A stretch of DNA of 64,000 nt from the NCBI RefSeq assembly GCF_020085105.1, contig NC_058046.1, positions 25,424,675 to 25,488,674 on the forward strand. The letters run 5' to 3'. Under the pieces are notes generated by a model. It saw only the letters and a list, made by a program, of their open reading frames with translations, searched no databases and was not told where the DNA came from. The position numbers and the translations under genes were made by a program. Positions 1 to 64,000 of the stretch are shown here, one piece after another (the stretch's first letter is position 1; the number at the start of each line of letters is the position of its first letter). Source of the stretch: Siniperca chuatsi (Eukaryota > Chordata > Actinopteri > Centrarchiformes > Sinipercidae).

Positions 1-3000
1 ATAACTTCTGTCATGAATCGGCGCTGTGAATAAAAACTAAATATTGTTTTTCACATGAAACACACCTGTCATACTTGTCATAAACAGGTTATATTTATAG
101 GTTATATATTTAACACAATAATTAAATATTGGGTAATCCTTTTTTGTAATCGCCTCTATTGCTTATCTTGAACTTAGATGTGTTTTTATTTTCTGGAAAA
201 TTCATCTTCATCCAGGTGCTAACACTGCATGTTACAGGAGTTACAGGAGCCTGCTATTTCCCTGTATTTAACGTCCTGCTATGCCATCTTACTTTTCTTT
301 GAAGCTGGTATTTAAAGTTTGGATGCCATTTTAATTATACAACTTTTTGCAATAACAGTTGTGAAGTTTACCATACAATAGTAGGCCTGACAGAAATGAA
401 TCTCACCGTTCATTACCAGTTCAATCGCACAGTAATGACAGGATTGGGGATAATGAGAGGATTAAGTAAATTAAGTCCTTCCCTTCAGGGGCAGGTTCTC
501 GGGTTAATGCGGCTGTAAATGGTACTGGTCTAAAATAATATGTCCAGCAGTGATAAAGACTAGATCTGAAAGCATACTGCTTCCCTGTTCAGCTCAAGTG
601 GATTATTTGTTCTACAGGAGTGTCACGACCGCCGCCCTGATCCCGGGGCCGCCGGGGATCCGGGGCAGTCCAGGATACTCGCCCGCGTCGATAAACTTAC
701 CAGCAGCATTCCCGCAGTGAAACCTTACCTGGAGGGGCGGAAATGGCCGGTAAATTGTTACGTTTTGTTGGTGTAATAACAGACTCTAATAACAGAAAAC
801 AAACATAAACTGGTTTGGACGCTTCTGATGGTTCAGTTTGACCGGTGTTTTGCCGTGAGTCATTCTTTCTTTTATGGTCGACGCGTATAGCTGGGTGCAT
901 GTTTACGGTCAGCTGCAAGCGATCCAACAGGCTGGCTGGACTAATTCCTTTAAGGGGAAACTAATACTTTATCTGGATTGTGGAGTGTTTGAACTTGACA
1001 GAGCTCGTTTCAATCGTTAATAAATTACACCGAAATTCAGACTGAACGGCAGCAATAAAGGGCTTTCCAACGGCAGATGGCTCAGGTTTCGGGGCCCTGA
1101 TATTGTGTATGATGGCTCGTGGCATGGATTTTGCTCCGATACAATTTCTGTTCGTGCGACTGAAGCATTATTAAACGAATGGTTTGGTTGCGGTATAAAT
1201 GTTGTACTTCCTTTGCTCAAAAAAACCGTTGCCTGTGCACAGACAGTAATCCAGCCAGCAAATCAGCCTGTTAAATCAGCTCAACTCTGTAAAGGCTTTA
1301 TCATTTTAGACATGATCTTTTCCTTTAAATTTAAGGTTATGACAACATACATTCTCAAAGCTAAAATAATTTTTATTCTAGCGCAATGGTACAGAATTTG
1401 TTTTGACTTTCTTGATTTTAAGGGCACTTCTATAAGTTGAAAGTCTATTGTTGAAATAGCCAATTTTGCTTAAATCAAACTGGCTATCTCAACAAATGAT
1501 CAAACAAATAATGTCATCCAGGTTTAAATATAATCGTCTAAGCTTCACACACTGTACTTGCGGTTTTCCCAGGAATAAATAATAATAAGAAAATCCATAA
1601 TACTCAGCATGCTACCTCACCTATTGGAGCTTGGTTTTCATATTTTGTGGCAAATATGCAGCTGGATTATTCCTCTGTAGTCTTTCTAAATGTCCACGCG
1701 AGTGTATTGAATTCATTCATCAGTCTAGTCTAAAGACTTTTACTAAGGCAGTTTCTGTGCTATACGCACTTTGGAAGCCTGACTGATAATACAAAGGACA
1801 ACATCAGCAATGTGGTTCACAAACTCCTTTAAAAAAGTGTGAATGGGATTCAGACATAGAGGACTTAATTCTGCTATTATTGTAACAACATCTGATTTTC
1901 TTAATGTGCTAAAACATAAATAGCTGTAGGAGTGGAGTTGTTGTGGAGAGGCTGGATATATAGGTATTATGCTGGATCCACAAGAAACACATAATTGAAT
2001 AATGTTTTCTCATTATAAATTCTAATTTATTTCCTGTGCTTTCATGTTCATCTTTTAAATGTTTTTTTTTTAACTTTATTTTAAATATATGAATTAACTG
2101 AATGTATTTTATACCTTATTTTGTAAAGTACTTCAACTTACATTGGTGTATAAAATGTGCAAACAAACAACAACAAAAAAAACATGCATAAGGTTGTCCT
2201 ATAATCTTTGTGACAGACAAATTCTGGCATGCTATTGTTGTGTGGTTGCAGGATGACCCAGGCTGAAGGCCACAAGCTGAAACATGTTGATCTCACAATA
2301 AAAGTTGTTATTTATACATATTATGTTTATACATAAGTGTTGCTGCGGTTTGACATCTTTCTGCTATGGTTGTGGCTTATTTTAAAGGTGGTATTCCCCA
2401 CCAAAATGTTCATTTAGGCAGGATGGAAGGGGCTCTGAAACAATATTCAGGTAAGGAAACTCTGGGACACGTTACTGAAAAACACCCAAAAAAATGTACA
2501 AACCTTTTATACACAGTTTTTAGTGTCTGGTTAAGTGATGCACATTCCTGGTGATCTATTGCAATTTATTACAAGAGCTCTGCCCTACATTCTACCTTTA
2601 CAAAGTTTATCACATTCAGTTTCTGCTGACATTGTCAAAAACATTGTTCAATTATGTGTTTCTTACTACTCAATATAATGCAGTCCAGCACAAGACCACC
2701 ATTAACTTTGACCTCAATGCTAAAACATAGCCTATACTTGAATAAACACCTTTATGACAATGTCACAAAAAAACCTGAACAATATAGGAATCATAAAAGC
2801 AGACTTTATGGCTGAACAATTGGATCGGATTGCATTAGATAGTACAGGTGTACTTAATAAAGTGGTCACTGAGTGTAGTTTGGGGTCATTTAATTGAAAA
2901 ACAAAAAACAAACAGAATATGCAGCACTAAAACACAATATCAACTGACATGATACGGGCCTTCAGGTAGACCTTGATTTATTTCCTAATCTCGAGGCCTC

Positions 3001-4570
3001 TTCTTGCTTCTAGTTTAATGGCATTCATTATTTCAGCTGTGTGCTTATATGTTACATATTCCGAAATTAATGCGTTTAATTAAGTTAGCACACAGCAAAT
3101 CTGGGAGCAGGTAGGACAGAAAAACCCTGTACAGAGTGGGAGGAATGGGAGAAGCTGAATGACTGGTGAGATGATCACTGAGGCAGGATTAAATCATCCT
3201 GGGTGATATCAACCTGAGGTCCTTACCTCAGACCTAATGATCCACATTATTTAATCTTTGATATTTATAAAGGAGAGTACCTCCATAAAGGTCACTCACG
3301 CGTCTTTATACTTCAGTTATCCTATGAAGGTTTTTGATAATGTGGTTAAATACAATGGAATATGACATATTAATGATTTAACGAACACACTTCCCCTAGA
3401 AGTGAGCTGGATATTTTGTTAAGGTTAGGTTCAGCGTCTTCTTCTTATTATTATTATTATTATTTAAAAATATTACATTACCAAATTAATTATTTCTATC
3501 TAGGTCCTGGTAAATATTTACGAGGCTTTATCATGGTATAAGGAACATTTGTGTAAAACTACAAGACGACGAACCGGGCTGTGACTTCGATAGTTTATAT
3601 TTGACTTTGCTGCTGGACTTTACTCTTTAATCTGTAGTGTTAAAAAGCTCAAAATCAATGTAATACATTTACACACCCATATTCCAAAGACAATCAAATA
3701 ATTCAAAACATAAAACAAGCGAACTGTCATCTCTGGCAGTCTTCATGCTGCTCTGTACTTGGCGCAGTCTTCATGGTAAACAGTGGCTAGGACCACACTG
3801 TGGATTGTGGGCGAGTCTGGCTCAGAGAGCGAAACATTTTTTCATTTTTACTAAAAGTTTTCTTTACTATCAAAACGCTTAAGCACCGTTCATAAATGTA
3901 CTGTAGATACTGCCAACAGAGAGCCCACGTGACTCCCAATAAAGCTGCCCTCATTACGCGCATGGCAGAAGGTCACTGTGGACAGCTCCTGGTGCTGACG
4001 TTACGTCTGATAAACATGACCGTCGAACAACAGTTAAATGAGTGAACCAGTTCATTTAAATCAGACGTCTCGTTTGAAATATAATTTTAAGTCCACAGCA
4101 ATATTTTATTAAATGAGCTTTACGTCTCACAAAACACAAATGATGACGAGGTTCAATTATTTGCTATCAGCAACAGCTTTAGTGAGCAGCGGTCCGGCAT
4201 TGGCAAATGAACACATACTGTACTGTTGTCTGTTCTATTGTCTAACTTTAGAGGATGGCGCTTAAAGAGACCGCAGCGGTCTCTGGTGGTGCTTTTGGAT
4301 AAAATATACCTGAAACGAGGCATAAAAGCTCTTGCACATTAGACTGTTAATGCAGTGATATGTGCCATTGTATTCAGATGTGTTTTTTAAAAAGTTGGCT
4401 CTCTCAGGTTCAGTTAGCTTGGACATATTTTCCAGTGGTCATGTCTTCAAAGGTTAAACTAAATTCTCTGCAGGACTTCTGCTTGAGGCTGGTGTTGGGG
4501 GGGTGGGTATAAGACATTACATAAGATGATCTCTCAAGAGATCACGGCTGGTGACTCCACGGTACAGGAG
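1..4570. other. Gene-free left flank
   Basis: No ORF here resembles a known protein and no convincing exon chain was found. The DNA is AT-rich. A GC/CpG-rich patch lies at about 610-735, with several GTAAG-like donors on the minus strand, so it could be a promoter or first exon of a gene lying to the left, but nothing proves it. A (TTA)n run lies at about 3444-3464. A perfect inverted repeat of 9-bp arms lies at 4266-4284. The best that can be said is intergenic DNA with scattered old repeats. Confidence 0.6.
2842..2880. repeat. Remnant of a teleost dispersed repeat
   Basis: The stretch reads like the end common to many fish repeat copies (GGTGTACTTAATAAAGTGG followed by CACTGAGTGTA). Only about 40 bases are recognisable. 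The assignment rests on remembered resemblance, not on a search. Confidence 0.4.
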
Positions 4571-4578
4571 GTCTTACA

Positions 4579-4585
4579 TATAAAA
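4579..4585 (+). promoter_or_regulatory. TATA-like box upstream of the GPCR
   Basis: TATAAAA lies 37 bases before the GPCR start codon. If it is used, the 5' leader would be only about 10 bases, so it may instead be a chance match or serve a transcript starting at a later ATG. Confidence 0.3.
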
Positions 4586-4621
4586 TAGTCGTTGCACTTA
4601 AGAGCCATTTGCGCATGAACA

Positions 4622-5509
4622 ATGCTCCTCTCCAACACCACAGGCTCTAAAACAGGAGGAGTCGCCCTCTCGGTGGAATTCGACAGTCCTGGGGATTATT
4701 TCATCTTTATTTTCCAGATTGTTTTCGCTACAACTACTGTTCTCGTAGCCGGAACAGTAGTCATTGGCATCTTGGCCACCAGAGCGCTCTACCTTCAAAA
4801 TAGATTTATTTTCATGCTGAACACCAGTATTTGTGATACGCTGGTTGGGGTTTCAGTGTATTATCTTGGTCTGTTTGATGTTCAGGAGGGGTATCCGTCT
4901 AGAAATGGAACTTACAATGTTTTACCGTCACTTCTAGGGGTCAATATATTGACGTTTTTGTTCGCACAGTTTGACCGATATTTTGCTGTGTGTTATCCCT
5001 TCTTCTACAGCCGCTTCATAACAAGACAGTTTGTGATAGGCATTAACATCTTCTGCTGGGTTTATAATTTTGCTCACTTGCTCGCCAGGAATTTGTTGCC
5101 ACTTTCCAAAGCGATACAACTGTACGTGTTCAGCATTGTCTTCTTTCAACTAATCGTGCTCACCAAAGTGGTCATGACCATCAAACTGTATGTTACTGCC
5201 AGATTCCAGGTTGAAAGAGACCCTCCGAGCGCCGAGAAAGACAACAAGAAGGAATCCCTGAGAATTATCATTTTTGTTGTCATAAGCTTCTTGGTGTTGT
5301 GGTGCCCATCTTTTGTCAATATCATCATCAGATTTGTGGTAGGAGCAGGGCTGACATTTAGGAACGAGGCCACCAATCTTTTCGCTATCATGGCTCGTTT
5401 GAACGCTGTGTGCACGCCGGCAGTGTATATCTGGGGGAGTCCGGCTCTGAGGAAGGCCACGATGAGGACAGTGTGGGGCAGAGTGTGCCCAAGATGCAAG
5501 AGGAGGTAA
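4622..5509 (+). CDS. Class A (rhodopsin-like) G-protein-coupled receptor, orphan
   Basis: An intronless 295-residue protein with seven hydrophobic segments (about residues 25-52, 60-86, 98-122, 136-157, 164-190, 212-240 and 250-271). Class A marks: FDRY at the end of TM3 (residues 117-120), LWCP in TM6 (226-229) and TPAVY in place of NPxxY in TM7 (265-269). ICL3 is charged, and the C-tail is short and ends in Cys and basic residues. There is no cysteine at the top of TM3 and the second extracellular loop is very short. Both fit the melanocortin/lysophospholipid/cannabinoid/adenosine group, which lacks the usual TM3-ECL2 disulphide, but I cannot name an orthologue. An NGT glycosylation site lies at residues 95-97 in ECL1. 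The start is the first in-frame ATG; a short uORF at 4615 overlaps it. A donor-like AG|GTAACA covers the stop and a 3' splice-like site lies near 5647, so an alternative C-terminus is possible. Confidence 0.8.
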   Translation: MLLSNTTGSKTGGVALSVEFDSPGDYFIFIFQIVFATTTVLVAGTVVIGILATRALYLQNRFIFMLNTSICDTLVGVSVYYLGLFDVQEGYPSRNGTYNVLPSLLGVNILTFLFAQFDRYFAVCYPFFYSRFITRQFVIGINIFCWVYNFAHLLARNLLPLSKAIQLYVFSIVFFQLIVLTKVVMTIKLYVTARFQVERDPPSAEKDNKKESLRIIIFVVISFLVLWCPSFVNIIIRFVVGAGLTFRNEATNLFAIMARLNAVCTPAVYIWGSPALRKATMRTVWGRVCPRCKRR

Positions 5510-6539
5510 CAGAGGGGCAGGAAAACACTGTGGGGAGCTGCATACAAAATCCACTACCATGTTCAACCTAGTCATCTATACACACTGGGATTTCTATCCT
5601 TTGATGCAGCGGTGCTTATTTAAATTGTCTATAACCCTTTTCTACAGAGTCGGCTCCTGTCATGGAAAGGAAGACACCAAAAACTCGTGGAAATAAGAAG
5701 CAGAGGACTCCATCCAGCAAGTTATTCTAATCAACTGGGGTTTTTTGCCATCTCTCTCCCCCCTCTCTTTTTCTTTATTTTGATTGACACTATATAGCCT
5801 GCTCAGTGCACAGTCAAGAGTTTTTATGCAAACACTATTTTATGTTTGGCTCTTACAAGGTCGTGCTGTTGATTCAGTGACAGTGTCCTGATAATGCTCC
5901 CACGCTCAAACAGCTGCTCCGATTAACTGTTAAACTAGTGCTGTAGTCTGGGAAGTAATGGCATAATGTAGTTTATATTCACGCCAGGCAACCCCCCCCC
6001 CCCAAACAAAACTGAAAAAATCTACATTATAAAAGAATACATTAATTAATGTGCTGTAATAATGTGTGGGGGTGATGTAGGTGGGCAGAGTCGGAATGCT
6101 CGACTGGCGAGTTTCTATACGGGTGATCCAGATTAAAATGACAAGTGGGCAGCTCGTTGTAGCTGGGTTAAGGAGCATTAGGTAAAGGAAAATACTTTTT
6201 TTTTTTTTTTTTAAAAACTACTTGCCGTTTCCTCTGTATTTCCGGGCATGGTGAATGACCTATAGGGTGAGTTGTACGTTGCTGTAAGCAGTGTCGCTGT
6301 GCATGATGTGTGGTGCTGAGTCGCGGTTAGACGCATTTTTAAACACAGTAATGTGTTGAGCACACACGTTATGCCATTTTGGCGTTTGTGGTGTTTTTTA
6401 CGGTTATATTATGTCTTCTGTTATGGTTTTGGCCTTAAGCTTTGGTGTGTGGTGTTAATGTACGTGTGTGCGTAAAGCCGCTTTTTGTACTCGGAGACCA
6501 AGTCACCACTGAGCAGGAGAGATAAGCATACCTGGCTGT
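5510..6539. other. GPCR 3' flank, no gene
   Basis: Mostly unremarkable AT-rich sequence. It holds a poly-C run at about 5993-6003 and a poly-T run at about 6197-6212. A possible alternative terminal exon of the receptor begins at about 5648 after a TTTTCTACAG acceptor. No ORF with recognisable homology. Confidence 0.5.
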
Positions 6540-6985
6540 CGTACATGGATTTAATAATAATAATAATAACAATAATAATCTCTGTTTTTATAAGTGCTAT
6601 ATAAATAACGTTACAAAGTGCTTCACATAGCAAGCAAAAACAGAAAATAAATAACAGCAGTAATAGAATAAAAATATTAAACGAACCATAATAAATAATA
6701 AACCCTAAAATGCGATAAAAGTACGTTTTAAGCTTCGATTTAAAAGAAACCACTGACTCAGCCTGACGTATTTCCTCGGGCATTTAGGGAGTTAGGGCGC
6801 ACAAGTAGAGGAGGAGAAGATACAAACGGGCCATTCCCCCGCAGAGTTACCACCGCCCTCCTCACCGCGTGTTGATGTGCGGCAGTGAACTGTGGAGAGA
6901 ATGAAAGCGAAGGATAACCTGATGTGATCTCCTTCTCTGCCCTAGTTGAGTCGGGCCTCATAGCTTGTAGCAAAATATTGTCACT
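6540..6985 (-). mobile_element. CR1/L2-like LINE 3' fragment
   Basis: On the minus strand the sequence encodes the end of a non-LTR reverse transcriptase ORF: PEEIRQAESVVSFKSKLKTY just before a stop, followed by an A/T-rich tail with ATT repeats (about 6551-6580). This is the usual C-terminal signature of fish CR1/L2-type elements, and the fragment at 21658-22440 belongs to the same kind. Only the last few hundred bases remain, with frame breaks, so it is a 5'-truncated dead copy. Confidence 0.7.
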
Positions 6986-8264
6986 GAAAGAATGCCTTTG
7001 TCAATAATTCATATGTTAGGGCTTTGTATTTTTATTCAAAATGTTTATTGTGTCCCTTTTTCCCCCCAGAAAATGTAAATGGACATCAACATGGCCACAG
7101 GTAATGGCTTTCACATTATGAGGCAATACAATTTTAAATTATAGACTACTTCTCTGATCCCCGTGCAGAGTGAAAGACAAATATACAGACCCCCCAAAAC
7201 TTCTGATACAAGTTTCTACTTTAGATTCATACATACAATAAATATACAGGCCTATTTTTTTTATTTTTTTCTCCATGTGAAAAGACCTTAAATGAAAGTT
7301 ATTTTCATATTTAATTGTTTATTTGTATAAATGAATGAAATGTTTGTTGTAAAAAGGCTATCTGAAAGGATTGCAGAATTCCATTTTTGTGTTGAGGCCT
7401 AGCAGCTGGTGTTAACTTCAGATACTACATGAACCTCTTTTACTCCATGGAACTGCAAAGGCCAGCACATAGAGGACCTCAGATTAAATCTCTCCGATTC
7501 AAACGTTCGCACATTAAATAAAAGAAATATGAACGTCAAACAGCCATTCTGAACTTTTTGTACTTTCAGCAAAAAGAAATAAGAAATGTGGCCTTACTTG
7601 CATTTACAGAATCAAACACCACCTTTTCGCTGCCTTCAACTTATTGGCCATATATCAATGTGTGATGCTTTCCAGGACACAAATACATGCAGTTTATCAA
7701 ACAAACTTAATCTACTGCAGTATGTGGATGGGTGGCAAGCCAAAAGGATAGGAAACATGCATTGCTCTAGTTGGCTTAAACTGGCAGTGCAGTGCACAGG
7801 TGTTGCCAAGTGTATTTAGTCCCTCCTTGATTTTCAAAATACAGTTGTAGTCCAGAAGTTGGAGGAACATTAAGATCCAGTGGCTTACCGGTCCATAACA
7901 GTAATGGGGCAGGTATTGTATGAAGCTCTTAACAGCACTTGTGTGTGTTCTTTCCATCCAAAGTGTTTTTGAACTCTGCACTCTAATCCAGTTATAAGTA
8001 TGTCCCTCACCCCCTTTGTTATTTATAGTATCCCGGAATGTAGCTCATAATATATTACATGGATCCATGGGGTTTACAGACCTATATTAGCAATCAGTTC
8101 CTGACAAAGCCCAAGCTCTCTGAAGACAAGGAAAAACTCATCCCAAATTCACATGAAAATTGTCAGAAACCTCATTAATGGAAAATTCAAAAGGGACACC
8201 AGCCCCTCCCCTGCATGGGGAGTGTATTAAAGATACAGATATTAAAGACAATTGTTGCAATTAA
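6986..8264. other. Intergenic, nothing recognised
   Basis: About 1.3 kb with only short ORFs that lack homology, codon bias or splice support. No repeat family was recognised. Confidence 0.5.
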
Positions 8265-8267
8265 CAG

Positions 8268-8600
8268 GTAGGGCTGCACAATATGGTAACAAAATCATAT
8301 TGTGATTATTTTGACAGATATTACGATATGATTCACGATTAGTGGGAACGATCATTTTTACATCACAATTTTAATTTTCACTGAAAAATCGTGATGATGT
8401 GATATTTGTTGGGGTCTGTACCAAACAAACATGTTTTCTTACATCTGGAGAACAAGATTTGTAGGCCAGAGCATCTCTGCAGCACTGCAGTACTTCATTA
8501 TAATGCTGTTTTGTCACACATTTTTACCTTTAATCAAAAAATTGCAGCTTCTGCGATTTGGATATAGCACTTGGCCAGCACGACATAACTACTCTGAGCC
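8268..8600. mobile_element. Remnant of the GGGCTGCAC teleost MITE family
   Basis: It begins AGGGCTGCACAATATGG and continues with the ATCATGATTGTG-like and CACTTGGCCAGCACG segments seen in many fish repeat copies. A related element with both ends lies at 60972-61195. The right end is not clear. It is non-coding and diverged. Confidence 0.5.
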
Positions 8601-9839
8601 TCTAAACTAAGTATTCATTTCAGAAGAACATATTAACAGGTGAAAACTTTGCAACTTGGAGGTCTAGTTCAGGTTATATACACCTGTAACAACACTACAA
8701 ACTGGTGACAGCAACAGGTTCAGGACCTTAGTCAGCTCCCTGTTGGTGGGGTGGGGGGTTTAGGCAGGATGCTTAAATCTAAACATATAGGCTATGCTCT
8801 TATTACCATAAAATAATTCATTTTCGCTCATTTCTTCAACTTTTACAAGAGAATTAAAAATGTATTCAAGGAAATTTAAAAACATTAAGATATTACAAGA
8901 GACTGTCCCCTGGGCAGGGAAAAAAGAGATCTTTAAATGATTTGTCTTTTATAGCATTGTAATCTGTTCATAATTAGTTTTTTGTCATTTTCACAAAAGG
9001 CTATCAAACCTTGTTTTTCATTAGGTTTACTTTGTATACACCATACTGTGTCAATCCTGTTTATCCAAATTGCTCTAAACATATTTTGGATCTGGAGTAT
9101 TGAAAATGGCAGTAGATATAAATACATACTTAATGTTATACTATACAAAAAAAACATGTGTATGGTCTTTGTATAGTTGTATAGATGTGTACCTCAGACA
9201 GGCAATAAATTATAGTCTTTTATGCAAATAAATATTTATTAACCATAAGAGAAACAATGTTAATTTTTGGTCACCTTGTTTAAGTTCATGCAAATAAACT
9301 GGAATTTATTAACATTTTTACACTGAGAGGATATCCCTGGTATACTGTATTGTGGTGAAGTTTAGTATATGCTGTCATGGCCTGTCAACGCGACAGCTTG
9401 TACTACTTGACAAGGCAAAAGAAATGGTGTGCTTCAATCTGTATGTGTTATACTATATGTATTGAATTTTCCAGTTTCACCACTGAGTAGTGACAAAAAT
9501 CTGTACACAATTTCCTGGAGACTACTCAGAGTCTAAACAGACTCATTATCTTCAAAACCACTGGCTATTTAAGTCAACTTTAGCTGAGCACTGAGAATAA
9601 GCATGCATGTGTCCTCACTTGGTTCAACGGTTCTGGCAAAGAGTCTATTTGGACACTGTTAAAAGATTTGCTCAACATGCCTTTGGCTGTGTGTTTAAGC
9701 ATGATAGAATCATGTGTAAGTAAGTAAGTAAGTATGTTAATTTATCACCACTAGTGCGTGTGAATTTGTTTAACCACCACCAAAGAACTTCCCTGTGAGT
9801 TTTTTCACTGCTGACAGGATAAGCACTGATGAAAGAATG
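8601..9839. other. Intergenic, 3' of pradc1
   Basis: No gene was recognised. It contains a short (GTAA)n tract at 9716-9734. The overlapping short ORFs on both strands near 8933-9176 look like chance. Confidence 0.5.
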
Positions 9840-9845
9840 TTTATT
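9840..9845 (-). terminator. pradc1: pradc1 poly(A) signal
   Basis: AATAAA on the minus strand (TTTATT on the plus), 40 bases past the pradc1 stop codon. This gives a very short 3' UTR. Confidence 0.75.
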
Positions 9846-9884
9846 GAGTGAGGAAATGCATGAAGTTGTGGGTGGGCGTCATTT

Positions 9885-12417
<2,533 letters not shown>

Positions 12418-12550
12418 GTTCAAGACATTTGTAGAGCTCCTTAACATACACGAGACTTCAGTGTGACTCTATATTTGAGAGCGGTCTATTGTCCATATGT
12501 AACGTTAACAGTCGTTATGTCAGTGAACAACAGAGCAGCAGGTTAGCAAC

Positions 12551-12582
12551 CACTTCCGTGCTTCTTTTCATGCGCATGCGTA
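12551..12582. promoter_or_regulatory. pradc1: Likely TATA-less pradc1 promoter with ETS and NRF1 sites
   Basis: About 135-165 bases upstream of the pradc1 start codon lie CACTTCCG (an ETS site, CGGAAGTG on the minus strand) at about 12551-12558 and TGCGCATGCG (close to the NRF1 palindrome) at 12571-12580. The pairing is typical of housekeeping promoters. No TATA box sits at a suitable distance. Confidence 0.5.
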
Positions 12583-12754
12583 TGTTGCAAAACCGGATTA
12601 ATACACCAGGGGGCTGTTGAAGCCCACTATAGCCACCGTTTCTCCAACCATTACGACTCTCTGTGCAATGTGTAGCCTACAGTTTTTATACTATAGAGTA
12701 GTAGCCAACCTGGCACCAGATTTGCTGTGGGGTACAGTGATTAAACAGATTAAT

Positions 12755-12937
12755 AGAACAACTTTAAAGGAATATTTCGACATTTTGGGGAGTGCGCTTC
12801 CTTGCTTTATTGCTGAGGAGTTTCATACCACTCTCATTCCTTGTTTCCAGTCTCTATGCTCAGCTAAGCCAACCAGCTTCTGGGGTAGTAGCATTCTGGG
12901 GTGTCACATTTATCGTACAGACATGAGAGTGGTATAA
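12755..12937. mobile_element. Degenerate teleost MITE remnant
   Basis: It starts TTTAAAGGAATATTTCGACA and ends with TCATGTCTGTACG-like sequence read on the other strand, as in a very common fish MITE. It is internally deleted and no intact inverted terminus is left. Confidence 0.5.
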
Positions 12938-13352
12938 AACTTAAAAAATAAAATGTCCCAGTAAGTCATGATAGTGTGGCAATGAGCCACCATGCACAAT
13001 ACAAGGACTCTGAAACCGAACCAGCTGGAATTCTGCCATTATTAATTTGATTATTTACACCTGCGCTTTTCCTACTGTGGCTAAGGCCAATTTGTGAATA
13101 CCGTATGCAACATATAAGTACAATAATGTAAGACAGAGTGTCTTAAATCTTGTCACAGGGACCCTCTTCAAGACAGGGCGTCAAGCTGATGTTGTGCTTT
13201 TAGTGCTGCATATTTTGTCCCAAACCAATTTCCAATTAAATTGTTACGTTAAATTGTTGTTGACGCGCAGTAAGAAGTTATCAAAATGCCATGTAAATGT
13301 AATATGTGGGTTTCAACGCTTAGGCCTCGTGTAATATTCAAGGAGACATCAA

Positions 13353-13729
13353 TTAAAGGTGGGGTATGCGATTCTGGAGATATCCAATACCATGACAAAT
13401 ACCATGATATAGAGAAAAAAAGCAAACTAAGTTAACGTTAGCTAGGTTGTGGGTTAGCAAACTGTCGCTACAGTTGCTGCTGCGAAGCTAACAGCCAGAG
13501 AGGACGAGACGGTTTCCCAGAGCACACAAATCATAGCTGGAATAGTGTTGTGTGGCTCGGTCCGAGCCACTTTGTTTGTTTCCCATTTACAGAGCCGTGG
13601 TCGTGTACAAACACCAGATTTTTTTTTCAGCGCACACATAGAACGTACAGCTAGTGGACCATGAGGAGATATTTGCTGAATTTGACTAAAAGACGTGTAT
13701 TGGATTAGAATTGCATACCCCATATTTAA
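13353..13729. mobile_element. MITE with TTAA ends (about 375 bp)
   Basis: Left end TTAAAGGTGGGGTATGCGAT at 13353-13372; the right end read in reverse complement is TTAAATATGGGGTATGCAAT. The termini are thus inverted repeats of about 25 bases with a few mismatches, and TTAA sits at both borders, the target preferred by piggyBac-type elements. The short ORFs inside it are not genes. It lies just downstream of il12b. Confidence 0.75.
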
Positions 13730-14014
13730 ATTATCATTATATTAAATGGGCATTTACCCTCCACTCACTTGTTAAGTGGAGGGAATGGCTTGCATTTCTA
13801 ACCTCTTGAGAGATTTCCATACAAATGAAATGCAATATGAAAAAAAACCTAAACTACAATCGTTCCTCTGTTTAGCGATAAAATTCCCACTACATTTACG
13901 TTTTCCAGCTGCTAAGAAAATAGTGACCACAACAGTTACCATGAATCCACACATACAAATAACGGAATGCAGACAAACAAAAAATTAACATTATAACCTT
14001 CACGAAAGTATAGA

Positions 14015-14020
14015 TTTATT
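14015..14020 (-). terminator. il12b: Likely il12b poly(A) signal
   Basis: AATAAA on the minus strand, 255 bases past the stop codon in the last il12b exon. Confidence 0.55.
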
Positions 14021-14274
14021 ACACGGCTGTTGCATTACACTGCATTAGTTTTCGCACACAATGCTTTCTTCAATTCAGAGCAAATTCAGTTTAAAATCCT
14101 TACCATCCCCAGTGTTGCATCTTTGTTCAAGCACTTGACAAATTCAATAAAAGGTACAATTTAATTACTTCATATATAGTCATCCAAATATTTTTCCACT
14201 ATTCCCAAATAAAAGGCTTTTGTACACCAGCATGATCCCAGTTGCAATGCATGTTTTTACCGAAAATCTTTTTT

Positions 14275-17200
14275 TTAAGATGTTTGGCTCCGGTTAGGAT
14301 CTTTGTTCCTTTTTTTCTTCCCCTTCTTCTTGCAGTGGTCCAAGGACCCAGATGGCAACTCTGGACGGCAAGATTTTGCTGTTTTTTTGCATTTACATGG
14401 GTTCTTTTTCCCAATTCTCACCTGCAATGAGTTAATGACAGATTAGGGTCTGAAATGATGACAATTATTGAATAAAAATAAAAACTGAATAAGCAATGCC
14501 TTAAAGGGACAGTTAACCCCAAAATCAAAAATACATATTTTATATGTAGGAACTATCGGTTGAAAGCAAATAGTTCCTACATGAAACTGCTCACAACAAA
14601 TCTGTGGATTATCTTGAGTAACCAGATCATGACTTCTGGAAAGAAGTCATTTGAGTTTTTCAAATGTATTTTTTGGGCGCTTTGAGTACCACAAGCTGAG
14701 AGAAATATATTTCTATTATATTCAAAAAAGGCAGACAACACTACGGCCGATATCTCCAAAACTCGGCAACTCACGCCAAAACAATCTAGATTGATAAATA
14801 GCACTACAGATAAGAGGTATAATTTTTGATTTTGGGGTGAACCGTCCCTTTAAGTTAACCTTAATGACTCCTATTACAATGCATAAGAAAGATTTTTCCC
14901 TGTTAATGAGCTTTCAGCAAATACACTGATTTTACTTTTTAAGGTTTGGGACAATCTAAACCAAATGTTGCATTTTTTGTTGAGCCACAGCAAAAATTAC
15001 CTGCTAATGTAACAATTTTCTAAACTATATGAAAAAGGTAGCAACTGATGCCGTAATGCTAGCTAGGTTTCAATGCATTTGTCATCTATAACAAATCTGG
15101 CTGGTAAAGAAGGTGCAGCTATGATAAACTTTTGCTACATTTTACTGTTCGCTACCTATAATTGGTGCCTTAGAGAGTCTTTATTGTTCGCACAAGCTTA
15201 TCACTAATGAATGATCATATTAATACGTAAAAACTGAAAACACTGGCATTGTACTTTAGCTGACAGCCACTGAGAAAGAGCGTCTCATTGTTAGCCTTAC
15301 TGTCTTGGTTGAAAAATTCTTAATTTTTATTTGTTCCTCTTCTTGAAAACAATGTTGGATTACAAGAACTTTTCAATAGATGCCAGACATTTAAATGTAG
15401 GTTTTACTACCTAAACTAGGTGATAGTATCAAATGAAATTAAAAGTATTTTTTGCTGAAAAACTACTATTGCTCATTCATTACCAATTTAAAAACAACAA
15501 TATTATAGTCTTTAATAAAGAGTAACATGTTTACCAATAAATTAATTAGTGTGACTTAAAACAGTGACTAGTCATTATTATAAAATAAGACAATTGTTAT
15601 AATTGTCACTAGAGTATTGTAACCAACATAATTGTGATTAGTGACTAAAAGTACTAGCATATACTTTTGTTTCTGTTCATCAATTTTTTAGTGTATAATG
15701 TTGTTTCCTTCTTTAAAACTTCTCCACACCCTGAGTGACTAATGTTTCTAATATTTTATCCACCCCCATGTACATAAATGTGGGTTGACAATGCATTACA
15801 TTAAACGGGGATTTCTATTTCTCTAGCCAGCAAGTGTACATGCGACATGAGCAACACATAAATAAAGAAGGAACTTATATAAGGAAGGAAGCACAAAGCT
15901 CTTTTAATAGCCTTTTTTTTGCGCAGCACCAAACCACCAAAATACATAGAAACGCCAACACAGGTGTACAGAAATAACAGTGGCAAAAACATACTGTGTG
16001 AAAGTCTGTCTAAAGTGCAGACTGAACTGGACTCCTTCAATTGAAATGCAAAATTAGCTTATGATTCATGTTTAATCATGTATTGTGTAGGTTTCCTTAG
16101 ATTTGAACCTCAAGGATCCTTAAAACTGCGGAGACCTATTTTATAAGATTTGGTCCCATGGACATTTTTTGCTGGTAGATACAATTTCATATTGAATCAC
16201 AGAACTGTCTGTGTTGTCCATTAGTCCTCGACAGGACCTCTCTTTTTCACATTTAACAGTATGTCTATAATGGTGTTTGCTTTACTTTTTGTGTGTCTTA
16301 TTTAAAATAAATATATACACAAATAAATAGTTTGAGTACAGTCCTAAATAAAAAATAATAATAAAAGTGTGCTTTACTGATCTGCCTGACTGAAGGGAGC
16401 CAGAAAAAACAGTAGGGTGGTTTAGGGTAATGTGGGACACTGACTAAAGTGAACATGATAGGTGTTGAATCCAAGCAGGGGTATAATGTAATTGAAATCA
16501 CATGACTTTGCAGATGTTACAGAATGGGATAGTCATCAATCAGGAAGTACCCCTTGTGAAGTCCCCTCAAAGGTCAGTGACATAGGATTTAGACTAAATT
16601 AATTTATAAATCTGTCATAAAAAACAATGTTCCTAATTGTCATCAAATTATGTTTGTGATGTATTTTTTTATTTCAAACAATCTTTAGTCGTCCCACTTT
16701 AGAAAAGGTTGTTTCAAAAGTTGGACAGCATGTTTTGACTAATGAGGGACAGCCATATATATTATGTTATTCAACTGAGAAAATATGCACTTAAGAAAAT
16801 GAATTGCCCTACATGTATTTTTGTTCAATGTTTGAGCTTGTAGTGCAGCAATTGTATTTGTTTTAAGATCAGGATTCAAAATCTTGTCATTATTGGCCAG
16901 TTAGCTAGCTATATTAGCCTACTGTTTAGCTACGTAGCTACCTAAATAGCTAAGTCAAAGCAATTGCTTTTAGTCACAGTAAATTACTACTAAATTAAAT
17001 GACCAAACGTGGGTATGTACATTTAACAATGAGTATTTTGGCAGATAAGTTTTCTTTGTATAAATTAAGGTAGTTTTTTCTAAGCATAAAAACTAGTGTC
17101 CCAGATTTCAGTGCTAGCTGTCCCAGATTAGAAAATCCACAAATTCTGAAACGATTTGGCACAAGGAACACTAATGTATGTACCATTTTCCCTTTGAGTA

Positions 17201-19838
17201 CAATATAAGAAAATTGTCACTTGATTTAATAAGCAAACATCTTGGGGATTTCACAATAATAGAAAGTGTTGATCTAATGTGGTAATAATAATTAAATCTA
17301 TGGTACACAAGTCAGAATTGCAAAAATTGTCCCACATTACCCTAACTCACCCGTGAGAGGACATGAGAGGACATTGTAGACATGTAAGAACAAAGAAAAA
17401 GCCGGAGAAGACAGTGTTAGGCTCAAATAATGTTAGTAGGCTAGGTTACATTTTTCCAGGGAGTCCACTGGCTCCAGGCTGAGAACACCAGCGAGTCTCT
17501 GGAGCGAACCCTCAGCTTGCTGATCCTCTTCGGTATCCGAGCAGATGAAGAACGTCCAGTCTAAAGTCAGACAGGTCACACAATAAGAAAAAAACAGGCG
17601 ATGGAGAGAATGACAGACATGATGAAATCACCAGACTTTGTTTCAGTGCAAGCTTGAGTGTACCGTGCCATCATCTTTAAACACGTATTCAATCTCGTGC
17701 TCCAGACTGAAGAAGCTGTGAGGAGTTGACCAGCTGGTCGGTGGATCAATGGTCACGTTCAGGTCCTGCTCCACCTCCTGACACTTGACAATCTGGGGAC
17801 TATCGGGTTGAACTGGCCAGAAGAAACATGACAGTAAAAAATTAAATCGTGGGTCAAAGTGTATCCGTAAGGAATCATTAGTATATATGAAAATGAACAA
17901 ATATTTGGCTGAAATAATCACATTTATTTACAAAAAAGAATTTACTGATGAGCAGTAGCACAAGTGCTAACATTCTCCTTTTTTTCTTTTTTGTACTTGA
18001 ATTTTAATGTTGCACCTTCAAGACCAATTTCCTAATAATTGAATGATATCCTGATTTTAATTTTGTACTTTGTGAACAACTTTGTTGGTGATTTTTGCAA
18101 AAGACGCTGTTTACTGTTTAATCTTGATAATCTTCTGTTGAATGCCTTTAATGTAGCTCAGTTTCACTCAGCTTACCGATGTCTCTGAGATAAAATCTCT
18201 TGGTTCTCCTGAGGATGGAGAGGTTAATGATGGCCTCAGCAGTGACTTCAAGCATGGTGGTTTCCTCAGCGTAGGGTGAGAGGGAGTGGGACAGCTCAAA
18301 CTGGAATCCCCCATCCAGGAGCCGAGTACTGCTGTTGACCCAGTGACACAACTTCCCACCTTCACGGCTACAGAGACAAGCAGTAAACAGACATAAACAC
18401 ACAACAGACAGACATTGTGTGAAATATGTAACAGATACAATTCTGTCTGCTTGTCAGTTTATGTTTATACACTATATGCAATACTTTTGGTCTCTTTACT
18501 GTAATTAGTTTTTTGTTTCGTTTACCACTCATGGCCCAGTCCAAGGTGCACTGCTGTGTATCTGCCGAGGGTCCAATCACAGGTGAAGTTACAGTCATAA
18601 GACTTAGCCCGACAACTGAAGGGCCAATCTATAAAGATATACAATGTGAGTGAATACAAGTTTAATGGAAATGTTTGGATAATAAACAATAAATGAAAAT
18701 ACCACTAAATGTGAGACACTTATGTTGGAAGTGCATCACAGAAGGGTTCAGTATGTGTTAACTTTCAGTCTCATCCTCTACAGAGAGAAATATTCCCAGC
18801 TATACATGTAGAGAATTCAAGGACTTAAACTTGCTTTGTCAGTGCTTACTTTGGATATGTTGGCTGTCTTTTTGCATGTTGGCTATAAATTCCTCTGTTC
18901 AAGAGATTCCTGTCATTTACAGTATATGAACAGTAGAATAAATGAAAAATGAAACAAGAGTATCTCACCTAACTCCTCTTCCTCCTCAGCCTCCAGCAGC
19001 AGATAGGTTGATGATAACATCTCTTCTCCTCTCCAGCAGCTGTATTCTCCCAACATGGGTGTTTCTACTTCTGACACGGTCAGATTTTGACCGTTCTGCT
19101 GAACTTTGTCCTCGAAATCGACAGCCTCCATCAGTTCCCCATCAAACTTCCATGTGACAGTCCCATTGGTCTTTGTACCGCAGGTCAGTGTGACTGGATT
19201 GGCATCACTCCCTTTTGCCACCACAACTACATAAAAATAGATACAAACCGACAGGTACATACACACACACACGCACAAAGAAGTCCACACAAAGACATGC
19301 ACAAAAACATATATTAACATGTCAAGATGAACAGATTTAGAACCATTCGAGATATGGAAAAATTAATATTAGAAAAATATGTGGACCATAAATAAGACGT
19401 ACAATTTTCTGGAAAGTAACTGAGTCCATGTGCTTCTGTGAGGCTGGTGAACAGAAGCGCATATATCCACAGTGACAAAGTCTTCTGAGAGATTGTGTGA
19501 CAGCAAGAGGAAGAGTATTTAAAATGAATCATTACTTGCATTGCATTCAGTGAAAGACTTAACATTTAAAATCACCCCACCAACTTAACACCTGATTCAA
19601 ACCTAACTAATTATCCCTTGATTTACTGGTGATTATAGTTCATTTCATCTTCAACGAAGAAACAAAATAAAAATCTGTTCATGAGACATTTCAGCTGGCT
19701 GAATGCTTTTAGTTGAGAAAATGTGTTATGATATTATAAAATCACCAGAATAGCAAAGTTGGTCATTTACTCTCTATTACTCTGTCTATTCCACCCTCTA
19801 ATTCCCTGCATTGACTCCCAGTAGTTATTTCTTACCAT
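14275..19838 (-). CDS. il12b: Interleukin-12 subunit beta (p40 of IL-12/IL-23)
   Basis: Eight coding exons on the minus strand: 19836-19838, 19403-19484, 18969-19226, 18526-18628, 18177-18367, 17664-17812, 17450-17560 and 14275-14421. They join in frame to 347 residues. Exon 1 carries only the ATG; exon 2 gives the signal peptide (KTLSLWIYALLFTSLTEA). Exon 3 is the Ig-like D1 domain (VTLTCGTKTNGTVTWKFDG, GEYSCWRGEEML). Exons 4-5 encode D2 (FSCRAKSYDCNFTCDWTLG). Exons 6-7 encode D3 with PTSWSTPHSFFSLEHEIEY, matching the p40 stretch, and a WSxWS-like AWSQWTPW. p40 is secreted and pairs with p35 or p19 to drive Th1/Th17-type immunity. The last exon adds a 48-residue basic, Cys-rich tail absent from mammalian p40. 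If exon 7 is not spliced, the protein stops two codons after 17450. Teleosts have several p40 paralogues; I cannot tell which this is. Confidence 0.9.
14501..14853 (-). mobile_element. MITE with TTAA ends in il12b intron 7
   Basis: The termini are inverted repeats of about 32 bases: left TTAAAGGGACAGTTAACCCC, right (reverse complement) TTAAAGGGACGGTTCACCCC, both continuing AAAATCAAAAAT. TTAA borders both ends. A perfect 11-bp hairpin (GTAGGAACTAT / ATAGTTCCTAC) lies at 14547-14581. It is non-coding and mobilised, if at all, in trans. Confidence 0.85.
16422..17345. mobile_element. Inverted-repeat DNA element in il12b intron 7
   Basis: TTAGGGTAATGTGGGACA at 16422-16439 recurs as its exact reverse complement ending at 17345. 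Several internal GTCCCAC / GTCCCAGAT motifs echo the terminus, as in fish non-autonomous elements of this type. There is no transposase ORF. It fills much of the 3 kb intron before the last il12b exon. Confidence 0.7.
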
Positions 19839-19942
19839 TTGGATGAAGTCACACTGAAGTGACGATATTAACAAATCAAGAGCAGAAGTCCAGTCGTGGT
19901 AATCCTGATGAATGTATGCTGCAGCTACCCACTGACCATCAT

Positions 19943-19949
19943 TTTTATA
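19943..19949 (-). promoter_or_regulatory. il12b: il12b TATA box
   Basis: TATAAAA on the minus strand, about 105 bases upstream of the il12b start codon. This spacing fits a TATA-driven, inducible cytokine promoter with a leader of about 75 bases. Confidence 0.65.
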
Positions 19950-20251
19950 CCGTTGCACACAGCATGTATCATCATCATTACCATCATGGCACCTTTAGAG
20001 GTGAGACAGAAACTGAGAGATATAGTAAACTGATAAGAGCCTATTGGCAGCAAATTTCCTCTATACTGTTTTGCATGTCAAATTTTGTAAACAGATACAC
20101 TGTGAGTTTCGAAGGGACAGAGATGGAGATAAGAAGTGTTAAGTGTGGGTGTTCAGTGAGGTGGGGGTTTGCCCTCAGCCTTTAAGCTGAAATACAACAG
20201 CATTTGAAATATGTTGCATCTGATTAACAAACCTGGAATCATACAAACAGG

Positions 20252-20291
20252 ACACACACACACACACACACACACAAAAAAAAAAAAAAAA
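20252..20291. repeat. (AC)n followed by poly-A
   Basis: About 12 AC units run into 16 or so A residues. It is a simple repeat and possibly the tail of an old retroposon. Confidence 0.9.
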
Positions 20292-20444
20292 CAACAACAC
20301 ATACACACATTTGATCTTCAATCTTTATAAGAACTAAACAAAATTAACAGTAAAGAGATATCATACCTTTGGGAACAGAACGTGTAGAAATGGAATGGAA
20401 TTTCTCATCTAAAGATTATAGATTCTTCTACAAGAGTCTAGAGG

Positions 20445-20740
20445 AAACGATGATTAATTGAAAGAACACTGATCGACAACTATTTTGATAATCAATTAAT
20501 CGTTTAAGTAATTTTTTAACCTAAAATGCTAAAAAAAAAAAGAAGACAGGTTGTTGCTTCTCAAATGTGAACATTTGCTGTTTTTTGTATATAATAAAAG
20601 TAAAATGAAGATTTTTGGCTTTTGGATTGTTGGTCGCCCAAAACAAGCCATTTGAATATGTCAGCCTGGCCTTTGGGAAATTACGAGGGGTATTTATCAC
20701 TTTATAGACCAAATCAAACCAAACGAATCAGCAGCCCTAC
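20445..20740. mobile_element. ATTAATCG-family teleost repeat, near full length
   Basis: It contains TTTTGATAATCAATTAATCG, GTTTAAGTAATTTTTTA, TGTTGGTCGCCCAAAACAAG and TTTATAGACCAAA, and ends GCAGCCCTA, in the order found in a very common fish non-coding repeat. A half copy lies at 48245-48420. The terminal GCAGCCCTA links it to the GGGCTGCAC ends of other elements in this window. Confidence 0.65.
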
Positions 20741-21657
20741 AAAAGAGATTGTATATAAGATATATTTACAGTAAAAAGTCTATGCCTGTGTATTTTTGCA
20801 TTAATGATAATCCCTGATCCCTAAATCTAATTACTCACCCTTAATCCTGGATTTAAATTCCAGATATAACCCAGCATTATCTTGGCTAAAGAGATGACCA
20901 ACAAAAATGTACTCTTTTCAGAGGTTTTCCCTAATCATACCATCATTGTGAGGACATCTGATGCTCCTAAAGTTCAAGAGAGCATGCACACTTGCACACA
21001 CGCACACACAGGAAAGAGAAAGGGAGAGACACCAGGACTTTCCCTGCCTTTAGTCATGTATGGGGTAACCCAATTTTCTTCTGCCAAATGTCAGCTATGA
21101 AACAACTACAGATTCATTACGTAAATCATCTGATTCTGTCATGTTAAACTGTGTGAAGTACTTCATAGGAAGCAAAGCCTTGCAATTCATGTTTGCTGGA
21201 GGGCTGCATTAGTATTTGGTGTTATAATTCTTCTTTGTCCTCTTACAGTTTGGTGGGTAAGTTAATTTAGAATCTACCATCTACAGTATTTCATGCATTT
21301 TGTAACCACATTGTTGACCTAAAATTCTGCAAAACCTGTTCGGTCATTTGAACAGAAATAGTCGGTTTCAGGTTTCAGTTCCTTAAAAGCCTAAACAGCA
21401 TTACTCATGTACCTGCTATACAGGAGCATTTGATGTACTCGAATAACTTCTCTCTCCCTGCTGGTACTTTGAAATGTTCACATCCAAAAATCAATTATCA
21501 CACAGTCCTACAAAGGAATGCAAAGCAGGTAAATATACAAGTTGATCCACTTACGGAGAACAGAATGTGTCATACGGGTACTACGTATGTGTTGTCAGTG
21601 CTGGCTTCTACAATGGTCTGGACTTGACCAGAATTGACCGGGGAGGGACACAACTGC

Positions 21658-22440
21658 GTATTAATAATAAATAATAATAAAACTTTATTTATAGAGCACT
21701 TATCAAAACAAAGTACAAAGTGCGTCACAACAAGAGAAATAAAATACCACAGTGAATGATGAAATATAAAGAAATAAAATACACAAAAGCAATAAAATAA
21801 ACAGCCAGTTCAGGTAAAATCAGGATATGCTTTCCGATAAAAATGTGTTTCGAGAAGCGACTTAAATGAAGACACTGACTCAGACAACCTAATTTCTTCG
21901 GGCAAGTTGTTCCAGAGCCTCTGGGCCCTGATAGCAAAAGCTCTGTCCCCCTTAGTTTTCATCCTGGACTCAGGAACAGACAGAAGACCCTTGCCCGAAA
22001 CTACGTGAAGTTTCATAAGGGATTACAAGGTCTAAAATATAATCTGGAGCCAGGCCATGAAGAGCCTTAAAAGTAATCAATAAGATCTTAAAATCAAAAC
22101 AAACAGGGAGCCAATGTAAAGAGGCTGAAACAGGTGTGATGTGGTCGTACTTCTCGGTCCTGGTTAACAGCCGAGCAGCTGAGTTCTGTACAGTCCGCAG
22201 TCGTCTCAAAGTTTTTTGATAAAGACAAGTGAACAGGCTGTTACAATAATCGAGGCGTGAGGAGATAAAAGCATGTACAACAGTTTCTGCATCACTAAGA
22301 TTTAAAATAGGTCAGATTTTTGCAATATTTCTGAGGTGATAAAAACATGATTGGACAAGCTTAGTGATATGTTGCTCAAAACATAAATTGCTATCAAACA
22401 GGACACCAAGATTTCCTGCAACAGGCTTGATATGTTGCGA
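21658..22440 (-). mobile_element. CR1/L2-like LINE, 3' end
   Basis: On the minus strand it encodes the C-terminal part of a reverse transcriptase ORF: RRLRTVQNSAARLLTRTEKY, ASLHWLPV, FKALHGLAPDYI, then in another frame RAFAIRAQRLWNNLPEEIR and SSFKSLLETHFYR before the stop. An AT-rich tail with (AAT)n-type repeats follows at 21660-21690. The upstream (5') part is missing and at least one frameshift breaks the ORF, so it is an inactive truncated copy. It resembles the fragment at 6540-6985. Confidence 0.85.
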
Positions 22441-23489
22441 CAAGTATTGGTGGTAAGCATATTAAATATATTCTATATTCTACCACAACTTACAATTTGA
22501 TTTTGTTCAATTATAGTGTTATGAACTTAAACTAGTGATGAATGTTTATATACTGTTATTTTCAGCTTTTTAATTTTTGTTCTGTAGGTTGCGTTTTCAC
22601 TTTCACTGGAGTGAAACCTGTTCGATAGTGACTGAATTTTGAAGTTCAAAGATTGTTTTGAGTAACCTAACTTCTTTTTTCCTCGAAAGCAGATGAATGA
22701 ATGCGAACAAAGCCACAAAATCCCAGACAGTTCAATGTGTTACTTGCATATAAACCCCCAAACTGAAATCATTTTCATCTTTTACTTTACAGTGTTCAGC
22801 ACTATGCCAAGGTCACTTCAGTCCAGATAACGAAACAAATCCATCAAGGCTGCCCAAGAAAGGTATCAATAACAATTTCAAAATCCACCCTACAAAAACT
22901 CATTTATTTAATGTCATATATACAGCGATATTAGTATATAAGTGTATATATACATTAAATGTTTAGCTTCCCTGGCTGGACTGACACACGTGTTTACGCC
23001 ATATTTTTCAGCCTTCTATATCATGAACAGACACGCTTCAAATTTAACCAATGCTGCTGTCTACACAGGCCTCCTAATGGCTTGCACTTCAGGTTTAACT
23101 GCAACCTGAAGGTTCTTACCAAGCTTCTATTTTTTTCCCCACTTACAAAGTTAGAAATATAAAATTGTGTGTTGGGCTGTCAAGTCTGTAAAATGCTTCT
23201 CTTTGTACACAGCAGCAGCTGTGATCACAGGCCCAGTGTAGGCCTACGCTTACAAACATGTGCTGCTTTTGCTGCACAGCAAGTGATGACAAAGAATTCA
23301 ATGTTTTCTCTGGTATATTCCTATTAGTAATGATTGCCATTACCTAATCACCTGTGAACATTTTGAAAACTAGGACCATGAGTTTGAATATAATAAAACC
23401 AACAAAGTAAACATATCTTTCCCTTAAATGTTGCAAAGAACTGGTGGAGCATTAAAAGAAAAATAAAACTGAGAAATTGAAATGTAATC

Positions 23490-23495
23490 TTTATT
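23490..23495 (-). terminator. btf3: btf3 poly(A) signal
   Basis: AATAAA on the minus strand, 315 bases past the btf3 stop codon. Confidence 0.65.
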
Positions 23496-23809
23496 ACATG
23501 ATTAATTCCACCAATACATTTTTGATGTGTAGGCATCACAATGCAGGAGAGGCAGCGTGAGAAAGAGAAAGGTTTGCACATTCCACTCAATTAAATAATT
23601 TCACTTGTATTGCAGAACAAAAGGCAAATCAGACAAGGTAAGCTGCCATTAAAAAGTCAATTTTACTTGTTTTAGCCCAATTGTCAAGGTTACAATTAAA
23701 AAGCAAGTTTTGTTTGTAGCCACAGAGCAGTAACAGAGATGAACAGTTACAAAATGCTGCTGTGTCAAAGTATGGTGAGTCAAGAGGAGCCTTGAAATGT
23801 TCGCTGATG

Positions 23810-25544
<1,735 letters not shown>

Positions 25545-26336
25545 CTGACACAAGAGACATCACATACACATCATCAAATTAATATTTGCTCACAAATTAA
25601 AGTCATTTGGGAAAAAATAAATTCTCACTTGACACAGAGCTGGAAGACATATGAAAGCACCAAGTCATTCCACTATGCAATCCCAACACTAAAATGATAT
25701 AGGTACTGAGTCATTACTAATTTTGTTTGTTACACCATTCTCATCTACATGCACACTAATAATTTGATCTTGAAATGAGAATCAGTGATAGATAAATGTG
25801 CAAAATGGTATTCAAGTCTAAATTTCATGAGTAATAAATTGGCAATTGATGAAACCTAATGTGTGATTTCAACAGTTCACTGGAAACATAGGGTGTGTAT
25901 TTACAACGAAGTGCCAAACCTAAAACTCCCCAAAATCCCCCCGTCGTTTTGCCTATTGGCACAGCAAACTAACAAGAATGCACAGCTGCCAGAAGCCCAA
26001 AAATAGCTGCACACTTTTTAGTCTCGACTCAAGTTCTGCACGAATCAGACAAAGGTGGTCAGCTAAAGTTAGTGCCTAAGTTAGGCTTGCAACGTTCTCC
26101 AAAGAGCAGAGAAATCAGTTACCTAATAACTTTAATAGCTTACTTTTCCTAGTGTGCCCTAACGAGAAGATGTGCTGTGGGTTCATGCTTGATCTTTCAG
26201 CCTCCGAGACTGGGAAGCTTGTATTTTAACCCAGGTTCTGAGAAATGACAACTGAACCGCCGGCTAGTTAGCAAGCCAAGCTAAACAGCTAGCTTAGGCC
26301 TCTTCAAAATGATGCTAGCATTCAAGTATAATTTAC

Positions 26337-26450
26337 CTTTTCCTCGCACTTTAACGTGTAATATGACACAGGGCACTGTTCCTTCTTTACAACGTAAAAA
26401 TGAGATGAGGCTGAGACAGCATAAAAAGGCTAGAGAGACGTAAACCGACC
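26337..26450 (-). other. btf3: Predicted non-coding first exon of btf3
   Basis: On the minus strand the sequence ends GAGGAAAAG|GTAAAT at 26337. Upstream there is pyrimidine-rich sequence (CTCTCTAGCCTTTTTATGC) of the 5'-TOP type expected for translation-machinery genes. The exact start is unknown. It precedes the coding exon at 25544 by a 0.8 kb intron. Confidence 0.45.
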
Positions 26451-27200
26451 TGGGAGTGTGTAAACACGCGGGTCACACAATTGCTAGAGGCTCGGAGAAA
26501 GGAGTGAAGATCGGAAGTGACGAACTCAGATCAATAACTTGCCGGATGTGCACGCAGTTTTTCCAAAATGTTCATGATTTAATGCTATTTAAATCTTAAT
26601 TTCTAGTGTTTTCTGTTGTTAAATCTGCCTTGTCAGGTTTTTGTAGTCACATTGATGACGCCCCAAAATTAACCTGCTTTCTAAAATTGACTAAAATTTG
26701 CGAACTCATAAACTTTTGAAAAGAATATATTTTTTATTTTTACGGTGGTAGCTATATCTTTTAACATATTAGTAATAAACTACATTTTAAAACATCAATA
26801 AACATAAATAGGTCAAAACAGTACAAGATTCCTGTCCGATTTCACCGAAAAGGAAGTAGATTCAATTTTAAAATTATAATTAATTAAGCTAATTAATATT
26901 TAAGTCTATAAAAATTACAAGACTATGTCCACCGTCAGTGCCATTTAAAATATAAAAAAATGTTTCATGTTAAGGTGTAAATTGTGCAAACTTTCAGTGA
27001 ACAATAAAGATATGCCATTCATAACGGAACTAGTCACGCTGGTAATCATGGCTTCCTCCAGTGCCTCGAGAGGCAACGTGATAACTCTTTAAAATGAGAA
27101 ACATTTGGTTTACTTGGACAACCAATATCATTATAATCTAATTTCAACACATTATACTTAAAAAATAAGTTTGCACTCCTGGACCTTTTCTTTCAAAGGT
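26451..27200. promoter_or_regulatory. Head-to-head btf3 / utp15 promoter region
   Basis: The two genes diverge from here. CGGAAGTGACG at 26512-26522 combines an ETS site with a CRE-like half site, about 70 bases upstream of the predicted btf3 first exon. Another GGAAGT lies near 26850. There is no TATA box at a sensible position. A donor-like CAAAG|GTGAGA at about 27199 (+) may end a utp15 non-coding first exon, since a TTACCAG acceptor precedes the utp15 ATG. A shared promoter is an inference. Confidence 0.45.
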
Positions 27201-27731
27201 GAGAGTCATCAGAATCCAGTTTAGTAGAAAATGCTAGCCGGCTAAAGCGCAGTGTGCTAAGTAACGTTACTGAACACGTTGGCTCAGGTATCTGTCTAAT
27301 AAGCTGCTTTTGTTTTCAAAACAGTAACATTACGCTTAGTTTTAGCTATTAAGAAGAGGTTGACTGTAGACATTTTTATACTTATACTTACATTTTATAC
27401 TTATATGCACAGTCACAAACCTCAGTGAAGAAATCGACTGTCTCGAAATAGTGAACTCATTAGCTTAGCCTTCACGAATTGCACAGTTTGGTGGGTTCGG
27501 TTGTGATACTGTTTGGTATAGAAGCGTCCACTCTGTCTGACAGTATCATTACTTTGTTTAAGTTTGTTCCAGCTCCTTAAGCTATATTATGTTTACATTA
27601 AATGAAATTATCAATATACTCCTCGTTTTTATGGTCGTACCACTCGATCAAATTAAAGTATTACAGATGTAATAACCATGTTTTTATTGTTTGTATATTA
27701 CCAGACAGAATATTTTGTGATCTCCACGGAA

Positions 27732-30700
27732 ATGGCTTCGTTTAAACCTACGAAAATCCAAGTCTATCCTAAACTTGGAGAGAAAGTCACACAAGACACA
27801 CTGTACTGGAAAAATTACAAGGCGAGTCTCTTCTACTGTATTCTGTCTTAATATTACTGTGAGCAAGAAAAGCGCATGCTTAATTTGGTTTCTCAATCTT
27901 AACAATGCATCGTTGTCTCTCCTCTCACAGGCCCCGGTCCAGATAAAAGAATTTGGATCAATCACAAACATAGACTTCTCCCCAGTGGCTCCACATAACT
28001 TTGCTGTGACAGCATTCACAAGAGTATGTTGGCTTCACCTGTATGAATTCAGCTTAGTTGTGTTTTATTCAAATTAATCAGTGTTCACCTTGTAAAACAA
28101 TTCCTGTCAGTCCACTGAATAATCAAATGTGCAACATTTGTTTGATATTTCTTGTCTTTCTAACACTTGTTTCTATACAGATCCACATTTACGGGCCTTT
28201 CTCCCAGGAGCCTGTAAAGACCTTTACACGGTTTAAGGATACTGCATACTGTGGCAGGTTCAGGTCAGATGGTCAGCTTCTCGTGGCGGGATGTGAGGAC
28301 TCTGTGGTCCGGCTGTTTGATGTCAGTGGCAAGGTGGCACTCCGGATGTTCAAAGGGCACACAAAGTAGGTATCCCACGTGCCACTGTCTGATAGTGTTT
28401 TAATTGTGCTGCCCTAGCCTGAAGACTAGAAGAGAATTAATAGGCTTAATTTCAACATCGTGCTACAATTTGAGGTGTCCCTCTTACCAGATTTTGGCAG
28501 TCCCTGCAGAGGTTATGTTGGAAAAGTTAGGGGAAATACTTGTCCAGGGGAAATGTGTGGAATGTCACAGCCTCTGGCCAGAGCTGCGGGGCAATGTTGC
28601 TCGTGGGGAGAGAACATATCATCTGTCCACTCCTTCAAATCCAAGTTTTTGTTTCTTGCATTAGTAGGGATTTTTCTAAAAAAAAAAAAAAAAATCCTCA
28701 CTGGCCTGTCAGTATTTCAGAGTAGTTCTTAATACTTTCCTATATGTCTCTTTCAATTTTTCTCACTGCTATTGCTCTCATCATTTCAAAATAATTGAAG
28801 GAATACAGAATGCTTCAAGGAATCAAGACCGATCCATAATCCTTTTATTTTGTGCCTTAGCAATAAAATGTGAAAATTTTATTGAGCATACTTTCAACAG
28901 CCTAATTCCTACTGCATAATTTCAGTTTCCACATCTTAAGTTGAATAGTAGAACCAGTCCCTGAAAGTTTAAAAAGTCTACACACTGCATATGTTGGTAT
29001 CAGCATATACAATATTGTTTTTATGGTACTGTATCAAAACCATCAGACCATTCACCCATCATTCTAAGCTGCTATCCTGTTGAGGGCCGCACAAGGCTTT
29101 TGACTAGCTGATTGTGTCTTCTGGAGTTCTTGTGTAGTAAAGGGTTTGTTGAATGATGATTTCTTGAGTGATCCATCGACTGAATTTCATGATGATCTCA
29201 AGAATTCTGACAACCTGTAAACTCTTACTGAAGGCCTGGTCATGAACGTGAACTGATGTAGATTCTGTCTCATTTTATGTCTGCTCAGGGCTGTACATGT
29301 AACAGACTTCACCTCAGACCGTTACCAGATCCTCACAGGGTCAGACGACTACACATGTCGACTTTGGGACATCCCGAATTCCACTGAGCTCACCACCTAC
29401 CAAGAACACACAGATTACATCCGTTGTGGTGTCACAAGCAAACTCAACAGAGATCTCTTCATTACCGGTGAGATGGAAGCATATGTTTTTTTTGTTTGGT
29501 GAGAGAAGTTAAGGGGACAGGAAATTAACTTTTTGGTCCATTAGCGTCAACGTTTGGTGTATTATCTATATATTTTGACACTTTTTGGAGCCAGTAGACT
29601 TTCTTTCTTTTAAATAGAACAACTATATGATACATAATCTGTCACCGTGGCTTTTAGATTAAACTGACTTAACAGGAACAGCCAAAATCTACCAAGGAAG
29701 AAATGAAGGAGTTTGGTCTGTTTTTATGTGACTAACAACTTGATGTTTTTTTTTTTTCCCCCCTAGGATCTTACGACCACACACTGAAACTGTTTGATGC
29801 CCGAGTGGATAAGAGTGTGATGACCATGGACCATGGCCAGCCAGTGGAGAGTCTGCTTCTCTATCCTTCTGAGGGACTCCTCGTCTCTGCAGGTAGCCAG
29901 CAGTATAATAATCATGTTCAGTCAGTGCATCCAGAAAATGTGCCAACTTGTCAGACCACACATGAATTCTGTTAACAATGATTAATTATTTGAATTTAAT
30001 GGAGGGTCCCTAAGGTTGGAACGGGTTGTTGTGCAGGACATAACACGAGTAGGAAATGTTCAAAATTGGATGGGCTGGTCCATGACAAACAACATTTAAG
30101 TCCATTATATGCTTAGTTGTGACTCCAGTCGGAACAAAGACAACCTAAAATTGTTTTTCCTACACTGTTGTCTCCCTGCAAATGATTGCGCTCAAACACA
30201 AATACTAGATTTTATTTACTGATGTTTATCCAGGACATTAAAAAAATTCTCTCTATCACTCTCTTTAGGGGGGCGCTATGTAAAAGTGTGGGATCTGCTA
30301 AAAGGCGGCCACCCTCTGGTGTCACTGAAGAACCATCACAAAACTGTTACCTGTTTGTGTCTCAGCGGCAACGGACAGAGACTGCTGTCAGCTTCTCTGG
30401 ACAGGTACGGGGACAGGTGTATGTTAACAATGGAAATCACAGAGGCCACTCAATCTGTCATGACAGTTGCATACTTATTTCACAAGTAATTTTCATCTGA
30501 ACCTGATCTAATGCAGAGCCTCTGTTTGTCTTTCAGGCATGTAAAGATTTACAACACAACCAACTATAAAGTGGTCCACAACTTTGACTATGCTGCCTCC
30601 ATCCTCAGTCTGGCTTTGGCTGTAAGAAATTACATTTAACCCTTCATGTTTTATTTTTAGATTTTCATGTTTGAAGATGAATTAAGTGTAGCTAGTTGAT

Positions 30701-32540
30701 TACAGTCACTCAAGCTGACTGGCCTATAAACATGCAGGGGGAAAAAAACACTCAATTTAGAGATGAACTTTGCTTTGAGATGCACCCTCAGAGGGAGCCA
30801 TGATTTGAGAGACCAGCACTGAGACTGTTAAGTGATTCACTTTCTGCAGACGCCACAGAAATATCTAGTATTGCCAGAGATTTCAATCGAAAGGAGATGA
30901 AACAGTACATCCTCTCCTCTTGGTGTAGGGTTTCCAGCACACTGTGCAACCTCAGAGAGTGAACTGACAAGGCATTTTTTACTTTAGGCTTTCAGTTTTT
31001 TAGTACTTTTGGATTTTCCCTTGAATCACCACCACAACCTTTGATTTGTTAGGAACATGCACTCCTAAAAAGAAATGCTCTCCCAGCTATAGCCATGGTC
31101 TATAAAAAATATGCATTGTATTTTATACCATATTGATAATAATAAACCTTATTGTTACATCCGTCACAGCACAGGTCACTGCTCCTCAGATAGATATGTG
31201 ACAAAAGAGAGCCTGAATTCTTGACAGTTAAACTATGAATACTTCTTTCTCCGCAGCCGGATGATGAGTCCATTGTTGTGGGTATGACCAATGGTATTCT
31301 GAGTATCAAACACAGGAAAAGTCTTGAAGAGTCGAAGGAAATGTCTGGCCAACAGAGGCGACGGCCGTCTTATCGTGTTTTTGTGAAGGGGAAGAACTAC
31401 GTCCCTAAACAGGTAAGTTTACATTTAGTAACATGCAGTAGCTAATGATGACATGATGTGGTCTGTTGAGTGATTATTCCACAAGAGATACATTGACTGA
31501 TTTCTACAAAACATTGTTAATTCATTTCTTGGTTCTCCATCTTTTTCCAGGATGACTATCTCGTCAGTAAGCCAGTGAAACAACATTTGGCCAAATACGA
31601 CAAGCAGCTCAAGAAATTTAATGTATCGAAGGCTTTGGATACAGCTCTGGAGGTACACATTTCATTCATGTACTTCTAACATTAGCAACAAGGTTAAATC
31701 AGTTTATCATTTTCTTGAGGTTCCTTCTCGTTTTAAAGTTGTCCCTTTTTCTTTTTTTCTATTTGGAATATAAAGCATTGTCACATGCTACTTTGCTACT
31801 GTCCTGTTGCTGAGTTGTACAAAGTGAAATGGCTATCCTGGATATTGGAAGCTGAACAGCATCCCTCATGCACAAAGAAACATTTCATAAAGGTGGTAAT
31901 ATAATTTTACTGTTTGTTAATATACACGCGTATCAATTTGTATTTATAGACATGGACAAGATTGAGAAAGCCAGAGATCACAGTTGCTGTTATAAAGGAG
32001 CTGGATCGAAGAGGAACGTTGAAGAACGCTCTGGCAGGAAGGGATGAACAGGGGCTGTCTCGGTTGCTCAACTTCCTCATAGGGTAAGACGCAGATAAAA
32101 CTACATCACTCAAGTAGATTTGACCATAACGTGTTATTGGATGCATTGAATTTAGTAGCTCTTAGTTGTACATCAGATCGTGCAGAAATATTTTGCAACA
32201 TGAATACTTAAACTTCTTTTTCTTCTCCAGGAACTTGGTCGACCCCAGGTTTGCTCCCGTCCTCGTAACGGCAGCTGAGATGATCCTCGACATCTATCGA
32301 TCAGTAATCAGTCAGTCGCCAGTCGTGGACCGACAGCTGCTGCGTCTGCAGGAGCTGCTGGAGAGAGAGATCGACTACCAGCAGGATCTCCTGGAGGTGC
32401 TGGGCATGTTGGACACAATGTTCGCCTCCTCCCTCCCTAGGAAGGAGGTGCCTTGCCCTGGCATCAGCAGGTCTAACGGCCTGGCTCAGGGAGAAGCAAG
32501 TACCTCAAGAACACAGCTTCAGGCCACCAGAGGCCTGTAG
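27732..32540 (+). CDS. utp15: U3 small nucleolar RNA-associated protein 15 homolog (UTP15)
   Basis: Eleven coding exons: 27732-27821, 27931-28023, 28181-28365, 29289-29467, 29767-29892, 30269-30404, 30537-30621, 31257-31412, 31551-31652, 31950-32083 and 32231-32540. They join in frame to 531 residues (human 518). The protein starts [18 protein letters not shown] and carries a WD40 propeller over about residues 35-330 ([58 protein letters not shown]). It then has the UTP15 C-terminal helical domain ([35 protein letters not shown]). It acts in the nucleolus in the t-UTP part of the small-subunit processome, promoting pre-rRNA transcription and 18S processing. Intron 1 is GC-AG. Intron 3 carries a C/D snoRNA. 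The tail after residue 500 is poorly conserved and Ser/Thr-rich. The first exon(s) must be non-coding. Confidence 0.96.
29146..29216 (+). ncRNA. C/D box snoRNA in utp15 intron 3, predicted 5.8S U14 guide (SNORD71-like)
   Basis: All four boxes are present: C ATGATGA (29153-29159), D' CTGA (29180-29183), C' ATGATGA (29189-29195) and D CTGA (29207-29210). GTTG (29148-29151) and CAAC (29211-29214) form a terminal stem. The guide before D' (29166-29175, GAGTGATCCA) is fully complementary to 5.8S rRNA TGGATCACTC (U14-C23), with further pairing and one wobble next to the box. The nucleotide five positions upstream of D' pairs with U14, a known 2'-O-methyl site that human SNORD71 guides. The D box ends about 78 bases before the utp15 acceptor at 29289, the usual spacing for intronic C/D snoRNAs. 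No target was recognised for the second guide. Confidence 0.85.
31440..31506 (+). ncRNA. Candidate second C/D snoRNA in utp15 intron 8
   Basis: C box ATGATGA at 31445-31451 and D box CTGA at 31497-31500. GTAG (31438-31441) and CTAC (31504-31507) could pair, but three unpaired bases separate each from its box. C' and D' are poor. No rRNA match was recognised for the segment before D. It lies about 50 bases from the next exon. Confidence 0.3.
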
Positions 32541-32850
32541 AGCGGGGAAACTGCTTTAGACTGGGTTAGAGTGCCTTTACAACTCTAAAACCTCTTTTTG
32601 AAACATCAGACACACATTTCCTGACATGACAGGCTGCATGTCATGGACTTCACCAAACAGAAACATTTTGGTATAGGTTTTAAGAGACTGACAAACCCAT
32701 GGTCTCACTCTGGGGTTTTAACTGAGGGTGACTCACAACACAAAAGGCAACAAAGAGAACATGCATTTACTGTATGAAGAATCTCTTAATGTGTGAATGT
32801 AGTGTTGCTTTTTTTGGAAGTCTTGTAATTACACTTTCAAATGTAAATGT

Positions 32851-32894
<44 letters not shown>

Positions 32895-32904
32895 TGCGTG
32901 CGCG
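32851..32904. repeat. (TG)n/(CG) microsatellite in utp15 3' UTR
   Basis: About 20 TG units followed by CGCGTGCGTGCGCG. It lies between the utp15 stop codon and its poly(A) signal, so it is part of the mRNA if that signal is used. Confidence 0.95.
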
Positions 32905-32976
32905 TTTGATATCTCTGTGAATGTCAGCTTTGTGTTTTCATATTTGACATTGATAAATGTTTTATAAACAAGTGAA

Positions 32977-32982
32977 AATAAA
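32977..32982 (+). terminator. utp15: utp15 poly(A) signal
   Basis: AATAAA 437 bases past the utp15 stop codon, followed by T/G-rich sequence. Confidence 0.7.
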
Positions 32983-33159
32983 TCTTTGTAATATGGAAAC
33001 TGACTAATCATAATTGTGTTGAAATAGTTAGAAAAATCGCGTCAACTCAGTGTGTTAAATTTCCACCGATGATACTGATTGACGTGGGAATTATTCCTCT
33101 TTCCATGGACGGGTTTATCGCCTTCCATTAGAGGTCGCTGTAACCTCAAAGAAACAGTA

Positions 33160-33434
33160 ACAACTTTAACATGTAAGGAGGAATGTGCATTTGACCAGAC
33201 GGAAGACCGAAAGCATCAACACTGACAGAGAGGGGAGGATGCTGTGTCAGGCTGCAGCTCAGACTGAAAGCAGCAGCTCCACCGACTCAACGCCATTTCT
33301 CAACTTGTAGCTTAAACACCGACATTTGAATTAGCAGTTAGCAAAAGGAGGATGAATCCGAGTTAGGTGCTTCTTTTTGCTAAATTTAAGCGCACTGTCA
33401 GGTTTCTTCTGCCGGAGTATGAGCACCTGTGAGG
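33160..33434 (+). other. arhgef28: Predicted non-coding first exon of arhgef28
   Basis: GC-moderate sequence ending in CTGTGAGG|GTAGGT at 33434, with a short upstream ATG (ATGAGCACC, 33419) that stops in the intron. The next exon begins at 34302 and carries the start codon. The 5' boundary is not visible. Confidence 0.45.
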
Positions 33435-34312
33435 GTAGGTACATAAATAATGTTAACCCTTTTCTACTAGCTGTTGACTTTTTTTTCAACATGTCTGTTC
33501 CCTTTGATATTGACAGTTTGCTAATATGTCAACGCTCTTCGAATGGTGAAATATAGCCCCCAAAAAGAGAGCCTCAAATATTCTGCAGCTAAATAACTTA
33601 GGTCAACATTAAACTGTGAGTTAAAATCATTTGAATCATTAAGAAAAATGTTTTTAAAGCTAGATTTATCCATTATAGTACCATTAATATCTCAACTGGG
33701 ATAAGCAGTTTTTCTGTGTCACAAAGCTAGCACACTTACAAAAGTCCTCTCCTCTCGTTTTTTTCATTCTTTGCAATTGGTCACTAATATTTGGTCAGTT
33801 GTAATTATAAATGTAAAGTCAAAAGATAATGTTATTGCACAGGAAGCAATTTCTGGAAAAACGGTTATGTTAAGACCTTGCTGTTGTGCCCACCTTTGGA
33901 AGTGGCCACTGATAAAGAACAGATCTGAACCCTGCAGCAGTGAAACTCAATCGATTTCCTACTTTAGCACACACATACGTGCAGGAGCAGACTACACACT
34001 GCCTGCATATCAGATTTGGGCATATGTGGTGTTCTGGTACTGTCTCTACACACCAAGGTAGAAAGTATCATCATTAAAATCATTATTCTCTTACTTGAGA
34101 TCAAAAGATGATCCTGTCTCATCAGAGGCCCTCTGCTTGGCACAGTTACAGTTTGATAATCTCTTCAGGATCAGAGGCGCAGGCAGAATAACCAAATAAC
34201 CAAAGATGTAATGCGGAGTCACATGGCTACACTGAGTGTGAGTTTTCCTTTTTTCCTTTTTCTCTCTCAAATGTCTGTTTAATGTCCGTCTTTGCCTGCA
34301 GTTGCTGTGCAG

Positions 34313-37300
34313 ATGGAGCTGAGCAGGAGGAAAGTGCCTCTGTATGTGAGTATGTGCTCCAGTTTGCAGTCAAGTTTGAGACCAGCTTCTCCAATTAATC
34401 TTAAGAGTTAGTTATCCCTCTGGAAAATCTCTGCAAATTGAGTTTGGAATGCAGTGAGAGATCAGCAGCCTCATTTATAGAAACTGAAAGTCTGTGGCAG
34501 AGACGTTGTGCTCATGACCAAACCTTTTATGTTTAATGAAAATGCATGCAAAGGATACACCTGTTTTCTGTTTATGCATCAATACAGTACATGCAATTTC
34601 ATCAAGTTCACTAAAGTTACTGTATGTACGATTTTTTTTAAAAGAGGGACAGGGGACTGATGTTTTTGACTTTGATCAAACAGGGACTTTATTGGTCTTT
34701 GAATTAAACATTTCTGGGTTTTGCTGTTGGATTGTTTGAGCACTGAATCATAGTTTCTTAGGAAAAAAATAACCTTATCCATCAGCACAACAGTGACAAT
34801 AGCAGCCTGGCATTTGTGTATATAACTAGCAAATCAGTAACTGTGACTCATTCACTGTGATGTTTTTTAATTGTTTTTTTTACTTAGAGTTGGAAAGGAA
34901 CTTGTATTTGCTATCATTTTGATTTGTGATGTCTCTGGTAGTGTTAAACCTTTGAATGGATCTGTTGTCAGTGAGGTTAAGCTGTAGTTAAACAGGGCAG
35001 GACTGGGGTCACTTGTATGCAAACATTAATGAGAACTAATGCTTCCGTGAAGATCAAAGGGAGGATACATTGCTCACACTGTATTCAGTCAATTTAATCT
35101 TTTCGAACTTGACATATTTTTAGTGCTGTTTTCCTTTTACTCGAGGTTACTTAAAGGTTACCAAACTTTTAATGTGGACACACCATCAATGAAACACCTA
35201 CTCCTCAGATATTGTGCTTGCCTTCTATAGAGGCCCACAAATGAATGAATGAATACATTTATGCAACAGCTCAATTTTAATTATGGGAACAGCGTGCTAA
35301 GATGCTGACAATGACAATGCTAACATGCGGAAGTTTAGCAGGTAATGTTTACCATGTTCATTTTCTTAGCCTGTTAGCATGCCAACATTTGCTAACTGGC
35401 ACTAAACATAAAGTACAGCTGAGGTTAATGGGAATGTCATTAGTTTTGCAGGCATTTGGTCAAAAACCAAAGTATTGGACATGTTAAAATACATTTTGAC
35501 CTGCTGGTGGCGCTAAAAGAAAAGTTAAGGGATCACCAGTTATTATGATTCATCCTGAGGGGGGCATGAATGTCTCTACCAACTTTCATGGCAATCCAAT
35601 AGTTGTTGAGAGATTTTACTCAAAACCACATTTGTCAAACTCCTGCTGGCGCTAGAGGAAAATTCAGGGATTCACCAAAGTCATTAGGATACATTATCTG
35701 GAAAGCATGAATGTCTGTACAAAAGTGCCAATCGATCTAGCAGATGTTGAGATATTTTACTAGATAATTGGAAACTTTGACCTGCTGGTGGCGCTAGTTG
35801 AAAAGAAAGAGGATCTCCAAAGTCATTAGGATTCATCCTCTGTGCACCATGGATATCTATGCCAAAATGCATTGTCGTCCATCTAATAGTCGTCAAGACA
35901 TTTCACTTAAAACCAAAAATGTCAGCCTTGCTAAAGGCAAAGTCAGGAGATCACCAAAGTCAGTAGACTTCATCCTCTGTATGTATATCATGTGCACACC
36001 TCCAGTAGTCCCCATTGTTATGTCCAGTATTTCATCCAGTGGCCACAGCGTCATTAATGATCAACATCTGGTCAATCAAACAGAGGTGAGGAGTCTTAAT
36101 GAGGGCACAGGAGAAGCTGTGTAGACATTTTAAAATTTGTGGTAAACCTGAAGTTCTCTCTGTTAAAGATTAGACGACTAGGGATAAAGAAATGGATAAG
36201 TGAACCTGAAGGTGGGATTAGGTGAGACGGAGAGACATGGAGCCAGGATTACTCACATTGTCTCTATCTGAGACAGCAAGAGAAAAGCCGCTCAGTTTTA
36301 TAGCGTGAGAAATCAGGTCAGCCTGTTGAGGTGATGCAAGGCTAATAGATTAATAGACTCTCATGAGCAAAAGAGAGAGACTACTTAAAAAACACCCTCA
36401 CTCTTACCATAACATCCAACACTAATCTGTGATGTTCATTGCATTTCATGCTAAGCCTTATAATTTACATTTTTGCTGTACCTTCTTTACTTCAGCCTGT
36501 CCTCTAGTCCTGCCTCAGTCAGTTGTTTGATATGTTTCCCAGAATAACCCACACAGTGTGTCTTGTGGCTGCATTGCTGTCTGGTCTATTGAGGCCACCG
36601 TAGGTGGACAAATTGATATATTCTAGAATAGATTTCTTCCCCTGCCACCATTGGATGTTGGTGACTCTAAAAAAACAGGCTAGTGGCCCTGGAAGATGTT
36701 TTTTATTCTGAGGGACTGAAACCAAAAGCGGATATTTCGTCTTAATATTTAAATTGTAAAAGATATGCCATCAACCTCAGTTACACTTGCATTAGATATC
36801 TACACACTGCAGCCATTTATCCACAATAAAAAAAACTTCACAATCAAACAATGTCATGGGCCCAGAAATGTTTAAAGCTGCACTATTCAGTATTCAGTAT
36901 TCAGTATTTTTCTGTTAACATTAACTTGGGTTAAATGACTTTGTGTGGTGTGAAAGGGGTCGCTCATAGGGATAAACTCATAGATAATTATTAGCTGACA
37001 CTGTAGTTCTCCTCAGCTCCACAAAGCCTTTTAGACTCTGTCGGCTAATTGTTTTGGTTTTACAGCCCGCAGTTTTACTGTTTGGGTTGAGTCCCACCAC
37101 TCTATCCTACACATTGTTTTCAACCAAAAAAAGCTCAGATAACCCCATGGTTCACTACCTTCCCAGCACCAAACAGCAGACCGGCAAAGAAAGCAACAAG
37201 CTGGTGAACACAGTGGAGCATTTAGCTGCAAAAGAGACATTTTCTCAGTTCTGGTTCACGCACCTAATTTTAAACCTTTGGAGCATTTCGACTAAAAATA

Positions 37301-40300
37301 GATTGGTTCGGAACCCGAAAAGTTGTTTACCAGCTGGAACCAAAAAATAGTAGGTTTTCCTTGCGAACCAAGCTGGGTGTGTCATATTCTACAGATTTTT
37401 GTGCATTGTGCAACGCCCTCTGTTGACACATCCTTGATTACAATCGTTCCGCTCAAAACTGGTGGCAATGCGGGCTGGTTCACTTGATAGCACCAAGGTT
37501 CCAAGAATTTTGAACGGAACTGGTTCAAGAACCAGAGCTAATTTGGTGGAAAGACACTAAAACAGAGCCAGAGAGGGACTTAAATTCCTCAGGTGGCCAG
37601 AAACAAGACTCCAAATGAATGCTAATGTTGCTCCGTATCTGCTGCATGTGTAAATAAACAACTGTTTGCTAACATGTTTGCTATATCAACTTTAGAAGAT
37701 GACAATTTGTCAGTGTTGTATTTACAACTTGTCCCGCTGTCCCCAAGTGGACAAAAAAACAATTAATACTGCTTTAAATATTTGAAGCAGTATTAATTGT
37801 TTTTTGTGGATTTTCTTAAAAGGTCCAATATTCTAACAAGGATGGGGTCTGGTGAGACCAACAAATCCTTTTATCACCTCTTCTGTTGGATTGTTGGCTT
37901 GACACAGAAGTGCAAGGAAAAGTCCATCCTGAGCTGCTGTCAGTTTTTCCTATATACCTATGTGCTAATTCCATTTTCCCCAACTTCTGTAGTTTTTAAT
38001 AGCTCAGTGGCTCTCTATATAAAACTTTTTTGCATGTTATGTCTATGGCTGGGTGTCTAACCTCAATACTTTTTTGTTAATGATTGAAATATGTCTGTAG
38101 CCCAGAGTATTGAAAATGTCAATACCAACAGCTCAGCCTTGCCCTCTTAAGTGAGGATTTACAATCTAGTAAGGCTGATATTCAAATTGTCGTCACACCC
38201 ACATCTGACCTGCACGAAGTTTTTAAAAAGCTACTAATCAGTCTACATATCAGTGTGACTGTTCTGCCCTATTTCACCTTCTTCTGCCTCAGATCAGAAG
38301 TCTAAAGTGTTCTGGCCTGTTGGGATCAGGGCAGGTCTTTGCAGTAGACACTAAGACATTCCTGTTTTTATTGAGGGGGGAATGTTTTATTGTACCCTCA
38401 AGAGGAATGCTGTCAGGGGATTTGGTGTACTTTACAGAAATGCGGAACACTGCATCAGAATAGAGTATTACTCTAAAATGAGCCTGTATCTTTAGGAATA
38501 CAATATGTTTTGCTCTCTAGCATCTTTCTTCTTTATTTTCCCTCTCATCCTCTTTCACTTTTCTTTATCTCAGGGCCAGGCGAAGGTATTTGCATTGCTG
38601 GAGGGTTTAGACTCGTTGCCAGAGGATGCAGAGGTCTATGTTGTTTTGGAAGGATCCACACTGGTCCATGTCACCAGGGCTCAGAGTGATGTCATGCTCT
38701 GCTTTATAGTGCCTGGTATGTGCATGTGTATGTCTGTATGATGTGTACTGTATTACTGTGTTATTATATGTATGTTTTTATGTATTTTGAGGTAACTTGC
38801 TATGTTTTGCATCAAAAATGGAGAATGTATTTAGAAAACCATGTTCAGACATAAAACTGCACATCCTGACAATCCCAGATTTTCCTCTCCTGTCTGTGAT
38901 ATACTCAGGAACAGTATATCACTATTTGGATCTTCACACACACACATACACATACAGAGTCTGTGTCTTGAGGGCTGGAAGGGCACAGAATCTTATCAGC
39001 TTCCTCTCAGGAGGGAAACAGTTCCATAAACAATATGTCAACATTGCTGAGCCTCTGTGTCGGTTGACACAGACGACAAGCAGTCCTACAGGCTTGTGCA
39101 CAGTCTACAATAGCTGGACTATTAAAACCAGGTCTCCTTCTCTATCACAAAAAGAAAAAAATGCCTTTATTAGCATACAAAATGAAAATCGTGAGAATAT
39201 TTTCAGGCATTTTTTAAGGTACTTAGGCTCTTGGCTGAAATATATAAGGCGTTTTCTTAAGGACCATACTGGTGGTATTTTTAGCATGTTACCTACAAAC
39301 TGTGTATAATTTAAATTATTTTCATTAATTTATCACAGACTATGAATATTTTTAGAGAGATGTCTTTACACCCGGGTGGTGATCAATTTCAGATGATTTT
39401 ATTACAGTTTGAAACAGACTTGAAACTTGTTTATATCACGTCAATATCAATTAGGAAGAAAATTAGAGAGAAAGAAGGCTACATGGGTCTCATACTGTAT
39501 ATAACTGTTCTTTATAAAGAGATTTAAATCTGTCAGGAGTAAAGTCTGGCTTTTGCTGCGTTGTGTCCCTCTTTAGGACATAACCTGGCTGAGGTGGTGT
39601 CTGTCCAGGCCTACCTGTGCTCTGAAACCACGCCCCCCACCTGGGTGGGCGGGGCTTTGTTGGAATATGTCCAAGATGATGCTCAGGTAGGGAAGATGCA
39701 CAAATATGATCCTATACATTGCATGCAAGTTTGTGCATCCCTGTGGTAAAAATTACCTGCTTGTACACAGATTCTTCATGTTGTGCAAACAATATCCATC
39801 TTACCAAGGCAATGAGTGTAATAATTAGTTTAAATAATAGCCTTTGCTAAAAGGATGAACTTATTTCACTGTCAGGTAACATGTGTAAAGTGAATCACTC
39901 ACCTCAAGTCATAAAATTCTCCAAACATCAGTAAAATCATCTCACCTCAGTTGGATAGTGGTAGTTTTGACATTACTGTTTTTTGCATTTCACACCAGTT
40001 ATCACAGATTGTATCTTATTCATTACTGCTTCATTCTTAGGACCTGGCAGAGCACCTGGTAATCCACGGACATTGTCTGAGCTCCACGGATCACAAGGAG
40101 CTGAGCAGCCTCTTCAACCTGGGCCAGGAGAGCTCTCGCTGGGCTATGGATCGCAGAGTGGCCTTGGCCATGGCCAACCTGGATATTCCCCAAAATTGGA
40201 ACGTACTGGGGAGCCACAGTGGAGACGGTGAGAGCAGGATTATCTTATCTTGCTGAACGGACATTCCTGCACAGACATTGTATTTGTTTTTTATTGTATA

Positions 40301-40794
40301 ACGATGTGAAAAACAGTACACATTAAATAAATAAATGAAACTTTGCAGTGCAAATTGACAGATGAGGGTTAAGGAATGTTTGAATTGGGAGAAGGTGGTT
40401 TAAAGACACCGCTTGGTCTAAATAGGGATTTACTGTATTTTATCATTTACATGTCAGTTGATGAGCAAAAATTCTTGAGGGCGGTTAGTGAGCAGAGATA
40501 CAGTTGACAGGTTTTGTCATAACCTCATCTCTCAGCATCGCGCTGGAAACTTGGAGCCAGTGCTATCCAAGGAAGATGAACTCTTTAACTCTGCTCCTCT
40601 CCACTCGCCTTCTTCTCTGCCATCATTTCCATTTTCCATGCTCACTGGGCTGAAATCGGAAGTGAACATGGTCACGTGTGTGCTTCTGTTGAATGCATCA
40701 AAACCAATTAAGCAGCATGTAATGTGGTTAATAGAGCCTTTCCATCTGGAAGTAGCCCTAGGCAGAGCTCAATAAATCTGAGGGCAAGTGTGTT

Positions 40795-40881
<87 letters not shown>

Positions 40882-43800
40882 GTGCGCGTGTGTGCGCGTG
40901 CATGCGTGTGTGTGTGTGTGCTGACCACCATGTTTACTAGATGCCACCATCTGTTTGTATCATCTGAGTGTTTGTGTAGGGCCACCTACATAAATAACAA
41001 ACTAGATTTAGCGTTAATATAGTTATGGCAGTCTGTTTCATCGCAGCGTCTCCCTCTAAATGTCTACAGTTAATTTGATAACATTGCTTATGACATTACT
41101 CTATTGCCAATGCTGTATGCGAATCCCTAACTTTCCTTTGGTGGTAACATTTGTTTATAGTGCATTCTTCTTTTTTAAAGGCACTGGAAAAACATAAATC
41201 CTGTTGTCACAAAATCAAGAGACTGCATTGGAGCTTGAAATTATTATGCTCTCTCTGGACTGAGTGGAGCTCTGATTTCAAATTTAGCATCAAAATGTTG
41301 ACATACATCTGGTAAAAGTGTTATCTTGTGAAATCTTTCTTCTCAACAAGGCCTGCACCCTGATGGGTTTTGGACACAGAATATTATTGGACAAATAGAA
41401 AAACAGAATTTTTAAGAACCAAAGTGGAGCCTTCCATCCATCCATCCATCTTCTTCCGCTTATCCGGGGCCGGGTCGCGGGGGCAGCAGTCTAAGCAGGG
41501 ACTCCCAGACTTCCTTCGCCCCAGACACTTCCTCCAGCTCCTCCGGGGGGATCCTGAGGCGTTCCCAGGCCAGCCGAGAGACATAGTCCCTCCAGCGTGT
41601 CCTGGGTCTTCCCCGGGGCCGCCTCCCGGTGGGACATGCCCAGAACACCTCCCGAGGGAGGCGTCCAGGAGGCATCCGGATCAGATGCCCTAGCCACCTC
41701 AGCTGGCTCCTCTCGACGTGGAGGAGCAGCGGCTCTACTCCGAGCTCCCCGTGTGACTGAGCTCCTCACCCTATCTCTAAGGAGCGCCCAGCCACTCGGC
41801 GGAGGAAGCCCATTTCGGCCGCTTGTATCCGCGATCTTGTCCTTTCGGTCACTACCCAAAGCTCATGACCATAGGTGAGGGCAGGAGCGTAGATTGACCG
41901 ATAAATCGAGAGCTTTGTCTTTCGACTCAGCTCCTTCTTTACCACAACGGTCCGATACAGCGCCCGCATCACTGCAGACGCTGCACCGATCCGCCTGTCA
42001 ATCTCACGCTCCATCCGTCCCTCACTCGTGAACAAGACCCCGAGATACTTAAACTCCTCCACTTGGGGCAAGGACTCCCCACCCACGCGAAGAGAGCAAA
42101 CCACTTTTTCCGGTCAAGAACCATGGCCTCAGATTTGGAAGAGCTGATTCTCATCCCAGCTGCTTCACACTCGGCTGCAAACCGTCCCAGTGCATGCTGC
42201 AGGTCCTGGTTTGAAGAAGCCATCAGAACGACATCATCTGCAAACAGCCGAGATGAGATCCTGTGGTTCCCAAACCGGACACCCTCCGGCCCCTGACTGC
42301 GCCTAGAAATTCTGTCCATATAAATTATGAACAGAACCGGTGACAAAGGGCAGCCCTGGCGGAGTCCAACATGCACGGGAACAGGTCTGACTTACTGCCG
42401 GCAATGCGAACACAGCTCCTGCTCCGGTTATACAGGGACCGGACAGCCCTTAGCAAAGGGCCCCGGACCCCATACTCCCAGAGCACTCCCCACAAAGCGC
42501 CCGGGGCACACGGTCGAATGCCTTCTCCAGATCCACAAAGCACATGTGGACTGGTTGGGCAAACTCCCATGAACCCTCGAGCACCCGATGGAGAGTATAG
42601 AGCTGGTCCAGTGTTCCACGACCGGGACGAAAACCACTCTGCTCCTCCTGAATCCGAGGTTCGACTATCGGACGAATTCTCCTCTCCAGTACCCTGGAAT
42701 AGACCTTACCGGGGAGGCTGAGAAGTGTGATCCCTCTGTGATTGGAACACACCCTCCGGTCCCCCTTCTTATACAGAGGGACCACCACCCCGGTCTGCCA
42801 GTCCAGAGGCACTGTCCCAGATCGCCACGCGATGTTGCAGAGACGTGTCAGCCAAGACAGTCCCACAACATCCAGAGACTTAAGATACTCAGGACGGATC
42901 TCATCCACCCCTGAAGCCTTGCCACCAAGGAGCTTGCCAACAACCTCAGTGACTTCGGCCAGGGTGATGGATGAGTCCGCCTCCGGTCCCCAGCCTCCGC
43001 TTCCTCTTCGGAAGACGTGACAGCGGGATTGAGGAGATCCTCAAAGTATTCCTTCCACCGTCCGACAACATCCCCAGTCGAGGTCAACAGCTCTCCACCC
43101 GCACCGTACAAGGTGTTGGTGAAGCACTGCTTCCCCCTCCTGAGCCGTCGGACGGTTTGCCAGAATTTCTTTGAGGCCGACCGATAGTCCTCCTCCATGG
43201 CCTCTCCGAACCTCTCCCAGTCCTGAGTTTTTGCCTCTGTGACCGCACGGGCTGCAGCACGCTTAGCCTGCCGGTACCTGTCAGCTGCCTCGGGAGTCCC
43301 ACGAGCCAACAAGGTCCGATAGGACTCCTTCTTCAGCCTGACGGCATCCCTTACTTCCGGCGCCCACCACCGTGTTCGGGATTGCCGCGCGACAGGCACC
43401 AGAAACCTTGCGACCACAGCTACGAGCCGCCGCGATCGACAATGGAGGTGGAAAACATGGTCCACTCGGACTCAATGTCCCCAACCTCCCCGGCATCTGG
43501 GAGAAGCTCTCCGGAGGTGTGAGTTGTAGACCCTGCTGACAGAGGGCTCCGCCAGACGTTCCCAGCAGACCCTCACGATACGCTTGGGCCTGCCAAGTCT
43601 GTCCGGCTTCCTCCCCCGCCAGCGGATCCAACTCACCACCAGGTGGTGATCGGTTGACAGCTCCGCCCCTCTCTTCACCCGAGTGTCCAAGACACGCGGC
43701 GGAGGTCAGATGATACGACAACAAAGTCGATCATCGACCTCCGCCTAGGTGTCCTGGTGCCACGTGCACTGATGGACACCCTTGTGCTTGAACATGGTGT

Positions 43801-46800
43801 TAGTTATGGACAAACTGTAACTAGCACAGAAGTCCAACAACTGAACACCGCTCGGGTTCAGATCAGGGGGGCCGTTCCTTCCGATTACCCCTCTCCAGGT
43901 GTCACTGTCGTTGCCCACGTGGGCGTTGAAGTCCCCCAGTAGAACAACGGAGTCCCCGGGTGGTGCACTGTCTAGTACCCCTCCCAGGGACTCCAAGAAG
44001 GCCTGGTACTCTGCACTGCTGTTCGGTCCGTAGGCCGCCACAACAGTGTGAGACCTGTCCCCCACCCGGAGGCGGAGGGACGCGACCCTCTCATTCACTG
44101 GGGTAAACTCCAACACGTGACGGCTGAGCTGTGGGGCTATGAGCAGGCCCACACCAGCCCGCCGCCTCTCCCCGCCGGCAACGCCAGAGAAATGGAGCGT
44201 CCAGCCCTCTCGAGGAGACGGGTTCCAGAGCCCAGGCTGTGCGTGGAGGCGAGGCCGACTATATCTAGCCGGTAACGCTCAACCTCCCGCACAAGCTCAG
44301 GCTCCTTCCCCCCCAGCGAAGTGACATTCCATGTCCCTAGAGCCAGTTTCTGTGTCCGGAGATCTGGTCGCCGAAGCCCCTGCCTTCGACTGCCGCCCAG
44401 ATCACTCTGCACCGGCCCCTTACGGATCCTCCTGCGGGTGGTGGGTCCACGGGAGGACGGCCCCACGTCGCTCCTTCGGGCTGTGCCCGGCCGGGCCCCG
44501 TGGGGAAAGGCCCGGCCACCAGGCGCTCGCCGTCGGGCACCCACCCCAGGCCTGGCTCCAGGGTGGGGCCCCGGTAGCGCCAATCCGGGCGACGTAACTG
44601 GCCTTGATTTTAAATAATCCATAAGGGTCTTCTGAACCGCTCTTGGTCTGACCCGTCACCCTGGACCTGTTTGCCATGGGTGACCCTACCAGGGGCATAC
44701 AGCCCCAGGCAACATAGCTCCCAGGGTCATTCGGGTACTCAAACCCCTCCACCACGTTAAGGTGGCGGTTCAAGGAGGGGAGCCTTTTAGATCTGTAAAG
44801 TAAATCTGGGTTTAGTTTGACCAGTTCCTGTCTATTTGTTCAATTTGAATAGAAAACACAATGAATCTCTTTTAAAAGTTGCACCCGTTTTGAAGCATAG
44901 ATTGCCCTAAAGTATGTGGGTGAAAAAAGGGCTTTTATCACCTGTCCTAACACGTCCTACTGCCCACTATAATACAAAGGCAAACAGGACAGAAATATAA
45001 TCTTTAAAAAAATACAATAAAATAACTTTCAGAGTAGTTTATATTGGAAAGAACCCACATCATCCTCAATATGTGAAATTGCATCCTTTGCAGTAAAATA
45101 GCCCCCTGCAGGAAATATTGTTCGTGGTGAATGATAGTGTTCAATGGTAATAAGCAATATCCCATTAAAAGTCCTTCAGTCAGAGTTGTCAGTGTAGACT
45201 GTATGACCAGAGTTTCTCTTTGCTGGTGTATTTTCCCTGTGATTCACCAGGATTTTTGACTCTCTTCCTCTTGCCACGTTGTTGCAGTGTTAGTGATCAA
45301 TTCAGACAGCATCTGTCTGGCCTCTTTGTACCTCTGTAAGTTAGCGCATGTTGCCTTGAAAACTCACTGTGTCACTCAGTGTGACTCACTTCTGCAGTTG
45401 CCTTTTATAATTGTGACTTATTGTAGTCAAAGTCTGCAGTATTATGGGTGAAAGTCACAATAATGTCGATGACCTATCCCAAACACAACAAAAACTGCAT
45501 TAACAGACAGAAGCAGTGGTTTCACTAAAATACACTTAACGAGATATTTGATTAACAGACAACAGAGCTTGTATTGTACGTCATTGTAAGGTGCTTCTAT
45601 TATTTTGTCCATCCAGTGGGAGTTACTTTGATAATGATCTAACAAGTTTCTCTTGACCAGGCTGAGATATGCTGAATTTCTGTCTTTTTTCCCTTTTGAA
45701 TACGTTAAGCTTAAAGAAATGTGATAAAAGTTTTAAAATTATAGTGAATTTATGCTTTAAAAAATTCAACAGTACATTTCCAAGCTTACCAGTTGCTTGC
45801 CTGTAGCTGATTTGATGCAGGCCAGTTACCTGGATTCAGATCTTGTTGGACTGCATTGAGTGGTAGGCACAGAAATAAGAAGCTGTCACCACTTTGTTGA
45901 ACAGCTTTTTTGTCTTAAAGTGGGTCAGTGGAACAGAGGTATCCAGTGCTGTGCAAGAGAAGAAATCAATCATTGACATTTAGGTTAATTATCATGGGGA
46001 GGTGGTTATCAAGACGAGATTCTTGACATGTTAGTTTCCTCCTATTTTTGTCACGCCACTGGCTTATTTTTCTCATCTCACCTCCCTCTTCCATTCAGCA
46101 GCTGTCTTAGATTCCACTGCATAGTTTTATCTCTGCAGAGTTATATTTTTTATCTTATATTTCTTCCCTCATCTCCAGAGCACAGTCTCAGGGAGTCTCC
46201 CCTCCACCTAGCCGTCCGATGGGGTCTGTATCGGCTGGCAGAGCTGCTGCTTTGTCAGCCAGGGGGTCTGATGGCTGTCAGTCTGCCAAACAAAGAGGGA
46301 GTCACACCGCTGCAGCTGGCACAGACAGCAGGCAACACCGAGCTCCTGGAGCTGCTCACACAGTAAGATTATCAGCTCCAACAGGGCACTTAAGGGAGGG
46401 ACACTGACAAATGAATCACTGTTTTGCTGTAACATTATGCGTTCAGTGCAGAGCTTTCCCACACACAACAATAAGGGAAAGCTTTCCTTCAAATGTAGAA
46501 ACAACCTTTTTAGAGGGCTGCAAGGGGCTGGAGCCAATCTTAGCTGACATTGGGCAAGAGGCGGGGTAAATCCTAGACAGGTCGCCAGTCAGTCACAGGG
46601 CTGACAGAGACAGACAACCATTCACACCCACATTGACACCTACGGACAATTTAGAGTTGCCATTTAACCTAACCTGCATGTCTTTGGACTGTGGGAGGAA
46701 ACCGGAGCGTCTGGAGAAACCCCACGAAAAGGCCCAGAGCCCTCTTGCTGTAAGGCGACAGTGCTAACCACAGCACCACTGTGCCGTCCAGCTATTACTC

Positions 46801-49800
46801 CAGATAATTTGCGTTCTTTCGATTTCTCAAATACTGTAAATAGACTGGTTGACGTACATTTTGTGAACAGATAAAATGCTAAATACCTGTTAGTATTACC
46901 TTTCAAACTCAGGAATGTTTTGTCAATCAGTCGGGCTCAATCTGGATCCATAAATCTTGAGCACAGCTTTATAGGCCTGTTTACTGGGCCTGAAAGGCTA
47001 GAGGGATCATCACTAACACAGCACTAACAGTGTTTTAGAGATTTGTTTATATATTCTAATGGCTTTGAAAGTCTTTCTATCCACATTTTTAATGATGAAA
47101 ACTGTTTTCCCTAAGAATATGAACCTTAATGTTTTTTTTTGTGTGTGCGATTTGTGATTAAACTAACCCACCTGTTGTGCTGCAGCCCACCCAACCCTCT
47201 AGCCACGCCTCCAGCAGGTCTGTCCCAGGTGTGGGCAGACCGGTCCCGCTTACTGAGGTTCTGTCATGATACGGGGAACCTGACTCTGACCGTCAGACAA
47301 AACCTGAGGTGGAGCTCGGAGGAGAGCCGGCACGCTGACATACTGCTTCTCAGAGACCGGCTCAGAGATGAAGACTTCCTCAGAGAGGTGAGTTTGGGTT
47401 GTAAGTGTTGTCTGGTGCTGGTAAAGGAATGTAAACACAGGATTCAAACAGAACAGCACTGTCAATTATGATCAGATATGCAAATAAACATGGAATTTGT
47501 ATAGTCAAAATGAATGATTGGGCCTTTCTTTAGCACCTTGCACATAAACATTAACAATTCTTAACTGCAACTAATGTACCTGAAAGTACCATCAAAATAA
47601 AGCCTTTTTTGAAATTGTGTACTTTCACAAAGTAAGAAAGGAGTCAAAATCAGTCCATATATATTTGGTCTATATATTTATTGCATTCTCTTACCTAAGC
47701 ATTACCTTTCCTCCCACAGATCAAAGCACTAAGGAGGGAACACGCAGAGACCACCTTAGGGAAGGAAGAACTGGGGGATGATCCTACAGCGAAAGGTATC
47801 ACTCATACCCTTCCTAATCTGTCTACTTTGTGGGATTTGAGAGACCTGTTTAAACTAAACCATCCAGTCTTCTCTTCTCTTTTATGTTGCAATGGTCTGC
47901 CATTTTTTGTTCTAGTGGTTTATGAGGCTAGATACTGTTGCTCAAATCAGGCTACAATATTGATAGATATTGACTGCCCTCCTATGGGGTTTTGAGGTAT
48001 TGCAAGTCTGTGAAAAAAAAACAAGGTAGGGAAAAGAGAAGATTCCTGTGGAGGAATTAGGTTGTTGTAAAGGTACATCAAAGGGAATTCTAGTATCTTG
48101 TGTGAATTTGATTAACAGCACAGTGAAAGAAGGTCATAAGCAACCAAACATTTCAGTCGTAGAGTGTTTTAATTTGAAATGTATGAATCACTGCAGTAAT
48201 ATGGTGTGCAAAATATCAGAGAAACCAAGCTATATGTTTATAACTAGTGCTGAAACTATTACTTAAATAATTGATTCATCAATTAGTTGATTGACAGGAA
48301 ATTAATCAACAATTTCGATAACTGATTAATTGCTCAAGTCATTTATCAAGCAAAAATGGCAAATATTCGCTGGTTCTAGCTTCAGCAGAAAGTTAATTGA
48401 AAATAATCCTAAACAGATAATCCATGATGTATTAATCATACATTGAGTCATCATGTTTTTATTTCTATGTATGTGTCAGTATATTTTCATGGTTATTATA
48501 TGACACGCAATAAATGTAAATAAAAATGTGTTGTTCTGGTAGTTAGTTGCCAGGATGAAATTTGGAAGGTCACAGTCTCTTTTACAAGATTGTTTCCTTT
48601 TACCCTCTCCCTCTGTCTGTCTCTGTGCTGTGGAGCAACATCAGAGCCAGCTGGCATCACTGTATCAGACTTGAGTGAATGTGTTTTATGGTATCATGCT
48701 GAGGCACAGAAAGACCTTTGTCAAAATAAGGTTGTTGTTTAGTGTTTTCCTATACTTTACATCTTCTCCTGACTCAGCCTTTGCTTTTCGTTTCTCCTCC
48801 TCTCATGTATTTTTTGTCTCTGACTTTCTCTCCAAACCTTCATATCCTTTATATAGAACCACTTCCCTCTCCTACATTTCCTGCCTTTATATTTTTACTT
48901 GACCCCAGGGCTCATGTCAAACCACCCAAACACTAATTTCTGTGTGTCGCTGCTTTGTTTCTGGTAAGCTATCATACACCGTGTCCTTTGATCTGGGATG
49001 CACATGGTAGTTAAATGATAAAAGAAAGGAGATCAAGGCCGCATGGTAAAGATCTCCCCAGGTTATGAAAAGAAAAGAAAAATAAGACTTTACATGGTGA
49101 CAAACATCTGTGCTTACTTGAGCCTCTTTTGAAGTTTAATGGCTGCTATATGGCTTCGTCTGAGTATGCTTTCTCTTCTTTCAGCACTGTATTCTGATAT
49201 CAATAGAGGAAACTCTGCTGTAGAAGAAAATGTGAGTATTTGATGCAAGGACAGTGATGGATTTTCTCATAATAATCTACATATACAGAGAGCTATGGAC
49301 TAAAATATGACCAGAATCTATTTATCTCATATTGTAAATCTCCATAGAACTTGTGTTTAAACAGCTTTATCTGATGAGATGAGTCATGTTACCTGTCCTT
49401 CCAAAAAATTCCAGACTAATTTTGTGCCTTTATCTATTTTGCAACAACAGGTGTTACTTTAAAAAATCCTGGATATCTGATTTCAAATTGTAAAACTCTC
49501 AAAGCTCCATTCAATCTCCATGAACATCTGCATCAGCCAGTGGCAAACTGCATTCATGGCTAGAACAAGGCACTGACTGCCTCTCAATGCTCCACATTGT
49601 TTCAGTCTTATTGTTAAGGTGCTGGAGTTGGCACCTTGCACACGCCACTGAATGGCTGACTTTGTGAGCGGTCATGTGTGTATTTCATGTTTTGAGAGGT
49701 GTGGCGTGTGCACACGATTCTGGTCATCCAATATATCCTGCTTTATGTGATACAGATGGTTACCTAATTGATCTTTCTCTGTCACACACCTAGGCACTCG

Positions 49801-52800
49801 CCAAACACTGTTTTTCTACTTAGCTCTACTCATTTTTTTAGTTTTTGTGGTATGCTTGTAGCCTGATGAGAAAGTCTCACAGTGGAAATGTGCGTACTAT
49901 TTGCTGAAAGGTTCCCTTTTTCTTCACTCAGGACAATGAGGAGCCGCTGATGTTTTGCCTGAATGAGGAGGACGAAGAGGACGATCCATTACAGTCTGAC
50001 TCTGGTAAAGATTTTATTTTTAAAAGTCTTTTTAAACTTCCTTCCAAGCGAGGTTACTTTCTCAGAAGCCTGTTTTTAGATATGGTTTTAATTTTAGAGC
50101 TTGCGGTGCCTCAGCTGTAGATCATGTTATGTGCAGACTGAAAGTGATCATTGTTGTTATAGGTGGTGTTATATTCATAGGAAGTTATCCAAGTAGCTTC
50201 CAATCATAAAGTGAGTCCAACTGCAGGAAACATTTCCTTTCCTGAACAGAACTTGGAACTCGACTCTAATCCTCGACTATGGTTGTCTACCATCCCCACG
50301 GACTATAGGATCACATTTCAACCCCCTGGCTTGTCTTGCCCCCTTCTCTCTGGAGTTTTTGGAGTCTTGTCACTCTGTGTTTACAGTGACTGCGGCACTG
50401 AGAAGGAATCTTTTTTAATACAACATGTAGAGAACACTCCTGTAGCCCATCCTGAGTCATCCTATTGCTGCCAGCAGTGACAGGGGAGCAGAAATGAATC
50501 CTAACTAGGTGGCTGAAGGTGGCTTCACTCTGATTCTGATTATGGATGGGCAGGCAAGGATTTGTGAGTGGGAACATCCTGTGGGTTAATAATTGGCCTG
50601 TATTTCTGCAGAACAGACTGATGCCTCAGTGTAAGAATGCTGTGGTTACAAGCTGAGGCTTCAGGCTTTATAACACTTGGCACTGGACATCTGCAATCTT
50701 AACTTCCTGTGGCTGGTGTTGTTTTCCACGCTATATGGTTTAGTCATTTTGTACTCTGTGTGGATATGTGTATTTGTGAATGTGTGTGCGAGTGTTTGTT
50801 GGCTGGTTGAGGACTTTTTCTGTGTAGTCTTTGAAGACTGCCCGTGACCTCGATCGATCCCTTCAAACGCTTTTTGTGGTTCAGACGAATAACACTGGTC
50901 AGGTTGAATCCTGTTTTTCTCCAAGTTTCCCCTCAATGCCATGTTTGAATAAAAAAATAGCTCAGACTGAAAATGACTCAGGTTTTATCCATGTAATTCT
51001 TCCGGATTACAATGCTTATTTGACCCCTGAGGAATTTCAGTTCCTCATTAGACATTCCTAAGCTGTCAGCTATTACGAGTGGCCGGCAGGTTTTTATTTT
51101 TTTTAACAAAGCAGTGAAGCATATAGTGGGATTCCAGTCTGTTTTTATCACATGCGATATGGCCCCTTGACTTGAGCTAATGCGTCATCAAATAGACAGA
51201 CAGAACTTCTGTACACAGAGCTTCAGCAAGGGATGAGGAATTTTGAGCGTAGCTGTTATGTTCCCCCTGTCTGCTTGATGTCAGCTCTGTCCTCCCTCCA
51301 GTTCAATTTACTGTAGCTTCATTGGCATGATCATAATGAAATACAGTATTGCTACAGCAGGTTGCACAAGTTTTACAATGTAAATATAATAGTTCAAAAT
51401 TTTTAAGAAAAAAGACAAGTTTCTCTCTCTTGTCTTCCATCCTTCTGCCTCCCTCCTCTTCCCCCCACCTCTGCCCTCCTAATGGCCCCAAAATTCAAAT
51501 ACCCCACCCAAAACACACACTTGCCCCCAAATACCTACATACACACACAAACAGACAGACTCATGCACCCATGCCCCCCAGGTCCCATTCTCTCAGGTCA
51601 GCATTTTAATGTGAGTTTAGTGAACAAACAGCAAAAGGCCACTTCATCCTAAGTCGATGTGTGTGTGTTGTCAGTGTTTGTGTGCACTTGTGTGTTTGAA
51701 AGGGAGAATGCAGTGTGGAAGAGCGCTCTGAAGGGGGCAAGGGGTATGGGGAAGTAAAAAAAGGGGGGTGTTTGAGGCTGAATGGGGGTTGCCAGGGCTT
51801 TGCTGAATGCAGTTTTCCAGCAGCTTGTTGAGATCCCCAGAGAGAGGAGAGTGGAGGAGTGTGAGAATGATGTGTGTAAAGGGGGGGAAAGAGAGAGAGT
51901 AAGAGAAAGGGATTTATGATATGGATAGTTTGGCAGGGTGACAACAGATGATCAGTGCATCGCCAGGAACGCTAACAAGAGCCTGCGACCCCGGGAGGGA
52001 TCTATTTGGAGAATGGAAAACAGGATTAAACCTCACACAGACCCCACAAAGGCAGCATTAATGTTCACTAGTACAGTGCCAACACCCTGCATCACCCCTC
52101 CCCATGCACACACACAGAAACTACTTTCTATAGTCTCAGTGTACCTCTGTGTCCCTCCTCTGCCTATAGTCTGCCTACAAAACCCTTCTCATCCCTGTTT
52201 TCTCTCTTTTCTTTAGCACATTCCTTCATTTATGTGCATTTATAAGCCCATGTTGGGCCTCTTTCCAGAGTGCCATTGTCTGATTTGTCTCTTAAACCCC
52301 CTTCACCATCCTATTCTCTCACTTTTACCACCTCTGTCCTTGCTGCTGCAAATGGAGCACTGTACTCCTGCAAGTTGGCAAGGAGGGGGTGGCATGGAAG
52401 AAGAAAACAGCAGCAGCTCTCACTGCTGTCTCCATGGTGAGCCTGCTGACCTGGCAGTCCCCCCCCCCCCTCGACACTCCAAACCCCTTTCCCCCTCTGC
52501 TTGGCTTTGACATGCTAAATATAGAGAAAAAGACAGAGAGAATGGCGTGATCGAGAAGGACTCTCTTCAGACGTGGCATCAGGCATATTTGGGGTGAATG
52601 GCTTGTACCTTGGAGTGTGCAGCTCTGCAGCCTCTGAGACAATCATGAACTCACAGGGTTAATGATTTCTCTCGTGTCTGGGACTCACCTCCGCTAAGCT
52701 GTCTGCCCTTGTGTTTGTCTTCGCTGTAGGTTCTGAAGTCACTCCTATGTTTGACTTTGTCTCTTTCTGTTTCTCTCCCTCCTTCAGTCACTCTTTCCGG

Positions 52801-55800
52801 CCGTCAATATACTCCTCCCCCTGCTCCTGTCAGCATGTGTTGATCTCTCTCCCTCTCCCTCCGTACTGTGTGTGGTAGATGAGTGACTGAGGGGGACAGA
52901 CAAAGACTTCGAGACCCTAAGGTTGGCACAGATTTGAGAAGAGCAGTCAGAAAGACAGGAAACAGTGGTAGATAGAGAGAAAACTCAAGAACAGGAGTAG
53001 AGGGAAAAGACAGGGTTCAGCCCCAGCTCTGTCGGACAGTTGGTGCCAAGTTGTGGAGGGGGAAGGGGTGGATTTTAGGGGGAGGGGTGGCTGGGGGAGA
53101 CAGAGGGGAACATGCTGGCTCACTCCTGAAGTGTCAGAGTGTCTAAAGCAGGATTCTGGAAAAAGGAGAGTGAACGCTGCAGCTAGTCCACAGTCTGTTC
53201 AGCCATTGGGAAATGGATGTAAAGTGAGGCGCTGTTCATTTATTTTTCAAACACCTTGAGCTGGATAAATATTTTCTTGAAGACTGCAAATCATGGATTC
53301 TGACTCTGACTCTCCGTTCAACTACTCCTGGCCCTCTTTTCCTAAGATGAGGATGCGCAGGAAGATGGGCAAAAAAGGTAACGCTGAGTGGTACTGTCAT
53401 GAATAGATGGAAATTGTCTCTCCATCCTGTCAAACTGGCAGTTATTTCTTGGTTGTATGAATAGCCATTAATGTTGACAAGGTCACTTTTCATTTCAGAT
53501 ATTCTTGGAATAGCGTGATAGAGTGGACAAAGTGTTACTGATATGTTGCTGCAGTGTTTGACAGACATTAGATGCATGTGGATCAATGTCAGAAAGAAAG
53601 CTAACTTGTATACACGCAGACAGTTCAGTTTTCCTTTTTCAGTTCCATCTCTTTTCTTATAGCTGTTACAGATGGCAAATGGAAGACTTTACCGCAAAAA
53701 TGCCCTCCTGGCCCTCCTACATCTCACCATTCCCTGCTGAACAATACAGTTAAAATTAGACTGTTCCCTTTACACATTCTTATTCACAGGCCTCCTCTGC
53801 AGCAGCGAGTCAATCAGAGGGAGATAACTGCATGTTTGCTGGTGATGTAACCTGATATCTGACAGTATGTTGGGGAATGTCAGATGTCTACTCGATGCTG
53901 ATTGAGTGGTTTGGGGCTTTCGACATCCTCATGCCACACTGTTGTGTGCATGAATGAACCCCGCTGAGGAGTTGTGGCCTCATGTGACTGCTGGGGTCCA
54001 TGAAGTGCAAAAGCGAGGCTTAATATGTGCCTTCATATACCTATGCTCAGGTACCGGCAGTTGACAGCCCATGATGTGTTTTTGTTTATGTGTCACTGAA
54101 GTGTCACTGGCGCTGAAGTTCAGTGTTTGCCACAGTTTATTGCAGATTTATGAGAAACTGAACCAAAATCAAGTTAGTCCTGGTGCTTAAACATGGCACA
54201 TAAGTTTGTTGCTTCATCATTAGTCATGGGAGAGCTGAAGTGAATGCTTAAAATAGTGCAACATTAAAGCAGAATGGTTAAACAGTTCATTGCTTGTGTG
54301 CAAGTCACTGTGTGTGTTTTTTGGGAAGAGCGAGAGTGAGAGAGAGAGAGACAGAGGAAGATCACATTACTGCCATGTCTGTGTCATGGCTCAACTCCAG
54401 CGGTCTTTTCCTCATCTTTCACCATAAACTTCTGCAAGATTATCCATGTTATTGCTTCTTAATTGTGATTGACATCGGCAAATTTTATACACACTGCCTG
54501 TCTGTGCTATTCAGCTGCAGAGCAGTAACAGCGGCACTGTATAAACTTTTTAAACTGACCATGTATTCTCCAAGTGGATTTAGAAGTCAAAATCTGAAAG
54601 AAAACAGCTTTAGTGTAACAATGCACCTGCACCTCAGAAATGTGATTTCAGGTGTGCCGAGCCGCAAGTTTATTTCTTCACTCTGAGGACTGATCGCCGT
54701 TCACTCTGGGTTTACCTCTTCCTGGATCTCTCAGGCTGGGTGACGGACTGAAATGTAAACATAATGGGAACGCACAATGTGATGCTTGGACTGGGATGTT
54801 TGACCACAGGTGTCACAACTCAGAGTGGGTTTGTGGATTTTGGTGAACAATTGTTTTAATGATTTAAACGGCCCTCCATGAACACTGAAGTCAAATAATT
54901 ACCTCTCCCCTTTTATGAGGTTATAACACCCTCTGTTGTGCCTTTTTTAGACTTGGCTTGTTATTGTACTTTGCTCCTAATTTCTCCCAGGTCTTTCCAA
55001 AGAGACAGTTGTTTAGTGCGGTGGGACAGCATAGACAAATAATCTCTTTATACTTATAATAAACATACCTAGGTGTTTACACAATTGACAGTTATGATTC
55101 TCTGTTTATCTTGAACTTTTTGTTTTGCCATTTTCAGCACACCAGCAGCTCCCAAAAAGAGTGAACTTTGAGAAAGAACCCTTGTGACAGCCCTGCCTCC
55201 CCCCTCTCCATCCTGCCTTCCTCGATCTCTCTCTCCCAGGGGTGTGCATGGGTTGAAGGGTCACTCTCTGTGTTTAACTGCCCTGGTCTGGAAACCTGGC
55301 ACTGACTGCTGTCTTTGTCTGGGTCTCTGTAAAGCTCAAGCTCTCTTTTTCTCTCCGCTGCTGTTCCAGGCGCTGCTACTGTATAGGGTTGGCTCTCGCT
55401 CAGGGACATGCTCTGAATATCACATCACTCCAGATATACCATCTGTGAGTAAAAGCCTATACCAATAGCCCCACACACTGCTCCACATTCCTGAAAACTT
55501 TCTTAGAAATGGCAACCTGCGGACAGCACTCTCCATCTCAGCGATAAAGACAGCTGCTCCGACAGAAAGATTGATTTTGTGCAGCTCTAACTTGTTAGTA
55601 ATATGAACTCCCTGCTTCTCTGTTATTCCCCCAGTTAACTAATGTTAAACACAGATCGCAGCGCCTGACAGTAATGTTCTCTGAGGCGGTGTTTATGGGT
55701 CAGAGGTATATGAATGATCGGACCTGTGGCAGCCAGCTGTGGATTTGGACCTGGCCCAGAACCTTAACTATTAGTCCTGTCTGTCAAGTTCTTTAAGTGG

Positions 55801-58800
55801 GCTTATATGAAACAATATCTGCTTTCAAACAGCGTTTTGACCCACATCCAGAATCTGACCCCCTCTCTGGATTTGATGTTGAACTAAAACTAATCCTGTG
55901 ATACATAGTTGAAGGTGCAGGTATTATGGATCAGGATTCAGGGTCATACAGTATGCAGTATAATGTTTTCATGTGGAACTAAGAGGATCCAGAAGTTTTT
56001 TAACAACAGAAGAAGAAGGTTGTAATATTTATATTTTGCCATTTTCTGCCGATTTCAGGCTTTAGTTACTTACAGTACATTTTTGTTCTGGAAGATATGA
56101 TGCAGTTTGAAAGAGATACTTCAGAACTTGAGGATCAATGCGGAGTGGGCTCTTTATATCTTGCAGTGGTTCAACTTGAGTCTATATCTTTACATTTGAT
56201 GTGGATGGAACAGGAATCATCTGGTGTCCTCATCAATGTCTCCCTCTTGCCTGTCAGAGTTATTGGACTCACCGCTTGCAGGAAGCACTGCCAATTGTTG
56301 CTCTGATTTATTCTCTGCGGTGCTGGCAGCTTGGAAACTATGGATAAACTATGGATTTGTTTTTTTTTAAAGAGGACTGTTAAGTCTCGGTTTAATATCT
56401 GTTTGAGGAGTTTAGGTGGAAACAGCTGTGCCAAAGACATGTTTTTGCACCGCTGGGATTGTTGCAGGCATGGCTTGGCCAGCGTAAGGTGAGACTGTCA
56501 TTATGGACATAATAATATAACTGAGCTAATGAGGCTGCCTCTTCTGGTTAGTGTGACGAGTACTGCATGGTTACTACCGGTTGCTAATGTGGTTAGGAGT
56601 TCTTTTTTTCCAGTGAATGCTTTGCAGATTGTGAAATCTCCTTTCCATTGCTGCACTTCACATGCATAATGATGTCATAGATGTGAGCCGCTGAATTTAA
56701 CCACAAACTTCACTTACGTTTGAAAACAAAAGGACCAAGCTGGGGTTGTGACCATACAGTGATAGTCAAACACCACAAGCCTTTGAGTTTCAAAGGTCAT
56801 TCTTGACCTTGAAAACAGCCATTAACAAAACAGTCTCACCCCAAGGTCCATTTAGTAGCTGTTTGTGAGCTTTCGATGATATTACATGATCTTCACAAGC
56901 AGATGGATCTTGCCCAATTGTCATGGGAAAAGTGTAGATGTTCAAATTTCCATTTTTACTGAGCATTTAAACAACTTTACAGTTGAGTTCTTGTTTGACC
57001 TTGGAAACAGCAGTTGACAAAGAATCACACCTTAAGGTCCATTTAGTTGCTGTCCTGGAGCTTTCGATCATATCACATGATCCCAAACCTTTCATTCCAC
57101 TTTATACTTTATTCAGGACATTGCATCATGAGCATTCAATTTAACAGATACATCTACTGTACATAGTATATAGACATACAGTACATACAGTGTGTGCACC
57201 ACATACTGTATATACTGTACCAGTAGGAAAAAAAGAAAAATGAAACTTTTCGGGAATTTTGTGTTAATTTCAATGTTTTTATTTACATTTACATTGGCAT
57301 TTACATGTTGAGTTGGAATTTTAGTATAGTGTTAGTGTTTTAGCGTGAGTGTTAGTGTTTTGTTAAGTTATAGTTCATTACATTGTGCAAATAAGCTTAA
57401 ACAATACTTAACTGTGTTATATAAATGTCTCATCAAAGGTTTGTTGTAGTTAGTGCTGAGGTCAGTAATTTTCAGCCTCTTTGTGTTTGTGCGTATCTGT
57501 AAGTTGTTTTCTAAAGTACTTTCCAAGAATTTGTGTTGTGGAGAAGCTGTGTTTTATACAGAGCAACATCCCAGAGGGAGCTGTGTGTGTTTTGAGAGCA
57601 GGAGTGTTTTCCCCTGTTTAACAGCAAAACCAGGCTACTGCTCACAGTGACTCTACTGTGTTGAAAGGGTTCCTCTCAATGCTACTGTGTGCTCACCGGG
57701 AGTTATTTCCACTCACCAGCTGTATCGAAGGCAGGGTGGGGAAGAAACATGCCTATAGATGCCCACTCACAACTCTATGCACACCCATTCACGTGTGTGT
57801 GCGCAAAGAGCTATTCAGACAGACACACACACTCATACAGAGACTCTTGGTCCTGAACAATGACATGCAACTGCCCAGGATGTCTATGTCATTTCCTGTG
57901 TTTGTGAAGTTATTTGGTGTTGCTGTGGAAACCAAATGTAATATTGAAAAATCGCCTCTCTCTCTCTGGCTCCCCCCTCTCTGTAGGGAAAAGTCAGTCC
58001 ATAAGGGAAAGCCAGGCCTCGTCACCGACTCTGGCTGCAGCTGCCAGACTGTCAGCGATGATACACGGCAAAGACCGAGTGTACGCCAACACCATGCTGG
58101 TGGACCAGGTGAGTCAGGCTGAAATTTGTGTTTCTTTCTATGTAGTGTAAGTAAAAATATAATGTGTAAATCAATTATATGTTTTATAACATTAACTCAG
58201 AAACAGACTTGGCTCATATGGTGTAAAATGTTCCATTACAGGAGCTACAAATCAGACTGTGGAATGGTTCCTTCTCATTCCCTTCACTCTCTCACTTTTC
58301 TGTTCCAGGTGGATGACGCTGACATTAAATACCGCTCTCCAGGGGAGGAGGAGGTGAGCCCTGCGCCCTATGTTGGCAGCCCATGCTGGGACTCCTTCTC
58401 CATGACTCCCCCTGACTCAAGGAACTGCTCTCAGAAACGGCACCCATCCTCACCCCATAATGGGGAGAGGGGAATCCAAGGCCCCGGCCTGGAGAATCAC
58501 AGGGAGCCATGCCCTCGCGTCTCTCCCTCCTCTTCCTTTGCTTCCTCCCCATCTTTTCCTTCCTCCCCGCTGGCTTCCGCCCTCCGTTTGTTCGAGGGAG
58601 CACAGAGGCGTCAGACGCAGCCATGTCTGCCAGTTTCTCCTGCTTTGAATCACAGAGGATGCAACTTAACGGAGACGAGCCGGGGCCTGAGGTAAGGCGC
58701 TATTGCAGTTCATTTTTGGATTAAAAAAATCAAAGGCTCTCAAAGTGTGAACTATTATATTTGATTGCAGAACTTTTAATGTGACTGCCTCACAAATGGT

Positions 58801-61800
58801 TGAGTTTTTTATGTTAAAGCGAGAGAACAAACTCTGCATTATGGCCAACTTGATTCCTTGATTTTTTTTTTTTGAAAAATGAAATCATTGTACCAATTTA
58901 GAAACGTATGATTTTGAAGAATCGAAAACATTCCTGTGACTAACCCATGCCAAGTATCATCTGTTTGGAATTTCAGCAAAAGCATTTTTTGACATTTTGT
59001 GCAGTGATTGTAGTCAGTGAAGGTGCGGAAAGTGACAGGAAGCCTGGACACAATTGAGCTGTTTGTGTGTTGAAGTTGCTGAACATTCCTTCCAGTCAAT
59101 ACAGTGCTGCTGGATCTTCTCTGTAAGCACTGAAGCTGGCAAAATGCTGCGCAGTTTAAAGCCTGATTGTAGCCTGGATTTGGCCATGATGACTGTCCAT
59201 AGTGATTTTTAAAATCAAGATCATCTTCACAAGGTCATCATGGACACAGAGTCAGCACATTATCTTGTAGTGTACCCGAGATTAGGATTTAAATCTGATG
59301 CTTCCCCAATTGAGTTATGGACCAGTTGAAGGCATCATGATCATATCAGACTGGGATGATTTTTAAGACCTCTGACTGAACAAATATGAATGTGTTAATG
59401 ACAGGAATCTGAATACCGTGTTTTTGTGTGTACAACTGTACTGTGTAATGCCTAGGCTTTTGACAGTCTTTTGGTTTGTTACCAGCTTAATGTAATCATG
59501 TAGACTATAGTAGCAACAGTCGTTCACTGAATTTTGTGTGTTTGCTTCTGTGCTTGTGTGTGTGTGTATATGTGTCTAAATAGTCCTAGTCTTGAGTGTG
59601 ACAGTGGAGAAGAGGACATATTGGGACATTCCTACCCCTGCTCATCTCTAAAGAAGCAGTCCATCCTGCGATCCAGCTCAGGAGAGGAGAGGGACTCTTT
59701 CGACACGTCACCAGACTTCAACCGCACACACTCCGACAGCACGCACAAGTCCACTAAAGTACACCCTCATTAGACATGTTGTATTAAATGACACTGTTTT
59801 TCTCCATGCATATGGAATCTCATGTGGCTTGAGACAGAATGCCTGCAAAACTGACCCTCCTGGTTCTCTCACTTCTGTATTCCAAACAATAAATTAAAAC
59901 ACCGTCTATATATATATATACTATATTGCCCTCTAGACAAGAGATTTAAAAGTTTTTGATTATTCTTATGGATTGCCTACTTCTGTAAACTCATGAAATT
60001 GCTTGAGAGGCAAACAACAGTTTGACTTTGAACTTCACCAGTTCACCTGTGTCGTTAGTCTGTTTCCAGTGTGATATGATGTGCTGAACGGATCTGATGT
60101 ATCGTTCTTTCATTCAGTTATCAATTAAAACATTTTTTTGCAGTAGTATTTATAGAAAAATGCATTACAAGCACAATAAAACACTAGGAATTCATATCAT
60201 ACAGTAAATGCAAAGTAAAGCACTTCAACAGCCTACCTTCGAGACTAACATCAGTTGGCAAGCCCAGACTATCAACAGTTCAGTAATGTGAGTGAAAAGT
60301 CCTATGTATGGAGTGGATCTGTCAGCCCTGTTCACAGTTTCCTGTTTACAGAATTAATCCTGTGAACTTCTGCTTACTGCTCTGCCTGATCTGTTCTTTA
60401 TGATCTGCTTTCTCACCAAGAACCCAGAGGAAGCCGAGGTTCGTCTACGCTCCTACTCATGCTGCTCCCCCAAAGCCAAGCTATCACGGCCGCCGCTGAA
60501 CCGAGACACAACCATCACTGACCTGGCAGAAGGTGAGTGAACTTTGACCCCTTTGCCCTGTGACCTTTCTGTTCCTGGGAGCCAGCTGAATGGACACATG
60601 TGCCACATGTCTAACAGGGGGAAGACCAGACAGGTGTCATAAATCAACTGAACCTCTATAAAGTATATGTGTGTTTAGTGTCAGCTCTGCTTTAATACAG
60701 CTCTGCTACTCGTGTGTTTATGAGTATATGCAAGTGTGCAGCATTAAGGCCATGCTTTGTCCTGTGTAGATGGTGCATTCAGAAGCAGCTGTTGTTCTCT
60801 ACTATAAGCGTTATGTCTCTCTAAATCCCTCTCTCGTCTCAACCAAGTTAGTAACTACAGGAACAGCAACAATCAGCAATCTAGACATTGTGGTTGGCCG
60901 GAGAATACATTTCAATGTGTCTTTTTGCTCTTTCTGGTGAATCATGGGATAAACTGGTGATTATCAAGAGCTGCACAATTAAAAGACATATCTGCTTATG
61001 CTTGACCCAATGTAATTTCAAAGTATATCTAAAGATGTAAAAACTGGAGTAAAATCATTGAAATAGTCTTGTTACAAAACCGAACCATTTTGCTACATGT
61101 TTTGCTGTAAAATGATTTCCCTGGATATTTTGATCACACAATTTTGCAAAACAATGATGTTTCTCATTGTGGCCCAAATTGTGCAGCCCGATATCTGTGC
61201 TAAGATTTTGTTTTTGGTGGTGAGTGCGGCATTCATAATGTGCAATGCGCAAACCACTGTCTCAGAGAACAACATATTCATTATTATTCTGAATTGCTGG
61301 GAGATCAAGAACAGACTTTCTCCAAAGCTTGATGTCAAGACTTTTTTTTCTTAGTAAATAAAACAATAGTCATCCAAACTCCACTTATTTATATAATGAC
61401 TAACAAGTAGAGGATGATGGTTTTTAATGCCCTCAGCTGATTCACTTAGGATCTGTAATAATGTCTTCAGTTTTATTGACATGTATGTCTGGCTTGCCCG
61501 TTTGCCTGTCCTTGTTACTCTACCTTACAGAGCAGAGAGCGATCAGCCTGACTGAGACTCCCAGAGAAAAGAGGTAAAACCAGTATGTCATTTCATGAGC
61601 TCAGGAGCAATACACTCAACTGTGCTCAGCACCCATTGCGCACATGTTCCTCCCTTTTTAGGCATCAGTGTTGTCCAGTGGTTAGAGATTGGCTTAGATG
61701 TGTATGTGTGCATTTGCATGAGTATGTGTATCTCCAGTATTAAACCTGTGGTTAGGGGTCTGAGTAGGCAGGATGTGACATACTTCCTGTTTCAAGGCAG

Positions 61801-63393
61801 GGGCCAGAATACGCTCTGATTACAACCTCAAAATAACCCTGAATAAACAGCAAAACTCAGGGCTTTCCCGGACTCCAGACCTCAGAATCATCTAGATCAT
61901 TTGTAGACCTCATCAATGATGCTGATGATTTTTGTATGTACATATTGTAGAATGTATTTTCAATATAGATTTTAACAGGTTTACTGAATTAGCATTTGCT
62001 TTACAATCCTACCATGTGAAATCTTTTGCTTATTTTGTTTTAATTTCATAAATGCCACAAAACCATATTCATTTTATACTTTATTTCATCTCACTCTCAC
62101 TGCCTCATAAATTTATCATGCGCTAATACATTTTGTTTGCTAATAACCATGCATTGCTAACAGAGGAAACATTTTAGAAGCTCATATTAGGCAATTAGAT
62201 TATCATATTAGATCATTAGATTATTGTATTAGAAAAAATCATATTTATACTACAATATTCACAACACCAGCCTGATCATACTCACCAACCATTTTTGTCC
62301 CTCACAATATCAGTATCCATCCAATGTTAACAAAATGTGGATGTTGCCTCTACCTTAAGCACTTGCTAATATGTTTACTAAAACAGTATGTAGCACAAAC
62401 ATCCACGTGACTATCCACATGTAAAACCTGTTTCTTTTGCATACACACTTTACCCAGAAATGGTTTGTATGGACTCTAATCTTAGATGCCACACATATTA
62501 TTAACATTTTGAGTCTCCTGATGAGCCGAAAACACAACAGCCTGGTCTGAGGTGTGTTATATCCATGCAGGGTTTTGGGTTTCCGTAAGCGGGCCCAGTC
62601 AGCAGAGGAGGAGAGCAGCGCATCACTCCAACATCTCACCCTCACAGAGTTCCTCAAAGAGTATGTTTTCACCAAAATGGCCTCACAGCCATGCATGTAT
62701 GGCTTAACTCATTCTAACCCAATCGTAAAACCATTCCCCAACTCATCCATTAACCACATGGACTCATTGCAGCTGTATTTGGTTTTATATGAATCCTAAG
62801 AAGTAGATTATATTAACACTTTTTATGTCAGGTCACATTATAGGTTTGATGTGATATTGCATGTTTCTCTTCTTCATATTCTGTCATTGTTGCCTTTCAC
62901 CTAGAATGTCTAATGTAACTAGCATAAGTTGCTGTAAATAGTTGACACATTATTAATTGCATCTTGCCAAGGTCGTACTATAAATAGTATCCACTAGAGT
63001 CCATAGTGACTTTCAAGCATGCCAAGCATGTTGTTAAGAGTAATAGTCTGTAGACCAGGGGTCCTGGAAGACTGTTTGGACATTCTTTCATTCCAGCATG
63101 GCACCAACGTAACTGATTATTCAACTCTTCTTAGTATATTGAAAGTACTAAAATAATGATTAGCTTTATAAAGAGTGTGCATGTTGGGCTTGAATGCTGC
63201 AGTCTTCCACAGGCCAAAATGATGGGAGAAGTTGTGATGACTGCTGACTGAAATGTTCACACTAAACAGGATCGAGGATGAGGAGTGGGATAAATACATA
63301 ATCCCATCTAAGGTCGAGTCAGAGAAGTACAAAGTCAGCCGGACCTTCAGCTTTCTCAAGAGCAGGATGTCTAGCACTCGTAACAAGACCAAG
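34313..63393 (+). CDS. arhgef28: Rho guanine nucleotide exchange factor 28 (p190RhoGEF), N-terminal half
   Basis: Partial gene; C1, DH and PH domains lie to the right. Coding exons: 34313-34345, 38574-38715, 39577-39686, 40041-40227, 46179-46362, 47186-47387, 47720-47795, 49185-49231, 49932-50004, 57987-58108, 58309-58691, 59584-59758, 60421-60532, 61531-61573, (cassette 62571-62660) and 63270-63393. All joins keep frame. It starts [11 protein letters not shown], as in the family. [20 protein letters not shown] is the N-terminal fold shared with AKAP13. 46179-46362 encodes ankyrin-like repeats ([19 protein letters not shown]). 49932-50004 is acidic. 57987-58108 encodes [20 protein letters not shown]; 63270-63393 gives [20 protein letters not shown], the run leading to the C1 domain. 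The family activates RhoA and interacts with FAK, microtubules and some mRNAs. Exon 58309-58691 is Ser/Pro-rich and diverged from human. Human ARHGEF28 also lies next to UTP15. Confidence 0.93.
35302..36000. repeat. Tandem repeat, about 140-bp period, in a larger teleost repeat
   Basis: Units starting GACCTGCTGGTGGCGCTA recur at about 35498, 35639 (variant), 35779 and, weakly, about 35920. They share TCACCAAAGTCATTAGGAT, CATGAATGTCT and GAGATATTTTACT-like segments. The 35302-35470 part (GCTAACATG, GTTAGCATGCC motifs) is typical of the same fish repeat. It is non-coding satellite-like DNA; the ORFs in it are chance. Confidence 0.8.
36871..37778. mobile_element. Possible TTTAAAGC-ended MITE
   Basis: The left edge TTTAAAGCTGCACTATT and the reverse complement of the right edge TTTAAAGCAGTATTAATT share their first eight bases, and TTAA lies at both. 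Inside are GGTTCGGAACC-like and CTGGTTCAAGAACCAGAG segments that look like a second, nested element. A triple ATTCAGT repeat lies at 36891-36910. The limits are uncertain. Confidence 0.35.
37754..37805. repeat. Long perfect hairpin
   Basis: The arms AAAAAACAATTAATACTGCT(T) at 37754-37774 and their exact complement at 37785-37805 flank a 10-base loop. It is AT-rich and lies at the right edge of the possible MITE above, so it probably formed from two opposed copies of that end. Confidence 0.7.
40795..40920. repeat. Long (TG)n microsatellite
   Basis: About 125 bases of TG dinucleotides with a few GC variants near the end (GCGCGTG). It lies in the arhgef28 intron 40228-46178. Long Cys/Val or His/Thr ORFs on both strands here are artefacts. 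Confidence 0.97.
41434..44778 (-). mobile_element. Degenerate RTE-type (Rex3/Expander-like) LINE
   Basis: Nearly full-length non-LTR retrotransposon, antisense in an arhgef28 intron. Minus-strand order: GC-rich 5' region (44778-44330); AP-endonuclease domain ([33 protein letters not shown]; about 44320-43470); reverse transcriptase ([42 protein letters not shown], catalytic FADD; about 42900-41970); C-terminal part ([31 protein letters not shown]; to about 41460); then an (ATCC)n 3' tail, TGGA on the sense strand. The ORF changes frame several times (near 44.2, 43.7, 42.45 and 41.8 kb), so it is dead. GGAGCCTT at 41426-41433 and 44779-44786 may be the target-site duplication. The family name is from memory of similar fish elements. 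Confidence 0.9.
44787..46178. other. arhgef28 intron sequence right of the LINE
   Basis: About 1.4 kb with no exon, repeat family or conserved ORF recognised. The acceptor CATCTCCAG at its end is used by the ankyrin exon at 46179. Confidence 0.5.
46480..46795. mobile_element. Common teleost dispersed repeat, internally deleted
   Basis: It contains ACAGGTCGCCAGTCAGTCAC, ACACCTACGGACAATTTAGA, CATGTCTTTGGACTGTGGGA and GACAGTGCTAACCACAGCAC, in the order of a repeat seen very often in fish. The middle segment usually present (after GGAGAAAACCCACG) is shortened. It is non-coding; its class is uncertain. Confidence 0.7.
47796..49184. other. arhgef28 intron
   Basis: No exon recognised. It contains a half copy of the ATTAATCG repeat (48245-48420). 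The ORF near 48675-48936 has no support. Confidence 0.6.
48245..48420. mobile_element. ATTAATCG-family teleost repeat, partial
   Basis: GTGCTGAAACTATTACTTAA, TTGATTGACAGGAAATTAAT and AAGCAAAAATGGCAAATATT match the start of the repeat whose later part is seen at 20445-20740. The 3' half is missing. Confidence 0.55.
52350..52436 (+). CDS. Candidate alternative first coding exon of arhgef28 (A)
   Basis: An ORF starting [14 protein letters not shown], with a second in-frame ATG ([14 protein letters not shown]), reaches a good donor CCATG|GTGAGC at 52436. It ends after one base of a codon, so it would join in frame to the exon at 57987. There is no homology and no promoter evidence; phase agreement alone has a one-in-three chance. 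Confidence 0.2.
53293..53377 (+). CDS. arhgef28: Likely internal first coding exon of arhgef28 (B)
   Basis: The [21 protein letters not shown] continues with a basic run ([11 protein letters not shown]) and ends at AAAAAAG|GTAACG. It contributes 28 codons plus one base, exactly the phase needed by the exon at 57987. The resulting short isoform would lack the N-terminal fold and the ankyrin-like repeats but keep the C1-DH-PH part. The peptide looks like real protein sequence (acidic start, aromatic core, basic end), unlike surrounding ORFs. No TATA box was seen; the 5' leader probably starts between 52.9 and 53.25 kb. Expression is inferred. Confidence 0.5.
59584..59589 (+). promoter_or_regulatory. 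arhgef28: Tandem splice acceptors six bases apart in arhgef28
   Basis: AAATAG|TCCTAG|TCTTGAG offers two AG acceptors, both in frame, differing by two residues (Pro-Ser). The polypyrimidine tract is poor (TGTGTGTATATGTGTCTAAA). Confidence 0.4.
60972..61195. mobile_element. GGGCTGCAC-ended MITE, about 220 bp
   Basis: Left end GAGCTGCACAATT and right end AATTGTGCAGCCCGA are inverted repeats of about 12 bases. The inside includes TGTGATCAAAATATCCAGGG read in reverse. It is related to the remnant at 8268. It lies in the arhgef28 intron 60533-61530 and is non-coding. Confidence 0.6.
61574..63269. other. arhgef28 introns around the cassette exon
   Basis: No repeat family was recognised and no exon other than 62571-62660. 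AT-rich sequence. Confidence 0.5.
62571..62660 (+). CDS. arhgef28: Likely cassette exon of arhgef28 (30 codons)
   Basis: 90 bases flanked by CCATGCAG and GTATGT. It encodes [20 protein letters not shown] followed by [10 protein letters not shown] and is phase 2 at both ends. Skipping it joins PREKR directly to [10 protein letters not shown], which is how the mammalian sequence reads (PREN-R-I). The exon is therefore an optional insert just before the segment leading to the C1 domain. The basic FRKRAQS could be a kinase site. Confidence 0.65.
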
Positions 63394-63484
63394 GTGAGTG
63401 AAGTTTACCCCAGAGGAAAATATGATGCCTTCACCTACAAGAATTTAAAACATGATTGACAAATCTTGAAGCTGAACTTGAACT

Positions 63485-63494
63485 ATATATGTAC

Positions 63495-63563
<69 letters not shown>

Positions 63564-63567
63564 CATG
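63485..63567. repeat. (TA)n(TG)n(TA)n microsatellite
   Basis: TA units, then about nine TG units, then about 20 TA units, just downstream of an arhgef28 exon. Confidence 0.95.
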
Positions 63568-64000
63568 CAATGACCCATCATCCAGTGTGGGTCCTTAGGC
63601 AAGACCCTTCACGTTACTGCCTACCTCATGCAATGATGGGTGACAATGAAAGATATGAGATGCCGGCTCAGACGTCGCCCGGCCAAACAAGGTCTGCGTC
63701 AGGTGCTGGGGAACCAGAGTACTGTGATGAAAAATGGGCTACTGGAACAAGACGGAGATGGGCGAGATGCGATAACAAGGCTCTGTTGGAATGCTACTAC
63801 TCCTACTACTACTAGGATGTGGGATGAATGGTTACTTCGAAACCCACAATCAAGGCTTACAGCGAAGCAACTAGTAGCTCAGTGTTCCAACATCTACAAG
63901 CGGCAACTGCTATCACAACTTGAGACTGACGAGATACAACACAAATGCTACGGCAAGGGGGAGCCAGGACAACAGGTCAGAGGGGAGCCAACAGCGGCTC
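63568..64000 (+). mobile_element. 5' part of a non-LTR retroelement running off the window
   Basis: It begins with GTGGGTCCTTAGGCAAGACC-like sequence. One frame gives GTRRRWARCDNKALLECYY; after a CTACTACTCCTACTACTAC tract the next frame gives TRMWDEWLLRNPQSRLTAKQ and AQCSNIYKRQLLSQLETDEI to the window edge. The two halves together resemble the N-terminal part of pol-like proteins of fish R4/Dong-type (Rex6-like) LINEs, implying a frameshift in the repeat tract. The family call is tentative because the reverse transcriptase lies outside. Confidence 0.5.

Follow-up and report, generated by a model that had tools for sequence, protein, structure and literature searches.

Intronic box C/D small nucleolar RNAs (snoRNAs) come free from the debranched intron of a host gene, and their target for methylation by fibrillarin lies across from the fifth base counted from box D or D'. 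Members of this class carry a C box (RUGAUGA) and a D box (CUGA) joined by a terminal stem, internal C' and D' boxes, and an antisense stretch of at least 10 bases set so that the target nucleotide falls at that fifth base. They are stable RNAs in complex with fibrillarin, NOP56, NOP58, and SNU13.

Uridine 14 (U14) of 5.8S rRNA is a known vertebrate site of 2'-O-methylation. Its guide in human is SNORD71 (HBII-239; Rfam family RF00576), which resides in AP1G1 (PMC6466398); this bears out the statement in the original prediction that the human guide is SNORD71 and its host a gene other than UTP15. The chicken homolog, GGgCD1, is described as a 98-nt RNA from intron 11 of AP1G1 with a 13-nt 5' antisense to 5.8S U14 (PMC2653536). 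Two 5.8S sites are reported for each of frog and human (PMC8797249), and a zebrafish map holds three, which are unnamed in the Danio section of a review (PMC8393311). In human chondrocytes, 5.8S U14 is reported to be less methylated when conditions are osteoarthritic, and cell pools knocked out for SNORD71 are reported to display altered translation (PMC12288042).

Guide RNAs are also known to occupy more than one host. SnoRNA paralogs in different host introns, the products of trans-duplication, provide one guide function from two introns (PMC2653536, PMC3511168). The second of these sources describes a "constrained drift" in which snoRNAs change places among introns with broad expression, and it allows for copies that become subfunctionalised. 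Here, we describe an element in an intron of utp15 that is probably a functional intronic C/D snoRNA and a second, diverged SNORD71-type guide for 5.8S Um14, likely an ancient duplicate of the SNORD71 in ap1g1, lodged in a further housekeeping intron. The window, that is, the whole 64-kb stretch of DNA that was analysed, is part of contig C5 in a genome of 719 Mb, probably that of a fish.

The utp15 intron and its box C/D element

The host gene is identified by its exons. Joined end to end, exons 3-5 match PDB chains that bear the name "U3 small nucleolar RNA-associated protein 15 homolog" (7ruo_A, E 8.3e-77), and a later exon of the same gene matches Pfam UTP15_C; the host is therefore utp15. 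The element is in sense orientation within the intron, and its D box ends 78 nt upstream of the 3' splice site, a usual placement for intronic C/D snoRNAs. We counted the role of utp15 in ribosome biogenesis in favour of a real snoRNA element in this intron. Near utp15, two open stretches on the minus strand (24384-25363) match the NAC domain and look like btf3 exons, a neighbourhood that we take to resemble the human BTF3-UTP15 region.

The original prediction described perfect C, D', C', and D boxes together with a terminal stem. On direct reading of the sequence, all four boxes are exact; the stem that joins C and D is present, at 4 bp only (Table 1). The spacings are 20 nt from C to D', 5 nt from D' to C', and 11 nt from C' to D.

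Table 1. Coordinates of the snoRNA-like element, its parts, and the surrounding utp15 exons and intron (positions in the window).
Feature	Position	Strand	Basis
utp15 coding exon 3 (WD40)	28181..28367	+	Exon reading and domain/PDB matches
utp15 host intron (third coding intron)	28368..29288	+	GT...AG ends and flanking exons; exon join across the intron matches UTP15 PDB chains
Box C/D snoRNA-like element with SNORD71-type guide	29146..29216	+	Exact boxes; nothing else in the window passed the box scan; weak Rfam C/D matches, under cut-off, along its span
Terminal stem, 5' half GTTG	29148..29151	+	Sequence; 4 bp
C box ATGATGA	29153..29159	+	Sequence
D' guide GAGTGATCCATCG	29166..29178	+	13 pairs with 5.8S nt 11-23; 13-mer identical in the ap1g1 copy
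D' box CTGA	29180..29183	+	Sequence
C' box ATGATGA	29189..29195	+	Sequence
11-nt region before D, containing CTCAAGAA at 29197-29204	29196..29206	+	Complementary to TTCTTGAG, 29161-29168
D box CTGA	29207..29210	+	Sequence
Terminal stem, 3' half CAAC	29211..29214	+	Sequence; box scan
utp15 coding exon 4 (WD40)	29289..29467	+	Exon reading and domain/PDB matches

Predicted pairing with 5.8S rRNA

Upstream of D', the prediction had placed a 10-base match to 5.8S rRNA, with the fifth base at U14. That run of Watson-Crick pairs stands, and it extends through a G-U pair to 13 pairs. Specifically, guide positions 2-14 from D' pair without a break with 5.8S nt 11-23, with a single G·U at nt 13, and the A at position 5 faces U14 of the 5.8S sequence used. 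Positions 15 and 16 add further G·U pairs. The predicted duplex amounts to -23.2 kcal/mol in the utp15 copy and in the ap1g1 copy alike.

The 5.8S letters used for the pairing are presumably those of this genome; nt 10-22 are seen in a degraded genomic copy. The exact 5.8S string is absent from the assembly. The degraded copy, at C6:12915689-12915813 (L035 1501-1625), lies above the Rfam gathering score and keeps nt 10-22 intact, with nt 23 changed. It is the sole 5.8S match among the matches listed, for which the best 39 of 14,304 candidates were scored.

For the region before D, no convincing rRNA target emerged from the one short 18S stretch that was scanned; its best pairing, 8 pairs plus one G-U, led us to reject that stretch as a target. 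A short 18S-like fragment lies at C18:27522634-27522662 (L040), amid unrelated DNA with simple repeats, and the 19.8 kb around and beside it contain no Rfam family at cut-off.

Chance expectation and similarity searches

A chance arrangement in an intron is one alternative to weigh. The scan covered both strands of the window and demanded exact C, D', and D boxes plus a stem of 4 bp or more, with one mismatch tolerated in C'; these limits were written after the element was known, though they are ordinary for the class, and the guide was left out of the scan. The scan returned one element, that of utp15, and none in 20 dinucleotide shuffles. In a further 600 shuffles, 2 candidates appeared, both with an imperfect C' box, such that the full set of exact boxes with a stem arose in 0 of 600 shuffled windows; this is to be multiplied by the small odds of a guide in register with a known site. 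In favour of chance, the finding comes from one genome, and by our own arithmetic the 17-base guide plus D' pattern considered below could arise somewhat less than once in a genome this large (with 0 in the reversed control). Overall, we regard an accidental arrangement as scarcely credible.

Similarity searches do not by themselves name the element. A DNA search with 199 bases around it recovered only the self-match in the genome (simple repeats and very common words were skipped), and an Rfam search of the whole window at gathering cut-offs gave no matches. A permissive Rfam search over 251 bases, with E up to 10, produced 28 weak matches after 2 overlapping ones were excluded. Of these, 26 are to snoRNA families; the best is SNORD66 (E 0.011), and the remaining 27 have E of at least 0.052. 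The SNORD71 model (RF00576) scores the element at 19.8 bits against a gathering score of 34, and five other C/D families score higher (20.1-23.6 bits). The Rfam comparison proposed with the original prediction thus ends without a SNORD71 identification, and we rejected Rfam as an identifier here, all of its matches being weak. A bacterial promoter and terminator scan is uninformative for such an intron.

A canonical SNORD71 gene in ap1g1

The same model identifies a better candidate elsewhere in the genome. The genome-wide search listed 3 matches, with the best 55 of 84,431 first-look candidates scored, and the utp15 element is absent from those 3. The best match, at C1:17825851-17825930 on the minus strand (L002 1501-1580), reaches 32.6 bits, 1.4 below the cut-off of 34. 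At this place SNORD71 is the top of 26 families listed (E 1.2e-05), none of which reaches its own cut-off. The flanking exons match chains of the AP-1 complex subunit gamma-1 (E 2.3e-59), which places the copy in an intron of ap1g1. Because this host is the same as that of human and chicken SNORD71, the genome keeps the canonical gene. The other two matches, L003 (25.2 bits) and L004 (23.6 bits), were rejected as SNORD71, since the guide and D' box are missing from the 301 bases inspected at each.

The guide itself links the two introns. The exact pattern AGTGATCCAYCGNCTGA, guide plus D' box, occurs at 2 places in 719 Mb, the introns of utp15 and ap1g1, and at 0 in the reversed control, in a sequence with some stretches masked as N. 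A looser pattern, GATGA followed by 3-25 bases and GAGTGATCCA, occurs at 30 places, compared with 11 in the reversed control. All 30 places were read, and a D' box stands in register in 2, again only the utp15 and ap1g1 copies.

These results bear on the Rfam scores and on the original prediction. Given that even the copy with the conserved host falls short, the SNORD71 cut-off is strict for this genome, and the ap1g1 copy would escape annotation by Rfam at this level. The prediction of a guide inside the gene of a pre-rRNA processing factor stands with respect to the sense-strand utp15 location and the U14 register, but not with respect to a sole or relocated guide: with a better SNORD71 retained in ap1g1, the utp15 element is an additional copy, and the implied host switch falls away.

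Duplication or independent origin

Is the utp15 element a relative of SNORD71, or does it merely serve the same site? Like SNORD71, it carries the D' guide GAGTGATCCATCG in the register of 5.8S U14, lies in an intron in sense orientation, and has the 20-nt interval from C to D' that is also found in the ap1g1 copy of this genome. It differs from SNORD71 in its utp15 host, in the five segments compared beyond the boxes and the guide, in its stem (4 bp, compared with 8 bp in the ap1g1 copy), and in its model score (19.8 versus 32.6 bits). With the chicken GGgCD1 it shares the antisense to U14, while the host gene and the greater length of the chicken RNA set the two apart.

The likeness between the utp15 and ap1g1 copies ends with the boxes, the guide, and the spacing; it comprises the C box with one further base, the C-to-D' interval, and the 14-mer TGAGTGATCCATCG. 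In the five segments outside boxes and guide, no similarity rises above that of shuffled sequence, as the observed scores were reached by 391-1717 of 2000 shuffles. The pair thus departs from snoRNA paralogs in different introns in having no detectable likeness outside the functional elements. This absence, along with a D'-C' spacer, a region before D, and flanks that all differ between the copies, would be expected if a real, expressed C/D snoRNA had arisen independently in utp15, in which case the common guide would reflect a common target and not duplication.

Several features argue against such convergence. The C-to-D' spacing is equal in both copies, and the shared 14-mer includes a U opposite G13 and a U opposite G24 of 5.8S, common wobble bases at positions where perfect complementarity would place a C; the Rfam SNORD71 consensus likewise has GAGUGAUCCAUC. 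Moreover, movement of snoRNAs between introns is documented (PMC3511168). We consider an independent origin unlikely, and an old duplication the likelier source of the utp15 copy; a duplicate of ap1g1 SNORD71 would have retained the boxes, the guide, and their spacing while its likeness faded elsewhere. Judged from these elements, the utp15 copy is a genuine-looking C/D snoRNA, probably paralogous to SNORD71 and of SNORD71 type by guide and function.

Putative function of the utp15 copy

In the proposed mechanism, the utp15 intron would be spliced and debranched, and exonuclease trimming up to the C/D snoRNP would release the element. The D' guide would then direct fibrillarin to 2'-O-methylate U14 of 5.8S rRNA. 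Guide and UTP15 protein would be co-produced, and methylation of U14 by the utp15 guide would be redundant with that by SNORD71.

One rival reading is a silent or decaying copy. With a canonical copy in the genome, the utp15 copy could be intact in sequence and yet silent, unexpressed or unassembled, with ap1g1 SNORD71 carrying out all U14 methylation. The short terminal stem fits this picture, as does the folding of the RNA: relative to shuffles, the ap1g1 copy folds with a z of -2.55, whereas the utp15 copy, at -0.60 and -0.70, is not unusually stable and gains no support from folding; in addition, its guide region self-pairs. Against this, the four boxes are exact, while the ap1g1 copy itself carries a deviating C' box (ATGTTGA), and decay that erased the likeness elsewhere should also have broken the boxes. 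A silent copy therefore seems to us quite improbable, and a functional guide remains the reading we favour.

The self-pairing is specific to the utp15 copy. TTCTTGAG, at the guide side, is perfectly complementary over 8 bp to CTCAAGAA in the region before D, a match that was noticed post hoc and that 7 of 20,000 shuffles of the stretch before D reach. The corresponding regions of the ap1g1 copy form at most 5 pairs. Owing to this complementarity, the naked utp15 RNA is predicted to fold its guide side onto the stretch before D. Opening the guide would cost 9.4 kcal/mol in the utp15 copy versus 8.0 in the ap1g1 copy, and the predicted pairing with 5.8S outweighs this cost in both (cofold energies of -32.8 and -37.4 kcal/mol, respectively). 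The complementarity is possibly a gate, or possibly an accident. It invites a bolder reading, to which we assign very little weight. On that view, the second 5.8S-Um14 guide, in utp15, would be under regulation: its production would keep pace with that of a pre-rRNA processing factor, and the 8-bp self-complementarity would act as its gate. If this were true, the level of Um14 in this lineage would track ribosome-making instead of depending on membrane-traffic gene expression alone, and variable rRNA methylation would be subject to lineage-specific tuning.

Significance

Few sites of 5.8S rRNA are methylated, and for one of them the utp15 element adds a second candidate guide in a different host. 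Neither SNORD71-type copy of this genome is recovered at Rfam cut-offs. A pair of guides in separate hosts would offer a natural test of whether the choice of host gene sets the level of methylation. Apart from that, the case is an ordinary instance of snoRNA mobility; with "constrained drift" already described, a second host is unsurprising. In the literature on snoRNA hosts and teleost snoRNAs that we searched, we did not find UTP15 named as host of a snoRNA, though the element may still have been published. UTP15 does not occur in the main texts of PMC2653536 and PMC3511168, nor SNORD71 in the paper on SnoBIRD (PMC12309372). A minor observation concerns the family record: RF00576 is typed as HACA-box in the Rfam table, whereas it is C/D both in the account of PMC12288042 and by the element described here.
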